From a virus, in the IMG/VR virus record IMGVR_UViG_3300032242_003075, positions 25,883 to 89,882 of that record: a stretch of 64,000 nucleotides of DNA; one strand, 5' to 3'. Numbering within the stretch: the first letter of the stretch is position 1; the number at the start of each line of letters is the position of its first letter. The notes beneath the pieces were generated by a model. That model was not told where the DNA came from. It worked only from the letters and a program-made list of their open reading frames with translations, and did no database searches. This document shows positions 1-64,000 of the stretch, in pieces. The position numbers and the translations under genes were made by a program.

Positions 1-2
1 AA

Positions 3-395
3 ACTGGAACAATTAAGATAGCCGGTCATAACGTTAAGAGATTCGACGTTCCGTTCCTATGTAAAAGAGCATTCATTCATGGAATTAAACCATCAGGAGT
101 TCTTCAAACTTGGGATAAGAAACCTTGGGAAACTGCAATAATTGATACATCAGAGCTTTGGTCTTTCGGTGCATGGCAAGAAGGTTTTACTTCCCTTGAT
201 CTACTAGCGACCGTCCTAGGCATAGATTCACCAAAGGACGATATTGATGGGTCAGAAGTTCATTCAAATTACTACCGAGGAAATATCGCTAGGATTTCAG
301 AGTACTGTCAAAAGGATGTGGTGACTCTAATTCAAGTTGCTTTAAAATTATCTGGCTTAAACCAAATTGAGCAGTCCAGTATAATAATAAAGTAA
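3..395 (+). CDS. PolB-like 3'-5' exonuclease, C-terminal part (partial)
   Basis: The reading frame is open from the window edge to a TAA at 393-395, giving 130 codons of a truncated protein. It has GHNVKRFDVPFL, which fits the Exo II motif of DnaQ/PolB-type 3'-5' exonucleases, and YCQKDVVTL near the end, which fits Exo III (Y-x3-D). The Exo I motif would lie upstream of the window. It ends shortly after Exo III, so it looks like a stand-alone proofreading-type exonuclease rather than a polymerase. It lies just upstream of the GroEL gene on the same strand. The family is reasonably sure; the exact role, nucleotide processing or editing, is inferred. Confidence 0.6.
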   Translation, partial: TGTIKIAGHNVKRFDVPFLCKRAFIHGIKPSGVLQTWDKKPWETAIIDTSELWSFGAWQEGFTSLDLLATVLGIDSPKDDIDGSEVHSNYYRGNIARISEYCQKDVVTLIQVALKLSGLNQIEQSSIIIK

Positions 396-414
396 GAAAA
401 AACAAAATTAATAA

Positions 415-1983
415 GTGAAACAAACAAAATTTAAAGCTGAAGCTCGTCAGGAGTTAGCTAAGGGTATTAATGCACTGGCGGATGCAGTAAAAATAACTTT
501 AGGCCCAAGAGGTCGAAACGTTATCATTTCTAGGGACAATTCAGTTGCCATAACCAAGGACGGAGTTACTGTTGCTCGTGAGGTTCACCTTGAAAATTTC
601 TTAGAGGACGTTGGTGCTCAGGTAATAAAACAGGTTGCAAATAAAGTTGCATTGGAAGCAGGGGACGGTACAACAACAGCAACCGTACTAGCTCATGCAA
701 TCTTCACTGAGGGTAACCGTTACGTTGAGACGGGCTCTCATCCGATGGACCTTAAAAAGGGAATCGAAATAGGCATGAAAGCTATCGTTAACCATCTTAA
801 GGGTCAAAGCCAACAAACTACAGATCTTAATAAGATTAAACAGGTCGCAACCATATCCGCAAATAACGATGAAGAAATAGGCACAATCATTGCTTCTGCC
901 ATGGAATCTGTAGGTTTTGATGGAATCATCACAGCCGGCGAAAGTAAAACAAGCGAGACCTTCGTTGAGGTGGTTAAGGGAATGCAAATTCAAAGCGGAT
1001 ACGTATCACCGTACTTCATTACTGACACGGAAACTAATTCCGTTGAATTTACAAAACCGATCGTTATGTTGTACGATGGTAAGATCAAAAATCTTACGGA
1101 CATTCTTCAGTTCTTAGAATATTCAAATAAACAAAAGCAACCTCTATTAATAATAAGCGATGGTGTTGACGGAGAAGCGCTAAGCACTCTACTTGTTAAT
1201 AAATTACAGGGAATTCTTAAAGTTGCCGCGGTTAGAGCTCCAGGCTTTGGAGAAAACCGTAGATCAAGGTTGCTTGACATTGCCACATTAACCGGTGCGA
1301 CTCTAATTTCAGAAATGGACGGAGTCACCATTAAGGAGGTAATCGCTGCAAACTATGTGGGATCATGTGATTCAATCTCAGTTACCAATGATTCAACCAC
1401 AATAATTGGAGGTCATGGATTTCCGGATGAAATCACGGATTTAATAAATGACATTAAGTCTCAAATTGAAGCGACCGATAATGAGTCCAGTAAGATTTTA
1501 CTAAGGGAACGTCTTTCTAAATTTGAAGGTGGAGTCGCCATCATTAAAATAGGTGCAAATTCCGAAATTGAAGCTCGTGAAAAGGCCGATAGAATTGACG
1601 ATGCTCTTGGAGCAACTAGAGCTGCCGTTGCTGAGGGAATCGTTGAGGGAGGCGGTATTGCCCTAATGAGAGCGGTTAGCGAAATTCAGGTAACTTCTCC
1701 AATTAGAGATATTCAGTTGGGAATTGACCTAATTAAAAAGGCTTGCACCCAACCGTTTAAAACCATTTTAGAAAATGCAGGTATCAATCCGGAGATCGTT
1801 TGGACTAAGATCCAAGATGGTGCTCCAGGTTTTAACGCTAAGACCGAAGAGTACGTTAATATGATTGAGTCAGGTATAATTGACCCGGTTAAAGTTACCA
1901 GAACTGCATTGGAAAACGCAGTTTCAATCGCAAGTTTACTAATAACGACCGACTGTTTAATGGTTCAAAAACCAAAGGAATAA
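415..1983 (+). CDS. groEL: GroEL-type chaperonin (Cpn60)
   Basis: This 522-aa protein is a group I chaperonin subunit, which forms the ATP-driven folding chamber. The N-terminus has KITLGPRGRNVII, followed by the ATP-binding GDGTTTATVLA at about residues 85-95 and GGGIALMRA near residue 410. It is slightly shorter than bacterial GroEL (about 548 aa) and lacks the Gly-Gly-Met tail. The start is GTG with an A-rich leader and no Shine-Dalgarno sequence. A GroES-type gene lies at 13573 and a DnaJ-type gene at 40331. Phage GroEL homologues are known but uncommon; a role in folding phage capsid or tail proteins is inferred. Confidence 0.95.
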   Translation: MKQTKFKAEARQELAKGINALADAVKITLGPRGRNVIISRDNSVAITKDGVTVAREVHLENFLEDVGAQVIKQVANKVALEAGDGTTTATVLAHAIFTEGNRYVETGSHPMDLKKGIEIGMKAIVNHLKGQSQQTTDLNKIKQVATISANNDEEIGTIIASAMESVGFDGIITAGESKTSETFVEVVKGMQIQSGYVSPYFITDTETNSVEFTKPIVMLYDGKIKNLTDILQFLEYSNKQKQPLLIISDGVDGEALSTLLVNKLQGILKVAAVRAPGFGENRRSRLLDIATLTGATLISEMDGVTIKEVIAANYVGSCDSISVTNDSTTIIGGHGFPDEITDLINDIKSQIEATDNESSKILLRERLSKFEGGVAIIKIGANSEIEAREKADRIDDALGATRAAVAEGIVEGGGIALMRAVSEIQVTSPIRDIQLGIDLIKKACTQPFKTILENAGINPEIVWTKIQDGAPGFNAKTEEYVNMIESGIIDPVKVTRTALENAVSIASLLITTDCLMVQKPKE

Positions 1984-2025
1984 TCCACATCAGCATACAA
2001 AAAACTATTAGCCATCTGTGAGCAT

Positions 2026-2053
2026 GCGCCTGTCGAGTAATACTCACGGGCGC
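2026..2053 (+). terminator. Hairpin after groEL, possible terminator
   Basis: The arms GCGCCTGT and ACGGGCGC pair with one G-T wobble, and an inner GAGT/ACTC pair extends the stem. The hairpin lies 43 bases after the GroEL stop. The following sequence (TGTTCTATTA) is only weakly T-rich, so it may be an attenuator or RNA-stability element rather than a strong terminator. Confidence 0.5.
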
Positions 2054-2097
2054 TGTTCTATTATAGAGAACCAATAGATAAAATAAAGAGTAAGTCA

Positions 2098-5000
2098 TTG
2101 CCGATTCAAAATTTTAAACAACTCATAAATGACATTAAGTGCGGTAAGCTAGCATCCCCCATTTTCACGGAAGCTGATTTAGCTGCAATTAAAGCCTGTT
2201 TACCGGCACCTCAAGACATTCCGACCTCAAACCCGTCGATTACCAACCCAGTCATTACGAGCTGCGTTAACGATGGAATCTCTGAGGTCCAAAAAATAGT
2301 TAGGCAACAGACGAATAGACAAGGTTTTGTGATCGAACTTGCCACCGTGAAAGCAAAGGTCCAAGAGGCCCTAGACCATTACTCGTTCATTTTAGAGTAC
2401 TTCAAAGAGAGGCTTAAATTCTTCAATGACACATTAACTAGAGTTGAACCGTTCACCTCGCAATACCTTTACTTTGGGGCTGAAGTTTCCAAATACGATA
2501 ATTTAATCAAGTCACAACTAGCCGTTCTTAGCAATTCAGGTTACGACATAACTGCTCTACAATCAATTAGCGATTCCTTAATACTAAAGTTAAGTGACGA
2601 TTTTAGTAATTCATCTAACGTTCTCAGTAATTTAACTATAACCTCACCTGTTAAGCAGTATCTAAGCTTAAGAAAACTAAAGATATCTGCTGACGGTTCT
2701 GCATTGATAGCAAAAAGGGGCGGGGCCTCCGCCCTAGCTAAAAAGATTGAATCCCTGACTCCTTTGCCTGAGCTAGCAATCGATGCTCAAGCCGAATTAG
2801 CTAAAATTTGCTCAAGTTACAGCAGTCAGTTGAATCCAATTTTTACATCATTGACTAATTTAGTGCCATCCGAAATTAAACCTCCGAATAGGACAGCTGC
2901 TTTTGGAATTAGAATAATAGGGCTTAATGGCTCAACAATATCAGTTTCTCACGTTGATGATCATGGTAAGTCAACTAATTCTGATAAGCAAATTAACGTG
3001 TTAACTAACGTTAACCTAACTAAAAATCCATTCAGAAAAACTTCTGGTGAGTACTGTTACGGCATTGACCCAATGTCCAAACCTTTAGAACTTTCCGATT
3101 ACGATAAGCTAGTTGGAGCTCTTTATAATAAGACCTCTTCAGGTTACGAAGGGCTTTATCGAAAATTGGCTAAACCTGTCCAATTTCTTTATTCACTTGA
3201 AGAAAGGGGACTAACAATTGATCCATCAAAGACCGATCCTATGCTTAACGGCATTAAGGATGCCCCGGTCTCAATCAAAATTGAAGATCAAACCCTATTC
3301 ATTAGCAATCAATCAACCTATGAGAAATTCTATGAAACCTTAACTTCGACACTACCGACCAAAATTAAAATTGAAAGGGCTAAAAATTTCCCAAAGGAAA
3401 TATCAACAACTCTTTCCAAACTTCGAGATTTTGCTCAAAGGGAAGTTGCTGATCAATTTAGGGGAATTACTAGCATTGGTTCAGGTCTTTCGGATAAGTT
3501 AGCCTACTATAAAAAAGCGCACGATGAACTTGTTGAAAAAATAGCGGATTGTAATTCTCAAATCGATCTGTTGGACACAGCAATTAATCAAAATTCAATG
3601 AGCCCCGACTCCTTAGCCAAGGACATTTCCGTAATACCCTGTTTTTCTAGTGTCTTTTCATCACCTCAACAGATTCAAAATTGTGAGGCCGAGACCATGA
3701 AGAAGTTAGGAACCGACCCACTTCTAATAAGAACCCTTTCTGGTAATGACGCTAATCTCCCCGACCTGAACACTCCATGTTACTGGAGAGAATTTTGCAA
3801 AGAGCTAAATAAGGTTTCTTTACTTCCTGTTCCCGACCTAACTTCTCCGCCGTTTAGGTATTATCCGGTGAATAACATAATACCGACTCCGGTTGGCGTG
3901 GTGCTAGTAACGCTACCTCAAAAATGGAAACCGTTATTCGTACTACCTTCGGCTCTTGGCACGTTAATCACCTTTTTGGTGATGCCGGTCGCAGTAGTCG
4001 GAATACCTTTACCTTCAATTTTCATGCTATACCTTTCGCCCGACGGTAGAAAGTACATGATATTTGCTCCAAACCTACCGGTTTTATATCCAAGTGCAAT
4101 TCAATACGGTTATGAATTCGATTCTAATGCAATAAATCCAACCGGGCTAAGCGGGCCGCATAAAGGTCTATTCACAAAAGGTTCATTAAGTTCACCCTTA
4201 TCGATTTCAGCCGCTTCGTCCAAGGCTTCCAGGCTTACTTCGATTGCCGCTGACTTGGCCCTAGGCAATAAATCCGTAATTAGATCAAAGGACGGAACTA
4301 AGATTGGCGAAATTGATTCAACCACGTATCTTGATAAGTACCTATCGACTTCTGAAAGGGCGAAAAACTCTGCCGATTTTGATCCAGCCAAGGATTTCGA
4401 TAAGACGCTAACAAAGTTTAGAAAGAACGTAAATAGGCAGTTCGATAAGCTAGGCGAAATGCAAATAACAGCTGTGTCCAAATTAAAGGATAAAACCAGA
4501 TCAGCTAGACACACTGGTGTGATGGATGCTGAAAATGAAAAAGATTCAAAAAACCGTAGAAATCTTAAAAATGCGGCCAGGAAAATTGATCCGATTGAAC
4601 TAGGCTCAAAGATCGATAGCATACTTTCCGACGTAAATTCGTACATTGATAAGATAAAATTAGGAACGATATACTTTCCTGAGGATCCCACTAAAATGAA
4701 TCCTAAATTACCTGGATCAATAAGCGGCTTAATTTCAACCCTTGAGCATGCATCCGTGGGTGGAATGATGAAACCTTCGGACTCAACTAACCTATTAAAA
4801 AAAATTAAACGATCGGCCGCCAGCATTGACCCTAATAAATTACCGGGAAAAAAGACGTTTAACTTAATCAACCCAGAAGACTTTAAAGATTTCAAGAAAG
4901 CACTAAGCGATTATTCAAGTAAAGCTCTTAAGTACCTATCGGGTGAAGAATCTCCAGCTGATGACATTGATCCGAACCTACCGGAGAAGGACCAAGCAAA

Positions 5001-6327
5001 GATAAAAAAGGCTGCAACTTTAAGAAAAAGTCGTCTCAAAACCGCCTTAGCCTTCACGACATTAGCGGTCGCGACTCCGTCTCTCAAACTATTTGATCCA
5101 GCTGCTCCATGTTGTGAAACCTCTCCAAACCTATTGGAAAACGCAATACCTCCTCAAGTCAAAGCCTCAATTGCAGTATTCACCGCTTTATTCGATGCAT
5201 TCATTAATGGATTAACGATAGACTCATTGCGATCAATCCTTGGCGAATCGGTTGGAACCGTTGGAATTTCCACAGTTTCGGTTATGTTCGATACGGTAGT
5301 TTCAATGTTTCCACCCATTACGTTACCTGAAAAGCCTGACCTAGTTTCAATATCTCAAGCTTTATTAATTCCAATATTAACTGCGATTAGCATTCCACAG
5401 GCTCCAAATCCTTTGGGAGTTCCTTTACCCATACAGATAGCAATTCCGTTGGACTCAATCGTGAAACCTCTGCTCAAAGCTGCGATCGCTTATCTAATTG
5501 AGCTAATTTTAAGAATGCTAGCCGATTCGGCTAATTTATTAAAGTCAGATTCAATTAGCGGATCATCGGTTACCGTTCAGCAAATAGTTCAGCAAATTCC
5601 ATGTGGAGGTTCACAAACTGCTACAGTAACAACGACTAACGTGTCAAATACTGTCTCAATAACTTTACCTAATGGAGTTAAGGTTGACCTTAAGAAAGTT
5701 CCGACCATTCCGTTAGACATCATTCAGTACTTTAGCCTACTAACCTCAACCGATTTAGTAACCTTAATCCGGAACCTAGTACTGGTTTCTATCGATTCAA
5801 TTCTAGTTCCTTTAAAAACAATAATCGAGCCGATACTCTCCGTTGCAACCAGCTTGAAGGATTTATCGTACAACATAATCGAGGCCAGCAATCCTTTCAT
5901 ATCAACCATTAAATTGATAAAAATGGCGATTGAATTACAGATCCCAAATTCATCAAAAATTCAAATTGCTAATTTCGATGCACTAAATGCGGTCAAAGCA
6001 GCCTATTTTCCTGTAATTGAGGCGACCGAGCCGGTGGTTTCTGAGATTGCATGGCTTGGTTCAATCGTTGCATGCGCAACTGGCCCAACTGGAATTACCT
6101 TAGCTAGAACTGCAGCAAATCCATTTTTAAACCAGGATGATCTTCCTCCTTGGGAAAGGCTTACTCGTAAAAATCCACTGTTTGCCATCTTTTTAGATGA
6201 AATTGCATGGAGAAGTAGCCTAGTTTCGACCGGGTCTCTACTTTTTCAAACAAAAATGCCAGGGCTTTACCCAACCGCTTGGAGCCCAACCATTTTCTCA
6301 GATCCTGGAGCATTATATCATAACTAA
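2098..6327 (+). CDS. Large protein of unknown function (1409 aa), possible virion protein
   Basis: I do not recognise this protein. The start is taken as TTG at 2098; no ATG start lies nearby. Residues 1-550 look alpha-helical and polar. A strongly hydrophobic Pro/Val-rich stretch spans about 600-680 and includes LITFLVMPVAVVGIPLPSI. A charged Lys/Asp-rich segment covers about 720-980, and hydrophobic blocks recur at about 1000-1170 and 1220-1300. The C-terminus is hydrophilic with clustered Trp and Pro. Alternating charged and hydrophobic blocks suggest a membrane-interacting or ejected virion component or a large baseplate or tail protein, but no motif proves it. No late-promoter octamer was found directly upstream. 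Confidence 0.7.
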   Translation: MPIQNFKQLINDIKCGKLASPIFTEADLAAIKACLPAPQDIPTSNPSITNPVITSCVNDGISEVQKIVRQQTNRQGFVIELATVKAKVQEALDHYSFILEYFKERLKFFNDTLTRVEPFTSQYLYFGAEVSKYDNLIKSQLAVLSNSGYDITALQSISDSLILKLSDDFSNSSNVLSNLTITSPVKQYLSLRKLKISADGSALIAKRGGASALAKKIESLTPLPELAIDAQAELAKICSSYSSQLNPIFTSLTNLVPSEIKPPNRTAAFGIRIIGLNGSTISVSHVDDHGKSTNSDKQINVLTNVNLTKNPFRKTSGEYCYGIDPMSKPLELSDYDKLVGALYNKTSSGYEGLYRKLAKPVQFLYSLEERGLTIDPSKTDPMLNGIKDAPVSIKIEDQTLFISNQSTYEKFYETLTSTLPTKIKIERAKNFPKEISTTLSKLRDFAQREVADQFRGITSIGSGLSDKLAYYKKAHDELVEKIADCNSQIDLLDTAINQNSMSPDSLAKDISVIPCFSSVFSSPQQIQNCEAETMKKLGTDPLLIRTLSGNDANLPDLNTPCYWREFCKELNKVSLLPVPDLTSPPFRYYPVNNIIPTPVGVVLVTLPQKWKPLFVLPSALGTLITFLVMPVAVVGIPLPSIFMLYLSPDGRKYMIFAPNLPVLYPSAIQYGYEFDSNAINPTGLSGPHKGLFTKGSLSSPLSISAASSKASRLTSIAADLALGNKSVIRSKDGTKIGEIDSTTYLDKYLSTSERAKNSADFDPAKDFDKTLTKFRKNVNRQFDKLGEMQITAVSKLKDKTRSARHTGVMDAENEKDSKNRRNLKNAARKIDPIELGSKIDSILSDVNSYIDKIKLGTIYFPEDPTKMNPKLPGSISGLISTLEHASVGGMMKPSDSTNLLKKIKRSAASIDPNKLPGKKTFNLINPEDFKDFKKALSDYSSKALKYLSGEESPADDIDPNLPEKDQAKIKKAATLRKSRLKTALAFTTLAVATPSLKLFDPAAPCCETSPNLLENAIPPQVKASIAVFTALFDAFINGLTIDSLRSILGESVGTVGISTVSVMFDTVVSMFPPITLPEKPDLVSISQALLIPILTAISIPQAPNPLGVPLPIQIAIPLDSIVKPLLKAAIAYLIELILRMLADSANLLKSDSISGSSVTVQQIVQQIPCGGSQTATVTTTNVSNTVSITLPNGVKVDLKKVPTIPLDIIQYFSLLTSTDLVTLIRNLVLVSIDSILVPLKTIIEPILSVATSLKDLSYNIIEASNPFISTIKLIKMAIELQIPNSSKIQIANFDALNAVKAAYFPVIEATEPVVSEIAWLGSIVACATGPTGITLARTAANPFLNQDDLPPWERLTRKNPLFAIFLDEIAWRSSLVSTGSLLFQTKMPGLYPTAWSPTIFSDPGALYHN

Positions 6328-6382
6328 ATAAAAACTCTAATCAACTTCGGTGTATAATTAGTTAGTCACTTAAATTAAAAAC

Positions 6383-7573
6383 ATGACCAACGAACTTAAT
6401 AACTCTGAAGAGATCACAAACCTCGAACATTTATTCAATCAAGGAAATAAGCGCCTAAATTCCAAGCTTAAATTAACTAGCGCTGATAAAAAAGCCGGTT
6501 TAAAAGTCTTTTGTACTGAACCTTACGCTCAAGACATGTACGACAAGTACTACTCAACAATGAGCTCATCATCCCCAGTCGCAAGCAAGGACTTTCAAAT
6601 TGGGCAGATATGCAAGGTAACGGTAAAAGGAATAAACTTTGACACCAAAATGATCGAAGTTCAGGATAACCTATCCCTATCCACCATTTTTGTTCCGTTT
6701 CGTGAATTTAGCGAAGAACCTGCTCTACTTATAAATAGTGAAGCTAACCAATCGTTTAAGGTCATGATTTATAAAACGGACGGTGGCGAATTCTTAGGTT
6801 CCGAGAGACGTTGCATTGCAATATCATATCGTGAAGATCTTGAAGAGTTCATGAAGACTGATAAGTGGTTCTACGTTAAAGTAATTAGCCTAGTTAAGGG
6901 CGGATACTTAGCGCTATACAAAGGCACAGTGAACTGCTTTTTACCTGGCTCTCATGCAGCAGCCAATGTCATTAGAGATTTTAATGAATACCTAAATAAG
7001 GAGATCCCGGTCATGATTGAGAACTTTGATTCTGTGAATAACTTGTTCATAGTTTCATATAAGAAGTACATCAAACAAACTCTACCTCAAAGAGTCCATG
7101 AACTTAAATTTGGTGAAAAATATACAGGTACTTTAACCAATAATCCATACGAATTTGGAATGTTCATTGAATTCCAAAATTATTTCACAGGTTTACTCCA
7201 TAAGACCGAGCTGTCTAATTACTCCGAAATGACTAGATCATACAGAGTTGGTAGTTCAATAGATTTCTACATCAAGGACATCGTAATGAAGAAGGGCGAA
7301 CCTAGGATCATCCTAACCGACTCTTATGATAAGATCAGCGATGAGACTCTTGCTTGGCAAGATTTAAAAAATCGAATAGACGGTAAAACTTTAGATTACA
7401 CCTTAGACAAGAGAGATTTTAACCTTGAGGTTGAGCTTCCGGATAATGGATCAATTTTCAGAACGGACGTAAATCACCTAAAAGGCAGAAGTAGAATTGC
7501 TGACTCCGGTAAAATAAAAATTCAAAGAGTTGACATGATTCGTAGACAATTAAAGTTTGAATTTGTTAACTAA
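6383..7573 (+). CDS. S1-domain RNA-binding protein (ribosomal protein S1-like)
   Basis: This 396-aa protein appears to contain tandem S1 (OB-fold) RNA-binding domains. One starts near residue 68 (FQIGQICKVTVKGINFD), a second near residue 155 (KWFYVKVISLVKGGYLALYK), and the clearest near residue 247 (KFGEKYTGTLTNNPYEFGMF followed by GLLHKTEL). The arrangement resembles a shortened bacterial ribosomal protein S1. S1 binds mRNA leaders and helps initiation; the phage copy could favour phage mRNAs or act in an RNA-degradation complex. It stands alone between the 1409-aa gene and nrdJ. The S1 fold is well supported, the role is inferred. Confidence 0.8.
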   Translation: MTNELNNSEEITNLEHLFNQGNKRLNSKLKLTSADKKAGLKVFCTEPYAQDMYDKYYSTMSSSSPVASKDFQIGQICKVTVKGINFDTKMIEVQDNLSLSTIFVPFREFSEEPALLINSEANQSFKVMIYKTDGGEFLGSERRCIAISYREDLEEFMKTDKWFYVKVISLVKGGYLALYKGTVNCFLPGSHAAANVIRDFNEYLNKEIPVMIENFDSVNNLFIVSYKKYIKQTLPQRVHELKFGEKYTGTLTNNPYEFGMFIEFQNYFTGLLHKTELSNYSEMTRSYRVGSSIDFYIKDIVMKKGEPRIILTDSYDKISDETLAWQDLKNRIDGKTLDYTLDKRDFNLEVELPDNGSIFRTDVNHLKGRSRIADSGKIKIQRVDMIRRQLKFEFVN

Positions 7574-7611
7574 TTAACGACTTCTTAATAGCCTGGAGAT
7601 AAATAATACAG

Positions 7612-7770
7612 ATGAAATGCTCTAACTTTAGATCAACTTTTTCTAGCAGTTCGCTGTACATTCGGTTAACAATTAGCAGTGTAATCACTCATCCATTAAC
7701 CTTAAACGCAACTCCAATTATTGAGAATTTCATCAACCTTTATAAAGACTTAAATTTTATAAGAACTTAA
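7612..7770 (+). CDS. Possible small protein (52 aa), unknown
   Basis: An ATG at 7612 opens 52 codons ending at TAA 7768-7770, in the 264-base gap between the S1-like gene and nrdJ. The product starts MKCSNFRSTF and is Ser/Thr/Ile-rich without a motif. GATAAATAA at 7598-7606 resembles a late promoter but sits very close to the ATG. A strong hairpin follows at 7775-7803. Coding potential is plausible but unproven. Confidence 0.3.
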   Translation: MKCSNFRSTFSSSSLYIRLTISSVITHPLTLNATPIIENFINLYKDLNFIRT

Positions 7771-7774
7771 ACGA

Positions 7775-7803
7775 CGCTACCCTAGTCAATAACTAGGGTA
7801 GCG
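7775..7803 (+). terminator. Strong 12-bp hairpin before nrdJ
   Basis: CGCTACCCTAGT and ACTAGGGTAGCG are perfect inverted repeats around the loop CAATA, followed by CTGTCTTTGTTT. It lies 35 bases before the nrdJ ATG. It is probably a terminator for the upstream unit, or a leader structure of nrdJ. Confidence 0.65.
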
Positions 7804-7837
7804 CTGTCTTTGTTTAACTGATTCACAAAATAACAAA

Positions 7838-10423
7838 ATGAAACACAGAATGATAGATAATGAATTATCTAAAAAAGACCCTTTGTCGAAAACCGTATAC
7901 ACCAGAGAAGAAGCTGAAATTGCTTCATTGGCTTACTTTAACGGAGACGAGCTAGCTGCAAACGTTTGGATAAACAAATACGCGTTAAAGGATTCATCCG
8001 GCAACCTTTATGAAAGTAATCCGGAGATGATGCATCATAGAATTGCATCTGAGCTTGCAAGAATTGAAAACAACTATAAAAATCCATTAAGCGAAGATTA
8101 CATTTTTTCCCTATTGGATAAGTTTAAGTACATCATTCCGCAAGGTTCTCCAATGTCCGGCATAGGTAATGATTTTCAAACAGTTTCTCTCTCTAACTGT
8201 TTCGTGATCGGAGTTAATGGGCCGTCCGATTCCTATGGAGCTATCATGAAAACTGATCAAGAACAGGTCCAGCTAATGAAACGCCGTGGCGGAGTAGGTC
8301 ATGATCTATCAGACATTCGCCCATCCGGTTCCACCGTTAATAATTCAGCCTTAACCTCAACCGGCATAGTTCCATTTATGGAACGCTACTCAAATTCAAC
8401 CCGTGAAGTAGCTCAAGGTGGTCGACGTGGAGCTCTAATGCTTTCATGTTCGGTTAGACACCCCGAAATTGAAGCTTTCGTTAACGCAAAATTGGACAGC
8501 ACCAAAGTTACCGGAGCTAACATTTCAATTAAGATCCATGATGATTTTATGAATGCTGTTAAGTCAGGTACTCAGTACACTCAAAAGTACCCAATTTGGT
8601 CAGAGACCCCAAGCATAACTCAACAAATAGACCCAAAATTTTTATGGGACAAGATCATTCATAATGCCTGGAAATCAGCTGAACCTGGAATTTTATACTG
8701 GGATCAGATTATCAGAGAATCGTTCGCTGATCGATACGCTGACTTAGGTTACAGAACTGTGTCGACAAATCCTTGTGGAGAACTTCCTTTGTGTCCTGAT
8801 GATTCTTGTAGGCTTTTAGCCGTTAACTTATTATCTTATGTCGTTAACCCTTTCACCAAGGATGCATATTTTGATTTTAATCTATTTAAAGAACACGCTC
8901 AAGTAGCTCTTCGCCTAATGGATGACATCATTGACCTTGAAATTGAAAAAATTAGTTCAATCATTAGTAAAATTCAAAGTGATCCTGAATCGGATGAGGT
9001 TAAACGAACCGAGCTTGAGTTATGGCAAAGAATTCAGGCCAAGTGTAAAGACGGCCGCCGAACTGGTGCAGGTATCACTGCCGAGGGAGACATGCTAGCC
9101 GCCTTAAATTTACGGTACGGTACTCCAGAAGCTACAGAATTCGCAGTTAAGGTTCATAAAACCTATGCATTAGAGGTATTTCGCTCATCTAATATTTTAG
9201 CAAGGGAACGAGGTGCATTTAAAATATGGGACCCAACTAGAGAAGAAGGTCATCCATTTTTAGCTAGAATTAAACAATGCGACGAATCTTTATACGAAGA
9301 TTTAATGAAATACGGTAGACGAAACATAGCTCTTCTAACCATTGCACCGACTGGTACAGTTTCATTAATGTCCCAAACCACATCAGGCATTGAACCAGCT
9401 TTCATGGTATCATATAAGCGCAGAAAGAAAATCAATCCAAACGATAAGAATTCTAAAACAGATTTCATCGATTCAGTTGGAGATCATTGGGAAGAGTATC
9501 ACGTATTTCATCATGGATTTAAAAAATGGATTATGGCAAAAGGTCATAAATTCATTCCTGCTGGGGAACCTGTACATCTTGACAAATTGTCTGACTCCAC
9601 CATTGAAATGCTCATCGAAAAATCTCCTTACTACAAAGCCATGGCTAACGACGTTGATTGGGTGGAAAAGGTTAGAATGCAAGGTAAAATACAGCAATGG
9701 GTGGATCATTCAATCTCAGTAACTGTTAACCTTCCCGAACATGTGACCGAGGAACTTGTTAATCAGGTGTACATGACCGCATGGGAAGAGGGCTGTAAGG
9801 GTTGCACAATATACCGTGATGGTTCCAGATCGGGAGTCTTGGTTTCCAAGGATGAAAAAAAGAAAAATGAACTTTTTAAAGATTCGCAAGCCCCAAAGAG
9901 ACCAATTGAGCTGGAATGTTCGGTTACTAAATTCATGAACAGCGGAGAACGTTGGGTCGGATTCATTGGTCTACTTAACGGAAAACCTTATGAAATTTTT
10001 ACCGGCAATCATGAGAATTTTCCCATACCAAATTATGTCGATACAGCAAAGATAGTTAGGTCTAAAAAGGACGGACAATCATCGTATGACGTTGTCTACA
10101 CTGATAAACTTGGTGAATCAATTAAAATTCCGAACTTAAATCATGCATTTGACGCTAAGTACCATGACATGGCAAAAACAATTTCAGCCGTGCTACGCCA
10201 CGGAATGCCATTACCATACGTCATCGAACTTTTAGATTCGTTGAATTTAGACGGTGATCTTATTACTACTTGGAAAGCCGGAGTTAAGCGAATGCTTAAA
10301 AAATTCGTTAAGGACGGAACGACTATTTCCGGTAAAACCTGTAAGACGTGTGGATCCGATTCTCTTGTTTACACCGAAGGTTGTTTAACTTGCAAGAACT
10401 GTGGAGATTCAAAGTGCGGATAA
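7838..10423 (+). CDS. nrdJ: Ribonucleotide reductase, class II (adenosylcobalamin-dependent)
   Basis: This 861-aa enzyme reduces ribonucleotides to deoxyribonucleotides for phage DNA synthesis. The substrate-site cysteine lies in LSNCFVIG near residue 129. The active site NPCGELPLCPDDSCR is near residue 313, and the catalytic-barrel motif TIAPTGTVSLM is near residue 506. The C-terminus has a Cys-rich ribbon with CKTCGSDS and CKNCGDSKCG, typical of the long monomeric class II enzymes that use vitamin B12. No small radical subunit gene is seen. Classical T4 uses class I and III enzymes, so this is a replacement that makes the phage depend on host cobalamin. A terminator follows. Confidence 0.92.
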   Translation: MKHRMIDNELSKKDPLSKTVYTREEAEIASLAYFNGDELAANVWINKYALKDSSGNLYESNPEMMHHRIASELARIENNYKNPLSEDYIFSLLDKFKYIIPQGSPMSGIGNDFQTVSLSNCFVIGVNGPSDSYGAIMKTDQEQVQLMKRRGGVGHDLSDIRPSGSTVNNSALTSTGIVPFMERYSNSTREVAQGGRRGALMLSCSVRHPEIEAFVNAKLDSTKVTGANISIKIHDDFMNAVKSGTQYTQKYPIWSETPSITQQIDPKFLWDKIIHNAWKSAEPGILYWDQIIRESFADRYADLGYRTVSTNPCGELPLCPDDSCRLLAVNLLSYVVNPFTKDAYFDFNLFKEHAQVALRLMDDIIDLEIEKISSIISKIQSDPESDEVKRTELELWQRIQAKCKDGRRTGAGITAEGDMLAALNLRYGTPEATEFAVKVHKTYALEVFRSSNILARERGAFKIWDPTREEGHPFLARIKQCDESLYEDLMKYGRRNIALLTIAPTGTVSLMSQTTSGIEPAFMVSYKRRKKINPNDKNSKTDFIDSVGDHWEEYHVFHHGFKKWIMAKGHKFIPAGEPVHLDKLSDSTIEMLIEKSPYYKAMANDVDWVEKVRMQGKIQQWVDHSISVTVNLPEHVTEELVNQVYMTAWEEGCKGCTIYRDGSRSGVLVSKDEKKKNELFKDSQAPKRPIELECSVTKFMNSGERWVGFIGLLNGKPYEIFTGNHENFPIPNYVDTAKIVRSKKDGQSSYDVVYTDKLGESIKIPNLNHAFDAKYHDMAKTISAVLRHGMPLPYVIELLDSLNLDGDLITTWKAGVKRMLKKFVKDGTTISGKTCKTCGSDSLVYTEGCLTCKNCGDSKCG

Positions 10424-10468
10424 CTAAAGATACGACAGTCAAACAATAAAACTTTTGTTTTAGGATTA

Positions 10469-10491
10469 GGAGGCTCCGGCCTCCTTTTTTT
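10469..10491 (+). terminator. Rho-independent terminator after nrdJ
   Basis: GGAGGC-TCCG-GCCTCC is followed by seven T residues. It closes the nrdJ transcript and is directly followed by a late-promoter octamer. Confidence 0.9.
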
Positions 10492-10492
10492 G

Positions 10493-10500
10493 TATAAATA
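10493..10500 (+). promoter_or_regulatory. T4-type late promoter octamer TATAAATA
   Basis: A perfect TATAAATA lies 23 bases upstream of the ATG at 10524, immediately after the nrdJ terminator. In T4 this octamer is the whole core of late promoters recognised by gp55. Confidence 0.75.
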
Positions 10501-10523
10501 ACCGTAACCTTGATAATAAATAC

Positions 10524-11051
10524 ATGAAAATTCTAAAATTTGAAGAATATAGATTAGTCCTAGAGGCAGAGATTGACGCTACACCTGAACCTGTCGAGCC
10601 GTTACCTCAAACTTCCCCAACTCAACCTTCTCAGCCCAGCCCATCTCCTTTACCGGACTTCGGTGAACCATCAACCTTACCGCCAGATCCAAATGCACCC
10701 GTCGTTAATAATGCACCCGTTAACATTAAGCTGGTGATGTTGGACCCAGACCGTAAGTGGCATACGTCCTACACCGATGGAGGAGGAGTCAAACGTTATC
10801 CGGAGTATGAGATCGTGCCCGCTGACCTTGAAAAATGGATAACTGATTCAAACTTAACCGCTCAGCGAGATGCAATTATGCAAGCTATTCAGGGTAAAAA
10901 ATCTATGGACAAAGAGATTTTTACTAAGTTTAAGTCAGCCTTAGCCACCTCAAAGTTAGGTAAGAATCGAGGTGACCTTGACATTCAATACGATCCAAAT
11001 AAGGAACCGTCAACCACCAATCTTGACATTATTTTCGTTAAGCCAGTCTGA
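10524..11051 (+). CDS. Putative packaged protein with capsid-targeting-like N-terminus (175 aa)
   Basis: Function is unknown. The N-terminus MKILKFEEYRLVLEAE has the aromatic-x-x-aromatic and Leu-x-Glu character of T4 capsid-targeting peptides, although the site here (V-L-E or E-A-E) is less perfect than in its relatives. Residues 20-60 are a Pro/Ser/Thr-rich linker. The rest is a compact domain containing DPDRKWHTSYTDGGG. A late-promoter octamer lies directly upstream although neighbours are replication genes, which supports late expression and a virion-associated role. Confidence 0.6.
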   Translation: MKILKFEEYRLVLEAEIDATPEPVEPLPQTSPTQPSQPSPSPLPDFGEPSTLPPDPNAPVVNNAPVNIKLVMLDPDRKWHTSYTDGGGVKRYPEYEIVPADLEKWITDSNLTAQRDAIMQAIQGKKSMDKEIFTKFKSALATSKLGKNRGDLDIQYDPNKEPSTTNLDIIFVKPV

Positions 11052-11123
11052 TTTATTTTCCATTTTTTAAAAACCGAATGATGCAGTTTAGTAAAAGATT
11101 TTAACTAAAAAATCATTTGAACA

Positions 11124-12164
11124 ATGGAAGATCTATTTAACCTTAATCTAGACGATTTCTCCGGTAAATCGCAAAGCACTGCACGTAAAATTGACGAAAA
11201 CATGTACAACCCCGGGCCGGACCAAGGACAAAATGGAATTTACAAATCTATAGTCCGTTTCATTCCGTGGGCACAAGACACTTCAAAAAGTCGTTACAAA
11301 AAGTACGCGGCTAAGCTAACTAATCCTTTAACCAACGAAAGACTGTACGTTGATTGTCCTTCAACCACAGGATCATCATCGATTTTATGGTCCCTTGACC
11401 TTGAATTAAAAAGGTTATCAACTGAGGAACCTGCAATAGTTGAAGAAATCAAAAAATACTTTAACAGGTACTACAACTACTACTCTTGCGTTTACATCAA
11501 AAAGGACCCACAATTTCCTAATTTAGAGGGACAAATCAAAGTGTACTCGTATGGATACACAATTGATAATTTAATCCAACAGGAGATCAATCCTGAATCG
11601 GAGCTTGTCGTAACTCAAAAGATAAATCCGTTCTCTCTTACTGAGGGTAAGGATTTCGTATTAGTCATTAAACGTAAGACTAAATCATGGAGAGATTTTA
11701 GCTCAAGTAAATTCATGAACGAGGTTAGTCCACTAATCATTTCAACTCAAGGTAAAGAAATAGCTGCTTCAACCGAACCTAAGGTAATGGGATTCATCGG
11801 CGACTACCTTAAAAAGAATTCTCCTGATATGAGCCCGTACTTCTTTAAGGAATGGACAGATCACGAATACGAAAAGGTTGCGGATTACATTAAAGCGATC
11901 ATACCTTACAAACAGATCATCGATAACCTAGTTTCAACGACCAAGGATGAACGTATGAAGAAACATTTTACTAACACTAAATCGATTTCTCGTACCGAAG
12001 CCCCAATGGGAGAAGCTATGGAATTCTCTGCAGCTCCGACCAAAAGTTCAAGCGTTTCGGTTAGCTTAGATGATTTAGACATTGCTGAACCTAAGTCATC
12101 ATCAGTTAAACCTAGCTCACCCGCTAAGTATGCTGAGGTAGATGATCTTTTTGCAGATTTATAA
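11124..12164 (+). CDS. 32: Single-stranded DNA-binding protein, T4 gp32-like
   Basis: This 346-aa protein resembles T4 gp32 throughout. The core has SIVRFIPW, then YSCVYIKKDPQFPNLEGQIK, corresponding to the gp32 segment with LVVKDPAAPENEGKVF. The C-terminus is Ser-rich, then acidic, ending VDDLFADL much like the T4 ending LDDLLNDL that contacts other replication proteins. The Zn-binding cysteines of T4 gp32 are not evident. It coats single-stranded DNA during replication and recombination. The gene is followed by a 90-aa gene and then RNase H, echoing the T4 order 32-59-33-rnh. TTTAGTAAAAGAT lies about 30 bases upstream. Confidence 0.88.
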   Translation: MEDLFNLNLDDFSGKSQSTARKIDENMYNPGPDQGQNGIYKSIVRFIPWAQDTSKSRYKKYAAKLTNPLTNERLYVDCPSTTGSSSILWSLDLELKRLSTEEPAIVEEIKKYFNRYYNYYSCVYIKKDPQFPNLEGQIKVYSYGYTIDNLIQQEINPESELVVTQKINPFSLTEGKDFVLVIKRKTKSWRDFSSSKFMNEVSPLIISTQGKEIAASTEPKVMGFIGDYLKKNSPDMSPYFFKEWTDHEYEKVADYIKAIIPYKQIIDNLVSTTKDERMKKHFTNTKSISRTEAPMGEAMEFSAAPTKSSSVSVSLDDLDIAEPKSSSVKPSSPAKYAEVDDLFADL

Positions 12165-12180
12165 AAATACCTAACCTAAT

Positions 12181-12453
12181 ATGTCTGATCAAATCAACAC
12201 AACTGAACCTACAGCTGAGTCTGCTCCAATAGCAACTCTACTTTCCTCAATTAGTTACTCAAATCTAACAGACTACGAGAATTTTCTAGCTAATTTAACA
12301 ACCGAGCATGCAGTCCTAGTTTTAATTTCTGCAGCTAATCACAGTCAATCTAAGGGTATATTTAACCTTGACGAAGCTGAACTCATAGCTAAAGCCATTA
12401 AAAGACTTAGCTCAAAACCGGATGACCAATCACCACAAGAACCAACCAATTAA
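12181..12453 (+). CDS. Small protein between gp32 and RNase H (90 aa), unknown
   Basis: The product starts MSDQINTTEPTAES and has a polar Thr/Ser/Glu N-terminus, a central helical part (LTTEHAVLVLISAANHSQ) and a Pro/Glu tail. No motif is recognised. By position it corresponds to the T4 region holding 59 and 33, but I see no sequence match to either, so no function is assigned. It is 16 bases after the gp32 stop and 10 bases before rnh, so it is very likely co-transcribed. Confidence 0.7.
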   Translation: MSDQINTTEPTAESAPIATLLSSISYSNLTDYENFLANLTTEHAVLVLISAANHSQSKGIFNLDEAELIAKAIKRLSSKPDDQSPQEPTN

Positions 12454-12463
12454 CTAAAAATAA

Positions 12464-13573
12464 ATGAACTTAATCATCGATGGAAATGCATTTTTAAATG
12501 TAGCTGTAAGTATCGTCAAAAACATTCTTCTAAATGATAAACGAGTTGGTGAAAAGTACTACGTGTCCGACATTCTAGAAGATGATAAGTTCATGTTAAA
12601 ACAGGCTAGCAAAGATGCGTTCAGAAGTTTTTCAATAAATTATTTTGGAAGCATTCTTGCGCCCTTTAAGGATAATATCAGCTCAGTCTTTTTCGTATTT
12701 GACTCTAAGAGTTGGAGAAAGAAATACATTAAAGAGCATTTTGAAGCACATGGTGAAGGAGACTTTAGTTACAAGGGACAGCGTAAGTACGATGATAAAA
12801 TCTATCTCTTTTTCGAGTACTTTCAAAATGAGATACTAAACGGCATAGCTGAAGAATACGGAGTAGTCGTTAACCGAGTGCCTGGAGCTGAGGGAGACGA
12901 TCTAATTGCTTACATTTGTGAAAATCTAAATGAAGACATTTGCATTTGGTCAGTTGATAAGGATCTTACTCAATTGCTAGAAAGCGATAAACGTAAGATC
13001 ATCTTAATCATGCCAAAGCAGATGACCAAGTACAAAAAGATCTATACAACTGAAGATTTTGATATGACAGAAACATCAAACGTTGATCTATTTAACTTTG
13101 ATATTTCAATGATCGATAATTCCGCTGTTACTACCATCGTACATGATTTAACCCAAAAGGATTATAAGCATTTCACAGTTGATCCAACCCTTGACGTTGT
13201 GACAAAATTCTTAGCCGGTGATGATTCGGATAATATCCCAAGAATTCATCCAAAGATGACAGCTTCTAAAGTTGCTAGAGTAATCGAGCAAGTTAAGAAT
13301 TCCAACGATTGGAAATCAATACTTTCTAGAATTGACTCAGGTGATTCTAAGTTCATTGATCAATTACGTGATATAACATGTGAAATTCTAAAAATAAAGG
13401 AACCTGGTGAATCTCAAACGATCCAGAATAACCTTAACCGCAATCGAACGCTAGTTAGACTAAATACAAAGGTTTTTCCTTCAGAAATTAGGGAATCTTT
13501 AATCGCAAACGTTGATCTAACTGTTCGAAGAAAGTTTAACTACTCTAAATTTAAAAAAAATTACAAACACTAA
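12464..13573 (+). CDS. rnh: 5'-3' exonuclease / RNase H, T4 Rnh-like
   Basis: This 369-aa FEN/PIN-family nuclease removes RNA primers from lagging-strand fragments. Visible landmarks are NLIIDGNAFLNVAV at the N-terminus (first catalytic Asp), VFFVFDSKSWRKKY, the acidic GAEGDDLIAYIC, IWSVDKDLTQLL, and FLAGDDSDNIPR (H3TH/metal-site region). These fall in the same order as in T4 RNase H. It is about 60 residues longer than the T4 enzyme, with an insertion around residues 190-230. Its stop overlaps the GroES start (TAATG), indicating translational coupling. Confidence 0.88.
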   Translation: MNLIIDGNAFLNVAVSIVKNILLNDKRVGEKYYVSDILEDDKFMLKQASKDAFRSFSINYFGSILAPFKDNISSVFFVFDSKSWRKKYIKEHFEAHGEGDFSYKGQRKYDDKIYLFFEYFQNEILNGIAEEYGVVVNRVPGAEGDDLIAYICENLNEDICIWSVDKDLTQLLESDKRKIILIMPKQMTKYKKIYTTEDFDMTETSNVDLFNFDISMIDNSAVTTIVHDLTQKDYKHFTVDPTLDVVTKFLAGDDSDNIPRIHPKMTASKVARVIEQVKNSNDWKSILSRIDSGDSKFIDQLRDITCEILKIKEPGESQTIQNNLNRNRTLVRLNTKVFPSEIRESLIANVDLTVRRKFNYSKFKKNYKH

Positions 13574-13905
13574 TGAGCACCGAAATACAAACCGGCTTTT
13601 TGCCACTATTCGAAAGAGTCCTAGTTCTACCGGATTCAGTTGAGACTAAAACTGAGACAGGAATCATTTTGCCGCCTGAGGCTCGAAAGAGACCTAACAC
13701 CGGGACCGTAATTTCACTAGGTCATTTGGTTGCAACTAATTCAGGTTGCCCAGTAAAGGAAGGCAATCGCGTCCTCTATCAAAGATACTCCGGACTGGAC
13801 GTTAAATGGGACAATAAAGATTATCATTTAATAATGGCTAACGATCTATTAGCAATTATTGATAAGGATCAAGAAACAACACTTGAGCTAAAGGAAAATG
13901 TTTAA
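13573..13905 (+). CDS. groES: GroES-type co-chaperonin (Cpn10; T4 gp31 analogue)
   Basis: The 110-aa product has the GroES fold signature: FLPLFERVLVLPDSVETKTE at the N-terminus, GIILPPEARKRPNTGTVISL covering the mobile loop and first strands, then NRVLYQRYSGLDVKW and LLAIID near the end. It would cap a GroEL ring, either the host one or the phage GroEL at 415. T4 gp31 is a GroES analogue needed to fold the capsid protein. A canonical-looking GroES plus its own GroEL suggests a self-sufficient folding machine here. The start overlaps the rnh stop, and the end overlaps the next gene by 8 bases. Confidence 0.92.
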   Translation: MSTEIQTGFLPLFERVLVLPDSVETKTETGIILPPEARKRPNTGTVISLGHLVATNSGCPVKEGNRVLYQRYSGLDVKWDNKDYHLIMANDLLAIIDKDQETTLELKENV

Positions 13906-14503
13906 AAAGTTCGATCAGTTTCTTCTTGAAAGAAGGGGCGGAGATTTTAGAATATTTTGCGATCTAGACGGAGTCTTGGTCGATTTCATAAGAGGTTTTA
14001 AGGAAATCCCAGCCAATTCTAAGAGTCAATCACCCGCTGATTACGAAAAGGCTCACGGTAAGGGCTCAATATGGCCAATGATAAATGCTCTTGGAGAAAG
14101 CTTTTGGGCTAACCTTGACTGGACTGAGGATGGCCGTGAATTATGGGACTATTTGAAACAATACGATCCGATAATTCTATCGTCACCAAGTAGGCATCCT
14201 GGATGTTTAACTGGTAAAGCTAAGTGGGTTCACCGTAATCTAGGAATTGATCAGGACCCTGTGCTTAATCCAACCGATTTCACTAAGGATACTAGACTAA
14301 TTCTATCTAATCATAAACACGATTACGTTGAACCTTGTAAAAACCTGTTGGGTAAACAACCTATCCTAATAGACGATTTTGATAAGAAATTGAAGATGTG
14401 GACAGATTCAGGTGGAATCGGCGTCCTACATAACGATTCAACTGACACAATTAGGGTAGTTGAGGATATTATGAGAGAGTCCAAGAGACCTGATTTCAAT
14501 TAA
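13898..14503 (+). CDS. HAD-family 5'-nucleotidase-like enzyme with capsid-targeting-like N-terminus
   Basis: The 201-aa product has FCDLDGVLVDFIRGF, the catalytic DxDG motif of HAD phosphatases, resembling 5'(3')-deoxyribonucleotidases. It continues with ILSSPSRHPG (motif II region) and PILIDDFDKKLKMW (motif IV). Before the HAD domain is MFKKFDQFLLERRGG, matching the T4 internal-protein peptide (aromatic-x-x-aromatic-L-x-E), with a predicted prohead-protease cut after Glu11. If packaged, it would enter the host with the DNA and act on nucleotides early. Otherwise it is an ordinary nucleotide-pool enzyme. It overlaps the GroES gene by 8 bases. Confidence 0.8.
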   Translation: MFKKFDQFLLERRGGDFRIFCDLDGVLVDFIRGFKEIPANSKSQSPADYEKAHGKGSIWPMINALGESFWANLDWTEDGRELWDYLKQYDPIILSSPSRHPGCLTGKAKWVHRNLGIDQDPVLNPTDFTKDTRLILSNHKHDYVEPCKNLLGKQPILIDDFDKKLKMWTDSGGIGVLHNDSTDTIRVVEDIMRESKRPDFN

Positions 14504-14552
14504 AAAAAAGGTTCTCGGACCTAAACTAAGTGGTAGCCTTTAAAACTGGCAA

Positions 14553-14580
14553 AAAAAAGGACTCTATAGAGTCCTTTTTT
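14553..14580. terminator. Bidirectional terminator between convergent units
   Basis: The perfect palindrome GGACTCTATAGAGTCC is flanked by A8 on the left and T6 on the right. It terminates the rightward nucleotidase transcript and the leftward sheath transcript. Confidence 0.92.
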
Positions 14581-14601
14581 GTTTTAATATGTCCATTATA
14601 A

Positions 14602-17600
14602 TTAGAACGATGGTGTAAAACCTGTTGATTGAGACGAAAGTTGACCGTTTGCTCTTGTGATTGTGATACGGTTGATGAACTTTTGAATTCCTCTTGGGAA
14701 GTTAACAATTATATCAACCACACCAGCATTATTTTCAAGAACAGTTACTCCGTTATTTGAATCGTCAAATACAATATCGAACGTTGTGATACCGTTAGCA
14801 TCTTGAACTGCAGTTAAGTAATTCTTGATAAGAGTCTTAACTCTTAACCTAGTGGTAGGATCGTTAAACTCAAAAAGATAGTTTAATAAGATTCGTTCAA
14901 CGTCCCTTTCGATTGTAACCAGGGCTTCTCTAACGTGAATGTTGTTAAGGGCTGACTTAACCGTTTGATAACCTGTGTTGTTTGAGAATATCATAACTCC
15001 AAAACCTCTACGCCTAACGATTAAGTTAAAACCTGCAGGTTCCAAGAAATCTCTATCATCATTGGTTAAATCATATTCAACACCAGTAATTTCAGGTTCG
15101 GTGATAATTCCCCTTTTACCTGCAACAATTGAGAAAGTATTTCCATTTGAGTACTTTTTCATGTACGTATTAGCAACATAAGTGGCTGGCGGAATTGACT
15201 TGTTTTTTCCGTTTTCATAAATGATTAAGTTTGGCATGAAGTATCCAGCATAGGTTGAAATCGGAATTCCATTCTTATCTCCGCTAGCGAATCCGAAAGT
15301 AAAGCTTGGATTTGAAAGCAAGTTACCTCCGGTTGAAATGTATTCAGTTGACACCAAGTTAGTATTAATATCAATGAATCCTGGGTCGCTTGACCTTTCG
15401 TACTGGGCAAATGATGGAGAGTTTAGAATGGCAAAGGCTTTTCCATGATCCGCCGCTAGTTGCACTAAGTACTGCTTAGACGCGTGTGATATTTGACCCT
15501 CATACGAATCAATTATGTATCTGAAATCTAATGTTTCGTTATCCGCTACTGTTGCTGCAATGTTCGTATTATCGTACATGTAGCTTAGAATATCGTCCTG
15601 TCTTTGAGACGTTCCGTTAGGGTACATTGCAGTTTCATCAACGATCATAGCTGGAACGTAAAATCCGTGCAAGTTAGTCACGAAATTCTTAATTCCTTTG
15701 TAGCACGTTAGCTTACTGTCAGTAAGATCAATTCCTCTAATGTTTGAATCCGTGTAACCGTCAACCTTGATCGTATATTGTAAAGTTGTTGCAGGTAAAC
15801 TGTCCGGACCAATTGATGGAACTGATACTTTCACAGCAGAAATTGATTTAATCTTTAAGAACCTCTCTCTAATTACCGGATCACCATTAAGGTCAGTCGT
15901 TATTTTAGCTTTAACGTATTGACCGGTTTTAAAGAAGTTATCAATATCGGCTCTGCTGTCTGAGTTATAAGTGAAACCTGGATTAGGTCTTTCCTTTTTA
16001 GCTGGATTACCGTATAGCGTTGGATCCAGCGTAACCACTAATTGGTTTGGCGAGGAATATTTAAAGTTGTAAGGTGAGCTAGTTATGAATCTAGTAGAAT
16101 CAGTTAAATCGAATTCATACTTAAAAAGATTTTCAGTTGCTTGAATGATGTGTAAATAGTGGAATCCACCATCTGTTGTGTAGTAAGCGTCTGCTTGGTT
16201 AGTGAATGTTGCATCGCTATAGACAAAGAATTCAATGTACTTAATTTGACCAGTAGACTGAATATTCACTACTCCATTAGTCGATATGTACTTATTGACT
16301 TGAGCAGAAGAGACTGGATCAATCCAATTAATCTTGTCTCCAGTTTTTACGAAACCTGAGGCCCATGCCGAGTACAACTTACTTCCGTATGTTGCAACAA
16401 TGTACTTATTACCTCCACCGTTAACAATGTAGGTCTCACCATTAGCGTATGTTGAACTATAACTAGTAGAAGTTAGCTTAAAGTAATAATCAGAAGCAAT
16501 GGGCTTTCTGTGACTTAATACGTCAATTAGAGCGACCGCGTTCTGTAGTGAAGTACCATCATCAACTCCATAAGTAGCTAAGTCCATTTCATCAACTCCA
16601 TAACCTACTAGATCAAGTCGTTGTTCTGATACTGGCTCAGTCGATGTACCGCTTGCGAATGTTGCATTAGTTAAGTCAATCATGTCGATCTTTTTATGAT
16701 CTAATGATAAGAAAAGACCACTTTGACTAAATGATCTATTGAATAAAGTATCGATTGATGCAACAGCTCCAGTTAAATCCGTGAAGTCTGGTATAATCGA
16801 TCCGATTGTTCGGTTAACCAAAGTTACTTCTCTCAGAGACGTAAAATTAGTTAATTGACCTAATTTTAAGCCGGTCTCGTCAAAATACTGGCGATATACT
16901 GGATCTTTTGCTAATCTTCTGTAATCTGTCCAATTTCCTTCAACTGCAATGACCTCAATGAAATAGTCGGCCATGTAGTCATCCGGGTGTAAGTATTCCG
17001 GTATTTCAACCTTTTCTCCAAGTAACTTGTAGTAATCCTTAACCGTAATGTCATAACCGTTTGTGTCAGCGATTCTTGCCCATACCGTAACTTGTTTCTT
17101 TGATAAGTTAACTAAACTAATCAATTTATTTGAATCACGAGTTACTGTTCCGGAAGCCGGAAACGTATCTCCAAGTTTAAGATTTTTGTACTTACTTAAT
17201 TGATCAGCATCAGCAAACCATAACTTTTGAGTGTTATAAAAGTGAGAAATGCTATCGTGGTAAGCAGAAGAGGTCCAAGTAGCATTATTTGACGCTGATT
17301 CTGTGTTAAACGTTGTGAAGTATGCAATGTCAGTATCTGTCACCGGCAAGATATTCAGTGCGTATACTGGGCCTTGTCTTAGAGCTACATCAATCGTTCT
17401 GTGAAAGTAGCTTCCGTTCTTTTCAAGCTTAGTATCAATTTCTCCATACACCGCTGATAAGGCCTTAGTATCATTGATGACCACGACTGAGTTAATTGGT
17501 CCTTTTTTGCTAGAGCCAATTACCAACCGACCAGTTGAGTTAGGGAGGCTAAGGTTTATGCTCTCATCTATTTCAACTGTGTAGACACCGCTTGACTTGT

Positions 17601-17628
17601 ATCTATTCAGATTTAATTTTTCTGCCAT
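14602..17628 (-). CDS. 18: Contractile tail sheath protein (T4 gp18-like)
   Basis: This 1008-aa protein forms the contractile outer tail. The N-terminal SSGVYTVEIDESI followed by GSSKKGPIN and a strand-rich domain is typical of sheath proteins. The C-terminal conserved domain is clear: NNIHVREALVTIERDVERIL, FEFNDPTTRLRVKTLIKNYL and DIIVNFPRGIQKFINRI. It is longer than T4 gp18 (659 aa), probably because of surface-exposed insertions in the middle, where there are repeated Ser/Tyr/Thr-rich strands at about residues 340-640. A late-type promoter lies just upstream and a terminator downstream, so it is transcribed alone, away from the tube gene. Confidence 0.93.
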   Translation of the reverse strand: MAEKLNLNRYKSSGVYTVEIDESINLSLPNSTGRLVIGSSKKGPINSVVVINDTKALSAVYGEIDTKLEKNGSYFHRTIDVALRQGPVYALNILPVTDTDIAYFTTFNTESASNNATWTSSAYHDSISHFYNTQKLWFADADQLSKYKNLKLGDTFPASGTVTRDSNKLISLVNLSKKQVTVWARIADTNGYDITVKDYYKLLGEKVEIPEYLHPDDYMADYFIEVIAVEGNWTDYRRLAKDPVYRQYFDETGLKLGQLTNFTSLREVTLVNRTIGSIIPDFTDLTGAVASIDTLFNRSFSQSGLFLSLDHKKIDMIDLTNATFASGTSTEPVSEQRLDLVGYGVDEMDLATYGVDDGTSLQNAVALIDVLSHRKPIASDYYFKLTSTSYSSTYANGETYIVNGGGNKYIVATYGSKLYSAWASGFVKTGDKINWIDPVSSAQVNKYISTNGVVNIQSTGQIKYIEFFVYSDATFTNQADAYYTTDGGFHYLHIIQATENLFKYEFDLTDSTRFITSSPYNFKYSSPNQLVVTLDPTLYGNPAKKERPNPGFTYNSDSRADIDNFFKTGQYVKAKITTDLNGDPVIRERFLKIKSISAVKVSVPSIGPDSLPATTLQYTIKVDGYTDSNIRGIDLTDSKLTCYKGIKNFVTNLHGFYVPAMIVDETAMYPNGTSQRQDDILSYMYDNTNIAATVADNETLDFRYIIDSYEGQISHASKQYLVQLAADHGKAFAILNSPSFAQYERSSDPGFIDINTNLVSTEYISTGGNLLSNPSFTFGFASGDKNGIPISTYAGYFMPNLIIYENGKNKSIPPATYVANTYMKKYSNGNTFSIVAGKRGIITEPEITGVEYDLTNDDRDFLEPAGFNLIVRRRGFGVMIFSNNTGYQTVKSALNNIHVREALVTIERDVERILLNYLFEFNDPTTRLRVKTLIKNYLTAVQDANGITTFDIVFDDSNNGVTVLENNAGVVDIIVNFPRGIQKFINRITITRANGQLSSQSTGFTPSF

Positions 17629-17650
17629 CGAGTTTGCTTATTATTTTGAG

Positions 17651-17663
17651 TTATTTATTTATC
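17651..17663 (-). promoter_or_regulatory. Late-type promoter for tail sheath
   Basis: Read on the minus strand this is GATAAATAAATAA, a doubled variant of the T4 late octamer, 23 bases upstream of the sheath ATG at 17628. Confidence 0.65.
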
Positions 17664-17803
17664 AACTTAGCTCCAAAAAAGTGATTTTTGTATATGCTAA
17701 GTTAACCGTTAATGTTATTTATTAGCACGAGACTCCTTAACTTAAACCCTTTTCTATTTTCCAGGTAAAAGAATGAGACTACTCATATAACATAAGCAAC
17801 TTA

Positions 17804-18241
17804 ATGAAAATTTCAAGAATCAGGGACGTTAAGATCCCAACTAGAGGAACTGAAAGATCAGCCGGCATAGATTTCTACGTGCCTAATGATTACCCAACCA
17901 CAATAATCGCTCCAGGTAAATCAGTTTTAATTCCGACTGGCATCAAGGCCCAAATCCCTTCTGGGTACATGTTAACCGCCTTTAATAAGTCAGGCGTTGC
18001 TTTAAAACAGTGCCTAATAAAGGGAGCGGAAGTATGTGATGAAGATTATCAGGGAGAAATTCACATACACGTCATTAACGTGGGTCAAGGTCACCAAACC
18101 ATAACTCCTGGCCAAAAGTTAATTCAATTCATCCTAGTTCCGGTCTTTTACGATACTGTGGAGGAAGTTGACATCTCTGATCTATACCCTGAGGTTAGCG
18201 AGCGTGGAGAGGGCGGATTCGGTTCAACTGGCACCAACTAA
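17804..18241 (+). CDS. dut: dUTPase (deoxyuridine triphosphatase)
   Basis: The 145-aa trimeric-type dUTPase hydrolyses dUTP to dUMP and keeps uracil out of DNA. The five motifs are visible: RSAGIDFYV (motif 1), FNKSGVALKQ (motif 2), GAEVCDEDYQGEI (motif 3), PGQKLIQFILVP (motif 4) and RGEGGFGSTG (motif 5). Length matches the family. It starts a rightward replication operon diverging from the sheath gene. GGTAAAAGAATGAG lies about 30 bases upstream and may be part of an early promoter. Confidence 0.95.
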   Translation: MKISRIRDVKIPTRGTERSAGIDFYVPNDYPTTIIAPGKSVLIPTGIKAQIPSGYMLTAFNKSGVALKQCLIKGAEVCDEDYQGEIHIHVINVGQGHQTITPGQKLIQFILVPVFYDTVEEVDISDLYPEVSERGEGGFGSTGTN

Positions 18242-18265
18242 TAATAACTCACATAGAACAAATAC

Positions 18266-19648
18266 ATGATAGTAAGCACAGAATTTCATACTGAGGATTC
18301 CTCATTGCTTATTTCCTATTATAATGCAGAAGGACTTTTAGAATTGATTAAGAAACCAATTCTACCTCATGATCTCTTTAACTGGACATTAACTCCAAAT
18401 CCAAGCGAGTTTAGGAACTGGGATGATAGGTTTCTTAAAAAGACCCAAGGCAAATGGTTAAGCCGATTCAGGCTTGAGGAACTGACTCAGACTAGACTTA
18501 GCGAGTCTGAATTAGCCGCAATCTACTCGGATTACAGCCCTAAGAAGTACTACCTGGATATTGAGATTCAATTAACATCAAATGAGTTTCCGGATCCGGC
18601 AAAAGCAGCAATGCCCGTTAATTTAATAACCTTTGTGAACGAGGAAAACATTTGCTTCATACTATCGACCATGAAGCATCTAGAAAAGCCAGCAATTGAA
18701 CAGATGCAATCAGAGGTGAACGATTACTTTAAATCGCATAACCAGAATTTCACTCTTAAGTACCTATTTTTTGAACAGGAGGAAGAGCTATTAAAGATGT
18801 TCTTTCATAAGGCTCTACCTAAAATTCCTTTATTAACAGGTTGGAACGTTATTGGGTTTGACTGGGTTTACCTAATTAATCGATGCAAGAATTTAGGTAT
18901 CGACCCGATGGAAACCATGCCTTCCAAAACTTTGATCGGTAAAAGTAAAATGCCAACTCACTTAGGCCTACTTGACTACATGGAAGTTTTCATGAACACT
19001 AAACCTTACAAAGTCGTTGAGAATTATAAGTTAGACTACATTGCTAACCTGGTTCTTGGAACCACCAAACTTCATAGCGAGTATGCTACAATGATCGAGG
19101 CTCAACAAGATATTGAAAATTTCATCAAGTATAACATAATAGATACGGTTCTGGTTAAATTGATTGAGGATAAGCTTGGCTTGCTTGACGTTGCGTTTGC
19201 AATCTCTAAATTTGCAAAGGTTGACGTGTCCAAGGTGTTTAGCGCCGTGTACATCACCGAGACATTAATGTGTCGTGAATTCTTAGAAAGGGGTCGATAC
19301 ATGGCAAATGATCGTCGAGACGTTCAGGAGGAGGCTACCTATGTAGGAGCATACGTTGCAAAACCTGTGCCGGGTTACTACAAGTACGTATCTTGCTTTG
19401 ACTTTGCTTCGATGTACCCAAACATCCAAATACAGTTTAACATTTCACCGGATGCATACTTAGGTAAAATTCAAGAAGGTCAGACCATTCAAGATGATCA
19501 AATCTTAACAAAGAACAATACAGTATTTTCTAAAAAGACCGATTCGGCTGCTAGAACGATCTTAACTAGGCTGTATAACGGTCGTGTTGATACTAAGGCC
19601 GAGATGAAAAAATTAGAAGAACAACTGACTGGTGCTAAAGTTGCTTAA
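18266..19648 (+). CDS. 43A: Family B DNA polymerase, N-terminal half (split gene 43)
   Basis: This 460-aa protein covers the N-terminal and 3'-5' exonuclease domains and the start of the palm. Visible are YYLDIEIQLTS (Exo I), TGWNVIGFDWVYLINR (Exo II), IENFIKYNIIDTVLV (Exo III) and CFDFASMYPNIQIQFNIS (polymerase motif A). It stops about 70 residues after motif A, before the fingers helix (motif B) and the catalytic YxDTDS of motif C, which should occupy another 400 residues or so. The following sequence in other frames is unrelated. The polymerase is therefore split, with the C-terminal half outside this window, or the gene is broken. Confidence 0.88.
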   Translation: MIVSTEFHTEDSSLLISYYNAEGLLELIKKPILPHDLFNWTLTPNPSEFRNWDDRFLKKTQGKWLSRFRLEELTQTRLSESELAAIYSDYSPKKYYLDIEIQLTSNEFPDPAKAAMPVNLITFVNEENICFILSTMKHLEKPAIEQMQSEVNDYFKSHNQNFTLKYLFFEQEEELLKMFFHKALPKIPLLTGWNVIGFDWVYLINRCKNLGIDPMETMPSKTLIGKSKMPTHLGLLDYMEVFMNTKPYKVVENYKLDYIANLVLGTTKLHSEYATMIEAQQDIENFIKYNIIDTVLVKLIEDKLGLLDVAFAISKFAKVDVSKVFSAVYITETLMCREFLERGRYMANDRRDVQEEATYVGAYVAKPVPGYYKYVSCFDFASMYPNIQIQFNISPDAYLGKIQEGQTIQDDQILTKNNTVFSKKTDSAARTILTRLYNGRVDTKAEMKKLEEQLTGAKVA

Positions 19649-19667
19649 AAAAATAAAAAACTCAATT

Positions 19668-20312
19668 ATGAACAATTTCGATATGGAAACCTTGATCTCA
19701 ATAAAATCAAGCTTTCAATCAAACAAATTCCAATGGATAAAAACCAATGATCGTGCAAAGGTCGGCAAGATTGTTGAGGTTAGGGACGTTGTTCCCAGCC
19801 GAAACGGTAGATTCACAGCAATTCTATCTGACGGAACCCAGGTCGATACTGATCGAGTTTCTTCGGACTTAATGATGATCACCGATGACCAACCCCCAAT
19901 GTCAATGGCCGAGATACAATCGATCAATTACATTCCTTCCCTATCTGAGGAGGTTTCAGTTTCTCCTGATATACCTGATGAATTTGCTAAGGAAGTTAAA
20001 TCAAACATCACAACTGCCAAACCTGCTAACCTTGAACCTCCAGCTCAACCTAAATTAATCTCGCAAGCCGATACTACTGATCTATTTGGAATGTTTGAAC
20101 TGGAAGATTCAGAGATAAACGTTCCTATTAAAGTTAAGCTGCCAAGCAAGGCCCTGCTACAGATGATGTACGTAAGCTTCAAGAACAAGGAGGACTTTTT
20201 GACAAAGTTATCAAACTATATAAATAACAACATAACGGTCGATGCGATCAAGGAGACCATGAAAAAATCTCTAGATTCTGACCCAAAAAAGAATGTGCTA
20301 GATAATGAATAA
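19668..20312 (+). CDS. Unknown protein after the polymerase half (214 aa)
   Basis: I chose the ATG at 19668 (MNNFDMETLI), just after the polymerase stop; an in-frame ATG at 19632 would overlap the polymerase gene. The N-terminal part has a small beta-rich domain (KVGKIVEVRDVVPSRNGRFT, then ILSDGTQVDTDRV) reminiscent of an SH3/KOW fold. Next comes a Pro-rich linker and a C-terminal helical part (LPSKALLQMMYVSFKNKEDF). No known family is recognised. Its place directly after the polymerase and before the recombination genes suggests a replication accessory factor, which is inference only. It overlaps the next gene by 8 bases. Confidence 0.65.
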   Translation: MNNFDMETLISIKSSFQSNKFQWIKTNDRAKVGKIVEVRDVVPSRNGRFTAILSDGTQVDTDRVSSDLMMITDDQPPMSMAEIQSINYIPSLSEEVSVSPDIPDEFAKEVKSNITTAKPANLEPPAQPKLISQADTTDLFGMFELEDSEINVPIKVKLPSKALLQMMYVSFKNKEDFLTKLSNYINNNITVDAIKETMKKSLDSDPKKNVLDNE

Positions 20313-20868
20313 CCAATTCACATCGGACGAACACAGTCAATTCGGAAAATTTAACGTATTGACAAAGACTCGAGATTCTCATTCTTCCCAGTACCTATCC
20401 GCTCAGTCAAAGTACATCGCGATAATTCCATTCGAAAGAAACTCTGAGAATAACATCAAATCCATTTATTTGCTTGATTTTCCGAATTACTCAACCGGTC
20501 GATCAGCTCAATCGCTAATAATAGATGAAATCGACCAGACTAAGGATAAGACTGTCTTTGATTCTGTGTGTCGAGCTTTGGTTGAGGAGGCAGGCCTCGA
20601 TATTGATGCTTTATCAATAAACGAGAATAACATTTTTTATCTTGGTGAAATTACCACAACCTGGCCGGTGTCATCAACTCTTCAATGTTATGGAATTGAT
20701 CTCACCGGTAAAGCTTCCCTAGAATTCACCAGAAACTTATCTAAGGATCCTTTCATCAAAGATGAATCTTCTATAATCCAAGCAAACTTTCATCAAGTAG
20801 TTAACGGAGATTACTCAGATTCAACGGTTTTAGCTGGATCATTTCTCCTAGTTTCATATTTTAACTAA
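20305..20868 (+). CDS. Possible Nudix-fold protein (187 aa)
   Basis: SVCRALVEEAGLDID resembles the core of the Nudix box (R-E-x-x-E-E-x-G), but the first Glu is replaced by Ala and the upstream Gly/Glu positions are not clear, so catalysis is doubtful. Surrounding sequence (YIAIIPFERN, IYLLDFPNY, IFYLGEITTTWPV) gives a strand pattern compatible with the fold. It could be a Nudix-like pyrophosphohydrolase or a degenerate binding domain. It is translationally coupled to the upstream gene through ATGAATAA. A small hairpin at 20879-20898 separates it from uvsX. Confidence 0.5.
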   Translation: MNNQFTSDEHSQFGKFNVLTKTRDSHSSQYLSAQSKYIAIIPFERNSENNIKSIYLLDFPNYSTGRSAQSLIIDEIDQTKDKTVFDSVCRALVEEAGLDIDALSINENNIFYLGEITTTWPVSSTLQCYGIDLTGKASLEFTRNLSKDPFIKDESSIIQANFHQVVNGDYSDSTVLAGSFLLVSYFN

Positions 20869-20878
20869 AACAATTTCC

Positions 20879-20898
20879 GCATCTTATGTACAAGATGC
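20879..20898 (+). terminator. Short hairpin upstream of uvsX
   Basis: GCATCTT-ATGTAC-AAGATGC is a perfect 7-bp stem in the 51-base gap before uvsX. The downstream tract (TAAAGACAATTTTT) is a poor U-run. It may be a weak terminator or a leader structure. Confidence 0.4.
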
Positions 20899-20919
20899 TA
20901 AAGACAATTTTTAACACAC

Positions 20920-21810
20920 ATGGCAAAAACACCAATGGACGCATTCGCCAAGTTTAACGACTTGCTCGAAAAGAAAGTCAAGTCCAAAATAGACATCAAG
21001 GGATTTTCAGACATTGATGAATACATCCCAACCGGTAATTACCTCTTAAATGCTCAAATGTCAGGCTCTTTGTTCGGAGGTTATCCGAACACTCGAAGCA
21101 TTGGTATCGCCGGTGACTCAGGTTCAGGTAAAACGTTCTTGTGCTTGAATGCCGTACGTGAACTTCAAAAGCTAGGATACGTAGTTTTCTATATCGATAC
21201 TGAGGGAGCTATTGACCGATCTGACTATCTTAAATTTGGAGTCGATCTTGACAAGCTCACTTACCTTCGTATGGGTTACATTAGCGAGGTTAAATTTTTC
21301 ATTAACGATTTCATTGAAACTATGAAAGAAAATCCAGGTTTAAAAGTTGCAATATTTGTTGACTCGGTGGGGATGTTAGACACAGACAAGAGTAAAAGGG
21401 ACATGGAGGCCGGTAAAAACGCCGCTGACATGGGTCTTCGCTCAAAGGAGATGAGATCTCTTTTTAAATCGTTCACCCTTGAGCTTTCAAATTTACGAGT
21501 GCCATTTATTTTTACGAATCACACTTACGCTTGCCTTTTAGGAGACCATAAAATTCTAACACATCAAGGTGAACTTATGATTTCTGAACTTAAAGTAGGA
21601 CAATTAGTAGAAACTTTAGAAGGTTTAAAACCTATTGAAAACATATTTCAATACGATTGTCCAAAATTGATTGAAATAGTATTAGAGGATGACACAGTTA
21701 TCAAGTGTACGCCTAATCATAAGTTTTTAATCGGCGATGATTGGTCAAATGAAGATCATTGGGTAGAAGCAATGGATTTAATTGATGGAGCTGAAATAGT
21801 TTATAAATAA
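20920..21810 (+). CDS. uvsX: UvsX recombinase N-terminal part fused to split-intein N-fragment
   Basis: Residues 1-204 are the N-terminal part of a RecA/UvsX strand-exchange protein, with Walker A GIAGDSGSGKTFL, YIDTEGAIDRSDY, Walker B-like VAIFVDSVGMLD, and FTNHTYA at the break. Residue 205 is Cys and opens an intein: CLLGDHKILTHQGEL (block A) and IKCTPNHKFLIGDD (block B), ending at TAA after a 92-residue fragment. The C-terminal fragment lies at 22896. Trans-splicing would join NHTYA to SMDQYTPKG and give a 397-aa UvsX, close to T4 UvsX (391 aa). Without splicing the protein lacks the L2/C-terminal half and should be inactive. Confidence 0.93.
   Translation: MAKTPMDAFAKFNDLLEKKVKSKIDIKGFSDIDEYIPTGNYLLNAQMSGSLFGGYPNTRSIGIAGDSGSGKTFLCLNAVRELQKLGYVVFYIDTEGAIDRSDYLKFGVDLDKLTYLRMGYISEVKFFINDFIETMKENPGLKVAIFVDSVGMLDTDKSKRDMEAGKNAADMGLRSKEMRSLFKSFTLELSNLRVPFIFTNHTYACLLGDHKILTHQGELMISELKVGQLVETLEGLKPIENIFQYDCPKLIEIVLEDDTVIKCTPNHKFLIGDDWSNEDHWVEAMDLIDGAEIVYK
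21802..21809 (+). promoter_or_regulatory. Late promoter octamer TATAAATA at the end of IntN
   Basis: A perfect TATAAATA overlaps the last codons and stop of the IntN reading frame, 42 bases before the endonuclease ATG. Transcription should start close to the 5' arm of the following hairpin. Confidence 0.6.
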
Positions 21811-21815
21811 AAAAT

Positions 21816-21858
21816 TCTTGCATGTCTGTGATATATAAAAATAAAGGGACATGCAAGA
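21816..21858 (+). promoter_or_regulatory. Hairpin sequestering the homing endonuclease start codon
   Basis: TCTTGCATGTC and GACATGCAAGA are perfect 11-bp inverted repeats, and the endonuclease ATG (21851-21853) lies inside the 3' arm. Read-through transcripts from uvsX should fold this stem and hide the start. The loop is A/T-rich (ATATATAAAAATAAAG). T4 homing endonuclease genes such as I-TevI use a comparable early-hairpin/late-promoter device. Confidence 0.7.
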
Positions 21859-22903
21859 TTTTTTACAACGAATTATAACATCATCAAATCTAGGATTAGC
21901 GTCTCTATCTAAGTCGATTCGAAAAGATCGAGAATTTTATGATTTCTTAATTTCACAAACTTCATTTCTTTCAGAAAATGCAAACGTTCCATTTAGACTA
22001 TATCATATTAGGCAAGGATTAACTGAACAAGTTAGATGTAAACACTGCAAAAATCGATTGTTTAAAATTAGAATTGAATTCTGTAATAGGAAATGTGCAG
22101 CTATGTTTAATAGCAGATTAATTGAAGTTCAGAAAAAGAGATCAAATTCATTAATCGAATCTTTCAGTAAAAAGACAGATTCTGAAAAACTTGAAACTCG
22201 TAAAAAACGTGAATCTACTAATTTAGCGAAAGGCGGGCATGTTTCGAATCTTCATTCAGTTGAAGGAAAACAAAAAGTCAAAGAAACTTTCATTTCTAAA
22301 TATGGATATGAAAACCCAAATACAAATTCATCAATTAAGGCAAAAATTTCAGCTGCAAATAAATTAACCTCAAATCATGCTTTAGTTGTACGTAAGAGCA
22401 CCTGTTTAGAAAGATATGGTGTTGATAATGTTATGAAAACTCAAGAGGTTAAAGATAAAATAAAAGAGACTTGCTTTTCTAAATACGGCTCACAAAGCCA
22501 CATGCAAAATGACAAGTTCTTAGAAAAATTTTTTAATGAATATCACAAAAGGTACAAATCTAAAGACTATGTATTACCTAGCGGAAAAACAGTTAAATTA
22601 CTAGGATATGAACCTCACGTATTGGACTATTTATTGACTAAATTTAATGAGTCTGACATAATTATCGGGTATTCAGCATACCGAAAAATAAAATGTAACT
22701 ACATTCAAACTGGAAAAACCCATCGATATATACCAGATTTCTATATTGAGTCAAAAAATTTAGTAATCGAAGTTAAATCAAACTATACGTACAATTTCGC
22801 TGATCCAAATAAGAGAAAGTCAGTACAAGAAAAAGGAATCAACTTTGTTTATGCAGTAGTTGATATAAAGAAAAAGAAAATATCATTTAATCGTTATGAA
22901 TAA
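21851..22903 (+). CDS. Homing endonuclease, PD-(D/E)xK type, between the split-intein halves
   Basis: The 350-aa product has a Cys pair/Cys pair element (RCKHCKNR, FCNRKCAAMF) near residues 60-80. Tandem DNA-recognition-like motifs of the form YG-x-x-N follow, with NTNSSIKAKI and ERYGVDNVMKTQEVKDKIKE and SKYGSQSHMQN. The C-terminal nuclease core is YIPDFYIESKNLVIEVKSNY, a PD...E-V-K signature. It presumably cleaves intein-free uvsX alleles to spread the element. Its 3' end overlaps the IntC start by 8 bases. Related repeat motifs occur in the endonuclease at 34716. Translation is probably controlled by the start-codon hairpin. Confidence 0.87.
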   Translation: MQDFLQRIITSSNLGLASLSKSIRKDREFYDFLISQTSFLSENANVPFRLYHIRQGLTEQVRCKHCKNRLFKIRIEFCNRKCAAMFNSRLIEVQKKRSNSLIESFSKKTDSEKLETRKKRESTNLAKGGHVSNLHSVEGKQKVKETFISKYGYENPNTNSSIKAKISAANKLTSNHALVVRKSTCLERYGVDNVMKTQEVKDKIKETCFSKYGSQSHMQNDKFLEKFFNEYHKRYKSKDYVLPSGKTVKLLGYEPHVLDYLLTKFNESDIIIGYSAYRKIKCNYIQTGKTHRYIPDFYIESKNLVIEVKSNYTYNFADPNKRKSVQEKGINFVYAVVDIKKKKISFNRYE

Positions 22904-23594
22904 AATTAAAATTAAATCAGTAAAAGTCATTGAAAATTCTGAAAAAGTGTATGACATACAAGTAAAAGATGTGCATCACTACATCCTATCAAACAGGGTA
23001 GTTTCGCATAACTCAATGGATCAGTACACACCAAAGGGCATGTCCGGTGGTGGAGGTCCTGAATTCTCCGCATCAATCATTTTAATGTTGAGCAAGGGAA
23101 CTCTTCGAGATGAAAGTAAGACGACTACTGGTATAATTGTAAGATCAAAAACGAAAAAGAACAGATTAGCCAAACCCATTGATATTGAGTTTCACATATC
23201 GTTTCATAAGGGTATGAATCCTTACGTCGGGCTGGAACAATTTGTTAATTGGGAAAATTGCGGAATAGTTAGGGGTTCAAAATTAACCGAAAAGGAATTC
23301 AATAAGCTTAAACCTGAGGATCAGGCCAAATGTCATACGTTTGAAGTGAATGGGGAAACTTTCTACGTTAAACCGAGCATTCAAGCTAAGAACTTCATCG
23401 TTAGAGGAACCGGTGCGGAAGTCCCAGTAAGAGAATTTTTCTCAGCCAAGCTATTCACCGATGCAGTGCTAAAAGAATTGGACGAAAAGATAATTCAGCC
23501 AACCTTCAAATTCCCGGAAGGTCAAGAGGGCATAAATGTCATGGAAACTGATGAACTTGAGAACTTAACTGATACCTCAGACAATGATCTTTAA
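22896..23594 (+). CDS. uvsX: Split-intein C-fragment fused to UvsX C-terminal part
   Basis: Residues 1-39 are IntC: KVYDIQVKDVHHYILSN (block F) and RVVSHN (block G with the penultimate His and terminal Asn). Residue 40 is Ser, the +1 nucleophile. The remaining 193 residues continue UvsX from SMDQYTPKGMSGGGGPEFSA, equivalent to the T4 stretch after NHT. The rest includes IILMLSKGTLRDE and a typical acidic C-terminus (LENLTDTSDNDL). The product is required for active recombinase after trans-splicing. Translation starts inside the end of the endonuclease gene, so it may be coupled to it, and the 3' end overlaps the next gene by 11 bases. Confidence 0.92.
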   Translation: MNKIKIKSVKVIENSEKVYDIQVKDVHHYILSNRVVSHNSMDQYTPKGMSGGGGPEFSASIILMLSKGTLRDESKTTTGIIVRSKTKKNRLAKPIDIEFHISFHKGMNPYVGLEQFVNWENCGIVRGSKLTEKEFNKLKPEDQAKCHTFEVNGETFYVKPSIQAKNFIVRGTGAEVPVREFFSAKLFTDAVLKELDEKIIQPTFKFPEGQEGINVMETDELENLTDTSDNDL

Positions 23595-23928
23595 GCCGAC
23601 TGACCATCTTCCTCTTAAGTACTTACTTGATATTCAGGCAAACCTACCGAGCTATCCAACTTCACAGGACTTTCTATTTGACGTCATCTCTTACCTAGTA
23701 CGAGTTGCCGAATCAAAATCCAAAGAATGGGACTCTGACTTAATTAAATTTTCCACTAAAACCTTAAAATACGTATTCGGTGAAAAACTTACACCCGAAT
23801 TCTTAGATAAGCTAAAACTTATCATGCGTGACTTAATACAAGATGGCACGTTAGTAAAAAATGGAGAATACTTAATAATTAATCAATCCGCATTTAACCG
23901 CTTTTACACGATATTACAACCTGACTAA
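23584..23928 (+). CDS. Small protein between uvsX and helicase (114 aa), winged-helix-like
   Basis: I do not recognise a family. The predicted pattern is helix-rich with a C-terminal part KLKLIMRDLIQDGTLVKNGE followed by YLIINQSAFN that reads like a winged helix (helix, then a two-strand wing). In T4 the gene between uvsX and 41 is 40, but I see no membrane segment and no sequence match, so only the position is shared. It overlaps uvsX by 11 bases and is followed after 3 bases by the helicase gene, so it is probably co-translated with replication proteins. Confidence 0.7.
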   Translation: MIFKPTDHLPLKYLLDIQANLPSYPTSQDFLFDVISYLVRVAESKSKEWDSDLIKFSTKTLKYVFGEKLTPEFLDKLKLIMRDLIQDGTLVKNGEYLIINQSAFNRFYTILQPD

Positions 23929-23931
23929 ACT

Positions 23932-25455
23932 ATGATGATAGACTTTAAGGAGAACATTGAGCTCCTAGAAAAAATAATATTCAATTTTGTTTTAACCGAA
24001 GACGATAATGAGGTAATAATAAAACCTAAAAACTACGATTCTTTGGATAAACGAGAAGTTATTCCATTAATTAAAGCGACCTATTTTAACGATGATACAT
24101 TACAACGCCTTTATAGAATAGCCAAGAAATTTTTTCTTGAGTATTCTAAAGTCCCAACCCGAAACGAACTTAGAGAATTAGCGAACCTTTCTAACTTAGA
24201 CATTTCCGAATCTAAATTTAACTCAGTATTCGCCGTCGACCTAAGTAGCTATAACTATGACTTTTTATTTAAGTACACCAAGTCCTTTGTATTTTACAAG
24301 AACCTAAATGCTTCGGTGATAGATGTTCTTTCTTACTTAAAAACGACCGACATTAACCCCGAAAACGTTGAACTAATCACAAACGAAGTAAGATCAAAAT
24401 TCAACGAAAAGCTAAACGTATCATTTACAAATGCAGAATCAGGTCTAAACTTTTTCAATCCGGTCGATCACGTCCAGCTATCAAAGATTGGAAATCCGAC
24501 CGGCTTTAAATTCTTTGATAAAACGTTAGGCGGTGGTTGGAATCCAAAAACTCTAGTTGTATTTCAAGGTAGACCAAAGGTCGGAAAATCAATGGTCCTA
24601 TCAAATATTGCAGGTCGAGCATTCATGTCAGGCTGTAACGTTGGAATAGCCACCCTTGAGCTATCGGATCGTAAGTACATGAAAAGATTGGGCTCAATGA
24701 TACTAAACATCCCATTTAATGAATACGATTCAATGTTAGATTCATCTCAGGTATCCGAGGTTCAGGAGAAGATGACTAATTTACAAAAGACCATTCCTAA
24801 CCTTGGTGAGCTTGTTGTCAAAGAATTTCCAACTGGTACAGCTTCAGCAATTGACGTAGAAAATTACTTTCTAAAGGTTCAACAGAACACAGGTAAGAAA
24901 TTTAAGATAATCGTCGTTGACTACATTAACTTAATGAGACCAATGCGAGAGCAGGGTAACGTGTATGAAAAGATTAAAGTCATTTCCGAGGAGCTTAGGG
25001 CGATCGCCATCAGAAATGAATGGTGCGTCATTACCGCTACTCAAATTAAGAGAGATGCGGTTGATGACCAAGACTTAAGCATGTCAGATATCGCAGAATC
25101 TTTCGGACTAGTACACACAGTTGACTCACTATTCGGACTGATTAGGGGACCCATGGAAAAGAGAATGAAAATTAAGCTTATCGCCAATCGTGATGGAGGT
25201 TATACCGAAAGCTTTAAGATGTACCGTATGAGCTACGAATTTGCTAAATTAACCGAGGAAAATGATCCAGCTTCTGAATTCTATTCTGATGATGATGATA
25301 CTAAGTCTCTTGAGAGTCAAATGAGAACTCAGTACCAAACGGTTTACACAACGACTCTACCTCCAAATTTAATTCCAATGGCAGAGGCTTTGGCTAAAAC
25401 TCATACCATGAATACGTCAAGCAATTATGATGACATACTTGCTGACATAAAATAA
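23932..25455 (+). CDS. 41: Replicative DNA helicase, DnaB/T4 gp41-like
   Basis: This 507-aa hexameric helicase unwinds DNA at the fork. The N-terminal ~170 residues are helical. The RecA-like motor domain begins near residue 185, with Walker A FQGRPKVGKSMVLS, then VGIATLELSDRKY, Walker B IIVVDYINLMRP, and the sensor-like WCVITATQIKRDA. The C-terminus is acidic and ends with a polar tail. Two adjacent ATG codons (23932 and 23935) could start it; the first is used here. The order uvsX-small gene-41 matches T4. Confidence 0.93.
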   Translation: MMIDFKENIELLEKIIFNFVLTEDDNEVIIKPKNYDSLDKREVIPLIKATYFNDDTLQRLYRIAKKFFLEYSKVPTRNELRELANLSNLDISESKFNSVFAVDLSSYNYDFLFKYTKSFVFYKNLNASVIDVLSYLKTTDINPENVELITNEVRSKFNEKLNVSFTNAESGLNFFNPVDHVQLSKIGNPTGFKFFDKTLGGGWNPKTLVVFQGRPKVGKSMVLSNIAGRAFMSGCNVGIATLELSDRKYMKRLGSMILNIPFNEYDSMLDSSQVSEVQEKMTNLQKTIPNLGELVVKEFPTGTASAIDVENYFLKVQQNTGKKFKIIVVDYINLMRPMREQGNVYEKIKVISEELRAIAIRNEWCVITATQIKRDAVDDQDLSMSDIAESFGLVHTVDSLFGLIRGPMEKRMKIKLIANRDGGYTESFKMYRMSYEFAKLTEENDPASEFYSDDDDTKSLESQMRTQYQTVYTTTLPPNLIPMAEALAKTHTMNTSSNYDDILADIK

Positions 25456-25468
25456 TAAACAAACACCA

Positions 25469-26122
25469 GTGATTACTGACGACAACCACCACGAATTTGA
25501 CGAATTTAGCAATGTACATGAGTCAATTGACGATATTGAATACGATGATTCGTATGATGAATTAGAAGAAGACTCCGATTACGACGATGTTGAACTCGAA
25601 AGGCGCAGAGTGGCCTATTCTGATCTAAAGAAGTCAGATAAGATATTCAATAACACCTATAACTTAGGTCTTGAAAATCATGACGAGGATGAATATTCTC
25701 AGCTAAACTCAAAATCTGAGATTAAAATAGATAGCGGTTCTCCTGACTATCACATGTACGATCCCGAGAGATATTCGGATCATGTTGATCTCTCGATCAT
25801 ACATCGAGACATTGACATTTACGTTAAAGGTAATCAACGCGTGAACGAATTACTGGGAGATGAACCTGAAAGAAAAAAATTCACAAGGTCCGAAATAAAT
25901 GAACTTTTTGAAATTTTAATAAACGGCCTAACCAAAGGTCCACAGACGAACGTTTTTATCAATTCAATTCACGTATTGGATGCAATTTCCGCTTTACTTA
26001 GCGTTGAGTATAAAAAGCTTTTTGACACTCTAACCTACGAAAACAAAGAAATCCTGCTAATAGAATTAAATGCAAAATACGGATTTTTAGACAGTACCGG
26101 TAGAAACCATAAGATATTTTAA
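25469..26122 (+). CDS. Acidic protein between gp41 and gp47 (217 aa), unknown
   Basis: The start is GTG at 25469. The first 60 residues are strongly acidic (many Asp/Glu, with stretches such as DDIEYDDSYDELEEDSDYDD). The C-terminal part is more globular (KFTRSEINELFEILINGL, then ISALLSVEYKKLFDTLTY). No motif is recognised. Acidic N-terminal tails are common in proteins that mimic or displace DNA or bind basic partners, but nothing more can be said. The stop codon overlaps the gp47 ATG by one base (TAATG), so the genes are coupled. Confidence 0.7.
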   Translation: MITDDNHHEFDEFSNVHESIDDIEYDDSYDELEEDSDYDDVELERRRVAYSDLKKSDKIFNNTYNLGLENHDEDEYSQLNSKSEIKIDSGSPDYHMYDPERYSDHVDLSIIHRDIDIYVKGNQRVNELLGDEPERKKFTRSEINELFEILINGLTKGPQTNVFINSIHVLDAISALLSVEYKKLFDTLTYENKEILLIELNAKYGFLDSTGRNHKIF

Positions 26123-27237
26123 TGCAACTTAATAACATTAGAAAAATAACGTTGATAGGCGATCTCCATCTAGGAATCAAGAATAACTCAATGGAATGGC
26201 TTCAGATACAAAAAAGCTTTTTACTTGATTTTTTGATTAGTAAGGTTGATGAAGATTTCAATCAAGCTCAGGATATTCTTTTGTTTGAGGGAGACATCTT
26301 TCATTCTCGTGAATCAATTAACGTTAGAGTTCACGATGAGGCTCTAACCATCTTTAAAACTCTTGCTGAAAAATTCAAGCGTGGAATCTACATCATAATT
26401 GGAAACCATGACGTGTATTACAAAGATCGAAACGTGGTTCACTCATTAAAGGCAATATCTCACCTGTCCGATAACATTCACGTGTTTGAAAATCCTAAAA
26501 CTTTAAGCATAAACGGATCTCATAATTTTTTAATGTTACCTTGGGTTGAAGATACGTCAAAGATCTCCGGCATAATATCCGATAATAAGGATTTTTGTGA
26601 TTACGTAATTTGTCACACCGACGTTAAGGGAGTTAAGTACAATCGTTGGACCAAAGTCGATCATGGAGTTGAAGTTTCCGACCTAGAATCGTATAAGCGA
26701 GTTTATTCCGGTCACATTCATCATCGTCAAGAGTTTAAAAATGTTCTCTACACTGGGACTCCTTACCAAATGGACAGGGGAGATCGCGGAAATACTAAGG
26801 GTTTCTATCAGTTGGACGTTTCTAGTTCAAAGATAATTGAAACCTTCATTGAGAACACTCAATCGCCAGTTTACAAGAAATTCGATGTGTATGATCTACT
26901 AGAGAAACCTATGTCTGATATAATCGATGAATTCAATAATTCATTCGTTGACATTATGATAAGCGTTAGCTTAGTTAATAAATTCTCGGTGAATAGATTC
27001 TTGGAATTGATTTCTAAGTCGACTCACAGAAAGATTGAATTTTTTACCTATGCTAATGATGATTCAAAGTCAGATTCAACGAGTGTTGAATTTAATCCTG
27101 AGGACCAATTTAACGTAATTGACATTTTTAAAAGTTACATTAAATCCAAGGAATACTCTCAGACGTTTAAACAATCTCTCGCTAAAAAATTCGTTGAGAT
27201 TCATAATACTGTAAAATTACAAGACCTAAATGATTAA
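26122..27237 (+). CDS. 47: Recombination nuclease subunit, Mre11/SbcD-like (T4 gp47)
   Basis: The 371-aa calcineurin-type phosphoesterase pairs with gp46. Metal-binding motifs are in order: LIGDLHLGIK (motif I), LFEGDIFHSRE (II), IIIGNHDVYY (III), YVICHTDVKG (IV) and YSGHIHHRQEF (V). The C-terminal 120 residues form the partner-binding/capping region. With gp46 it resects DNA ends for recombination-dependent replication and host DNA degradation. In T4 genes 47 and 46 are close neighbours, as here, but this genome has a SET-domain gene between them. Its 3' end overlaps that gene by 8 bases. Confidence 0.95.
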   Translation: MQLNNIRKITLIGDLHLGIKNNSMEWLQIQKSFLLDFLISKVDEDFNQAQDILLFEGDIFHSRESINVRVHDEALTIFKTLAEKFKRGIYIIIGNHDVYYKDRNVVHSLKAISHLSDNIHVFENPKTLSINGSHNFLMLPWVEDTSKISGIISDNKDFCDYVICHTDVKGVKYNRWTKVDHGVEVSDLESYKRVYSGHIHHRQEFKNVLYTGTPYQMDRGDRGNTKGFYQLDVSSSKIIETFIENTQSPVYKKFDVYDLLEKPMSDIIDEFNNSFVDIMISVSLVNKFSVNRFLELISKSTHRKIEFFTYANDDSKSDSTSVEFNPEDQFNVIDIFKSYIKSKEYSQTFKQSLAKKFVEIHNTVKLQDLND

Positions 27238-27727
27238 TCCTGCAATACTACAAACACTAATCGTTAATAAAACACCGGACGGTGAGTTCGGAGTCTTTAC
27301 CAATGCGCAAATACACAAACATACGACGGTTGAAATTTGTGCCTGGCTACCTATCACCAAAAAAGTCCAAATCTTACTTAAATCAAACGGCTCAAGTTTA
27401 GCCAACGCTATATTTGAAAATCCTGACGGAATGGACAGGGAAAGAGCTTTCATTGAAAAGCTGGCTGACATGGAATTACAGAAGAGATTGGACGCAGGGC
27501 TGATTAGCCAAAGTCAATTTACCGATCTTATACTCAGTTCATTTGACCCAACTAAATTACTTCACGTAGAGTCTCATGCTCTACTTTTAGGGTTCGGTTC
27601 AATTTATCGAAGATCACAAGTATCCCCTAACCTTAATTGGGAATATGATAGTTCCTCTAAACTATACAAATTCTTTGCAGTACAAGATATTCAAGCGGGT
27701 CAAGAACTCACGTATTTTACCAACTAA
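27230..27727 (+). CDS. SET-domain protein (putative lysine methyltransferase)
   Basis: The 165-aa product shows the order of SET-domain landmarks. The N-terminal strand EFGVFTNAQIHKHTTVEICA corresponds to G-x-G-x-F/V-A. The substrate/cofactor region HALLLGFGSIYRRSQVSPNL corresponds to the family pattern G-x-G-S-x-x-N-H-S-x-x-P-N. The C-terminal FFAVQDIQAGQELTYF corresponds to A-x-x-x-I-x-x-G-x-E-L-x-x-x-Y. The NHS triplet is degenerate (RRS), so activity is uncertain. SET proteins methylate lysines of histones, ribosomal or other proteins. The gene is wedged between 47 and 46 with overlaps or abutment on both sides, so it is fixed in the recombination operon. Confidence 0.75.
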   Translation: MINPAILQTLIVNKTPDGEFGVFTNAQIHKHTTVEICAWLPITKKVQILLKSNGSSLANAIFENPDGMDRERAFIEKLADMELQKRLDAGLISQSQFTDLILSSFDPTKLLHVESHALLLGFGSIYRRSQVSPNLNWEYDSSSKLYKFFAVQDIQAGQELTYFTN

Positions 27728-29388
27728 TGAAGATTCACGAATTCTCATTTCGAAATATTTGCTCTTACGGCAATAAATTACAGACCTTTAAGTTTACGGA
27801 TGATCCAAAGCTAATTCTTGTTCAAGGTAAGAACGGAAGCGGCAAATCCTCAATTTCCGACGCGCTGACCGTTTCGATTTACGGAAAGTCAGCGACTCGT
27901 AAGATCAAGGAAATTCCCAACCGGATCAACAAGAACGCTTACACTCACATCAAATTAACAACTTACGGCGGTAGGGAGGTCGAAATTGAACGTGGAATAG
28001 AACCTAATTTTTCAAGGGTAACGATCGACGGTGCCGATTACAATTTACCGGATAAGCGAAGGGTCGATGATTTCATTGAGGAAGAGTTAACCAAAATTCC
28101 ATTCAATGTTTTCTCAAACACAATAAGCCTATCAGTTAATGATTTTAAAAGTTTCGTTAAATTAAGTCCGGCTGACAAGCGTCAAATCATCGATAAGATA
28201 TTTGGACTTGACATTGTGAATGACATGTCAAAGGTTTCAAAGGAGGAGACAAAGAAGATTAAGGGCGAAATAACTCCGCTTGAAACTTCAATCCAAAGTA
28301 ATCAACGACTTTTAGAATCTTCGGTTAATCAGCTGGAGTCACTAAAGACTGAGATAGAAGCGACCAATACTGCAAAGCTTGAGGAGTTAACTAATCAAAT
28401 CACTGAATTATCTGAACAGAAAGAGACTCACCGATTGAAAGCTGGCGAATTTACAACACAGATCAATGAAATACAGAAAATCATTAGACAGCAACGTGAA
28501 TCAATAGGCACGATAAGATTAAACGTTTCTGAAATACAGAAAAAGTTGGACATTTACAGCAAAAACAAGTGTCCACATTGTTTATCTGATCTTACTGATG
28601 AACTTCACAGTCAAATTAAAGACAAGTTATTGGCTAAGAAGTCCGAGCAAGAATCTCTTGCACCAAGCATTACTGAAAAGATTTCAGAGTTTGAATCTCA
28701 ATTATCTGAGGTTCAAAACACTCAAACTTCAATCAAGAACCAGTTCTATCAAGTAGATGCTCAAATAACCTCCATTAAGCGTGAGCTATCTGAACTATCT
28801 AAACAGACATCAAATACTTCCGATAAGCATTTATCAGAAGTAATTAAAAGAATCAGAACTGAGATTCAAGACAGATCAGTTGAATTAACTGAGTGTCAAG
28901 AACGACTTAAGATCTCCCAAGAAATGGAACAAATACTCTCTGACAACGGCATGAAAAAGATGCTAATGAGTCAAATAATTCCATTGCTTAACAAGAAAAT
29001 TCTTAAAACGGCTAAGGTTCTGGAGTTTAAATTTGCATTTGAGTTTGACTTGGAGTTCAATCCAATAATCACCCATTTGGGAATGCAAATTTCTCCGGAT
29101 TCACTATCCGCTGGAGAACAAAAGAAGATGAACTTAATCGTTTTATTGTGCATTCTTGAGCTTATTAAGCTTAAGCATAATAAGGTGAACGTGCTATTTC
29201 TAGATGAGATTTTTTCATCGTTAGACGTTGACTCAATATTTAGAGTAGTTGATCTACTTAAAACTTTCTCCAAGAAGTACAATATGACAGTATTCGTCAT
29301 TTCTCACGATCCTCTTCCTGAGGAATACTTCGACACCAAAATTCTGGTGGAGAATTTTGACCATTTTTCGGATTTAACGATCATTTAG
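27727..29388 (+). CDS. 46: Recombination ATPase subunit, Rad50/SbcC-like (T4 gp46)
   Basis: The 553-aa SMC-like ATPase has Walker A VQGKNGSGKSSISDAL near residue 35 and a long coiled coil from about 165 to 400 broken by the zinc-hook KNKCPHCLSDL near residue 280. It also has the ABC signature DSLSAGEQKKMNL near residue 457 and Walker B VLFLDEIFSSLDVDS near residue 495. It forms the nuclease complex with gp47. Length matches T4 gp46 (560 aa). The ATG abuts the stop of the SET gene (TAATG). Confidence 0.95.
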   Translation: MKIHEFSFRNICSYGNKLQTFKFTDDPKLILVQGKNGSGKSSISDALTVSIYGKSATRKIKEIPNRINKNAYTHIKLTTYGGREVEIERGIEPNFSRVTIDGADYNLPDKRRVDDFIEEELTKIPFNVFSNTISLSVNDFKSFVKLSPADKRQIIDKIFGLDIVNDMSKVSKEETKKIKGEITPLETSIQSNQRLLESSVNQLESLKTEIEATNTAKLEELTNQITELSEQKETHRLKAGEFTTQINEIQKIIRQQRESIGTIRLNVSEIQKKLDIYSKNKCPHCLSDLTDELHSQIKDKLLAKKSEQESLAPSITEKISEFESQLSEVQNTQTSIKNQFYQVDAQITSIKRELSELSKQTSNTSDKHLSEVIKRIRTEIQDRSVELTECQERLKISQEMEQILSDNGMKKMLMSQIIPLLNKKILKTAKVLEFKFAFEFDLEFNPIITHLGMQISPDSLSAGEQKKMNLIVLLCILELIKLKHNKVNVLFLDEIFSSLDVDSIFRVVDLLKTFSKKYNMTVFVISHDPLPEEYFDTKILVENFDHFSDLTII

Positions 29389-29438
29389 GTAACCTTTTTT
29401 GATTTTAGTAGTAAAAGATAGAAAATCTTTACTCAACT

Positions 29439-30329
29439 ATGATCACCTTCAAAGCTAATTCATTTGCTGAATGTTATTCTGACTCACTTAAGTCACTTTT
29501 AGAAAATGGCTTAGTTAATAACGCTAGGGGTACCACAAGTAAAGAATTACTGGACGTTGCCCTAGTCATTGAGGATCCGACTAAATGCCTATATTCTAAT
29601 CAGGTCAGAGGTTCACAATTAAAGTACATAGCTGCTGAATTTCTTTGGTATTATTCTGGCCGAAATGACGTAGAGTTCATTTCAAAATGGGCAAAGTTCT
29701 GGGAAACGATTCAGAATCCTGACGGTACAGCTAATTCGGCTTACGGTAACTTAATATTCACCGAGACTAACGAGCATGGGTTTTCTCAGTATCAATGGGC
29801 AATACAGAGTCTAATCAATGACGCTAATACTCGTCAAGCAATACTTCATTTTAATAAACCTAAACACCAGAATTCTTCTAATAAGGATTTCGTTTGTACT
29901 ATGTACGCGAACCTACACATTAGACGAAATAAGCTCTACATGAGCGTTTTCATGAGAAGCAATGATGTTATTTTGGGAACTCCGACCGACGTAGCATTTT
30001 TTTGTTCCTTACAAATGCAAATTCATTCTCATCTTAAAGAATTTTATCCGGATCTGGAACTAGGTTCGTATACACACGTTGCTAATTCCTATCATGTGTA
30101 CGACCGACATTACGATCTAGTTAACAGAATGTTAGACTCTGAATTTAACCCTGAAAGTCTTCCACCGATAATTTCAGATCTAATTGAAATTGATGGAACT
30201 CAATCCAATGACTTCAAATCAGTTTTTGATTCAATTAACTCGCCGAGCGACGACATCTTGATATTTCAGGACAGTTTTGATCTTTTAAAATGGATCTTTC
30301 TAAATCTATCCAACATTAACCCCGAATAA
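29439..30329 (+). CDS. dCMP hydroxymethylase-like enzyme (thymidylate synthase family)
   Basis: This 296-aa thymidylate-synthase-fold enzyme has the catalytic Cys in DFVCTMYANL and the phosphate-binding FMRSNDVILG. The nucleotide-discriminating position reads GTPTDVAF, where thymidylate synthase has an Asn (PFNIA). Asp at this point, and Cys-Thr instead of Cys-His, are features of T4 dCMP hydroxymethylase gp42 (DFMCTN, MRSNDVVFG, RNDYAW). SYHVYDRHYDL matches its LHVYSRHFYL. I therefore favour a dCMP-using (hydroxy)methylase, implying modified cytosine in phage DNA; a dUMP-using thymidylate synthase is the alternative. The next gene is dCMP deaminase. Confidence 0.8.
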   Translation: MITFKANSFAECYSDSLKSLLENGLVNNARGTTSKELLDVALVIEDPTKCLYSNQVRGSQLKYIAAEFLWYYSGRNDVEFISKWAKFWETIQNPDGTANSAYGNLIFTETNEHGFSQYQWAIQSLINDANTRQAILHFNKPKHQNSSNKDFVCTMYANLHIRRNKLYMSVFMRSNDVILGTPTDVAFFCSLQMQIHSHLKEFYPDLELGSYTHVANSYHVYDRHYDLVNRMLDSEFNPESLPPIISDLIEIDGTQSNDFKSVFDSINSPSDDILIFQDSFDLLKWIFLNLSNINPE

Positions 30330-30335
30330 CTAATC

Positions 30336-30794
30336 ATGATGATTGATAAACAACATAAATTCGACATAGCTTACATTAAGATGGCTCAAGTTTGGTCAGA
30401 GTTGTCTTATGCAACTCGCAAAAAGGTCGGAGCTCTAATCGTCAAAAACAACACAATCATTGCCGACGGATTCAATGGAACTCCTACCGGTTTTGAAAAT
30501 GAATGTGAAATTGCAATAAACCACGAGGACGGGTCCTTTATTGAATACCAAACTAAGTGGTACGTTCTACATGCTGAATCTAATGCCCTAGCTAAAGTTG
30601 CTAAATCGACCCAAAGCTCAGATGGTGCAACACTATACATCACATACTCTCCATGTCGAGAGTGCAGTAAATTGATCCTACAAGCCGGAATCAAACGAGT
30701 CGTCTATCTAGAAGAGTATCGAGATATTTCAGGTCTTGACTTTTTAAGAAGGGCTGGTGTCGATGTAAAAAAAATAGACAGTCAATCAATATGA
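30336..30794 (+). CDS. cd: dCMP deaminase
   Basis: The 152-aa zinc enzyme converts dCMP to dUMP. It has ATRKKVGALIVKNNTIIADG at the N-terminal side and DGFNGTPTGFENECE typical of phage and bacterial dCMP deaminases. The zinc and proton-shuttle site VLHAESNALAK is followed by TYSPCRECSKLILQAG. In T4 dCMP deaminase and dCMP hydroxymethylase act in one nucleotide-synthesis complex; their adjacency here fits that. Start is ATGATG at 30336. The stop overlaps the next gene by 4 bases. Confidence 0.93.
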   Translation: MMIDKQHKFDIAYIKMAQVWSELSYATRKKVGALIVKNNTIIADGFNGTPTGFENECEIAINHEDGSFIEYQTKWYVLHAESNALAKVAKSTQSSDGATLYITYSPCRECSKLILQAGIKRVVYLEEYRDISGLDFLRRAGVDVKKIDSQSI

Positions 30795-31192
30795 TAGATT
30801 CAACAGATCGCCGACTTGAAATAGTCTTTGTTAGAGATCAGCGACAATTTATTCAAGTTTTTAACAAAAAACAAAAATGCGATTATTTACTTAACGTGAA
30901 TAAAATAATTAGGGAAAAATTTGAGCAAGAGATCATTGTCCCCAATAAGATTCAGTCCTTTTTAATTAATTATGAAATTAAAAAACTAATTGACAAAGCG
31001 GTAAACGTTAGGAATCGAAAGTACAATCGAATAATTTACGTAAATTCAGGATTAAGCGTTAGTAGCATAAACAATGCAATAAAATTCTTAACTCTTGCGT
31101 ATGATGAGATAACGTTTGTCCCGAAGCTAATTGATACCGACTCTGATTTTAATGAACTTGCCGGAGTTGAAATCATAAAAAAAGGGCTTTAG
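30791..31192 (+). CDS. Unknown protein at the operon end (133 aa)
   Basis: No known family is recognised. The sequence is rich in Ile, Asn and Lys, with an alternating strand/helix pattern (RLEIVFVRDQRQFIQVFN, then YNRIIYVNSGLSVSSINNAI) suggesting a small alpha/beta domain. It overlaps the dCMP deaminase by 4 bases (ATGA) and ends just before a strong terminator, so it is the last gene of the nucleotide-metabolism operon. A link to nucleotide metabolism is only by position. Confidence 0.65.
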   Translation: MIDSTDRRLEIVFVRDQRQFIQVFNKKQKCDYLLNVNKIIREKFEQEIIVPNKIQSFLINYEIKKLIDKAVNVRNRKYNRIIYVNSGLSVSSINNAIKFLTLAYDEITFVPKLIDTDSDFNELAGVEIIKKGL

Positions 31193-31203
31193 AGCCCTTT
31201 TTT
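31178..31203. terminator. Bidirectional terminator between convergent units
   Basis: AAAGGGCT-TTAG-AGCCCTTT is flanked by A-run and T-run. It closes the rightward replication operon and the leftward head/tail cluster. Confidence 0.92.
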
Positions 31204-31220
31204 ATTAGATATTAGTTTAA

Positions 31221-31610
31221 TTATGCTCGATTTATCTTAACTTGTCCAGAATAAACTTGAGAATCTTCAGGTTTATTAACATCGTCTATTAGTACAATAT
31301 CAAATTCACCAGCTTTATCCTTTCTAGTCGAGATCATTACTGCAGAATCTTTTTTTGAATTCGAAGTCATTGGCTCAATTACCTTAAAATTTCTAACCTC
31401 CTTGCTATCTTCGCTTGGTTCTCCCAATGCGGTAAATTCAAAGGACTTTCCGTCAGCAGTCGTGACTGAGATTTTGTAATTGTTGTTAGTTGGCTCAGCC
31501 GGTTTAATCGTTGTAGTTTCGACGGACTTCTGATCAATGTCTCCTGTTCCAGGCATTGCTACTGCATCCTCCTCAGATAACCATTGTTCGTATAGTTTAA
31601 TCGCTCTCAT
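31221..31610 (-). CDS. Putative internal head protein with capsid-targeting peptide (129 aa)
   Basis: The N-terminus MRAIKLYEQWLSEEDAV matches the T4 capsid-targeting pattern (Y-x-x-W-L-x-E), with a predicted cut after Glu13. Next comes a Pro/Thr-rich linker and a beta-rich domain (YKISVTTADGKSFEFTALGE). No known enzyme family is seen. It is last in the leftward unit with the tube gene and the acidic 212-aa protein, 8 bases downstream of the latter. A packaged or head-decorating role is inferred from the peptide. Confidence 0.7.
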   Translation of the reverse strand: MRAIKLYEQWLSEEDAVAMPGTGDIDQKSVETTTIKPAEPTNNNYKISVTTADGKSFEFTALGEPSEDSKEVRNFKVIEPMTSNSKKDSAVMISTRKDKAGEFDIVLIDDVNKPEDSQVYSGQVKINRA

Positions 31611-31618
31611 TAAGATGA

Positions 31619-32257
31619 TTATTCTTCGTCCTCAGGATTTTCAGATTCTTCAGAATCTTCTTCTTCTTCCTCAGCTGGAGCTTCGCTCATTCTCTTAACT
31701 GCTGTACATAGCAGTTCAGCAACTTCTTCTCTATCAATTTCCATCTTTTCTGCTATGTCAGATATAAGATCTTCGATTTCTTCTCCGAACTCATCCATTA
31801 AGTTTTCAAGTTGTTCTGCATCAACCTCAACGTCTTCCGGCGATCCTTCCATGGGCTCATCCGTTAATGGTTCATCGGTTTCAGCTTCAGCGAACATGTT
31901 GAATCCTTCACTCTCGTTTAGAAATTCTTCGAAAGTTCTGATTCTTGCGGCTTCTTCAACAGCGTCAACTGTTGCAATTGTTGGTTTTGCGTACATTGGA
32001 TCAAATGGTTTTTTCTTTGACGTTCTTGAAATGAGGTCACGAGTTACCGCTTTCCAAGTTGGGTCGTAATTATGATTGAACTTTCCACCTTCAAAGTCAG
32101 CATTTCTGTCAACTACTCGTTGGTATGGTTCTAGTGATTTTCTTTTTGATTTATCGAAAGGTTCAGCTGAATTAGGTCCGCCGAATCCAGGTTTCTTTAG
32201 GTCAGAATACTTATCCATTGAAGGATTGTCCCTGCGTTTTATGTTAAACATGTCCAT
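31619..32257 (-). CDS. Acidic head-associated protein with internal cleavage motif (212 aa)
   Basis: The N-terminal half is basic/polar (MDMFNIKRRDNPSMDKYSD). RIRTFEEFLNESEGF at residues 105-119 is a full targeting/cleavage-like peptide in the interior (F-x-x-F-L-N-E, then Ser116). The C-terminal ~75 residues are very acidic and helical (DVEVDAEQLENLMDEFGEEI, ending in a Glu-rich tail). Cleavage after Glu115 would separate a basic and an acidic half, similar in spirit to T4 prohead-core proteins that are cut during maturation. No homology is claimed. Confidence 0.7.
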   Translation of the reverse strand: MDMFNIKRRDNPSMDKYSDLKKPGFGGPNSAEPFDKSKRKSLEPYQRVVDRNADFEGGKFNHNYDPTWKAVTRDLISRTSKKKPFDPMYAKPTIATVDAVEEAARIRTFEEFLNESEGFNMFAEAETDEPLTDEPMEGSPEDVEVDAEQLENLMDEFGEEIEDLISDIAEKMEIDREEVAELLCTAVKRMSEAPAEEEEEDSEESENPEDEE

Positions 32258-32276
32258 GATTTAGGATTTAATTATT

Positions 32277-32876
32277 TTATTGACCGATTCGAGTCTCTGT
32301 GTAAGAATCTGCAGAGAACTGAACCGAAAGTTTAAGTATAGTTTCGTTAGTGTAATCCAATTCTGTCTCGGTCATTTTCTCAGGACCTATGAAGACTGGT
32401 GAGAACACAAAATCTCTAAAGATTGCACCTGCTCGGTTGAATTGAGTTACTTGAATTGAAGCTGGGTTGTTTGCCGGTCCAGCGTACGCTGACTTTAAAC
32501 CTTGTCTACCGGTTAACGGGTTATAAATTAAATCAGCCCATGCTCTTAGTGCATTGTAGATGTAGTTATCGTTATTGTCGTTTAAGTTAACCTCAAAGTC
32601 AATCTTGAACTGGTGATATGTTTGAGCAGGCTTAGCTGGAGCGTATATCCTGTCAGAGAATTTATAGTGTTGAACAATTACTCCTGAACCTGAACCTGCG
32701 TATTCCGGAAGCTTATCCACCTTCAATACGTGTTCCAACATTAGATTGTTTCCAAATCCGATTTTTCCTGCTACTGCCGGCGGTGGTGTGATGATGACTT
32801 CAAACTGATTTAAGTAAATCGGTTCGTATCTTCCTGGACCTGCAGTTGAATTTTTAAAATGTGGTAGACCTGCCAT
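32277..32876 (-). CDS. 19: Tail tube protein (T4 gp19-like)
   Basis: The 199-aa product fits the T4-type tube fold: GRYEPIYLNQFEVIITPP at the start, LMLEHVLKVDKLPEY, an extended loop region YKFSDRIYAPAKPAQ, and FKIDFEVNLNDNNDNYIYNA with ALRAWADLIYNPLTG. The end, ELDYTNETILKLSVQFSADS, gives the last strand. Size is similar to T4 gp19 (163 aa). It polymerises inside the sheath. A late-type promoter lies just upstream. Unlike T4, the sheath gene is 15 kb away. Confidence 0.88.
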   Translation of the reverse strand: MAGLPHFKNSTAGPGRYEPIYLNQFEVIITPPPAVAGKIGFGNNLMLEHVLKVDKLPEYAGSGSGVIVQHYKFSDRIYAPAKPAQTYHQFKIDFEVNLNDNNDNYIYNALRAWADLIYNPLTGRQGLKSAYAGPANNPASIQVTQFNRAGAIFRDFVFSPVFIGPEKMTETELDYTNETILKLSVQFSADSYTETRIGQ

Positions 32877-32895
32877 CGTATGTCTTAGTTTTTAG

Positions 32896-32905
32896 TTATT
32901 TATTA
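32896..32905 (-). promoter_or_regulatory. Late-type promoter for tail tube
   Basis: The minus strand reads TAATAAATAA about 20 bases upstream of the tube ATG (32876), overlapping the stop of the preceding gene. Confidence 0.55.
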
Positions 32906-33945
32906 GTGATGGTCTCACTTTGTTTACTTGTTTTACGAGTCCTTAAACCTGACTCCCTTGCCGCAATCTCTGCCTCCAGTTTATTCTGAAGAGCTTTAAT
33001 TTCAGGGGTCGTTTTATTGCCTAGCGTAATTCCAGTAGCCTTAATAACATCGGCAAAATCAATCTCAGGTTTCTCCTTTGAATAGACCGAATTTTGATCT
33101 GGCGTAAAGCTTAGTTCAACCGAAGGTAATACCTGCACAAGTAAATTTCCTCCCAACCTGCCGCTAGCTTCGTCCGACTTAACATTAAAGTCTTCGAACT
33201 TAAACTTATGGGAAACTCCGTTAACGATTGCCTCTGCCCAAATCAGTTTGGTGTTATCAACACTTTCTCCGGAGATTACCTTAGTTAGGTTCTGTGAAAC
33301 TTTATAAAGAAAGCTAATTCCGGATGAGTACGAGCCCTTTTCTAATTGACCGTCAATGAACCTCAGCTTTTCTCCGTGCACTATTACTGTGTATTCGAAA
33401 TTACCCTTGGGTGATTCTTGATTAGGCGCTTGAGTTGTAGTGCTAGTCACTTCCTCGGTTCCTTCTGGTCCACTCAATAGCTTTGGACTATTATCTATAT
33501 TAGCTTTAGGTTTAGCGTCACGAATCACATCTACTTCACCTCCTCTAGCTGGAAAAGCGATTAACGACCGACCTATGTCCGAGCCTTTGACAAGCTCTCT
33601 CTTACCGGTGTTCTGTAATGCTCTTGACGGCTGATCGCCTGATGCTAATTGTTTTGGCTGATCCGGTCCAGGTGGCAATGCTGCCTCCTTTAGGATTCCT
33701 AGCTTAGCGTCAATTATCGAATTAATCTCCATTAGTAGACCGTTTAACTGTTCCCCGGAGGTGTACTTAACGTACTTCGGAGAAGCATAGGCCGAGGTGT
33801 AAATTAGGTCAGGGTAAACATCAGTCTCATAGATTTCGATTAATTGATCGTTTTGATTCCATTTCGGCTGTTTACCCCTGCCTAAACTCTTCCAAGTTAT
33901 CTTGAATCCTATTATTGATTCAGCTATTACGCCCTGTACTGCCAA
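32896..33945 (-). CDS. Unknown structural-type protein (349 aa)
   Basis: No family is recognised. The N-terminal 75 residues (VIAESIIGFKITWKSLGRGK, then YPDLIYTSAYASPKYVKY) look beta-rich. Residues 90-175 are a Pro/Gly/Ser-rich linker, and residues 180-300 form a second beta domain (FEYTVIVHGEKLRFIDGQ and GVSHKFKFEDFNVKSDEAS). The C-terminus is a short charged helix (EIKALQNKLEAEIAARESG). Its position between small head proteins and the tube gene, on the same late transcript, suggests a virion protein. Confidence 0.7.
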   Translation of the reverse strand: MAVQGVIAESIIGFKITWKSLGRGKQPKWNQNDQLIEIYETDVYPDLIYTSAYASPKYVKYTSGEQLNGLLMEINSIIDAKLGILKEAALPPGPDQPKQLASGDQPSRALQNTGKRELVKGSDIGRSLIAFPARGGEVDVIRDAKPKANIDNSPKLLSGPEGTEEVTSTTTQAPNQESPKGNFEYTVIVHGEKLRFIDGQLEKGSYSSGISFLYKVSQNLTKVISGESVDNTKLIWAEAIVNGVSHKFKFEDFNVKSDEASGRLGGNLLVQVLPSVELSFTPDQNSVYSKEKPEIDFADVIKATGITLGNKTTPEIKALQNKLEAEIAARESGLRTRKTSKQSETITNK

Positions 33946-33948
33946 TTA

Positions 33949-34251
33949 TTATCCTATTTCTTTTTCACCCTGGAATTCCTTTCCACGATTTGATTTTTTC
34001 TTGCTAGGATCGACAGGCTTGTAGTTGGCCCAGATCTCGTTATACACTCTGCAAGAAGCTCCCATGAAGTTAACTATTCCGACGTATTTTTTACGGTCAT
34101 CGCCCTTCATTTTTGAAATTTTCTTACCTATTGTACGAGCATCGTCCAGGTCCAATTCTTCATCGTCCGACTTTCCGACCAAATCCTTTATTGAGCTTTC
34201 GTTGGTGACGAAGTCCTTAAAAGATCTAATCCTGCTATTATTTTGATCCAT
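33949..34251 (-). CDS. Putative internal head protein with targeting peptide (100 aa)
   Basis: The N-terminus MDQNNSRIRSFKDFVTNESS contains F-x-x-F-V followed by T-N-E and Ser, like the N-E-S sites of its neighbours; a predicted cut is after Glu18. The remainder is small and charged (acidic DDEELDLDDARTIGKK, then KMKGDDRKKYVGIVNFMG) and ends in a basic tail. No known function. It is three bases upstream of the 349-aa gene, so co-translation is likely. Confidence 0.7.
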   Translation of the reverse strand: MDQNNSRIRSFKDFVTNESSIKDLVGKSDDEELDLDDARTIGKKISKMKGDDRKKYVGIVNFMGASCRVYNEIWANYKPVDPSKKKSNRGKEFQGEKEIG

Positions 34252-34265
34252 TAGTTAGAGTTTAA

Positions 34266-34634
34266 TTATTTCCTTGGCAATTTAGCCATCTTAGAGTCAA
34301 CTTGCCTGTTGGAAGTTTTACCCTTAATTAGGATATTAGCCATCTTAGGGTCAACTTGCTTATTGGAAGCAGTTCCCCTACCCTTAGGTAAATCAGCAGT
34401 ATTTGTCTTTACCGACTTTGTGATGCTCGAGCCCTTTCCTTTTGGAAGCTGTGCCATTTCAGGCTTTACTGATTTAGCGATGTTTTTACCTTTACCTTTA
34501 GGTAGCTCAGACACTTTATTATCAACCTGTTTGGTGATTTTTGAACCTTTAGCCGGAGCTCCTTTTGAAAGTTCTTGGTCGATTGATTTCTTTTCTAAAA
34601 GAAATTCTTGGTAGCTTAATACTGACTTAATCAT
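34266..34634 (-). CDS. Basic repeat protein with capsid-targeting peptide (122 aa), probable internal head protein
   Basis: The N-terminus MIKSVLSYQEFLLEKKS is almost the T4 internal-protein peptide (SYQEFLLE against TYQEFIAE), with a cut predicted after Glu14. After it come five tandem units of about 19 residues of the form LPKGKG-x-x-I-x-KSV-x-x-x-M-A (residues 25-118). They are Lys-rich with almost no hydrophobic core. A disordered basic chain released inside the capsid would bind DNA, comparable with T4 internal proteins. Its own late promoter lies 43 bases upstream. Confidence 0.8.
   Translation of the reverse strand: MIKSVLSYQEFLLEKKSIDQELSKGAPAKGSKITKQVDNKVSELPKGKGKNIAKSVKPEMAQLPKGKGSSITKSVKTNTADLPKGRGTASNKQVDPKMANILIKGKTSNRQVDSKMAKLPRK
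34281..34562 (-). repeat. Five tandem ~57-bp coding repeats (19-aa LPKGKG units)
   Basis: Units begin at residues 25, 44, 63, 82 and 101 of the basic protein. The middle three keep LPKG[KR]G; the first and last are diverged (GAPAKGS and ILIKGKT). Confidence 0.8.
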
Positions 34635-34676
34635 TCTGTTTTATTTTTTTGTTGCGTTATGCTTTATCTATGAATG

Positions 34677-34689
34677 TTATTTATTTAAG
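34677..34689 (-). promoter_or_regulatory. Late-type promoter for the small head-protein unit
   Basis: The minus strand reads CTTAAATAAATAA, 43 bases upstream of the ATG at 34634, in an 80-base gap after the endonuclease gene. Confidence 0.55.
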
Positions 34690-34715
34690 CACACGTCGTT
34701 AAAATATGAGGCGAT

Positions 34716-36425
34716 TTATAAATTATCGGCTGACCATTCAAATTTCCAATTACCGCATTCAAATGTTCGGTATAGACCCCTTTCGTGCATTATCTGAAGT
34801 TCAGTTTTAGTTGGGTCCTCGCCCTGTAGAACAAGCTTGTGTTTCATGAAGTTATTCCTGGGCATCCTGATTCCGTTGACCACCCACGAATACGAATTTG
34901 ATCTACCCAATAGCTTAAATCCAAGTTTATGATACACGGTACAGGTTGGATCCGGTGAAATGTCTACGTCGCAAAAGCTTATCACCCGGGCAGGTCCTAT
35001 TTCTCGTACGAATCTTGAGAATAACTTTGAGGCTCCTCCTATTACTGACGTGTTCAACTTTGTGCAAAGTCGTTCAAGCTCCCAAATTTCGGACTTTCTG
35101 ACGAATGTCATGACCTCAACTAATTCTGACTCGTAGAACAGGCCGTATGCAATCGTACATCTCTTTCCTCCCTTTAAATGATTTTCCTCGCAAAAATCCT
35201 TTGCCTTTTTCGAATCCATTCTATCGATGGTGCATTTTCTTGCGAATATTCTCGATTTGGACATCCCCACAAAGTTATTAATCATGCTCTCAACTATCGG
35301 TCTTTTGGTTGACCAGTCATCTTCCCAGACATGATGTAGTTTTATTCCATGTGAATGAGCTAGCATCGTTTTATTAATGTGGTATTGAGAAGGTTTTTCC
35401 ATTTCACTATGCCAGTAAGTTCCGTTAAATTCAATCGCAATCATTTCTTTCGGTAAAAAAATGTCCAATTCTGTTCCCTTTAAAACGTATTTTCTATTTA
35501 ATAGAACGTTAGGGCCGTATACTGATATGACGTAATCAGCTAAACTTTTTTCAGCCTTTGAGAATCTTCTGTTTGATATGTCTGACTTATTACAGAAAGG
35601 GCAAGGATCAGCGCCTCTTCTTAGCTTAACGTTAACGCATGAATTTGCAAGCACGAACGAGTTACTGCATTTATTGCACAGTAATGAATAGTACTGAGTT
35701 GTAGTATCGTGATCAACTAATTCAATCTGGTAGGACTTTAACTTGGCTGAGGCAGCGATTGCTAGCTTGATCTTATTTGATTTTCCAACCTTACTTGAAA
35801 TTTCTGGGCTTTTAGCAGCATTTTCAAAACCGTACCTACTTAAATTAGTATCTTTGGTTTTTTTAATACCAAGCATGTTTAACGTTCCCTGAGAATCAAT
35901 CGTTGACTGCTGTTGTTTTTTTAATATATCATAATTCTGTAAAGCATGTTTAGCTCCATACCTCTCAACCATGGTCTTTTCCATAGATTCTCTCGGTTTT
36001 CCGGACCAATTGTGCTCAGAACCGTATCGTTCCATCATGGTTTTTCGGTAATTATCCCTAGTTGATTTCAGCTTGGTTGGATGATCAACTCCGTGCTTAA
36101 GCATGGTGCTTTCCCTTAAAGTTAGTAGGCGATTACTATCAATGCATGATTTATCCCCACATGTCTCTAAGTAGCCTTTAGAATATGTATTGAATTTTCT
36201 AAGTTTACCGCATTCGCATCTAACTCCATTTTCTGAGTTGACGATGGACCATAATATCTGCTGTGGATTGTCAGGTACTTGAAACTTATTGATTAAAAAA
36301 TCTTTAAACTCTTTGTCCTTTCTTAATATGGTCAATTCGCTTTGAATTCTAACGTTTGCCATTTTTTTCTCTAATAGTTTCTCCCTGAGTGAATCTAGTT
36401 TTTCTTGATTAGTTAGAGGTTCCAT
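34716..36425 (-). CDS. Homing endonuclease, Vsr/DUF559-like core (569 aa)
   Basis: The N-terminal part carries a Cys-rich element (GVRCECGKLRKF, GDKSCIDSN) and tandem recognition motifs (LKHGVDHPTKLKS, ERYGSEHNWSGK, ERYGAKHALQN, SRYGFENAAKSPEI). A second zinc-like element is LLCNKCSNSF with DPCPFCNKS. The nuclease core is KGTELDIFLPKEMIAIEFNG followed by YWHSE. The C-terminal ~200 residues (KAKDFCEENHLKGGKRC, IGGASKLFSRFVREIG, VYHKLGFKLLG) form an extra domain seen in some phage endonucleases. It lies next to the major capsid gene with its own late promoter and follows that gene's terminator, so it is a self-contained mobile gene. Confidence 0.82.
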   Translation of the reverse strand: MEPLTNQEKLDSLREKLLEKKMANVRIQSELTILRKDKEFKDFLINKFQVPDNPQQILWSIVNSENGVRCECGKLRKFNTYSKGYLETCGDKSCIDSNRLLTLRESTMLKHGVDHPTKLKSTRDNYRKTMMERYGSEHNWSGKPRESMEKTMVERYGAKHALQNYDILKKQQQSTIDSQGTLNMLGIKKTKDTNLSRYGFENAAKSPEISSKVGKSNKIKLAIAASAKLKSYQIELVDHDTTTQYYSLLCNKCSNSFVLANSCVNVKLRRGADPCPFCNKSDISNRRFSKAEKSLADYVISVYGPNVLLNRKYVLKGTELDIFLPKEMIAIEFNGTYWHSEMEKPSQYHINKTMLAHSHGIKLHHVWEDDWSTKRPIVESMINNFVGMSKSRIFARKCTIDRMDSKKAKDFCEENHLKGGKRCTIAYGLFYESELVEVMTFVRKSEIWELERLCTKLNTSVIGGASKLFSRFVREIGPARVISFCDVDISPDPTCTVYHKLGFKLLGRSNSYSWVVNGIRMPRNNFMKHKLVLQGEDPTKTELQIMHERGLYRTFECGNWKFEWSADNL

Positions 36426-36452
36426 GTATCCAATGATTAGGTATTTGTAATC

Positions 36453-36460
36453 TATTTATA
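36453..36460 (-). promoter_or_regulatory. Late promoter octamer TATAAATA for the 569-aa endonuclease
   Basis: A perfect TATAAATA on the minus strand lies 27 bases upstream of the ATG at 36425 and downstream of the capsid-gene terminator. Confidence 0.75.
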
Positions 36461-36488
36461 CAAGACAGGTCAGACATAGGTTCATAAA

Positions 36489-36514
36489 AAAAGCAGGCAT
36501 TTCTGCCTGCTTTT
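36489..36514 (-). terminator. Rho-independent terminator after the major capsid gene
   Basis: On the minus strand AAAAGCAGGCA-GAAA-TGCCTGC is followed by a T run. It lies 28 bases after the capsid gene stop. Confidence 0.9.
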
Positions 36515-36541
36515 ACTTATTACTAATATAGTATATTAATC

Positions 36542-38263
36542 TTAGTAAGATGATGCTGGTCTAGTTGATCCAGTTAATACACCTAAACCGTTTACAGTTA
36601 AAGTGATGTATTGAGTTTCTGGGTGCCATCCTGCTTCTGTGATTGCATAACGTGATTTCATACCAATTTTTGGAGAGAATGTACCTTCTGCAATTGTTTG
36701 AAGAGATTCAGCCATAATATACGGCATGAATTTAACACCTGGTTCTTCATCTGCACCTTTACGGCCGATGTGGATTCTGTTATCTCCGAATTTTAAGTTT
36801 GGATCCACATACACAGTTAAACCGTGTACTTTACCTGCTGGATATAATTGTCCTGCAGTTGATGGAAGATCATTATTAAACGGAGAGAATGTGTAACCTG
36901 CTACGTCAGCAAGAGCTGAAGCAACACGACCGTTAGTTACGATGTAAGTACCGGCTCCGAAACGACCTCTGTGATAAATCAAGTTAGCCATTTCAAGAAT
37001 TTTAGTTACAACTCGACGTTGTAGAGTTGAGATGTTCTCAAAACCAGTTGAACCTACTGTAAGGTCTAAGTTAGTAATGTCAGAACCTTCAACTCCTGCG
37101 ATTTCAGTGTTATGAGCTGTTCCTAATTGGAATACTCTGTCTACTAATTTCTTGTTGATCGATTGAGCAAGTTCGTTAACCGCTACGTTTTCTAACATTG
37201 AGATTACGTCGAAGTTCCAAACTCTGTTAAGATCTTGGATTTGCTCAACTGTTGCAGAGATAGCAACTTGGTCTCCTTTTGCTTCGATGAACTTGGTGAA
37301 CATACGAAGACCCATTTGACGGAATTTTGAAGTTTCTGCAACTGCTCTGGTCATTCCATCCATTTGACTTCCGTTAGCTCCTAAGTAAGGACCGTTAAAG
37401 TCAGTAGTTGAGTAATCAGCATCTGATACTGAAGTGAAACCTGAAATGTGGTTTTCTAAAGCAGATACTAATTCAACTTTGTTATCAGCTGTACGGAAAG
37501 TTACTACCGAAGTACCTGAAACGTCAGTGTTATTAGCTGGTTGAATATCAACGTCTGCTGCGAAGTAATCAGCAAGAGTACCGCTATCATGAGATAAGAT
37601 AACCTTGAAGATTGGAGTTCCGTCAACACGTGATTTACCAACGTATTGCATAACTAAGTCAGTGTTGGCTTCGTTTACACCGTAGTTGTTACCTTCGGTG
37701 AACGGTAGAGTAGCTGAGCTAAACTTAGCACCATTTGCGACACCGTTTACTGTAGAACCAGCAGCGTTTTCTAACAAACCTGTGATCTTGATTAAATACG
37801 GTTCGTATTGTTTGTCAATGTTACCACCTTGGTACACGTAATCCAAGTAAGGTAAGAAACCTACTGGAGAATCCATAGGAACTACACCAACTAGGTCGAA
37901 ACCAATAGTTTTAGCAGCCACTTGGATTGCTACAGGTAAAAGGCTTGGGAATTTATCACCAGAACCTGATACTGAAGCACCGTATCCGTTTTTAATACCT
38001 GCTGTGAACGGAGTCATTGAGCTAGTAGGAGAAGTGATTGCTCCCATTGCGCTAATAGAACCCGGTTGTTGTAAGAATAAACCTGGAGCTACACCAGTGT
38101 TTGATTCATTGATTGCACCTGCGTTATCGAAGATTGCATGGTTGTGAGCTAAGTCAACAATCCAAGGGCGAGCTGTTACGTTTGCGCCGTATCCTTCTAA
38201 AACTGGGGTCCAAGTTTCTCTGATTGAAACATCGTTCAATCTTTTGAAAATTTTAGTTGCCAT
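36542..38263 (-). CDS. 23: Major capsid protein (T4 gp23-like)
   Basis: The 573-aa product is read as the major head subunit from its place after protease-scaffold and from gp23-like features: LRMFTKFIEAKGDQVAISAT, QRRVVTKILEMANLIYHRGR, and a C-terminal LKFGDNRIHIGRKGADEEPG with MPYIMAESLQTIAEGTFSP. Residues 47-56 read NAGAINESNT; a cut after Glu53 (I-N-E before Ser) would remove a 53-residue propeptide, comparable with the 65 residues removed from T4 gp23. Synonymous codon use looks more uniform than in neighbours, as expected for a highly expressed gene. A perfect late octamer lies 143 bases upstream, inside the scaffold gene. Confidence 0.92.
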   Translation of the reverse strand: MATKIFKRLNDVSIRETWTPVLEGYGANVTARPWIVDLAHNHAIFDNAGAINESNTGVAPGLFLQQPGSISAMGAITSPTSSMTPFTAGIKNGYGASVSGSGDKFPSLLPVAIQVAAKTIGFDLVGVVPMDSPVGFLPYLDYVYQGGNIDKQYEPYLIKITGLLENAAGSTVNGVANGAKFSSATLPFTEGNNYGVNEANTDLVMQYVGKSRVDGTPIFKVILSHDSGTLADYFAADVDIQPANNTDVSGTSVVTFRTADNKVELVSALENHISGFTSVSDADYSTTDFNGPYLGANGSQMDGMTRAVAETSKFRQMGLRMFTKFIEAKGDQVAISATVEQIQDLNRVWNFDVISMLENVAVNELAQSINKKLVDRVFQLGTAHNTEIAGVEGSDITNLDLTVGSTGFENISTLQRRVVTKILEMANLIYHRGRFGAGTYIVTNGRVASALADVAGYTFSPFNNDLPSTAGQLYPAGKVHGLTVYVDPNLKFGDNRIHIGRKGADEEPGVKFMPYIMAESLQTIAEGTFSPKIGMKSRYAITEAGWHPETQYITLTVNGLGVLTGSTRPASSY

Positions 38264-38283
38264 TTTGTTTTAAAAATGTTTTT

Positions 38284-39564
38284 TTAGTTTTGTGCTCTTC
38301 TTTTGAGCATTTCAAGGTAGTTATTAGAATATCCTCTAACTGCCTCATTTACTTTTTCTAACGAAACGTAACCTTCTTTACCTTGGTCTTCGTTGAGTAT
38401 GTGATTATTTATATTTGCTGAAGTTGCAAGTCTTTCACGAATTCCTCTAAGATCTCTAGCATCCCAGAAAGCCTTAACTTGATATGGTGTGTTTAGCACT
38501 AAGTTTGAAGCTTGAGCACCTATCCAATTTCTTTCTGCAGCCGTCATGCTTTCGAATAGTTCTTTGTAGTTAGTTGGCATGAACTTAATGTAGGCTGGAG
38601 TGTTTTCCACCTGTTTGTTTAACACCGCTTCCATTAAGTTAACAACCTCATCTTCGGTGAAGTAGATGGCGCCCTTTAACGTTTCAACGATTGCAGTTTT
38701 AGTAGCTTGATCTAAGTTATAGAAAGCTTGTTTTCTATTTTCGTTTAGTAACTTTAAGAACGGATACTTATTCTCTAGGATCGATTTAGCTGAATTCGAT
38801 TTAATATGAGTTAGGATGTTATCAACCGCGCTGGTGATATCGTCAACCGATGAACTTTCATCAACGTTAACTCCAAGACCCTCGTTTAATTTTTTAACCT
38901 CTCCAAGAAGGGTACGAGTTTTAGCTGATGCGCTAGGTAAGATCTTATCGTTTAACGATTCAGCTATGTATTCTGAGTATTTGATACCCCTTTCTAAGCT
39001 TTCTCCCAAGTAATTTGAGTACTTAATTGATGCTTCAAGATTCTCGGCTAAATAATTAGAGTACTTGATTCCGCTTTCCGCGCTTTCGGCTACGTATTCT
39101 GTGTACTGAATTCCCTTGTCCAACGATTCAGCTAAGTAATTAGCATAGGCTACAGTTTTTTCAACTCCTTCAGCGACGTATTCCGTGTAGTTGATGTTTT
39201 GGTTAAGTTTTTCTCCAATGTAGTCCGAGTAGGCAATGTTCTTTGCAACTTTTTCTCCAAGGTAGTCAGCGTAATCAATTGTATTGTTGACTTTCTCAGC
39301 AACGTGCTCAGTGTAACCAATTCCTTTATTTAGCATCGTTGACAAATAGTTAGAGTATTCAACCACTTGTTGAAGTTCTCCGGCTAAGTAGTTAACGTAT
39401 TCGGTTAATTTGGAAACCAACGGAGATTCTCCCTCAGCTGATTCATTGATCTTGATTAGATCCTTATTGTTCTTTTGTATGCTTTCATGAAGAGTCGAAA
39501 ATTTCTTTTTAACCAGTTCAGAATACCGGTTCATCTCTTCTTTTGTTACAAACTCATTAGCCAT
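38284..39564 (-). CDS. 22: Scaffold (prohead core) protein from internal start
   Basis: This nested product would start at ATG 39564 (MANEFVTKEEMNRY) in frame with the protease-scaffold frame, giving 426 aa. Support: the leader ACACAACAA before the ATG looks like other starts in this phage, a late-type octamer lies about 38 bases upstream, and the preceding codons are low-complexity. T4 makes its scaffold gp22 from its own gene right after protease gene 21. Whether the full-length fusion, the short form or both are made cannot be decided from sequence. Confidence 0.55.
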   Translation of the reverse strand: MANEFVTKEEMNRYSELVKKKFSTLHESIQKNNKDLIKINESAEGESPLVSKLTEYVNYLAGELQQVVEYSNYLSTMLNKGIGYTEHVAEKVNNTIDYADYLGEKVAKNIAYSDYIGEKLNQNINYTEYVAEGVEKTVAYANYLAESLDKGIQYTEYVAESAESGIKYSNYLAENLEASIKYSNYLGESLERGIKYSEYIAESLNDKILPSASAKTRTLLGEVKKLNEGLGVNVDESSSVDDITSAVDNILTHIKSNSAKSILENKYPFLKLLNENRKQAFYNLDQATKTAIVETLKGAIYFTEDEVVNLMEAVLNKQVENTPAYIKFMPTNYKELFESMTAAERNWIGAQASNLVLNTPYQVKAFWDARDLRGIRERLATSANINNHILNEDQGKEGYVSLEKVNEAVRGYSNNYLEMLKRRAQN

Positions 39565-40266
39565 TTGTTGTGTATTATTTTGTTTAGGTGTTGTTTCAGA
39601 GTTATTTATTCTGTAGATCTTCACAGAATCCTCGAAATTAAAATTCTCAGATATGTCAACTAATTGATTCGTAATAGCTGTTGTTTTTAATGAATCTAAT
39701 GATTCGAATAAGATGGAGAAGTTTTCTTGTAGGTTTTCGGACACCTGATTTAGCGTCGCTTGTTTAAAACCAGGTTCGTACACTAGGTCATACGTAAAGA
39801 TTCTCTGTAGTTTAACCTTACCGCTTTCAGACACGTTACCTGCGGCTCTTGAAGAGATTGAGATGACACATCCAGCCTCAACCAGAGTTTTAGCGATCCT
39901 TCCGCATGGCGTGTCTAGCAGCCTAACCTTAATTTTAACGCTATTTGACGGTTCATCATAAATTAGCGTTTCAATTACGTGAGATACGTTAGCTAGGGAG
40001 ACTTCGAATTTCTGAGGATGATCAAGTTCACCGAATAGTCTTCGCTGACTGATTTTTTCATTTAAGTATTGTAGATGGGGTAAGTACTCCTGTTTCTCAT
40101 ACACCCTATTGTTTTCGTTCATGATTCCGAAAACGGCTGCAGTACCTTCAAGGATAATATCATTATTTTCCTTGGTCACAGTTACCGCCTCATTAATGTG
40201 TTCAATTATAAAAACTGAATCCTTAGGTAGGGCAGGTGCATTTAGACTTACTATGGGTTTGTTCAA
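38284..40266 (-). CDS. Prohead protease fused to scaffold protein (T4 gp21-gp22 equivalent)
   Basis: The 660-aa frame has two parts. Residues 1-230 are a prohead serine protease: LEGTAAVFGIMNENNRVYE, RRLFGELDHPQKFEVS with the catalytic His region, and CVISISSRAAGNV with the catalytic Ser. Residues 235-660 resemble a scaffold: a helical domain, eleven 14-residue repeats (Y-x-x-Y-[LVI]-[AG]-E) and a C-terminal helical part. The internal Met235 (39564) follows a low-complexity linker (ETTPKQNNTQQ), an A-rich leader and a late-type promoter, so scaffold is probably also made separately. Autocleavage-like sites are INE26 in the propeptide and INE275 in the scaffold. Confidence 0.85.
   Translation of the reverse strand: MNKPIVSLNAPALPKDSVFIIEHINEAVTVTKENNDIILEGTAAVFGIMNENNRVYEKQEYLPHLQYLNEKISQRRLFGELDHPQKFEVSLANVSHVIETLIYDEPSNSVKIKVRLLDTPCGRIAKTLVEAGCVISISSRAAGNVSESGKVKLQRIFTYDLVYEPGFKQATLNQVSENLQENFSILFESLDSLKTTAITNQLVDISENFNFEDSVKIYRINNSETTPKQNNTQQMANEFVTKEEMNRYSELVKKKFSTLHESIQKNNKDLIKINESAEGESPLVSKLTEYVNYLAGELQQVVEYSNYLSTMLNKGIGYTEHVAEKVNNTIDYADYLGEKVAKNIAYSDYIGEKLNQNINYTEYVAEGVEKTVAYANYLAESLDKGIQYTEYVAESAESGIKYSNYLAENLEASIKYSNYLGESLERGIKYSEYIAESLNDKILPSASAKTRTLLGEVKKLNEGLGVNVDESSSVDDITSAVDNILTHIKSNSAKSILENKYPFLKLLNENRKQAFYNLDQATKTAIVETLKGAIYFTEDEVVNLMEAVLNKQVENTPAYIKFMPTNYKELFESMTAAERNWIGAQASNLVLNTPYQVKAFWDARDLRGIRERLATSANINNHILNEDQGKEGYVSLEKVNEAVRGYSNNYLEMLKRRAQN
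38406..38413 (-). promoter_or_regulatory. Late promoter octamer TATAAATA upstream of major capsid gene
   Basis: A perfect octamer followed by ATCA on the minus strand, within the end of the scaffold coding region and 143 bases before the capsid ATG. The same TATAAATAATCA occurs in front of the protease gene (40287). Confidence 0.65.
38938..39399 (-). repeat. Eleven tandem 42-bp coding repeats in scaffold
   Basis: Residues 290-443 form eleven units of 14 residues, such as YANYLAESLDKGIQ and YSNYLAENLEASIK. Most carry [LVI]-[AG]-E, matching the prohead-protease consensus. The 14-residue period equals two heptads, so an extended coiled coil or amphipathic helix is expected. Confidence 0.9.
39602..39611 (-). 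promoter_or_regulatory. Internal late-type promoter upstream of the scaffold start
   Basis: The minus strand reads GAATAAATAA about 38 bases upstream of the internal ATG at 39564. The spacing matches other late promoters in the window. Confidence 0.5.
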
Positions 40267-40286
40267 CTTAGTCTGACTTTTTTGAT

Positions 40287-40294
40287 TATTTATA
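40287..40294 (-). promoter_or_regulatory. Late promoter octamer TATAAATA for protease-scaffold
   Basis: A perfect octamer on the minus strand (GCGTATAAATAATC) lies 20 bases upstream of the ATG at 40266. A further AATAAATAA at 40331-40339 within the inverted repeat GCGTTAA/TTAACGC may be a second weaker element. Confidence 0.75.
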
Positions 40295-40330
40295 CGCGCT
40301 ACCTATAGAACAAGGTGAACTGCGTTAACG

Positions 40331-41230
40331 TTATTTATTAACGCTAATCAATAAGTCTCTGAGGCTTGTAAGTTCTTCCTCAGTAAGTTGTGCCAGATCC
40401 GGCATTTTGACGTTTATTTTGAAAATTAAGCCTCCACGATTTCCGTATTCAGAAACCAGGCCCATTTCTGGGATTCTAATTCTAAGATCTGTTAATTTAT
40501 TTGAACCTAACGATTTGATCCTAAATTTTTTACCCAGGTTGCTCTCTAGGATGATTTCCTTTCCGAATAATACATCATAAAGAGTTAATTCGGTCTCCTG
40601 AACAAGATCCGTGTGTTCTATTGAGAGTCCCAGCATGTCGATGTTAACGTTGACTATTAAATCTCCGCTAACTCGGCTAGTTGACTCGAGGCCAAATTGT
40701 AGACGCTGTTTAATTTCTTTTTTTGATCCGCCTCCCCTAACCTTCAATACGATCACATGCTGACCGTTTTTAAATGATATTGGATAAGTTCCAGTTAAGA
40801 GATTTATTGATAAGGATACAGATTTCCATTCATGTAGCGATTCTGATCCAACTGAGTTCATAATTACGTACTCAAGGTCAAAGGATTTACCTTCCATTAG
40901 TTCCTTAATCGTTGCCCATTTATCAACGGTCACGTTTAGGATCCTGGTGTCGAATTTATCGTACTTGGAAGAAAAATCAAAATCGGTAAATGACCCAAAG
41001 AAATCGCTATACTTTGAACTATTCGTTCGACTAGCGTCGTATGCCTTTCGTTTAGCTTCGTTACCTAAGGTTTCATAGGCTTCCGACACGATTTTAAACT
41101 TCTCCTCCGATTCCTTGCTATTATCATTCTTATCAGGGTGATGTTCGGCTGCAAGCTTTCGATACGCCTTGCGTATCTCATCCTGAGTAGCAGCATCAGT
41201 TATCCCTAAGTCAGCATAATAATTTTTCAA
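40331..41230 (-). CDS. dnaJ: DnaJ/CbpA-type co-chaperone
   Basis: The 299-aa product has an N-terminal J domain (YYADLGITDAATQDEIRKAY, then AAEHHPDKND with the essential His-Pro-Asp). Next is a short Ser/Phe/Asp-rich linker in place of the Gly/Phe region, then DnaJ C-terminal substrate-binding domains (SGDLIVNVNIDMLGLSIEHT and NRGGLIFKINVKMP). It lacks the Cys-rich zinc domain, so it is CbpA-like. J proteins stimulate DnaK ATPase. No DnaK is present in the window, so it probably recruits the host DnaK. Lying between baseplate and protease genes, it may serve virion assembly. Confidence 0.92.
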   Translation of the reverse strand: MKNYYADLGITDAATQDEIRKAYRKLAAEHHPDKNDNSKESEEKFKIVSEAYETLGNEAKRKAYDASRTNSSKYSDFFGSFTDFDFSSKYDKFDTRILNVTVDKWATIKELMEGKSFDLEYVIMNSVGSESLHEWKSVSLSINLLTGTYPISFKNGQHVIVLKVRGGGSKKEIKQRLQFGLESTSRVSGDLIVNVNIDMLGLSIEHTDLVQETELTLYDVLFGKEIILESNLGKKFRIKSLGSNKLTDLRIRIPEMGLVSEYGNRGGLIFKINVKMPDLAQLTEEELTSLRDLLISVNK

Positions 41231-41283
41231 AATATGTGGATCTGTATTTTATTATAGTACTATAAAAGCTACTTCGCTTTCTA

Positions 41284-42087
41284 TTAATGGCCGACTGACA
41301 CAGTATCAGATAGTAGAGAATCTCTGAAGTTCAACACGATGTTCTGAGCTGCCCCTGGCGTCGAAGGTAGCTTAGCATCTATCATTGCAGCTAATGCGGT
41401 TAGCACCGAAAATAGCGTGTCTCCCATCACCGCGCTTTCGACAACGTTAGAAGACCCTATTCTGGTGTGTCCACCGTCAATGTGAACCGATTCAGCCGTC
41501 GTTTTAATTGAATTGGAAATGACGTTCACTTGGGACTGGCTCTGAACCGTTATTACGTTACCGTCCAATTCAATTGAAGATAGCCCGTCCTTGTGATAAA
41601 TTTCAATCTTGGAATCCTGATTAACGTTAATGTACGAATCTTTCATTTCAAAGGTTAGTCCTCTACCCTTATTGAAATAGAGCTTAATCTTTTCATCGCC
41701 GTCGAATAGAATGATGTGAGCTCCCTCGTATTCGTAATCTGAGCTCTTTTTGAGCTCTTCCCTAATATCATCTCCTATCTCTTGAACCTGTCCGTATTCC
41801 GGAGAATACAGGTCCCCGTTATTAAAGATGACCTCGACAATAGCGTTCTTTTTTGGAATTGAAATTGACCCGGCCTTTGCGTCCTGGCCAAAGAATGCTG
41901 GCTTTTTAGTTTGAACGGCCCAAGGTATGTCATCTGTTGGCAAATTGTCAAATATGCTAAAGACCCTTACCTTACATCTACCTTCCCTTAACGGATCATT
42001 TACGTCAACTACTTCACCCAAGTACTTTGTGGTTAAGGTGTCCGAACCGCTATGGTCCTTTTTTATGTCATGATCGGCGTTGAACAT
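41284..42087 (-). CDS. Baseplate spike-type protein with gp5 OB-fold domain (no lysozyme)
   Basis: The 267-aa product has the phage spike N-terminal OB fold: TKYLGEVVDVNDPLREGRCK, then PTDDIPWAVQTKKPAFFG and PKKNAIVEVIFNNGDLYSPE. This is followed by beta-strand repeats in the middle (IKLYFNKGRGLTFEMKDSYI and SQSQVNVISNSIKTTAESVH) consistent with a short spike. T4 gp5 carries a lysozyme domain after the OB fold; none is seen here. It would sit at the tip of the tail tube. The next gene upstream is another baseplate/tube protein, then the hub. Confidence 0.8.
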   Translation of the reverse strand: MFNADHDIKKDHSGSDTLTTKYLGEVVDVNDPLREGRCKVRVFSIFDNLPTDDIPWAVQTKKPAFFGQDAKAGSISIPKKNAIVEVIFNNGDLYSPEYGQVQEIGDDIREELKKSSDYEYEGAHIILFDGDEKIKLYFNKGRGLTFEMKDSYINVNQDSKIEIYHKDGLSSIELDGNVITVQSQSQVNVISNSIKTTAESVHIDGGHTRIGSSNVVESAVMGDTLFSVLTALAAMIDAKLPSTPGAAQNIVLNFRDSLLSDTVSVGH

Positions 42088-42099
42088 TATTTGCTAATT

Positions 42100-43182
42100 T
42101 TAGTATCCAGGTTCAATACCTAGATTGTTAATTGTTGGATTAGGCTGCGGCTCTGAATAGGTGAGGTCACCCACGAGAGAATTTTTAGCCGGCCCAATCG
42201 GTGAATTTCTTCCGAGTATTACGTCAGTGCTTCCAACCTCAGTTACCCTATTATACACGTTACCGATTACTTTGTTTTCAATTGATGCCTGTAGGTCATT
42301 AACCAAAGTTCCCACAAGTCTACCCGGTAACCTAGCCGCGCTCTGTAAAAATCTTTGGGCTCTACCCTCAAGTGAGCTTAACGCTCCTGCGAATATTCCA
42401 AGTGAGTGATAGTCAGATTCGGTCGATTGTTCCGAAAACTCAGTCACCCAACCCACCTTAATCTTAAATGATGTCGAGAAAGGTTTATCCTCTGTGTAGG
42501 CTGTGAACTCAGAGCCTCCTCCGGAACCCGATAAAATGTCAGAAAAGTCAAATTCACACCGATGAAGTATGAATCTTAGCTGATGTAATCCATTTTCAAG
42601 TTCGCCTAAATCATCCCTAATGTCCCGAATTTCGTATAATGTGATTGCCATGCTAAACGTTCTCATGTTATCTGGTAGGTTATAGCAAAGCTTGTCAAAA
42701 TCATAAATTGCCCTACGGTAGTATTCTGCGAATTTAAGTAAAGGTTGTTGGATTGAATCCAGACAGTTTATCGTAATTTCAGCTTTTTTATCTCCCTCCT
42801 TAACTCTGGTTGCTGCCTTCCACAAGCTATCAATTCCGTTGACCGATTGAAAGTACCATTGAGACTCCTGTAGAAGCTTGAGCTGCTGAGTAGCACCGGC
42901 CAAGTAAACAGCATTCTCTGAGGTCCAACTGCTACCGTATAGTCTCAACCATTCAATTGATGACATTTCCGGATTTGCATAGGGAGAAGCTGCTTCTCCG
43001 GTCAGAAATTCCTTGAACAAGTTATCAAAATAGAGGCCGTCTCCCATTGGGTGTTGAACCAGGCTCGTATCCTTTATGAAAAAATCCAGGTCGAAAGTTA
43101 GGAACACAGGGTCCTGTACGTCCGATACTGAGCTTTTAATGAACTGCTTATACTTCTTAGGTCCGTTTATTAATTGTGCCAT
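42100..43182 (-). CDS. Baseplate or tube-initiator protein (360 aa)
   Basis: The product has a mixed alpha/beta pattern with NMRTFSMAITLYEIRDIRDD, LHQLRFILHRCEFDFSDIL and FSTSFKIKVGWVTEFSEQS. It resembles tube-like domains of baseplate proteins near T4 gp48/gp54, but I cannot align it confidently. The C-terminal quarter is Gly/Pro/Asn-rich. It lies between the spike-type and hub-type genes, so a place in the central baseplate is likely. Confidence 0.65.
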   Translation of the reverse strand: MAQLINGPKKYKQFIKSSVSDVQDPVFLTFDLDFFIKDTSLVQHPMGDGLYFDNLFKEFLTGEAASPYANPEMSSIEWLRLYGSSWTSENAVYLAGATQQLKLLQESQWYFQSVNGIDSLWKAATRVKEGDKKAEITINCLDSIQQPLLKFAEYYRRAIYDFDKLCYNLPDNMRTFSMAITLYEIRDIRDDLGELENGLHQLRFILHRCEFDFSDILSGSGGGSEFTAYTEDKPFSTSFKIKVGWVTEFSEQSTESDYHSLGIFAGALSSLEGRAQRFLQSAARLPGRLVGTLVNDLQASIENKVIGNVYNRVTEVGSTDVILGRNSPIGPAKNSLVGDLTYSEPQPNPTINNLGIEPGY

Positions 43183-43183
43183 G

Positions 43184-44671
43184 TTATGTTGGAAGTTCCA
43201 TTTTTGGTTCTGGGATCCAGCTTCTACGACTTAACATCATCCTAGTTGTGAATCTTCCGGTCGGTTTTATGATTTCATAATGATACGTTATTTCCTTAAC
43301 GTAATAGAATCCGCTCAGGTACTTGTCAAGAATCTCAGTAGCCATTCCTCCATCTTGATTTGAAGTTGTATCGTTTCTTTGAGAATTCGTCGAGCTCTTA
43401 TCGTCCTGTGTTGTATCATCAATCATCTGCTTGTATCGAGTTGAATAGATTGCAACCGCTACCCTAGAGCCTCTAGCTATGTTATGATTGAAACCTGGAA
43501 GCTCGATCTGAAGCATGTTCTTTTCGGTTTCTAATCGATTATGAGTGTTTATTAACTTTGCGAATTTATAGTTCGGATGAGAATTACCGTAATCGGTTCC
43601 CATCCACTTAACCACGTCATTCTTAACGAAGTCATCAAGTAAAGGAGTTTGGTGAACGGATCCGCTCTCTGATCTGGCTGATGATATGGGTTCAACGAAC
43701 CAATTTTTAACAGGATCAGTTTCTCCGTGTCTGTACATTATCACCCTTTTCCTAAAACCTTCCTCCTTTAAAATCTCCCCATTGTCGCTGATCATTGAGT
43801 GGTTTAGAATTCGACGATCCGATAGTTGACTCATCATTGATCCGTTTGATAAAACTAGGGGAACCTGTACATCGGGATTAACTAGGTCCTGGGAGTTTAA
43901 AGTTCTGCTGTTGTCAATAGCCTCAGTTGAATAGCTGCTATATCCCTCAGAGACATCCTTATCCTGATTAAACTGTCTTTCAACGTTCACGAAATTAAGT
44001 ATGTAATATCGGTCTATGAAACAGTCAAAGAAAGAAGTTTCGTTTTTATACGAATGATCGGCGACCGATTTAATGAATGACTTATAGGTCAAGTTTGGAT
44101 TTATCCAAGTCATTGAATCGTTTGTTATGTCCTCATTCGTCGCAAACCCCAATCCAAGCTCCTCAGCCACCTTTTTTAGAGTTTGGCCTGATGTTAGCTT
44201 GCTATAAGACTTAACGAAATTACCTCTTAGGTTGGGAACGTAAAGCTCACCAAAGAAATCGTATCGGGTTGATGTGTTATCCAGTGGAATCGGTATAACG
44301 CTTGTTATTAGAAAGGTTTGAGAAAATGATTTTAACTTTGAATGATTCGGTGCAACGTACACGGTCATTAACGGATTCGTTTTAGGAAATGTAACAGAAG
44401 TCATCGATCCAACCGGGTCAATTATGCTTAGATGAATCGTCGGAACCATTGAGTTTAAGTAAACGTTCATGCTAATTATGCTGGCCTCAGAAATTCTCAC
44501 GTTTCCAATTTTAACCAATGGTGCAAGCTTTCCCAGCTGACTAGCGTAGCCGGTCACCTCCGGTGTTCTAAACTTTCTATCTGAACCTTTTGTTTCTAGA
44601 TCAAGTAGATCAATTCTAGGTGGAGTTATCTTTGGGTCAAGGGTCTTTAGTATGAGATCAGACGCGGCCAT
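43184..44671 (-). CDS. Baseplate hub protein (T4 gp27 / phage D-type fold)
   Basis: The 495-aa product has the tandem tube-like fold plus an inserted domain characteristic of hub proteins: IGNVRISEASIISMNVYLNS, FLITSVIPIPLDNTSTRYDF, then GQTLKKVAEELGLGFATNED and YKSFIKSVADHSYKNETSFF with FFDCFIDRYYILNFVNVERQ. These match the LysM-like/peptidase-like linker found in contractile-tail hubs. The C-terminal SGFYYVKEITYHYEII closes the fold. It would trimerise around the spike. It overlaps the gp53-like gene by one base (TAATG). Confidence 0.82.
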   Translation of the reverse strand: MAASDLILKTLDPKITPPRIDLLDLETKGSDRKFRTPEVTGYASQLGKLAPLVKIGNVRISEASIISMNVYLNSMVPTIHLSIIDPVGSMTSVTFPKTNPLMTVYVAPNHSKLKSFSQTFLITSVIPIPLDNTSTRYDFFGELYVPNLRGNFVKSYSKLTSGQTLKKVAEELGLGFATNEDITNDSMTWINPNLTYKSFIKSVADHSYKNETSFFDCFIDRYYILNFVNVERQFNQDKDVSEGYSSYSTEAIDNSRTLNSQDLVNPDVQVPLVLSNGSMMSQLSDRRILNHSMISDNGEILKEEGFRKRVIMYRHGETDPVKNWFVEPISSARSESGSVHQTPLLDDFVKNDVVKWMGTDYGNSHPNYKFAKLINTHNRLETEKNMLQIELPGFNHNIARGSRVAVAIYSTRYKQMIDDTTQDDKSSTNSQRNDTTSNQDGGMATEILDKYLSGFYYVKEITYHYEIIKPTGRFTTRMMLSRRSWIPEPKMELPT

Positions 44672-45270
44672 TAGTTAATCAGCTTATTTTTAAGCAAGGC
44701 AGCCTGTAGCTTAGTTCTTGATATTGGATCCGGGCAATCATCCTTTTTAATTGAAGTCACGTCGGTTCCAAAAACAATACGGCCGTTTACTATCTTAACT
44801 GATTTATCTCTAGCCACATTGGTTGGAGCTATTTGAGTTGATGAAGTCGACTGCAAGTAATTTATTCGGGTTTCATCCTGTTTCGTCTTAGGGTTAATGG
44901 CTGCACTGCTCTTCTTTTTCCTAGTCGAGGTCTGCCAATTACCGCCCGATCCGTTAAGCTTCTCAGGGTTGCTAACCATTGAGAGTAGAACTCCATCATC
45001 CGGTATCTTGATGAGATCTCCAACGTTTAAAGAAAATGGATTAGAAATACCGTTGTATTTCAACAGTAAGCACAGTAATCCGCTAGTTTGATAGAATGCC
45101 TTCGACAAGAGATCGGCTCTCATTTCAATGCCGTCCTCAACCAAGTAACTCTTACCCTGTCCGATCTTAACTCCCTTAAACGAAACGCTTCGTCTAGTTA
45201 AATCAACCACAGTATCTCCGTTAATTTTTGTGAAGTCTCGTTTATTCTCGAATATCTTTAAATCAATCAT
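44671..45270 (-). CDS. 53: Baseplate wedge protein with LysM-like domain (T4 gp53-like)
   Basis: The 199-aa product contains MRADLLSKAFYQTSGLLCLL followed by LKYNGISNPFSLNVGDLIKI and P-D, the LysM-like domain seen in T4 gp53 and other contractile-tail wedge proteins (NGI-x-NP...G-D-x-I-x-I-P). The rest is Lys/Ser/Thr-rich and likely flexible. It should help join wedges around the hub. It is co-translated with the hub gene downstream. Confidence 0.8.
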   Translation of the reverse strand: MIDLKIFENKRDFTKINGDTVVDLTRRSVSFKGVKIGQGKSYLVEDGIEMRADLLSKAFYQTSGLLCLLLKYNGISNPFSLNVGDLIKIPDDGVLLSMVSNPEKLNGSGGNWQTSTRKKKSSAAINPKTKQDETRINYLQSTSSTQIAPTNVARDKSVKIVNGRIVFGTDVTSIKKDDCPDPISRTKLQAALLKNKLIN

Positions 45271-45279
45271 TGTTAAAAG

Positions 45280-47229
45280 TTAGTTTTTACCGTAAGCTCT
45301 TTGGTAATAGAGCATTAGTAGAGTGCTGTCCACTGGCGAGTCTTTATTCACATTAACTCCCTTTGATACCGGTAAGTTATAGGCTTTTTCAACTCGACCT
45401 TGAAATTGATTGTACACCGCTTTACCAGCTTCAGTTAAGTTAGCGTAGTACTCCTGAATCTGCGTATCCGTATTCCCAGTTGTATCCGTGATAGTTGAGT
45501 ACAACTTAGTATTTTCAGTTCCAAATGTATCGCTTGCACTAGATGGTCTAAGTAAACCTTTAGTTAATTTACCTTGGCCCATGTTCAGCATTCTTTCAAT
45601 TGCGACCTTATCCCTAGGTTTCCCCTGTTGTAACTCAACAGTAAATGTGCAACCCGTCGGAAAATCATCCGGGCCAATTTCATCGTCCCATGCCATCCTA
45701 ACACTCTTGCAGATAAGATCGCCCATTGCGAATATTGGATTCATTGGATTTCCGAACACGATGTGCCATTCTCCAACCGGCCTATCTGATAACGCTGACT
45801 TTATTGAAATTAGGTTCGGTATTGCTCCTCCTAGCTTGTCATTGCTCATTACGCCGGCCTTAAAAAACTGTACAACTTCCGACAGTGGATCTTGTTTTAT
45901 TTTTTGACCGGCAACGTCCAATCCATGTTGGAAATCATTTAAGACTTTCAGTATTTGTTCAGAGCTTGAGCCAGTTGCAGTAGTTCCCCACTCAGTTAAT
46001 ATTTTTCCTAGTGCCTCGGTAACTGTCGGATCGAATTTTACTCCAGGCTTTGCAAAATACCGAGTTAATTGTCCCAAGAATTGAGCATCATTATATGTCA
46101 AGTTCATGAAATTTGAAATTAGGTCAAGAGCCACTATTTTTGGGCTTAGTCCGTTGAACGATCTAAACGAATAGCTAAAATTAATGGTGATTGTATTTTT
46201 CCAAGTAAGAGGCTGTATTCCTCTGGCCCTTCTAGTTGATTCATTGATTACGTTAACTGGGCCGTATACTCTGTTCCAGTAAGGGCCAGTTGTGTATAAG
46301 TCTCCTAAGTACTTCTGCAGCTTTGCTTCGTATCCTGAATTTTGTTGGGAGGCCTCATCAGTTCCACTAATTGAAGTGTAAGCTTTGTTCAGAGCGTTAC
46401 TAACCTCAGGTCCTCCTGGAATGTTCTTAAGTAGACTAGTTAGCTCACTAAGAAGCACTTCATTACCTTCTATTCTCTGTTCCTCTACCACGACGTCCGT
46501 CCATGGCATGTCCCAGCTAAATATTTGAAAACTACTAAGAGTGTTCCCAGTGTCTCCTCCGAACCAGGTCACAGCTTGTGCGATTGGAATTGCATGACGA
46601 TTTCCATTAACTTTATCGTTAAGTCTAAGGCTATCCCCTACTGGATAGGGGTATCTTCTTAAAGTAATTAATCGGTTATTTGGAATTTTACCGTAGTACT
46701 TACAAAAGTAAAAATCGGTTAAAGCATAGGGCTGAAATCCTATTCCGTTATACGGAGATTTCTCTGCTCCCCATTTGATCAATTTAGAGGCTGTTGGATT
46801 TGACAGCGCCGGAGAAACTTGAGTAAGTCGAGTAGGTTTACCTGCCGTTGAGCTTGCACCTGTTGACAATTTTTTTGCCTGTGCATTTGTTTGTTCTCTT
46901 TCTTCCTGTGCAATGATCTGTTCTCTTATTGCTTTTGCTTTAGCATCAAGTTCATCAGGCTCTGGATTTTTGGTTTGTTCGTATCCAATAAAATGTCCAT
47001 CAACTCTATAGTCAGTTCCTACCTGAAACCTTGAGTAATTAAATACTGTGAATTTATTAAATATTGAGCTAACGTTATTCTGGATGTAAGAACCTGGATT
47101 GTCTTTTCCGTACTTAGTTAATTCACTAGCTAATTGAGAATTGCTAGCAACGGTCTTTCCAAACCCAGCCAACGATTCCATGTAATTAACGCCGGTGAAG
47201 AACTTTTCAACCGCTAGGTGATCTGCCAT
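45280..47229 (-). CDS. Large baseplate/tail structural protein (649 aa)
   Basis: There is no confident T4 counterpart. The N-terminal part contains a charged helix (ELDAKAKAIREQIIAQEERE) and a Pro/Thr linker. Later segments are beta-rich with aromatic residues (PLTWKNTITINFSYSFRSFN, EWHIVFGNPMNPIFAMGDLI and VRMAWDDEIGPDDFPTGCTF then VELQQGKPRDK), which looks like a tube/baseplate fold. An I-N-E-S tetrapeptide occurs internally but lies in a folded context. It has a late-type promoter and heads the baseplate operon. Confidence 0.7.
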   Translation of the reverse strand: MADHLAVEKFFTGVNYMESLAGFGKTVASNSQLASELTKYGKDNPGSYIQNNVSSIFNKFTVFNYSRFQVGTDYRVDGHFIGYEQTKNPEPDELDAKAKAIREQIIAQEEREQTNAQAKKLSTGASSTAGKPTRLTQVSPALSNPTASKLIKWGAEKSPYNGIGFQPYALTDFYFCKYYGKIPNNRLITLRRYPYPVGDSLRLNDKVNGNRHAIPIAQAVTWFGGDTGNTLSSFQIFSWDMPWTDVVVEEQRIEGNEVLLSELTSLLKNIPGGPEVSNALNKAYTSISGTDEASQQNSGYEAKLQKYLGDLYTTGPYWNRVYGPVNVINESTRRARGIQPLTWKNTITINFSYSFRSFNGLSPKIVALDLISNFMNLTYNDAQFLGQLTRYFAKPGVKFDPTVTEALGKILTEWGTTATGSSSEQILKVLNDFQHGLDVAGQKIKQDPLSEVVQFFKAGVMSNDKLGGAIPNLISIKSALSDRPVGEWHIVFGNPMNPIFAMGDLICKSVRMAWDDEIGPDDFPTGCTFTVELQQGKPRDKVAIERMLNMGQGKLTKGLLRPSSASDTFGTENTKLYSTITDTTGNTDTQIQEYYANLTEAGKAVYNQFQGRVEKAYNLPVSKGVNVNKDSPVDSTLLMLYYQRAYGKN

Positions 47230-47248
47230 TATTTAATGATTCTTTTGG

Positions 47249-47257
47249 TTATTTATC
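47249..47257 (-). promoter_or_regulatory. Late-type promoter of the baseplate operon
   Basis: The minus strand reads GATAAATAA, 19 bases upstream of the ATG at 47229. Confidence 0.6.
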
Positions 47258-47302
47258 GAACCTACCAAGAAAGGCGGACCTACGAACTTGAGCCAAGTCA
47301 AT

Positions 47303-47941
47303 TTAGCCTACTAGGTCAGCCTTTTCCAATAGGGTGAGAGTGAACAGATCTGATCCCCAAACCTCAACTGACTTATTAACGATCGGTACCAGTTCCATGA
47401 AGTACGGTTCGGGCGAACCGCAACAAGCATTGCTCCAATTGTCAACTCTATATTCGTTTATGCTTGGGAGCACAACTCCCCTTGGCGACATTTTATGAAT
47501 GTTTAGTCCGATGTTACCGATTAACTGTTCAGCAACATGATCGATTTGATTATCTCGGTCTCCATCGCTCCATACCTTTAAGGTTCCCTTTTGAGCAAAG
47601 AACTCTCCCTCAGCGAAATGATAACCATTTCCCCAGCCCTTTCCCTTAGGGATCCACTGATGAGATCTTATGTACTGATTAGGCACTAACACCTTGGTCC
47701 CGCCAGCTAGCGGCTGGGTCGCTGATCCGTGACCGTACAGGCCTGCTTTGGTTGTGCAAGCTATGTGTAAAACGGTTTCAGCTCCTCCGACTCTGTATGG
47801 AACGAATAAATCATCATCAAAATGATTCGTGAAAGTATCCGAATTACGGACGAATATTAAGTTTAGGTTGTAATCTCCGTTGTCGAAGAATTTGTATCCC
47901 TTGAGTTCAACGCTTGCTTTTAGTGATTGGTAAAGGTTCAT
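47303..47941 (-). CDS. Putative cell-wall-active protein, YkuD/L,D-peptidase-like (212 aa)
   Basis: The segment GLNIHKMSPRGVV...RVDNWSNACCGS has the spacing of the His...Ser-x-x-Cys signature of L,D-transpeptidase/carboxypeptidase-like phage proteins, usually N-I-H...W-S-x-G-C; here S-N-A-C replaces S-x-G-C. Other conserved-looking parts are TTKAGLYGHGSATQPLAGGT and YIRSHQWIPKGKGWGNGYHF. If active, it would cut peptide crosslinks of peptidoglycan. It lies beside the baseplate genes, where the spike protein lacks a lysozyme domain. The family call is moderate. Confidence 0.55.
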   Translation of the reverse strand: MNLYQSLKASVELKGYKFFDNGDYNLNLIFVRNSDTFTNHFDDDLFVPYRVGGAETVLHIACTTKAGLYGHGSATQPLAGGTKVLVPNQYIRSHQWIPKGKGWGNGYHFAEGEFFAQKGTLKVWSDGDRDNQIDHVAEQLIGNIGLNIHKMSPRGVVLPSINEYRVDNWSNACCGSPEPYFMELVPIVNKSVEVWGSDLFTLTLLEKADLVG

Positions 47942-47968
47942 TTTATTTAATTTTAATTTGTTAGTTGA

Positions 47969-48466
47969 TTAATTTTCGCCAAGTTGTATTCCATACCTGA
48001 ATTTCTTTGGATCTATTCCTCCGTTCATGTCGACTTCGATTTCATACGGTCTTAATGGTAGAGTTCCGTAGGTGATGTCGATTCTATCGGTGAATGGTCC
48101 AACGTCGATTATCTCAATATCTTCGATTACTGGTTCTCCAGAAGGTCCATCATATTCATATTCGAATGTCATGGTCATGCTCTTAATCATTAAGTCAATG
48201 TCACCGATTCCGTAATTATCGTACACTGGGCTAACTTCGTAGTGAATTATTAAGCTCCTTAATATTAGATAGTCAACACTAGTTTCTTCAATCAGCCCCA
48301 TTCTCCTTAGTCTCTCAACGTTTGGGTCCTGGTCATTAATTATTTGACTAAGCAGCGTTGGCTCATCGACTGCATTAAGTTCACGAGAATCCAGTTCCAT
48401 TCTGAAATTATGTTCCTGCAATGACTCATTAATTACGAATCCCTTAAATGTTGCCGCTCTTATCAT
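47969..48466 (-). CDS. Putative packaged protein with targeting peptide and RLxRMGL motif (165 aa)
   Basis: The N-terminus MIRAATFKGFVINESLQEHN has F-x-x-F-V-I-N-E before Ser, the same I-N-E/S site as the major capsid protein, with a cut predicted after Glu14. VERLRRMGLIEE at about residues 50-61 is the R-L-x-R-M-G-L motif found in several neighbours. The C-terminal half is acidic and beta-rich (TFEYEYDGPSGEPVIEDIEI). No known family. Confidence 0.7.
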   Translation of the reverse strand: MIRAATFKGFVINESLQEHNFRMELDSRELNAVDEPTLLSQIINDQDPNVERLRRMGLIEETSVDYLILRSLIIHYEVSPVYDNYGIGDIDLMIKSMTMTFEYEYDGPSGEPVIEDIEIIDVGPFTDRIDITYGTLPLRPYEIEVDMNGGIDPKKFRYGIQLGEN

Positions 48467-48467
48467 C

Positions 48468-48785
48468 TTAGATTTTTGATTTTTTGCCAGTTGATTTTAA
48501 GGATTCCCATTGGTTAAAACGCACGATAACTCTTTCGCTAATTTGGTCGACAGATTCTCTTTCAATGTTGTCGTCGTACAGTCCAGGAATCACTCTTAAA
48601 GTTTGCCCGTTGATCTTAACTGGATGATCTAACTCAACCTCGAATCTATTGACCTGTGGCTGGTAGCTGTTTTGATAAATTTCGGTGATCGTCGCAGGCT
48701 GACCGTCTACTGCTTCTAATGTTTCATTTTGCATCTCTTCATCGCTGATTCGTAAAATGACCCTGTCTCCGATGTTAAATTCCAT
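48468..48785 (-). CDS. Small KOW/SH3-like protein (105 aa), unknown
   Basis: The pattern FNIGDRVILRISDEEMQNET, DGQPATITEIYQNSYQPQVN and RFEVELDHPVKINGQTLRVI is a beta-barrel-like arrangement typical of KOW or SH3 domains (G-D-R-V-x-L... A-T-I-T-x-I). The C-terminus is basic. The start overlaps the upstream gene by 11 bases and the stop lies two bases from the next ATG, so it is tightly packed in a row of small genes. Confidence 0.65.
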   Translation of the reverse strand: MEFNIGDRVILRISDEEMQNETLEAVDGQPATITEIYQNSYQPQVNRFEVELDHPVKINGQTLRVIPGLYDDNIERESVDQISERVIVRFNQWESLKSTGKKSKI

Positions 48786-49050
48786 GAGCTGCTTTATGTA
48801 TCTTTATTTTTAGGGTTCCTGTTCCTTTGATTAGCCTATGCCATTCATGTCTGGGAATTTCCGTAGTATTATTTAACGTTGACGGTAGAGCATTATCCAA
48901 TTGTATCATCCAATCAGTCTCTTCAATTGATTCAATCACCCTGGTCTCGTCGTCCCTATGCCATTTTAACTCAATTGGATCAATGTCCTGAGAAAATTCT
49001 CGAATGACGTATCCATTTTCCATTTCTGAGTCCGAGTAAATCTGCATCAC
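48775..49050 (-). CDS. Conserved-type small phage protein, possibly cupin-like (91 aa)
   Basis: The sequence DPIELKWHRDDETRVIESIE, TDWMIQLDNALPSTLNNTTE and IPRHEWHRLIKGTGTLKIKI has closely placed His/Asp/Glu/Trp residues. It resembles a small beta-barrel family found in phages (W-H-x-D, x-Q-x-D-x-x-L-P, H-R-x-I-K-G). A cupin-type metal site is possible (His in W-H and H-R). No function is assigned. It overlaps both neighbours by a few bases. Confidence 0.6.
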   Translation of the reverse strand: MMQIYSDSEMENGYVIREFSQDIDPIELKWHRDDETRVIESIEETDWMIQLDNALPSTLNNTTEIPRHEWHRLIKGTGTLKIKIHKAAHGI

Positions 49051-49547
49051 TTACTTGATCTGACCTTTTTAGCTAGGTCCTTGTCCGCCTTTCCCCAAGT
49101 TCCGCTGGACTTTGTGACGAACGAATTCACCCTTGCATGAGCCCAAGCCGTTTGGCTCTGTCCTGGCCTGTGTCCTGTTTTCCAGGCAGCCATTCCTCGA
49201 TTGAACACCTGCTTTAGAATTCCAAATGGAATGTTGTACTTTTTAGCCTTTTTCCTTAATGACTCATCTGCTGAGCTTGACTCATTTAGCCTAGTCCAGT
49301 CAGCGAAGCTGTACACCTGATTCTCACTCATTTCAGAGTTCACCTGTTTGGTGTATGAACTTTTGACTTTAGAACCTTTGAACTTTCCATCTTTCCCCAA
49401 GTCACCTGGCATTGGTTTATAAGCATTGGGCTCAGAGTCACTCATTTTTGCTTGATGTTTCATTTGGCTCTGCTTTTTATCCTTTTGGTCTTTGCTTAGG
49501 CCTTTAAAATAGGGGCCTGATCTGCCGGTTACCTTTGCTTCTTTCAT
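49047..49547 (-). CDS. DUF5824-like phage protein preceded by a cleavage motif (166 aa)
   Basis: The N-terminal 80 residues are basic and disordered (Lys/Ser/Gln-rich). Then comes YSFADWTRLNESSSADESLR, a full F-x-x-W...L-N-E/S site with a predicted cut after Glu89. The C-terminal domain KYNIPFGILKQVFNRGMAAW, KTGHRPGQSQTAWAHARVNS and TWGKADKDLAKKVR matches a widespread phage domain of unknown function that I recall as DUF5824. The layout (disordered leader, site, domain) suggests the domain is released in the capsid. The stop overlaps the next gene by 4 bases. Confidence 0.7.
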   Translation of the reverse strand: MKEAKVTGRSGPYFKGLSKDQKDKKQSQMKHQAKMSDSEPNAYKPMPGDLGKDGKFKGSKVKSSYTKQVNSEMSENQVYSFADWTRLNESSSADESLRKKAKKYNIPFGILKQVFNRGMAAWKTGHRPGQSQTAWAHARVNSFVTKSSGTWGKADKDLAKKVRSSK

Positions 49548-49558
49548 TCTAAAGCTTT

Positions 49559-49846
49559 TTATTTTTTACTTAATTTTCTTTTTACTGCAGCTCTGACCTT
49601 TTCCATTTTACTAGCGTAACTTGGATTTGAATTTCGGTTAAACACGATTTGCTGGTTTAAACTGCCTGTGATCTTTCGCATATCACCGCCTCTCGTTCTA
49701 ATTAACCAATCAGCAAGAGCATTTATGCCAAGCTTTTTAAATTTGCCATGTGCGTCTGGTGAATTAGAATCATGCCAGTCAGGCGATCCTTCGGTCTTTT
49801 TCTTTTCAGAGACGTCGTATTGTTGGTAAGTCTTTAAGTACTTCAT
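49559..49846 (-). CDS. Small basic packaged-type protein with targeting peptide (95 aa)
   Basis: The N-terminus MKYLKTYQQYDVSEKKKTEG fits Y-x-x-Y...V-S-E with a cut predicted after Glu14. The rest, INALADWLIRTRGGDMRKIT, SLNQQIVFNRNSNPSYASKM and EKVRAAVKRKLSKK, is a compact basic domain seen in other phages as a conserved small protein, as far as I recognise it. It is likely nucleic-acid binding from its charge. It is adjacent to the DUF5824-like gene. Confidence 0.7.
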   Translation of the reverse strand: MKYLKTYQQYDVSEKKKTEGSPDWHDSNSPDAHGKFKKLGINALADWLIRTRGGDMRKITGSLNQQIVFNRNSNPSYASKMEKVRAAVKRKLSKK

Positions 49847-49847
49847 T

Positions 49848-50819
49848 TTACCAGAATCCTGGATAAGTTTTACCTCCCCATAGGTGAGCGTATCGATTTA
49901 TTCTGCAGGCCCAATAGCCAGCGGTCAATTTATCGTTTTTAAGATGACACTGATGCCTTGCTGCAAAGCTTTTTCTTGCCTTTGGGTCGCTGACCTTTGC
50001 TGTGAGTCCGCCGTGCACATCGCCGAATGCAATTTTTTTTACCTTTTTCGTCTTTGGGTTCATCACGTAAACATGATACTTCTTTTCTCCTCCCCTCATG
50101 GGCTTTCCAAGTTCAACAGTCTTATCATGATATTCTGCCTCAAACAGGAAGTCCAACGGTACGGTTTCACCAGAGTATTCACCAAATCGACCCAAATCAG
50201 TTTCTTCGAATAAGCGTTTATCGATTCCTTCCAGCAAAAGTTCTCCACTGTCAAATCTTTTTCTGGCTTCAAGTAACAGATCAAGGTGAGATTTGCTAGC
50301 TGGTCGATACACCGACTCGGCTATAGATAGTCCCTCATTAATGTGATACTTTAAACTTTCGGACATTGGGTCCAAGCTACGATCCGGAATTCTATCCCAT
50401 ACCTTTTGATTGTTCATTCCATTTCCCCTAGCTATTTGAGTTTCCAGGGCCATGTCCTTAAGGAAGATTAAGGCTAGTTCAACGTTTCCTTCGTCCATTT
50501 CGGATTGTACTATGTCAGCTGCACTATCCGTTAGCTTAACTCGATACACCACCGCCCATCTTTGTGCATTGTACTTGCACCTAATTTGCATCATGTTGAG
50601 ATATCCGCCGTACTCCTTTTTAATCGGATCTATTTGTCCAGTATCAGTAGTTAGTCCCATTCTATTGAGTCGATCTATCTGTTCGGATCTAGTTAGGTCA
50701 GGTTCCTTTATGAATGATTCAAGACCATCGCATGCAGCTATTCCGTAATACCAGCTTGTTGGTTCTTCGCCCCTTCTGGATTCGTTAAATTGAGTAAATT
50801 TTAGTACGTGACTCATCAC
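49848..50819 (-). CDS. Modular packaged-type protein with two candidate cleavage sites (323 aa)
   Basis: The N-terminus MMSHVLKFTQFNESRRGEEP has F-x-x-F-N-E/S with a predicted cut after Glu13. SEQIDRLNRMGLTTDTGQ carries the R-L-x-R-M-G-L motif. A second possible site, PLDFLFEAEYHDK, precedes a C-terminal domain: KKYHVYVMNPKTKKVKKIAF, GLTAKVSDPKARKSFAARHQ, CHLKNDKLTAGYWACRINRY. That domain recurs in phage proteins of unknown function. Two processing sites would yield a middle and a C-terminal fragment. Enzyme function is unknown. Confidence 0.7.
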   Translation of the reverse strand: MMSHVLKFTQFNESRRGEEPTSWYYGIAACDGLESFIKEPDLTRSEQIDRLNRMGLTTDTGQIDPIKKEYGGYLNMMQIRCKYNAQRWAVVYRVKLTDSAADIVQSEMDEGNVELALIFLKDMALETQIARGNGMNNQKVWDRIPDRSLDPMSESLKYHINEGLSIAESVYRPASKSHLDLLLEARKRFDSGELLLEGIDKRLFEETDLGRFGEYSGETVPLDFLFEAEYHDKTVELGKPMRGGEKKYHVYVMNPKTKKVKKIAFGDVHGGLTAKVSDPKARKSFAARHQCHLKNDKLTAGYWACRINRYAHLWGGKTYPGFW

Positions 50820-50825
50820 TTTTAG

Positions 50826-51248
50826 TTAATTAAGTTTCTCCAAGGATCCACCGCACTTACATTTTCTATCCTCAGCAACGTCCTGTTGTCTGTAAGCGGT
50901 TCCGCATTTATTGCACTTATGATTCATTCCAGCTTCATAAATCGGATTCTCGGTCATTTCTCCAATTAAGAAATTTGCAACTTCCTCGACATCATCCTTT
51001 GACGTTGCTATGTGGTCTACCGCCCAGTTATGACCGTTTCGTAGAAGCTCGTCCACCTTTTTTGGATCCATTTTTAACACAATTCCGGTTAGTCTATGTA
51101 TTGTTTCAAGATCTCCAAAAAACATGTAGTTCTCAACTCGGTGATGATCTTCATGTCTGATTCCCGGTTCTTGCATTTGCATTTCTTGATCGGTGATTGA
51201 TTCTTCATGATGATTCATGAAATTTTCAAATGTTTTAATTAATTGCAT
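50826..51248 (-). CDS. Zinc-ribbon protein with targeting-like N-terminus (140 aa)
   Basis: MQLIKTFENFMNHHEESITD starts with the F-x-x-F pattern but lacks a perfect L-x-E. A middle part, FGDLETIHRLTGIVLKMDPK, GHNWAVDHIATSKDDVEEVA, resembles a conserved phage family. The C-terminus is a zinc ribbon (HKCNKCGTAY and RKCKCGGSLEKLN, four Cys in two pairs). Zinc ribbons often bind nucleic acid or proteins. Its role is unknown; neighbours share the same N-terminal signal. Confidence 0.7.
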   Translation of the reverse strand: MQLIKTFENFMNHHEESITDQEMQMQEPGIRHEDHHRVENYMFFGDLETIHRLTGIVLKMDPKKVDELLRNGHNWAVDHIATSKDDVEEVANFLIGEMTENPIYEAGMNHKCNKCGTAYRQQDVAEDRKCKCGGSLEKLN

Positions 51249-51256
51249 CTCTATTA

Positions 51257-52813
51257 TTATTTTATTTTTTGTTCCCTTACGAAGTCCATGAAACCTAGGA
51301 CCGCTGATTTTTTCTTTTTCTTGCCAAATGATCCAATTGATGAGAATTTATCACCTGAACCCAAGGTCGTTGCTGTCGGCGGAGTGATTGGGCCCATTGA
51401 TCCAATCGATCCAGGCGATTGCATGCTTGCTCCTGGTGAAACGCTTGCTGATGATCCTCCCATGTCTTCCGACACCAGAGTTGACTTTGGTTTGTCCACT
51501 ATTGAAGTGTCCATAATGAACATTCTTGAAATTGCATCAGCTTTCATCTCTCCCTCTCTGCCTCCAATCAACTTACCTATTGCCATTGCCGTCGAGTTTA
51601 AAGTTTTTGAGTACAGTTTATTTAGGTGCTCACCTGTTCTAGCGAATGCCTGTTCCTCCGGTGTTGTCGGAGCGGAACCTGCCCCAATTAAAAGACTTAG
51701 AACTTCCTGTGCAGCTTTTCTGAACTTCATGATTCTTGAATCGTCGGCTATCTGTTTTCCGGTTACCGGTAGAGCAGTTCGTTGATACAGAGGCAGCTTC
51801 TTTTTAAAATCATAGTGAATTCCTTTGAACTTAGCCGTGTCGAACTGTGAACTTTTGATTCTAGCTATTAATTCTTCCTGGATCTTGTCCACTAATTTAT
51901 ACAAGTATGCCTTACCCTCAGCTGAAATTTCCGGATATGTGTTAATGCTCGTTCTGATCGAATCGGCCTCGTTTCTGACGTCCTTTTCGTTGGTCCATGG
52001 GGTGTATTGAAATTCAAAGATACGTTTCATTAGGGCTGCAACATTCGGACTTATCATGATGCCGCTTCTAATGTCCTGAGTTCTTTCCTTTCCAAGTTCC
52101 CTTTCGACCTGAGCCGTGTAGAACGTATCGACAGAGTCGATCGCTTCCTTAAAATCATCACCGTAATTTGAGGTGATCTCGCTTGAATTCTGTATTTCCG
52201 AGAACAGATCCTCAGCCGCAGCTTCCTTGTTCTCCTGAGTATCAGCTTTTTGAAAATCTTCGAACGCTGATTTTACGTTCTCCGAAGCCATTTTGACCGG
52301 TAAAGCCCTAGACCGTATGAGCTCGTCCTTGACCCTCTTAATTTCTCTTAGTATTTCATCGGTGATCGGCTCGTTTGATGTTGACTTTAAAGTTTCGTAA
52401 ATTTGATCAAGTACTTCAAGCCTGGCCGCGATCATGATGATCTTATCCTGAATCGCATTAATCCTGGCCGAATTGCTCGGCTTCTTCTTAAACTCTTCCC
52501 TTAGTTGGGCCTCGTACGATTTAAACCTCTCAGTTAAGTACTTAAAGTAATTGGTAATTGCGATTTTTATCTTTGGGTTAATGAATACTCTGGTGAAAAT
52601 CGGGTCCTTTAACTTTTGGGTTAAATCGTCCTTGTCCAAGCTTAATAACCAGTCAAATATTTGGTCAAGTTTTTCGTAATCGCCGGTCTCATCGCTTGAT
52701 CCTCCGTTTTCAACGTGTGAGATGATCTCTCCAAGACCATCGCCTATCTGAATCAGATCGGTCTCTAGGATCAAATTCTGTATTTCTTGTAGTTTTTTAA
52801 CCTTTAAAAACAT
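51257..52813 (-). CDS. Long helical protein, probable virion component (518 aa)
   Basis: It is mostly alpha-helical and charged with coiled-coil stretches (YLTERFKSYEAQLREEFKKK, LREIKRVKDELIRSRALPVK). From about residue 435 it changes to a Ser/Gly/Pro-rich disordered tail, then a basic patch (GKKKKKSA), and ends VLGFMDFVREQKIK. That ending resembles the targeting peptide (F-x-x-F-V-x-E) but at the C-terminus. No family is recognised. It is translationally linked to the 60-aa gene upstream (TAACATG). Confidence 0.7.
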   Translation of the reverse strand: MFLKVKKLQEIQNLILETDLIQIGDGLGEIISHVENGGSSDETGDYEKLDQIFDWLLSLDKDDLTQKLKDPIFTRVFINPKIKIAITNYFKYLTERFKSYEAQLREEFKKKPSNSARINAIQDKIIMIAARLEVLDQIYETLKSTSNEPITDEILREIKRVKDELIRSRALPVKMASENVKSAFEDFQKADTQENKEAAAEDLFSEIQNSSEITSNYGDDFKEAIDSVDTFYTAQVERELGKERTQDIRSGIMISPNVAALMKRIFEFQYTPWTNEKDVRNEADSIRTSINTYPEISAEGKAYLYKLVDKIQEELIARIKSSQFDTAKFKGIHYDFKKKLPLYQRTALPVTGKQIADDSRIMKFRKAAQEVLSLLIGAGSAPTTPEEQAFARTGEHLNKLYSKTLNSTAMAIGKLIGGREGEMKADAISRMFIMDTSIVDKPKSTLVSEDMGGSSASVSPGASMQSPGSIGSMGPITPPTATTLGSGDKFSSIGSFGKKKKKSAVLGFMDFVREQKIK

Positions 52814-52814
52814 G

Positions 52815-52997
52815 TTACGATTTGCGAAATTTTTGTCGTTTTTGCCATTCCGAAAATGGCGTTACCCAAAAATTTCTTTCAATATTTTTCTGCAAGAAAT
52901 CGTATACATCATTTCCGGCCGGATGTTGGCGTACAGCGTTCTTAAGTGGTTCCTTGCCTTTGCTATAATTCTCTATGTTCTTGTTGCTTTTTTCCAT
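52815..52997 (-). CDS. Small basic protein (60 aa), first gene of a late unit
   Basis: The frame MEKSNKNIENYSKGKEPLKN ... QKRQKFRKS is preceded by a late-type promoter with an ATG six bases beyond it, and its stop is one base from the next gene's ATG. An overlapping frame on the other strand (52812-53063) has no such signals. The product is Lys/Arg/Asn-rich with PFSEWQKRQK near the end. Function unknown. Confidence 0.6.
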   Translation of the reverse strand: MEKSNKNIENYSKGKEPLKNAVRQHPAGNDVYDFLQKNIERNFWVTPFSEWQKRQKFRKS

Positions 52998-53002
52998 CTA
53001 AA

Positions 53003-53012
53003 TTATTTATTC
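53003..53012 (-). promoter_or_regulatory. Late-type promoter, leftward accessory/virion unit
   Basis: The minus strand reads GAATAAATAA just upstream of the ATG at 52997. The short spacing leaves almost no leader for the 60-aa gene, so its main target may be the 518-aa gene. Confidence 0.5.
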
Positions 53013-53099
53013 ATGAGTGGATCTCTCTGTTTGGCTACCAATTTAAAACTTTATTGTTCTTAGCAAATATAATTAAATAGTATTAAACTCATTAACTTA

Positions 53100-54671
53100 G
53101 TGAAATTTGAAGATATAGGTCAAGACGAAACCTCCCACATATCCCAAGTGTATTGGAATAAACAGTTAACGTGGGACCACCGGTTAAAGATTCTTAGTGA
53201 GTATTTAGGTAAATCAGAACGAACCGTTACTAAGTGGCTGGCTAAACTCGGAATCACCGAGAGTTCTGCTCCAGAATCTCCTCAGCTGGTTAAAGCTCGA
53301 GAAAAGAAGTTCAATAAAAAGCGCAAGCGATTCCTAATCACATGGTGTCAAAATGATACGCCGGTTCATGAACCTTTCATTTGTAACCTTGAGAAATACG
53401 CTGAATCGATAGACGCTGACATTCATGTAATTGCTGGAAGGTACCGAAACCCGACTTCAATATTTACGGATAAGAACTACGAGACTTGGGACGACAGAAT
53501 CTTGGATTACCTGGACGCTAATCGGCATGAAGTTCATAAGCACATGTGGATCATGTCGGACGTTAAGATTCAGCCAACCGCTACCAATCCAATGAGCGGC
53601 CTACAGGGAATGAGCGGACTAAATTCATGCGTGTTCGGTTCGCCAAAGGTTCACCTAGAAATGATTCCAGTTCTTGAGGATACCTTACCTAAGATGATGT
53701 TAACCACCGGTGCATGCACTCCAAAGAATTACACGGATTCAAAGGCCGGTAAAAAGGGAGAATTTCATCACACAATAGGATTCGTCATCGTTGAGATTAA
53801 GGATTCCAACGTATTTTTCGCTCGACAGGTCACAGCCACCGATGATGGTAACTTCACGGATCTTTACAATAAGGTCGAATACGATCCGTTAACCAATATC
53901 AGCTCTGTAACTCGAGTTAAAACGTTAGCTGCTGCAGTTCTTGGAGACATTCATTACGGACAACACGACGAAAGAGTCATAGATAGGACTCTAGAGCTAT
54001 TCGACAAGGTTAAGCCCGATCACGTTATCCTACATGATGTGTTTGACGGACTGTCAATAAATCACCATGAGACAAAGGATCCTTTTATACAGTACCAGCG
54101 TGAGGTTGACGGCACTAATTCTTTAAAAAGAGAAATTAACGAGATGCTAACCGGTCTGGATAAATTTAAGGGATATAACGTCACAGTTGTGAGAAGCAAT
54201 CACGATGATTTCTTGGACAGGTGGTTAAAGTTAACCGACTGGCGAAAGGCATCAACCTTAAAGAATTCCCTAGAATACATGGAATACGCATCCCTACTAC
54301 TTAGGGGAGTTGCACCAAACGGAGTCATACCGTATCTAATCAATCAGAAATTTCCAAAGTTTAGGACCTTGGGTAGAAGCGATAGCTTTGTCGTTAAGGG
54401 TTGGGAACTTGCCCAACATGGAGACATTGGAGCAAACGGCTCAAGGGGATCATTATTACAATTTAGGACCCTGAATACCAAGATAATAGTCGCACATTAT
54501 CATTCTCCAGGTCGTAAGGACGGAGCATTAGCGGTTGGAACCTCCACCAAGCTAAGGGTTAATTACAACATCGGCCCCAGTAGTTGGTTACAGTCTCACG
54601 TGATAATTCATCAGGACGGAAAGGCCCAGCACATAAATTTTATCAAGGGCGAATTCACAACTCTCACATAA
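53100..54671 (+). CDS. Metallophosphoesterase with N-terminal HTH, phage T5 A1-like
   Basis: The 523-aa product starts at GTG. Residues 20-55 (WDHRLKILSEYLGKSERTVT, KWLAKLG) read as a helix-turn-helix. A phosphoesterase core follows from about residue 280: AAVLGDIHYGQHDERVIDRT, VILHDVFDGLSINHHETKD, TVVRSNHDDFLDRWL, and LAQHGDIGANGSRG, with IIVAHYHSPGR near the end. The D-x-H, GNHD-like SNHDD and H-x-H pattern indicates a two-metal site. It resembles the A1 protein of T5-like phages, linked to host DNA breakdown. Alone on its strand between two terminator/promoter regions. The exact substrate is unknown. Confidence 0.7.
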   Translation: MKFEDIGQDETSHISQVYWNKQLTWDHRLKILSEYLGKSERTVTKWLAKLGITESSAPESPQLVKAREKKFNKKRKRFLITWCQNDTPVHEPFICNLEKYAESIDADIHVIAGRYRNPTSIFTDKNYETWDDRILDYLDANRHEVHKHMWIMSDVKIQPTATNPMSGLQGMSGLNSCVFGSPKVHLEMIPVLEDTLPKMMLTTGACTPKNYTDSKAGKKGEFHHTIGFVIVEIKDSNVFFARQVTATDDGNFTDLYNKVEYDPLTNISSVTRVKTLAAAVLGDIHYGQHDERVIDRTLELFDKVKPDHVILHDVFDGLSINHHETKDPFIQYQREVDGTNSLKREINEMLTGLDKFKGYNVTVVRSNHDDFLDRWLKLTDWRKASTLKNSLEYMEYASLLLRGVAPNGVIPYLINQKFPKFRTLGRSDSFVVKGWELAQHGDIGANGSRGSLLQFRTLNTKIIVAHYHSPGRKDGALAVGTSTKLRVNYNIGPSSWLQSHVIIHQDGKAQHINFIKGEFTTLT

Positions 54672-54697
54672 AAAAAGCTCCTTATGGAGCTTTTTTT
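54671..54697. terminator. Bidirectional terminator
   Basis: AAAAAAGCTCC-TTAT-GGAGCTTTTTT separates the convergent metallophosphoesterase and ligase/adenylyltransferase units. It overlaps the end of the latter gene by two bases. Confidence 0.92.
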
Positions 54698-56558
54698 ATG
54701 GTTCAACCTGGATGTTAGGCTTTGGCCTTTCCGGCTCTGGCTTGTCCAGGATAATTGATTCATTGATTATGCCTTCTCCCAACGACTCAGTTAGATCCTT
54801 ATTTAGATTATAGAATTCCGAATGCATTTGCACCGGGGTGAATTGCTTATAGGTTCCAAAATCCTTTTTTTGGATTGATGATAGTATGGTGTCTCCCGTT
54901 GAGCTGGTAGGTACCTCAATTAGTTTTGTGCCTCGCTTGATGTTTAGGTTACGCGACCTTTTTCTGGCAAGCTCAAGTTGCAGGGCCAGATCCCTGATTC
55001 TGCTAGGTTCCGCTGCTATCGTTGACGGTTCAAAGTTAGGCTTTATTGCCTTAAGTATTGTTTCTATGTTACCGTCATCGATCATTACGTGTCCAGCAAT
55101 CGATTGAGAATCGCTTGCTGTTATTTTATTCAGAACATTGTTCATGGTCTCCGTTTTGAACGGATACATCTTGCTGGTTTTTCCTGGATGAATGCACACC
55201 AATAAAGTAGGTAGACCTGTCTTTTCGGATAGGCGCTTTGCGTTCTTTATGTGACCGTTATGAATTGGCTGAAATTCCGAAAGTAATAAATTTACCTTTT
55301 TTACCTTACGGGCTTCATCCGCACCAACGTCATAAGTTTCAAAATATCCAGGTTCCCTATCGTCCCCAACAAACTCATTAAAGCTTGGAAAGTAATTTTC
55401 AAACACTCGATCATCTGCTACTGCTGCATAAAGCCTCTGAATTTGGTTAACCAGATTAACCTTCATCGAGTCGGTGAATAATTGAGAATTAACCTTCACC
55501 TTTTTCTTTCTGAAAACGTTAATGAATATTCTGTATATTTCCTTATAGTTTGAATTTGCTCTAATCAAGTCAATCACCATTGGATCTGTTATTAGGTCCT
55601 GGTTAACGTCGAATTCCGGCTGTTTTAGGAATTCAGGAACCTGAATCTCCAGGTCGTTGTACTTATCTCCGTAATCATGAATGAATTCGACGAATAGGTG
55701 ATTCAGCAAGGAAATGAATCTTTCCTCCTGATTCTCCCCAGTTACGGTAAAGCTTCTAAGTTGGGAGTTTCGGTAACTTTCAATGAAGTTCATTAGGTCA
55801 ATCACGATTATCCAAATGTAATCATCGCTACGCTTAATGGGTCCGTTAATCGATACGTGCTTGGCCGCATCGTAGAAAACTGGATCGACTAGCTTGGCAA
55901 GTATCAAATTATCCTCCATTCCAGGATCGTCGGTGAACCTAAATACAATCTCCTCAATCTCCCTGTCATCCGGCGAATTAATTTCCTCGGTCAGAGTTGG
56001 ATTGAGCACGGACATGATGTGTTTCGTGAATGACTGGGTCTTAAATCTTTCGACTAAGTTTTGAAGAGGTGTGAATACGAATTCCTGAATTTTTACCTTT
56101 TGATCGTCTGTCAACTTACCCTGAAATAGGATGTTTGGTGGATTAACCTGAAGCAATTCTGCCCATTTATTAAGTTCGTCACGTTCGTGAATCATTTTAA
56201 CAGCCTGAAAATTTTCGTCCAATACCTTAATGTGAGTTAAGGTTATTGGATTGCTTCGGCCAGGTCGATAGTCCATTCCGAAAACGTAATTCTCGGGGAC
56301 CTGTGATATTACAGTAGGTTCAATATTCTCAAAATGTCGTATACCTTGCTCATAGTATCCACTAAGAACGCGGTCGATGTAACCGATCTTACTGTCCTTT
56401 TTAAAGAGGTTAAACTTATTTTCCTTTTCGTCCCTTTTCGCGCCAAAGAATGCGCCATCGCTCTTTTCATTGATGATAACTGACTTATTTAAAATGTTTT
56501 CTAAAAAATCCTTTCCACGTTTTTCGTAAACGTCTCTTAAATGCGATAGCCCTGCCAT
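54696..56558 (-). CDS. RNA-ligase-like nucleotidyltransferase fused to NMN-adenylyltransferase-like domain
   Basis: The 620-aa protein has an N-terminal covalent nucleotidyltransferase pattern: VIINEKSDGAFFGAKR (motif I, K-x-D-G, Lys near residue 36), NYVFGMDYRPGR (motif III), EIEEIVFRFTDD (motif IV-like, Gly replaced by Glu) and LILAKLVDPVF (motif V-like). After a helical middle comes a cytidylyltransferase/NMNAT domain at about 418-570: NLLLSEFQPIHNGHIKNAKR (H-x-G-H), TLLVCIHPGKTSK, and TSSTGDTILSSI. The C-terminus has I-I-N-E-S, the prohead-cleavage tetrapeptide. Ligation or capping using NAD-type cofactors is inferred. It is the last gene of a kinase-phosphatase-ligase set. Confidence 0.72.
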   Translation of the reverse strand: MAGLSHLRDVYEKRGKDFLENILNKSVIINEKSDGAFFGAKRDEKENKFNLFKKDSKIGYIDRVLSGYYEQGIRHFENIEPTVISQVPENYVFGMDYRPGRSNPITLTHIKVLDENFQAVKMIHERDELNKWAELLQVNPPNILFQGKLTDDQKVKIQEFVFTPLQNLVERFKTQSFTKHIMSVLNPTLTEEINSPDDREIEEIVFRFTDDPGMEDNLILAKLVDPVFYDAAKHVSINGPIKRSDDYIWIIVIDLMNFIESYRNSQLRSFTVTGENQEERFISLLNHLFVEFIHDYGDKYNDLEIQVPEFLKQPEFDVNQDLITDPMVIDLIRANSNYKEIYRIFINVFRKKKVKVNSQLFTDSMKVNLVNQIQRLYAAVADDRVFENYFPSFNEFVGDDREPGYFETYDVGADEARKVKKVNLLLSEFQPIHNGHIKNAKRLSEKTGLPTLLVCIHPGKTSKMYPFKTETMNNVLNKITASDSQSIAGHVMIDDGNIETILKAIKPNFEPSTIAAEPSRIRDLALQLELARKRSRNLNIKRGTKLIEVPTSSTGDTILSSIQKKDFGTYKQFTPVQMHSEFYNLNKDLTESLGEGIINESIILDKPEPERPKPNIQVEP

Positions 56559-56563
56559 GTTGT

Positions 56564-57172
56564 TTATTTATTAGGCTTAATTCCCAATAGCTTGTAGCAC
56601 TCGTGATTAAACGAGGCCACCGAGGATTCATCGAATTGATTAATCACCCTTCCGATTAAGTTATTTTTAGACGAGTTAGCTAATTCAGTTGATCCCAACT
56701 CGGCCAATTGAGTCATTATTGAAAGCTCCTCGCTGGTCGAATGAGCTGCATCCCATAGGTCCTTTGACCTGATCAAGTCGTCCGTTTGTCCATTGACTGA
56801 AACTAGTAAGGTCCTGTAATTTGAGAATAAGTCAGACCCTAATAGGTTCAGGTATTCTGATCGAGCTACATCATCGGTCAATCGATTTCTTAGTATTGCC
56901 CAGGTGTAAGCTGATAGAATTGCTCTATCAAATATCCAAATCTTGTCCCTGTATTCCGGCCTAAGATTCATTTCCATGATGGTCATGATGTTTCCAAGGC
57001 TGTAATAGTGTAAGGCTGGCGTTCGATCAAGGCTCTGAAGGCCCAAAGATTTGACGCGATCAGCAAAGTAAAATTTATAGTACTCAACCCTTGGATCATT
57101 ACATTCCTCAAGGAACTTGTTTATTAAAAAGGTCTTACCTGATCCCCTAGGCCCCTCTATTTGTAGTATCAT
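56564..57172 (-). CDS. P-loop nucleoside/nucleotide or polynucleotide kinase
   Basis: The 202-aa product has Walker A LQIEGPRGSGKTFLINKF at the very start and WIFDRAILSAYTWAILRNRL near residue 80. The D-R-x-x-x-S-A-Y pattern is typical of thymidylate and deoxynucleoside kinases. A lid-like basic part is not obvious. It could phosphorylate a nucleotide, or in this context the 5' end of RNA or DNA. Its start overlaps the HAD phosphatase stop by 4 bases (ATGA), and it lies 5 bases before the ligase fusion, so the three are translated together. Confidence 0.72.
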   Translation of the reverse strand: MILQIEGPRGSGKTFLINKFLEECNDPRVEYYKFYFADRVKSLGLQSLDRTPALHYYSLGNIMTIMEMNLRPEYRDKIWIFDRAILSAYTWAILRNRLTDDVARSEYLNLLGSDLFSNYRTLLVSVNGQTDDLIRSKDLWDAAHSTSEELSIMTQLAELGSTELANSSKNNLIGRVINQFDESSVASFNHECYKLLGIKPNK

Positions 57173-57699
57173 GATAGCCTTAATTTATCAACCTGAACAT
57201 CATTTGCTAGGACCTTTGCCGTTTCCCAATCGATCGTAATGATTCTACTTTTATCAACAAAAACGAATTCAACCTTAGCCTTCATCTCTGATTTTACGAA
57301 ATGCAAGGTGTATTTGATTACTTCCCATAGGGAATCCTCAAATATCGTGATTGATTCTGCATCGTTCTCGGAGATTAGAGAGCTCACAAGCTCAGCCTTT
57401 TCTGAACCTCTTCCCAATAGGTAACACTTGTCAAATTCTATTTCGTGATTTCTCAGAATTTCAAGGACTCTATCCTCACATTCTTTCACCCTATGGGTTA
57501 CCAGGTAGTTTGAGTATGCGTCCCTTGTTCGGTCAATGATGTTTCCTATTCCAACGATATTTAGGCTCTCAGATAGTGAGACTGGTGAATCAAACCATTC
57601 GTAAGGGGTCATTCCCCTTGCTTCACTGCACGTGTATCCAGGTACCCTAAATAGGGTCTCATCAAAGTCAAATACGTTAATGTGTAAGCCTTTCTGCAT
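57169..57699 (-). CDS. HAD-family phosphatase, RNA-repair type
   Basis: The 176-aa product has INVFDFDETLFRVPGY (motif I D-x-D-x-T near residue 10), YLVTHRVKECEDRV (motif II Thr), YLLGRGSEKAELVSSL (motif III Lys) and ITIFEDSLWEVIKY (motif IV). The D-F-D-E-T-L-F...W start and E-D-S ending resemble HAD domains attached to RNA-repair modules, and the phosphatase half of T4 polynucleotide kinase does the same chemistry on 3'-phosphates. It heads the operon. A nucleotidase role cannot be excluded. Confidence 0.75.
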   Translation of the reverse strand: MQKGLHINVFDFDETLFRVPGYTCSEARGMTPYEWFDSPVSLSESLNIVGIGNIIDRTRDAYSNYLVTHRVKECEDRVLEILRNHEIEFDKCYLLGRGSEKAELVSSLISENDAESITIFEDSLWEVIKYTLHFVKSEMKAKVEFVFVDKSRIITIDWETAKVLANDVQVDKLRLS

Positions 57700-57713
57700 G
57701 CAAGTATTTTACT

Positions 57714-57721
57714 GATAAATA
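57714..57721 (+). promoter_or_regulatory. Late-like octamer GATAAATA upstream of 57753
   Basis: GATAAATAAA lies 31 bases before the ATG at 57753 in the divergent gap. It has one mismatch to TATAAATA. Confidence 0.4.
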
Positions 57722-57752
57722 AACCAGTAGTTTTACCTAAACCACTTTAATT

Positions 57753-58223
57753 ATGAATCGATCGCTACGAAAAACAAGAGAATACGATGGAAACCGATAC
57801 CATGTAATTAGAGATTGCGTTCAGAACCAGGTGCCGTTCGTCATCTATAATTTTACAAGCTCAAAGCAGTACAATCAGGTTCTTAGCGACATAGATGCTT
57901 ACGGTAAGCTTTCCTACGTCATACAGGCCCTACACTCAATTGAACAATCAGGTTCTCGAATCAGACGAGTTTATCCAAGCCTGTTTGTCACCAATCATGG
58001 AACTGACGTAAGCAACGATAAATTTAAGGAAATCGTCAAGGGTTCAATTAAGCACTATTCGCTAGACTCGATAGTGTGTCTCTACGACGGTGCAGTATCG
58101 GTATTTTACAAAAATGGAGATCACCACCAGATCGGCGAGACAATATATAGTAGCCAAACTCCGCAAGATTTTCTGTCCGACTTTTACCAGATCGAAAGCA
58201 CCTATTACTGTTTCATAGCCTAA
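57753..58223 (+). CDS. Unknown protein (156 aa)
   Basis: No family is recognised. The N-terminus is basic (MNRSLRKTREYDGNRYHVIR), followed by an alpha/beta pattern (VPFVIYNFTSSKQYNQVLSD, SIVCLYDGAVSVFYKNGDHH) and many Tyr and Ser. It starts a rightward unit that continues to the UvsY-like and UvsW genes, so a role in DNA metabolism is possible by position only. Confidence 0.65.
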   Translation: MNRSLRKTREYDGNRYHVIRDCVQNQVPFVIYNFTSSKQYNQVLSDIDAYGKLSYVIQALHSIEQSGSRIRRVYPSLFVTNHGTDVSNDKFKEIVKGSIKHYSLDSIVCLYDGAVSVFYKNGDHHQIGETIYSSQTPQDFLSDFYQIESTYYCFIA

Positions 58224-58249
58224 AACTTTAATGATCTCCGTGATACAAG

Positions 58250-58705
58250 ATGTTAATCATGGACGAAGTAACAAGATCACCAAAGCGAACGATTGCTGAA
58301 GTATTTAGGGAAAAACGTGAATCCTTTTCCGGAGAAATTTACGTTGGAATTAAGCTTCTGGAGAACATTCGAAAGATTCCGGAGGCTCAAGTCACCTTTT
58401 TAAGCTTAAGGCAGCGAATGCTAGAGGAAAATCACACCTTAATTGAGCATTTCACCCAATTAAAGAAGAGTTATAGGGAAAAAAAGGGAGAGGAATGGAT
58501 CGATGCTTCGACAAGCCGTCAAGTTCGTTATAATTCCACCGAAAAGAATACCATAGTCGATGGCAAGACCGCTGCGATCAAGGAAAAGATCGAACAGGTG
58601 GAGAACCAAATCGGGTTCTACGCTGAGTCAATAAAGACAATTGATGCCGTGCTATTTGGAATAAAGACTAGGTTGGACGTACAAAAGCTATTGGACGGTC
58701 ATTAA
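58250..58705 (+). CDS. uvsY: UvsY-like recombination mediator
   Basis: The 151-aa helical protein resembles T4 UvsY in length (137 aa) and layout: KSYREKKGEEWIDAS, then RYNSTEKNTIVDGKTAAIKE and QIGFYAESIKTIDAVLFGIK, ending RLDVQKLLDGH. The T4 protein has R-Y-E-K-S-E-x-K-T-V-L...YWGILLDFCSGALDAIKSRG...RAFEAG at the same places. It would load UvsX onto gp32-coated DNA. It lies directly before uvsW, and T4 has these genes adjacent too. The call rests on pattern and synteny. Confidence 0.7.
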   Translation: MLIMDEVTRSPKRTIAEVFREKRESFSGEIYVGIKLLENIRKIPEAQVTFLSLRQRMLEENHTLIEHFTQLKKSYREKKGEEWIDASTSRQVRYNSTEKNTIVDGKTAAIKEKIEQVENQIGFYAESIKTIDAVLFGIKTRLDVQKLLDGH

Positions 58706-58722
58706 AAATAGCAACATGCTAA

Positions 58723-60273
58723 TTGTTAACTTTTTCAATTTCAAAGGACAAACTTCACCTTCAATTAATACACCACGACACTAAGGGCGAATTAAAGGAT
58801 CTGCAACTTCATTTCAGAAAGAGGCAAAGGGGATACCAGTTCAATCGTCTCTATAAACGAAAGTTATGGGACGGTTACGATCATTTTGTGATAATAGATG
58901 AACAAACTAAGATTCCAAAGATCGGTATTGGTCTTTGGCGAGAGCTTCTACACTTCGGCGAAAAGTACGATTACGAAATTCACATTGAGGATTTCGATTC
59001 TCTTTTCAACAAGGACTTTACCAAGGAAAAGTTAGATAAATTCACGTCAGTGATGCTTGACGGCTCGAACATTGAGGCTCGAGATTACCAATTAGAGGCA
59101 GTTTATCGAGCTCTAAAGTACAAGTTCTGTTCCCTTGAGCTTGCAACATCAGCCGGTAAGACTATCGTTTTTTACCTCTACCTAGCTTTCTTAAAACGTA
59201 AGGGCATTCTAAATAAGTCCGGTAAAAAGGCCCTAATTGTCGTTCCTAGAACAAGCCTTGTCGGTCAGACCGCCGAGAAATTCACGGATGATTACAACAC
59301 CGGCCTAATTAACTTTAACGTAATGACGATTGGCGGTAAAAACAAGTACAAGGACTCCGTGTTCGCTGAATCCGACATCGTCATTTCAACATACCAGAGC
59401 TTGATAAATCGGCCTGTTGAATTCTTTCGAGAATTTAGCATCATTTGCATCGACGAAACTCACACCTCGCGAGGAAATTCAGTCAGAACAATTTTAATTA
59501 ATGCGGTCAATGCCGAATATCGGTTAGGTTTATCAGGTACCATCAAGATAGAAGAAAATTATTCTGACTTCTTTAAGATCCAGGAATACCTTGGGCCGTT
59601 AAGCATGATGTTAAAGGCAAGTCACCTAATTGAAAACAATTACTCACCCGACGTTTACATTAAAATGGTTTACTTGGACTATCCAATGACCGAACCTTTC
59701 GTCAAGCAGTACATTGAACTTCGCGAACAGGGCCAAGGCGGTAAACACCTATACGAGTCGGAACGAGCGTTCATTGTATCATACGAACCCAGAATAGAAT
59801 TCATTTCTCGTTTTGTTAAGAAGCTTGGAGGTAATACTCTAGTCTTGTACATCAACGTTAAGGATGCATACGGCCAACGAATTTGCGAAAAGATCAAGGA
59901 ATGGAACGATCAAGTTTACTACATCGACGGTGGAGTCGACATAACTGAACGTGATGATTACCAACGAATAATGGAAGCTAATTCAGGAATCGTTCTGGTG
60001 GCCTCGTACGGTACATTTTCGACCGGAATTGATCTCCGTAATGTCAATCACATCATCTTGGCCGAAAGTTATAAGTCCGAGGTGACAATTCGACAATCAA
60101 TAGGTCGAGGTATGAGAGGTTTGAAGGGCAAGATTAAGGTGACGATCTACGATTTAATAGACGACCTTAAGGGTTACATTGTGAACCACGGTCAAGCCAG
60201 GGAAAAGATATACGTTGAACAACAGTTCATCGTGTCAAAGCATCGCTTTGACCTTACTAAGTTAGCAGATTAA
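58723..60273 (+). CDS. uvsW: Superfamily 2 helicase UvsW
   Basis: The 516-aa helicase starts at TTG (58723), which directly follows an in-frame TAA, and no earlier ATG is available. The N-terminal domain (LHFRKRQRGYQFNRLYKRKL, WDGYDHFV) matches the UvsW substrate domain. Motifs: ELATSAGKTIVFYLYLAF (I), IICIDETHTS (II, DE-x-H), GLSGTIKIEE (III), then TLVLYINVKDAYG, VASYGTFSTGIDL (V) and RQSIGRGMRGL (VI). It unwinds branched and R-loop DNA and switches origin to recombination replication. The end overlaps the convergent accessory gene by 4 bases, so no terminator separates them. Confidence 0.93.
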   Translation: MLTFSISKDKLHLQLIHHDTKGELKDLQLHFRKRQRGYQFNRLYKRKLWDGYDHFVIIDEQTKIPKIGIGLWRELLHFGEKYDYEIHIEDFDSLFNKDFTKEKLDKFTSVMLDGSNIEARDYQLEAVYRALKYKFCSLELATSAGKTIVFYLYLAFLKRKGILNKSGKKALIVVPRTSLVGQTAEKFTDDYNTGLINFNVMTIGGKNKYKDSVFAESDIVISTYQSLINRPVEFFREFSIICIDETHTSRGNSVRTILINAVNAEYRLGLSGTIKIEENYSDFFKIQEYLGPLSMMLKASHLIENNYSPDVYIKMVYLDYPMTEPFVKQYIELREQGQGGKHLYESERAFIVSYEPRIEFISRFVKKLGGNTLVLYINVKDAYGQRICEKIKEWNDQVYYIDGGVDITERDDYQRIMEANSGIVLVASYGTFSTGIDLRNVNHIILAESYKSEVTIRQSIGRGMRGLKGKIKVTIYDLIDDLKGYIVNHGQAREKIYVEQQFIVSKHRFDLTKLAD

Positions 60274-61076
60274 TACTCTCCATTAACTATGCGATCCACC
60301 GCCCACTCGTGAAAGATGTTGCTAGCATCGTTCCTAAATTCCATAATTCTTTCAATGAAGCCGACCATGTCCGATCTCCACTGGCTCAGCTCAGCTAAAT
60401 TTTCATCAACTAGTTGCTTTATTTCATCAATTGTCTTGAGCAAATCTTTCATTATTTCAGGGTCGTTGGCTAGACCCATTCGACTAAGTCTTTCATGTTC
60501 CGGGCTGTTTACCCTTGCGACCATCATCTCATAATCATCGGCCTCCTGTAATATCAGATCGTCATGGCAACCTGAATCTATGTATTCTCTAATGCCGTCC
60601 ATCCAGTACTCGTAATTGTGCTTTGGGCATATCAGCAACCAACCTCCGCTTCTGCCTCCCCATGCCACTTTAGCGATCCATTCGTTATTATCAGCGACCT
60701 CATAGGTAAAAAACTCCCGTTCCTCGGCCAGGAATAGCGAAACTAGCCTTTCTATCTCATCCTCAGTTAAGTCTTCATCCGACAGCTCAACCTCGGTTCT
60801 TAACTTTTCAACGTCCGGCCAAAATGGAACCTTTGCATCTATTGAAAAATGATCCCTGTGCACCATGTCAATCTCACGATTCCAATTGAAATCTGATTGG
60901 ATGCTAACCCATGCATTTTCCAGTTCAAGTATTTTTGCCGATACGGGTTTACTCCAATTGTATTGACTGAAACATTGTTCAAACTCCTGATAAACATAAG
61001 GCTTAGCTATTATGCGGCTTTCGTTTACCGTTTTTTTACCATGTTTGATCTTTAAGTATTCCGAGAAGGTAAGCAT
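60270..61076 (-). CDS. Putative packaged protein with targeting peptide and RLxRMGL motif (268 aa)
   Basis: MLTFSEYLKIKHGKKTVNES begins with F-x-x-Y-L and carries V-N-E/S with a cut predicted after Glu19. The body is acidic and Trp-rich (NEWIAKVAWGGRSGGWLLIC, PKHNYEYWMDGIREYI). EHERLSRMGLANDPEIM near residue 205 is the shared motif. No enzyme family is recognised. It is the last gene of the leftward accessory unit, convergent with uvsW. Confidence 0.7.
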   Translation of the reverse strand: MLTFSEYLKIKHGKKTVNESRIIAKPYVYQEFEQCFSQYNWSKPVSAKILELENAWVSIQSDFNWNREIDMVHRDHFSIDAKVPFWPDVEKLRTEVELSDEDLTEDEIERLVSLFLAEEREFFTYEVADNNEWIAKVAWGGRSGGWLLICPKHNYEYWMDGIREYIDSGCHDDLILQEADDYEMMVARVNSPEHERLSRMGLANDPEIMKDLLKTIDEIKQLVDENLAELSQWRSDMVGFIERIMEFRNDASNIFHEWAVDRIVNGEY

Positions 61077-61081
61077 TTTAA

Positions 61082-61696
61082 TTAAATCGATATTTTTGAT
61101 GCGATGACCACACCAAGTATGAGCTTGGTGTAAATGAGCTTAAAGTGAAAGTACGTTAGTATGACCCTAAAATCTGATCTGCTTAATTTCACTATTCCTT
61201 TACCTGACTGTAACTTGTTGAGGTTATTTATCAGCCTTGAGATGGTTGAGGTCGACCTACCTCCAATTAAGTTCTGTAAAACTTCGCTAAAAGTTTCCCT
61301 GCTTATTGAATTGGTGCCGTCACTAATCCTAGCGAGCCATTCATCCGTCTCAACTGAAACTTCTCTTTTTAGGATGATGTCCTCACTCCTTAGTCCATCG
61401 TCCAACCTTTTTGACATCCGGTCAAGATCCTCGACCTGATCAGCGATTTCACTGATCCAGATCAGGTCCTGCCTGTGCATGTATATTATTGCATTCATTG
61501 GATCCTGACGGTACTTAAAATCGATAACGTCGTTTGATTTTTCCATGAATGTCGGATTGTATTCCTCATCTAACTCGATCGCGGCTGTTTTAGAGGATGA
61601 AATTTTCATGTCAAAATCGTTATTGAAAGGAAAATTTATCATGAAAGGATAGTTTCGATTAATTCTTTCCCTATCTGTCGTAATTTCTTTTATCAT
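61082..61696 (-). CDS. Unknown protein (204 aa)
   Basis: No family is seen. The product starts MIKEITTDRERINRNYPFMI and has DLIWISEIADQVEDLDRMSK and REVSVETDEWLARISDGTNS, similar in feel to the preceding gene (acidic, Trp/Glu-rich middle). The C-terminus is hydrophobic (LTYFHFKLIYTKLILGVVIA, then SKISI) and could be a single membrane-associated segment. It lacks the targeting peptide. It lies 5 bases upstream of the 268-aa gene. Confidence 0.6.
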   Translation of the reverse strand: MIKEITTDRERINRNYPFMINFPFNNDFDMKISSSKTAAIELDEEYNPTFMEKSNDVIDFKYRQDPMNAIIYMHRQDLIWISEIADQVEDLDRMSKRLDDGLRSEDIILKREVSVETDEWLARISDGTNSISRETFSEVLQNLIGGRSTSTISRLINNLNKLQSGKGIVKLSRSDFRVILTYFHFKLIYTKLILGVVIASKISI

Positions 61697-61718
61697 CTTA
61701 TGTTAATGTACTTTTAAT

Positions 61719-63173
61719 TTATGATCGGATCTTCCTTACCTGATCAAGCCTTCGGATTGCAAACTGTCTAACTCTCTTAACTTTTTCAGTTTTGGCCAAT
61801 TTTTCCAAGACTTCAATTGGTGTGCTTTTATTACTAACTATAGTATCTCTAACTTGGACATAATCATCCGATGCCAATGCTGTCAGTATTTCAGCTGGGG
61901 TTTTTGGATTGCTTGCGACCGCTACTCTAACGTCCTTATCCATGTCGTTTGCTAGGCCGACGAAGTTTTCGTTTGATAACCTGTGACTACTGGCAGCAAT
62001 TGACCGAATTTCCCAATCCGGATCATCGGCCATTCGTGTTAAAACCGATTGCGGCACGTTAGCTGTTTGATCCATTGCGATATCCCTCAAGTATTCCTCA
62101 ATTGACTTGGCTAGGCCCATCCTAACTAACCTATCGTGTGACTCCTGGTCCCAAGCTTCGTCCAAGGAGTCGTCCTTTCGTCTTCTGTTTAACCTAGTCG
62201 CTTGCCTAACGTCGTCATCTGGGTCAACCGCTAACTGGTCAACTATGCTTTCTGGAGTGTTTGGGTTTAGCGCAACATGCTCTCGAACTTCGCTTGAGTC
62301 ATCTTTTGATAACTGCACCAATGCTTCAATAGGGCAGCTTAGATTACTTGCTACTTCTCTTCTAATTAGGTATTTCATGTCATTCGATAGTTTAATCAAG
62401 GTTTCTAACCCGGCGTTGGTCCTCTTAGCAACAGCTAGTCTAACCATGCCGCTCTCGTCATCGGCTAATCTGGCTAATGTTTCTCCAGATACGGCCGGAT
62501 GGTTCACAACCTTAACCTTAGTTGACCAGTCATCTCGATGCGCAATCAGTAGGTCCAAGACCCCAGTAGGTACTGGTGCCTTTGAATCATTATCTAGATC
62601 TATTTCCCAATCAGCAAGAGGTTTTAACAGTCCCATTTTAATCATTCTTTGAGTATCCTCTAAGCCCAATTCCTCAAACACCTCAGGTTGCTTACCTTTA
62701 TGAAGCTTAATTGCAGCTAACGTGTTAATGGCCTCAGCTTGAATGAATCGGTCATCATCCTTGGTTAATTTACTTAAAATTGGTTCTGGCGTTCTGCGAT
62801 TCTGTGCAACAATGTATCTGACTGAAGCACTATCATCATTGGATAGTTTAACTAATATGTCTATTGGTACCTTTGGGTTAGCAACGACGCAGTATCTAAC
62901 GTCCGGGTCGGTGTCATCCGCTAGCTCAAAAAGAGTCTCAATCGGACTGTTTTTATTTTGTGCGACAATTGCTCTAATTTCCCAGTTTGATCTCTTAGCT
63001 AATTGGGCCAAGACGATTGTTGGAATGTCAAGATTAAGATAATCGCTTTCATAGTCACCCAATAGGTCAGTTAGTTTATCTTCCCAGTCTTCAACTGACT
63101 TGGCTAGGCCCATCCTAACTAACCTATCATGTGACTCCTGGTCCCAGCTCTCGAATAATTTAACGTATTTCAT
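61719..63173 (-). CDS. LRV/HEAT-type repeat protein with targeting peptide and internal duplication (484 aa)
   Basis: The N-terminus MKYVKLFESWDQESHDRLVR is followed by about fifteen repeats of ~24 residues of the form V-R-x-x-V-A-x-N-P-x-T-P-x-E-x-L-x-x-L-A-x-D, for example VRYCVVANPKVPIDILVKLS. They fit leucine-rich-repeat-variant or HEAT-like solenoids used for protein binding. EAWDQESHDRLVRMGLAKSI recurs at about residues 342-361, so the gene looks like two copies fused by recombination. Two smaller paralogues follow upstream on this strand. Confidence 0.8.
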   Translation of the reverse strand: MKYVKLFESWDQESHDRLVRMGLAKSVEDWEDKLTDLLGDYESDYLNLDIPTIVLAQLAKRSNWEIRAIVAQNKNSPIETLFELADDTDPDVRYCVVANPKVPIDILVKLSNDDSASVRYIVAQNRRTPEPILSKLTKDDDRFIQAEAINTLAAIKLHKGKQPEVFEELGLEDTQRMIKMGLLKPLADWEIDLDNDSKAPVPTGVLDLLIAHRDDWSTKVKVVNHPAVSGETLARLADDESGMVRLAVAKRTNAGLETLIKLSNDMKYLIRREVASNLSCPIEALVQLSKDDSSEVREHVALNPNTPESIVDQLAVDPDDDVRQATRLNRRRKDDSLDEAWDQESHDRLVRMGLAKSIEEYLRDIAMDQTANVPQSVLTRMADDPDWEIRSIAASSHRLSNENFVGLANDMDKDVRVAVASNPKTPAEILTALASDDYVQVRDTIVSNKSTPIEVLEKLAKTEKVKRVRQFAIRRLDQVRKIRS

Positions 63174-63217
63174 CTATCGATTTCTTCTATTTAAGTTAGC
63201 AGTTGCCAGCTGCCTAA
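63132..63217 (-). repeat. 86-bp perfect direct repeat, copy 1
   Basis: Identical to 63585-63670 base for base as read here. It spans the end of one repeat-protein gene and the start of the next. The 453-base distance equals exactly one gene length (150 codons plus stop). Confidence 0.95.
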
Positions 63218-63626
63218 TGTCCAAGTCTTTGCCTCTGGCTAACATTTCAAGAGCCTCAGTCGAGGTGTTCGGATTCTGGGCAACCATCCATCTAACTGAC
63301 GCTGTCTTGTCTACCGAAAGTCGGTCGAGAGCCTTAGTTGAGGTGTGACGATTCTGGGCAACATTCATCCTAACTGTCCAATAATCGTCATTCGCAAGTC
63401 GGTCAAGCGTCTCAATTGAGGTGTTCTGATTCTTTGCAACTGACAATCTAATGTTTGGAGTTTTGCCCTTGGCCAACTCGGCTAGAATCTCAGATGGAAT
63501 ATTAGCTCTGAATGGATCATCATATAGTTCTATCACGTACTCCTTGATCGACTTGACTAGGCCCATTTTGGCCAACATATTATATGACTCCTGGTCCCAG
63601 CTCTCGAATAATTTAACGTATTTCAT
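63174..63626 (-). CDS. LRV/HEAT-type repeat protein, short paralogue (150 aa)
   Basis: MKYVKLFESWDQESYNMLAK starts like the 484-aa paralogue and continues KMGLVKSIKEY and then four or five 24-residue repeats (IRLSVAKNQNTSIETLDRLA, VRMNVAQNRHTSTKALDRLS, VRWMVAQNPNTSTEALEMLA), ending QLATANLNRRNR. The ATG of this gene follows immediately after the stop of the next paralogue, with no gap. It is a very recent tandem duplicate, as shown by the 86-bp identical repeat. Confidence 0.85.
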   Translation of the reverse strand: MKYVKLFESWDQESYNMLAKMGLVKSIKEYVIELYDDPFRANIPSEILAELAKGKTPNIRLSVAKNQNTSIETLDRLANDDYWTVRMNVAQNRHTSTKALDRLSVDKTASVRWMVAQNPNTSTEALEMLARGKDLDIRQLATANLNRRNR

Positions 63627-63670
63627 CTATCGATTTCTTCTATTTAAGTTAGCAGTTGCCAGCTGCCTAA
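63585..63670 (-). repeat. 86-bp perfect direct repeat, copy 2
   Basis: Second copy of the repeat at 63132-63217, covering the N-terminal codons of the 150-aa gene and the C-terminal codons of the next paralogue. Confidence 0.95.
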
Positions 63671-64000
63671 CTTCCGAGTCTTTGTCCCCAGCTAGTCGTT
63701 CAAGCGTCTCAGTTGAGGTGTTCGGATTCTGGGCAACTGCCAGTTTAATGTACGACATCTCGTCATTCGCAAGTCGGTCAAGAGTCTTAACTGGAGTGTG
63801 TATATTCTTTGCAACTGACCATCTAATGTACGGTTGCTTGTCCTTGGCTAACTCGTCTAGGATCTCAGGAGGAATATCAGCATAATATAAGTTATCTCGA
63901 AGTTCTTCCTCGTACTCCTCGATCGACTTGACTAGGCCCATTTTGGCCAACCTATTATGGGCCTCACGGTCCCAATGTTCAAATATTTTAATGTATTTCA
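63627..64000 (-). CDS. LRV/HEAT-type repeat protein, third paralogue (start just outside window)
   Basis: Read on the minus strand from the window edge, the frame gives (M)KYIKIFEHWDREAHNRLAKM and continues GLVKSIEEYEEELRDNLYYA. Only the A of the ATG lies beyond position 64000. It has four repeats (IRWSVAKNIHTPVKTLDRLA, IKLAVAQNPNTSTETLERLA) and ends QLATANLNRRNR, like its neighbour. A shorter start at Met 63950 is possible but would lose the targeting-like peptide shared by all paralogues. Confidence 0.85.
   Translation of the reverse strand, partial: KYIKIFEHWDREAHNRLAKMGLVKSIEEYEEELRDNLYYADIPPEILDELAKDKQPYIRWSVAKNIHTPVKTLDRLANDEMSYIKLAVAQNPNTSTETLERLAGDKDSEVRQLATANLNRRNR

What the first reader, a model, noticed from the sequence alone, without database searches (positions are those of the whole stretch)
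20920..23594. uvsX split by a trans-splicing intein with a free-standing PD-(D/E)xK endonuclease between the halves
Seen: IntN (Cys205, 92 aa, blocks A and B) ends with a stop; a separate endonuclease gene follows; IntC (39 aa, blocks F and G, His-Asn then Ser) opens the next gene. The joined exteins give a 397-aa UvsX with an uninterrupted RecA-type sequence. Known: phage 'fractured genes' with split inteins and Vsr-like endonucleases have been reported from metagenomes, and their inteins include some of the fastest known. The uvsX position and this sequence may be new. An essential recombinase depending on trans-splicing is striking.
Basis: partly seen in the sequence, partly recalled or inferred. 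Interest (0 to 1): 0.87.

Follow-up and report, generated by a model that had tools for sequence, protein, structure and literature searches.

The report
Phage recombinase gene split by trans-splicing intein
A phage DNA-recombination gene (uvsX) is broken into two genes by a mobile element; each half carries one half of a self-splicing protein (an intein) that should stitch the two products back together, a known kind of arrangement found here at a new spot, with relatives in phages that grow on laboratory E. coli.

Summary
UvsX residues 1-204 plus a 92-aa IntN, a 350-aa endonuclease, then a 39-aa IntC plus UvsX 193 aa. Eighty intact relatives (77-86% identical) all read straight through NHTYA-SMDQYTPKG, so the empty site is real. 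Splicing residues are conserved and all parts are under purifying selection. A second phage (L002) carries the same insert. Between the two phages the insert keeps synonymous-site similarity (z 6.7) that uvsX and its neighbours have lost (z 0.3-1.7), so it moved between phages as a unit. The endonuclease is DUF7487/PD-(D/E)xK, not Vsr. Its start codon lies in an 11-bp hairpin that is absent from loci without the endonuclease. At the same site other phages have the split intein with this endonuclease, an unrelated one, a remnant, or none. Fracture of uvsX is not unique: at least 12 cultured T4-like phages, including coliphages ELT1 and HY03, have it about 15 residues downstream, and two viral contigs have uvsX in three pieces. 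'Essential' is overstated: uvsX is dispensable in T6. Verdict: real; a new member of the known 'fractured gene' kind. Splicing itself is inferred, not shown.

The parts
20920..21531 (+). UvsX N-extein, residues 1-204 (Walker A/B ATPase core up to ..FIFTNHTYA)
   Evidence: 85% identical over the joined protein to L002 UvsX
21532..21810 (+). IntN, 92 aa, Cys1, block B CTPNH; stop 21808-21810
   Evidence: TIGR01445 205-271, 2.5e-6; pN/pS 0.17 against L002; GC 31% against 41% in the N-extein
21802..21809 (+). TATAAATA, T4-late-promoter-like; overlaps the IntN stop and is not conserved in L002/L100. A weaker copy (GATATATA) is in the hairpin loop, where L002/L100 have GATAAATA
   Evidence: suggestive only
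21816..21858 (+). RNA hairpin, perfect 11-bp arms 21816-21826 and 21848-21858; endonuclease start codon (21851) lies in the 3' arm
   Evidence: -19.6 kcal/mol, z -5.5, 0 of 200 shuffles as stable; similar hairpins in L100, L105, L109; absent in endonuclease-free L103 and L102
21851..22903 (+). Free-standing homing endonuclease, 350 aa: N-terminal Zn-finger-like/helical DNA-binding region, DUF7487 repeats, C-terminal PD-(D/E)xK nuclease (E254, P295-D296, E307-V-K309)
   Evidence: PF24308 2e-40; PHROG homing endonuclease; catalytic residues invariant in 7 relatives; pN/pS 0.27
22896..23012 (+). IntC, 39 aa, block F VYDIQVKDVHHYIL, block G VVSHN; start overlaps the endonuclease stop (ATGAATAA)
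   Evidence: TIGR01443, 1.1e-5; pN/pS 0.08
23013..23594 (+). UvsX C-extein, 193 aa, +1 residue Ser

Best explanation
A mobile element (split class-1 intein plus homing endonuclease gene) sits in uvsX at the start of the L2 DNA-binding loop, a stretch that all 80 intact relatives keep. Two polypeptides are made; IntN and IntC associate, fold into a Hint domain, and join UvsX residues 204 and 205 (Ala-Ser) while excising themselves, giving an intact 397-aa recombinase (inferred). The endonuclease cuts intein-free uvsX in a co-infecting phage near the junction, and repair copies the whole IntN-endonuclease-IntC cassette across (horizontal movement of the cassette shown statistically; cleavage inferred). 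A hairpin over the endonuclease start codon, with a late-promoter-like loop, keeps its translation low on long early transcripts (structure shown, function inferred by analogy with I-TevI and mobE).
For: Exact anatomy and intein models. 80 of 80 intact relatives show the empty site. Conserved Cys1, block F and His-Asn|Ser/Thr in 16 split loci. Purifying selection on IntN, endonuclease, IntC and both exteins. Insert is AT-richer (28-31% GC) than flanking uvsX (about 40%). Identical codons at conserved residues, window against L002: insert 0.646 against 0.508 expected from codon usage (z 6.7); exteins 0.448 against 0.409 (z 1.7), helicase z 0.3, polymerase z 0.8: the insert moved between lineages as one unit. 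L103 and L102 keep complete splicing residues without any endonuclease gene, which is hard to explain unless splicing is needed. Hairpin linked to presence of the endonuclease. The hairpin and late-promoter mechanism is established for I-TevI, with similar arrangements for I-TevII, I-TevIII, segB and mobE (PMC2988022).
Against: No splicing or cleavage data for this sequence. The window's record is probably a fragment, so a second uvsX outside it cannot be excluded. No significant co-conversion tract next to the junction (near 16/27, far 130/299 identical codons, p 0.16). The hairpin is weak in L002 (-5.6 kcal/mol, z -0.5), and the exact TATAAATA is not conserved.
Confidence: 0.88

Rival explanations
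1. Genes-in-pieces without splicing: the two UvsX halves associate non-covalently and work as a two-subunit enzyme, the intein tails being vestigial (as HEG-split NrdA of phage Aeh1 works without splicing).
For: Such a case is known (Friedrich et al. 2007, cited in PMC10448857). The same phage group has a B-family DNA polymerase in separate N and C pieces without an intein.
Against: IntN and IntC are under strong purifying selection (pN/pS 0.17 and 0.08); all splicing residues are kept, even at loci that have lost the endonuclease (L103, L102). The break lies inside the RecA core at the L2 loop.
Confidence: 0.06
2. UvsX inactivated and selfish remnant only: the phage relies on host RecA, or on another recombinase elsewhere in the genome.
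For: uvsX is dispensable in T6 (PMC13096335) and absent in some T4-like phages (PMC3037559). The window's record is incomplete.
Against: Both extein halves show pN/pS 0.12. No second uvsX in the 89.9-kb record; one uvsX only in each of five related records with fractured uvsX.
Confidence: 0.04
3. Assembly artefact or chimera.
For: The window is an uncultured viral contig.
Against: The same three-gene arrangement at the same codon is found in independent contigs from other metagenomes (L002, L100), with purifying selection on all parts.
Confidence: 0.01

Closest known systems
Fractured genes: split inteins with a free-standing endonuclease gene (Dassa et al. 2009, NAR 37:2560; not held here, known from citations and memory)
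   Same: Conserved DNA-metabolism enzyme split into two genes by IntN / endonuclease / IntC; phage; typical split point; joined intein is similar to the gp41-1 intein in the PDB (2.9e-5)
   Different: Host gene here is uvsX at NHTYA|S; endonuclease is DUF7487/PD-(D/E)xK rather than Vsr-like. Whether that paper listed a UvsX case could not be checked.
AceL NrdHF split class 3 intein (PMC7891396)
   Same: Fractured-gene organisation from a phage-like contig with an endonuclease between the halves; IntN 98 / IntC 48 aa
   Different: Class 3 chemistry (no Cys1), GIY-YIG endonuclease, ribonucleotide reductase host
Fractured uvsX of cultured T4-like phages (ELT1, HY03, pSe_SNUABM_01, Pm5461, PM2, TG1, Thanatos-1 and others)
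   Same: Same host gene, same IntN/endonuclease/IntC order, IntN 96-97 and IntC 35 aa; hairpin upstream of the endonuclease in those examined
   Different: Insertion about 15 residues downstream (GG|TG, +1 Thr); GIY-YIG/NUMOD-type endonucleases; inteins 34-38% identical to the window's; mostly annotated as two 'recombination proteins'
I-TevI / mobE regulated homing endonucleases of T4-like phages (PMC2988022)
   Same: Hairpin over the endonuclease translation start with a late-promoter-like loop
   Different: Those lie in group I introns or between genes; this phage has almost no Shine-Dalgarno sites, so control would act on the start codon and A-rich leader
Mycobacterial RecA inteins
   Same: Intein in a RecA-family recombinase
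   Different: Continuous, cis-splicing, with a LAGLIDADG domain inside; other sites (from general knowledge)

Membership tests
Fractured gene with split intein | Conserved gene split into two ORFs carrying IntN and IntC at one site | tested here: met
Fractured gene with split intein | Free-standing endonuclease gene between the halves | tested here: met
Fractured gene with split intein | Protein trans-splicing yields the full enzyme | not testable with these tools
   needs co-expression or proteomics
Class 1 intein (Hint) | Cys/Ser1, block B TxxH, block F, C-terminal His-Asn, +1 Ser/Thr/Cys | tested here: met
   CLLGD.., CTPNH, VYDIQVKDVHHYIL, SHN|S; Cys1 and His-Asn|Ser/Thr conserved in 16 loci
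DUF7487 / PD-(D/E)xK homing endonuclease | PF24308 match over cut-off and PD..(D/E)xK catalytic residues | tested here: met
   139.5 bits against cut-off 27; E254, P295, D296, E307, K309 invariant in 7 sequences. AlphaFold model pLDDT 77; PDB matches only weak, best 4e-3, to cap-snatching endonucleases, which from general knowledge share the PD-(D/E)xK fold
DUF7487 / PD-(D/E)xK homing endonuclease | Site-specific cleavage of the empty site | not testable with these tools
   needs purified enzyme
Vsr-like homing endonuclease of fractured genes | Vsr-type match | tested here: not met
   no Vsr match for P0002 at E<=0.01; the endonuclease at the P-loop site of L105 does match weakly (0.0052)
GIY-YIG homing endonuclease | GIY-YIG domain | tested here: not met
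   no match for P0002; present in Thanatos-1
I-TevI-type hairpin control | Hairpin sequestering translation start, late promoter in or next to it | tested here: inconclusive
   hairpin met (z -5.5); promoter only consensus-like

The most novel reading that the evidence does not exclude
UvsX is a recurrent target for split-intein fracture: three sites (P-loop, NHTYA|S, GG|TG) have been hit in distantly related phages. At one of these sites the split intein outlives a turnover of endonucleases (DUF7487, HNH-like, remnant, none), so the split becomes a fixed, selected part of the recombinase, ending in a UvsX assembled from three polypeptides by two different split inteins (L105, L109). Because phage homing itself uses UvsX or RecA, the element may be coupled to the activity of the gene it breaks.
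Probability: 0.35. Interest if true: 0.72.

Novelty: new member of a known kind. Interest (0 to 1): 0.52.

Why it matters
It shows that the fractured-gene arrangement, mostly known from metagenomes, also affects the central recombinase of T4-like phages and is present in phages that grow on laboratory E. coli (ELT1 on K-12 MG1655). Whether fractured genes are really spliced during infection, and how split inteins persist once their endonuclease is gone, can therefore be tested in a standard phage system. The loci also supply several new natural split inteins that could serve protein engineering.

Tried and rejected
Dassa 2009 full text is not held, so whether UvsX is among its enzyme types stays open; a full-text search found no paper joining split intein and uvsX, and the papers with 'intein' plus 'uvsX' that were opened did not report it. 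Intein-only and endonuclease-only scans of viral contigs found one relative each; the junction pattern search worked far better; its hits L104 and L111 were discarded as non-intein. Co-conversion tract test not significant. Sigma-70 and terminator scan found nothing beyond chance. AlphaFold of the UvsX-IntN precursor was poor (pLDDT 60) and was not used. Translational coupling of IntC to the endonuclease was considered because the genes overlap and IntC lacks a Shine-Dalgarno site, but 47 of 51 genes examined lack one, so this says little.

Full report
OBSERVATION. The three ORFs are exactly as described. P0001 (20920-21810) carries UvsX residues 1-204 and a 92-aa IntN that starts at Cys205 and ends in a stop. 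P0002 (21851-22903) is a 350-aa endonuclease. P0003 (22896-23594) opens with a 39-aa IntC ending His-Asn, followed by Ser and the rest of UvsX. NCBIfam places the intein N-terminus at residue 205 and the intein C-terminal signature at residues 17-40, both above the curated cut-offs. The joined intein finds solved inteins, among them Pho RadA (3e-7) and the fast split intein gp41-1 (2.9e-5).

EMPTY SITE. A scan of IMG/VR with the joined UvsX returned 80 uninterrupted homologues, 77-86% identical. All 80 read FTNHTYASMDQYTPKG(M/I) through the site, in ORFs of 397-413 codons counted from the upstream stop. In a RecA alignment the site falls just after the NQIR motif, at the start of what is known as the L2 DNA-binding loop. 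Neither half alone has a complete RecA core.

SAME ELEMENT ELSEWHERE. L002 (131-kb contig) has the same IntN, endonuclease and IntC at the same codon. Between the two phages all five parts are under purifying selection (pN/pS: N-extein 0.12, IntN 0.17, endonuclease 0.27, IntC 0.08, C-extein 0.12). The insert is 28-31% GC in the window against about 40% in flanking uvsX. At conserved residues the share of identical codons in the insert is 0.646 against 0.508 for codon-usage shuffles (z 6.7). For the UvsX exteins it is 0.448 against 0.409 (z 1.7), for the helicase z 0.3 and for the polymerase fragment z 0.8. The insert was therefore shared more recently than the surrounding genes diverged, which is the footprint expected of homing. 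A co-conversion tract beside the junction could not be shown (p 0.16).

A SERIES AT ONE SITE. A junction pattern (T-N-H-T-Y-A-C) found more split inteins at this codon. L100 (same sequence in L106, L107) has a DUF7487 endonuclease 51% identical to the window's. L103 has UvsX about 88% identical to the window's over the aligned part and no endonuclease gene: IntC starts 17 bases after the IntN stop. L102 (same sequence in L110) also has none, and its spacer resembles the start of the endonuclease leader of L105 and L109 (shuffle p about 0.003), which suggests endonuclease loss. L109 has a 97-aa remnant. L105 has a full gene with the same N-terminal and DUF7487 region but a different, HNH-like C-terminus (and inspection). 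Splicing residues are intact in all of them. This is the best indirect argument that trans-splicing is needed: the intein is maintained when no endonuclease remains.

OTHER SITES IN UVSX. At least 12 cultured T4-like phages (among them coliphages ELT1 and HY03, Salmonella SEA1, Proteus Pm5461, Yersinia TG1, Shewanella Thanatos-1, Vibrio vB_VmeM-32) have uvsX broken by IntN / endonuclease / IntC at GG|TG, about 15 residues downstream of the window's site. These inteins are 34-38% identical to the window's; several of the endonucleases carry NUMOD3 and, in Thanatos-1, GIY-YIG domains. The records mostly annotate the halves as two recombination proteins; one notes HintC. Salicola phage SCTP-2 has two continuous inteins in one UvsX, at the P-loop and at GG|SG. 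In L105 and L109 uvsX is in three pieces: a P-loop split intein with a 26-28-aa IntN and a Vsr-like endonuclease, plus the NHTYA split intein.

ENDONUCLEASE. P0002 matches DUF7487 (2e-40) and, weakly, TnsA-like and phage endonuclease I models. E254, P295-D296 and E307-x-K309 are invariant in seven relatives. The AlphaFold model has alternating strands and helices in its confident C-terminal part, as expected of PD-(D/E)xK; PDB matches are weak and to cap-snatching endonucleases, known to share that fold; viral library matches are HJR/MutH-type and DUF7487 nucleases. It is not a Vsr match.

CONTROL ELEMENT. The 40-base gap between IntN and the endonuclease holds most of a perfect 11-bp hairpin whose 3' arm contains the endonuclease start codon (-19.6 kcal/mol, z -5.5). 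L100, L105 and L109 have hairpins with different stem sequences (z -4.8 to -6.7); L002's is weak; endonuclease-free L103 and L102 have none. The loops are A-rich with T4-late-promoter-like motifs (GATAAATA in L002 and L100, TATAAATA in L105). Similar TATAAATA motifs lie 20-35 bases upstream of several genes on the strand that carries the structural genes, above the shuffled mean but not beyond its range. Hairpin control with a late promoter is established for I-TevI, with similar arrangements for I-TevII, I-TevIII, segB and mobE (PMC2988022). Shine-Dalgarno motifs are nearly absent in this phage (4 of 51 genes against 2.4 by chance) and leaders are A-rich, as in phages of Bacteroidota (inference), so control here would act on the start codon rather than on a Shine-Dalgarno site.

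WHAT IS SHOWN AND WHAT IS INFERRED. Shown: anatomy, empty site, conservation, selection, horizontal movement of the whole insert, endonuclease-linked hairpin, recurrence. Inferred: trans-splicing, cleavage and homing, late expression. The word 'essential' in the finding is not supported: T6 uvsX deletion mutants propagate (PMC13096335), and three T4-like phages lack uvsX (PMC3037559). Since phage homing uses UvsX or RecA (PMC2988022), the element sits in a gene that its own spread may need.

VERDICT. Real, well explained, and a new member of a known kind (fractured genes), with a site and endonuclease type for which no earlier report was found in the papers available here. The strongest added value is the set of cultured phages with the same logic and the series with endonuclease loss and double fracture.

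Noticed in passing
L105 2089-6516 and L109 5787-9490: uvsX in three pieces: a P-loop split intein with a very short IntN (26-28 aa) and a Vsr-like endonuclease, plus a second split intein at NHTYA; two trans-splicing reactions would be needed for one recombinase.
   Followed up: partly
L085, L087-L097, L099 (public phage records): Cultured T4-like phages with uvsX split by an intein at GG|TG, mostly annotated as two separate recombination proteins with a homing endonuclease between them.
   Followed up: yes
window 18266-19648: B-family DNA polymerase gene ends after 460 aa in the palm domain and no C-terminal half was found in the 89.9-kb record; L002 is the same (474 aa, no C-half in 131 kb). 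In L105 and L109 a separate 392-aa C-half lies just upstream of uvsX. A polymerase in two polypeptides without an intein.
   Followed up: partly
window 34716-36425, minus strand: Second homing endonuclease (569 aa, HNH/PHROG 3339) next to the major head protein gene, with TATAAATA 35 bases upstream.
   Followed up: no
L086 1212-3182 (Salicola phage SCTP-2): UvsX with two continuous inteins in one protein, at the P-loop and at GG|SG, unannotated.
   Followed up: partly
L136 1855-3861; L168 5644-8183; L098: Further fractured genes with split inteins: a UvsW-like helicase (L136), PolB with a Vsr-like endonuclease (L168), and ribonucleotide reductase of a 462-kb phage with a Vsr-like endonuclease (L098).
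   Followed up: no
window, all genes: Almost no Shine-Dalgarno motifs and A-rich leaders, which points to a Bacteroidota-type host.
   Followed up: partly
fold search of P0002: Structural relatives of the DUF7487 endonuclease are listed from large eukaryotic viruses (Klosneuvirus, Marseillevirus, iridescent viruses).
   Followed up: no

Follow-up and report, generated by a model that had tools for sequence, protein, structure and literature searches.

Does one gene of this phage encode both a prohead protease and the scaffold on which that protease acts, and how might the two be made in different amounts? The question is raised by a single reading frame in the window, the 64,000-nucleotide stretch of DNA analyzed here, which comes from an 89.9-kb IMG/VR virus record. 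A first-pass annotation of the window had placed protease and scaffold together in this frame, and the frame is indeed unbroken over 660 amino acids; on the minus strand, which the annotation had left unstated, it begins with TTG at 40266 and stops at 38284 (Table 1). That protease and scaffold are fused in one gene is very likely. Our reading of the locus as a whole, that a gp21-type protease–scaffold fusion gives two nested products that would co-assemble and be cut at about one site per repeat unit, we hold with a probability of about 0.77.

Table 1. Coordinates of the fusion gene, its parts, and adjacent elements in the window.
Feature	Position	Strand	Details
Fused prohead protease–scaffold ORF	38284..40266	(-)	660 aa, TTG start; fusion in 59/59 non-redundant homologs
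Late-type promoter TATAAATAA	40286..40294	(-)	19–20 nt upstream of TTG start
S77 (T4 gp21-type) protease domain	39739..40224	(-)	residues ~15–176; Pfam/PHROG, AF2
Linker, residues 177–234	39565..39738	(-)	three invariant predicted self-cleavage sites
Internal late promoter AATAAATAA	39602..39610	(-)	read in frame as (R)-I-N-N
Predicted separate scaffold, 426 aa, from internal ATG (Met235)	38284..39564	(-)	Met invariant in 59/59
Eleven 14-residue units, residues 290–443	38938..39399	(-)	nine with [LIV]-x-E; long helices predicted
Conserved C-terminal helical domain, residues ~497–610	38437..38778	(-)	common to Lak, pT24, and MA9V-2 fusions
Late-type promoter TATAAATAA in scaffold 3' end	38405..38413	(-)	ahead of capsid gene; some homologs only
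Major capsid protein (gp23 family)	36542..38263	(-)	directly downstream of fusion; Pfam Gp23 2.9e-42

A protease joined to a scaffold-like region

The N-terminal part had been described as protease-like, and several lines of evidence bear this out. It matches Pfam Peptidase_S77 (PF03420; 2e-10, 40.9 bits against a cut-off of 27) and PHROG 207, "head maturation protease" (1.5e-37). The catalytic residues H83 (40018–40020), S138 (39853–39855), and D160 (39787–39789), all on the minus strand, align with H85, S140, and D168 of T4 and are invariant across 12 diverse proteases. The AF2 model of the protease, which is of moderate confidence, has T4 gp21 as its best PDB match (5jbl, E 1.2e-7). Judged by homology and predicted fold, the N-terminal half is a T4 gp21-type (S77) prohead protease with its catalytic residues intact. 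In T4, gp21 cuts after L/I-x-E (PMC9026906).

The fusion is widespread. At least 560 IMG/VR stretches encode relatives, among them ~270-kb contigs, Mahaphage-type genomes of 462–735 kb, and one Bacteroidetes-binned contig, and all of the 59 non-redundant homologs that we extracted keep it as one frame. More distant fusions, which have no Tyr repeats, occur in the Prevotella Lak phages, Tenacibaculum phage pT24, and Chryseobacterium phage MA9V-2, where HMM matches to the C-terminal domain reach 1.2e-5, 5.6e-10, and 1.8e-6, respectively. On these alignments, the constant features across the fusions are the fusion itself and the C-terminal domain, whereas the middle changes. The core of this domain is modeled by AF2 at pLDDT ~80–85. 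A fold search with it gave no PDB match; against BFVD, the proteins matching above chance were one from an uncultured phage, labeled "T4 prohead protease" (44% identity), and an uncharacterized one from Virus NIOZ-UU157. We infer that this helical domain is the capsid-binding part. Separate, short proteases are found in Sphingomonas phage PAU, XacN1, and T4.

We call the C-terminal half a scaffold because of its position, its fusion to the protease, its density of cleavage sites, and its helical character; similarity to T4 gp22 is undetectable. Scaffold profiles gave no match to gp22 above noise, nor did the C-terminal domain match it, and a gp22-type scaffold (phrog_237) was found neither in six relatives of ~217–271 kb, each of which has one S77 gene, nor in the giant relatives searched. 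We rejected the idea that the scaffold half is a gp22 homolog, given that it has no sequence support and that phrog_237 was not found in the relatives searched. The lack of detectable similarity to gp22 also counts against our overall reading.

The capsid gene directly follows the fusion in those homologs whose contig reaches that far. Other genes nearby were noted in passing. Directly upstream of the fusion lies a gene for a DnaJ-like protein (40331–41230, minus strand; DnaJ domain 2.7e-23), a homolog of which is upstream of the fusion in 55 related loci; this protein may serve the phage as a co-chaperone in assembling its head. A homing-endonuclease-like gene (34716–36425, minus strand; phrog_3339, 1.3e-99) directly follows the capsid gene. 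Farther away, the tail sheath protein (14602–17628, minus strand) has 1008 amino acids, roughly double the length (496) of the phrog_23 sheath profile, and its sheath match falls in the C-terminal part. A portal-family search of the phage's own record returned no match, and the controls likewise returned none.

Predicted cleavage sites and fourteen-residue repeats

Predicted sites of the T4 type lie in the linker, in the capsid propeptide, and in the scaffold. Three in the linker, VSE177/N, LFE188/S, and ISE207/N (slashes mark the predicted cut), are invariant in 23 of 23 non-redundant homologs, and E177 aligns with E187 of T4 gp21, which lies in that protein's own C-terminal site ITE/S. An alignment of capsid protein homologs has conserved sites of the types VLE23/G and INE53/S in the N-terminal propeptide. 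The conserved [LIV]-x-E motifs of linker and propeptide are consistent with the predicted cleavage after [LI]-x-E. In the scaffold, such motifs are in excess: residues 235–660 contain 24, compared with 10.3 ± 2.7 when that sequence is shuffled (2.3-fold), and their density of 5.6 per 100 residues is above that of all 28 other large ORFs of the window that were tested (0.5–3.6).

Within the scaffold, residues 290–443 form eleven contiguous units of 14 residues. [LIV]-x-E occupies unit positions 5–7 in nine of the eleven; eight units read exactly Y-x-x-Y-[LVI]-[AG]-E, and one further unit has His as the second Tyr. Units 1 and 2 (YVNYLAG and YSNYLST) have no Glu at the end of the motif. Thus, the proposal that nearly all units carry the protease consensus holds, but the accompanying statement that they are near-identical does not apply to this phage, where mean pairwise identity between units is only 40% for amino acids and 53% for DNA. 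Nearly identical units (YSEYLAENLDKNI[SA]) do occur in the Mahaphages and the L144–L152 clade. The number of units is 11 at ~270 kb, ~12–13 at 635–735 kb, and ~14 in L144–L152; a role for repeat number as a ruler of genome size was rejected, as unit counts are not proportional to genome size. DUF1549 and DUF16 matched the repeat region weakly, below their cut-offs, and we took both as composition matches.

The repeats could be structural only, forming a helical rod in which Glu7 serves charge or packing and few sites (in the linker and the C-terminal part) are cut, with the fusion and the nested scaffold both real. The units are predicted to be helical. This is also the outcome of the structure prediction that had been suggested as a check on the repeats, although AF2 confidence there is low in the full-length model (pLDDT ~30–45). 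Moreover, within the jumbo clade, conservation of Tyr4 (0.89) at least matches that of Glu7 (0.80), in figures obtained with a unit search pattern of which Tyr/Phe/His formed part. The evolution of the Glu residues bears on the same point. After loss of Glu7, a Glu was gained at position 11, creating a new [LIV]-x-E, on 9 of 136 branches versus 6 of 954 (p = 1.5e-5), and gain at position 8, which creates no site, was likewise enriched (p = 0.003); these counts are parsimony-based and not fully independent. The position-8 gains fit simple charge compensation, and charge balance may explain part of the replacement pattern. However, replacement is more marked at position 11, suggesting selection for one site per unit. 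Further, the pT24 and MA9V-2 fusions are site-dense without repeats, with 33 [LIV]-x-E in the former and many [IL]-N-E-S in the latter, so the shared feature is site density, not the repeat. Taking both sides together, we consider a solely structural role the less likely reading.

The fused protein of MA9V-2 (L008, 4947–8567) has 1207 amino acids and many [IL]-N-E-[SA] motifs, which suggests, from motif composition, that its lineage has a stricter consensus for these sites.

If the units are instead substrates, as we favor, then cutting at every repeat, which would dice the scaffold into 14-mers, is plausible from the spacing of the sites. Two observations count against this part of our reading: a folded helix, as predicted for the repeats, is a poor protease substrate, and two of the eleven units in this phage have no canonical site.

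A probable internal start and embedded promoter

The first-pass annotation had further pointed to a late promoter and an in-frame ATG at 39564 between the two halves, and to a separate scaffold made alongside the fusion. Promoter and ATG are both present (AATAAATAA at 39602–39610, minus strand). Met235, which the ATG encodes, is invariant in 59 of 59 homologs, and no other Met in the protein is; it comes after a variable linker, and its A-rich leader resembles those of other starts in the window. In the jumbo clade, 45 of 46 homologs have an octamer, ATAAATAA, that precedes this ATG by 37–67 nucleotides. The window holds 18 such octamers, of which 17 are ahead of a start on the same strand; the 18th is the one in the linker.

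The coding of this element is unusually constrained. Only one of the three frames through TATAAATAA is free of stops, the one giving I-N-N, and it is the frame used in the ORF. The third positions of Ile220 and Asn221 underwent no changes on the jumbo-clade tree, compared with 6–16 changes for other conserved Ile and Asn codons, the lone exception being Asn625. Within the same proteins, the codons ATAAAT are used at the octamer in 23 of 23 cases versus 20 of 124 other I-N pairs.

A second block, close to the 3' end, was seen in the same comparison. Across the jumbo clade, the block AACGAAAGCCAA.GTA.AGAAGG (38371–38394, minus strand; residues 625–632) has frozen synonymous sites, with Asn625 encoded by AAC in 45 of 45 members and no third-position change, and it closely follows the candidate promoter for the capsid gene. 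A search for an RNA element at this end of the ORF gave no Rfam match, and the covariation and hairpin evidence was weak.

The two starts also differ in kind. With the first potential start codon after the promoter taken as the full-length start, an assignment that leaves a few cases ambiguous (e.g. L049 and L069, with TTG then ATG), the fusion begins with TTG in 32 homologs, GTG in 11, and ATG in 6, three of these last from other clades; in the jumbo clade, all but three scored members have TTG or GTG, 16–21 nucleotides downstream of a late-type motif. By comparison, ATG starts 51 of the 62 genes in the window, and the internal scaffold start is always ATG. Because the fusion start in the jumbo clade is almost always TTG or GTG and the internal start always ATG, scaffold should exceed protease; the weak start would keep the protease scarce, as it is in T4 and herpesvirus. 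Together, the invariant Met235, the frozen octamer, its uniqueness among the octamers of the window, and the weak fusion starts support the proposal of fusion plus separate product, and a nested scaffold beginning at Met235 is likely on this evidence.

The internal promoter is not universal, since the Mahaphages and the L144–L152 clade keep Met235 and do not have the octamer. In those phages, making the scaffold would require internal initiation or a different promoter, a point that weighs against our overall reading. It is also conceivable that the gene yields the full-length protein alone, which self-cleavage then parts, the internal ATG and the octamer being incidental. The three linker sites alone could part the halves, and the pT24 and MA9V-2 fusions have no obvious internal start at the junction, but such an account leaves the invariant Met, the frozen synonymous sites, and the weak upstream start without a role, and we regard it as improbable. 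Less probable still is that the octamer has another DNA or RNA function (a distant capsid-gene promoter or an RNA processing site), with scaffold made by internal initiation on a long mRNA: the second frozen block from residue 625 near the 3' end and the retention of Met235 without octamer in Mahaphages would fit, but the motif, its 37–67-nucleotide spacing to the ATG, and its likeness to the motif of other genes fit a promoter.

A proposed nested protease–scaffold system and its relatives

From the two-product reading, we infer an expression ratio, co-assembly, cleavage, and peptide exit as follows. One gene would give two nested, 3'-co-terminal products: a scarce full-length protease–scaffold, begun at the weak TTG/GTG codon that follows the upstream late promoter, and an abundant scaffold-only protein, from Met235 behind the late promoter in the linker. 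Both would co-assemble into the prohead core through the repeat rod and the C-terminal domain, so that the protease would be carried in as a minority scaffold subunit. Once the shell is complete, the protease would cut [LIV]-x-E sites, releasing itself at E177, E188, and E207, removing the propeptide of the capsid protein, and cutting the scaffold about once per 14-residue unit, and the short peptides would exit, making room for DNA. A more specific version, to which we give even odds, is a self-shredding scaffold: a helical 14-residue array would offer the fused protease one site per unit, selection would keep the site even where it shifts, and the weak start and embedded promoter would set the ratio, convergently with herpesvirus UL26/UL26.5.

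T4 genes 21 and 22 provide one comparison. The protease family and catalytic residues are the same, as is the gene order of protease, scaffold, and capsid; the L/I-x-E specificity of gp21 is, for our phage, predicted from its sites. T4 gp22 is likewise site-dense (20 [LIV]-x-E in 269 residues), and a T4 late promoter, TATAAATA, occupies the matching place, where gene 21 ends and gene 22 follows. Thus, the scaffold here shares with gp22 its location between protease and capsid genes, the late promoter in front, and its richness in [LI]-x-E. In contrast, T4 has two separate genes, an unrelated scaffold sequence, and no 14-residue array. The T4 ratio is about 100 gp21 to 576 gp22 (PMC5694885).

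Herpesvirus UL26/UL26.5 likewise pairs one protease–scaffold gene with an in-frame, co-terminal scaffold-only gene, and self-cleavage of the UL26 product frees the protease, as the three invariant linker sites predict here. The herpes enzyme differs in cutting at two defined sites (R and M) with no repeated array, and the scaffold sequences are unrelated. In fold, the two proteases are distantly related, with weak Foldseek matches. In herpesvirus, the scaffold-only form is the majority, and VP21 is about 10% of scaffold (PMC12474303).

The comparison originally drawn, with phage lambda C/Nu3, is apt in that the scaffold is nested; UL26/UL26.5 is equally close. Our locus belongs to this nested-gene kind by its one-frame fusion in 59 of 59 homologs and, on sequence conservation, by its predicted internal start. 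To our knowledge, the proteases of lambda C/Nu3 and P2 O are of families unrelated to that of this phage, and these systems have no repeated cleavage sites. In both, protease and scaffold occupy one gene (PMC8508860).

The closest known fusions are those of pT24 (annotated "prohead core scaffold") and Chryseobacterium phages MA9V-1 and MA9V-2 ("prohead core protein serine protease"), in which an S77 protease is likewise joined to a long, site-rich region and the same C-terminal domain. They differ in having no 14-residue Tyr repeats and no evident internal start, and each has been annotated by one half only. Further, the 519 positions of PHROG 207 and the pT24 fusion align from end to end; the fused form is therefore already in databases, known only as "head maturation protease." In our literature search, which covered few subscription papers, no S77-family protease–scaffold fusion or repeats of this kind were reported. 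As far as we found, such a fusion in S77 phages is unreported, the kind being known from lambda C/Nu3 and UL26/UL26.5.

These results point to the scaffold in abundant, widespread giant phages of Bacteroidota-type bacteria, including the largest phage of the collection searched (735 kb), where it has been hidden because annotation sees the protease half alone. They would place a herpes-like nested protease–scaffold system within a protease family that is structurally related to the herpes enzyme. Scaffold exit would be testable in such a system, since its predicted products, peptides of 14 residues, can be counted.
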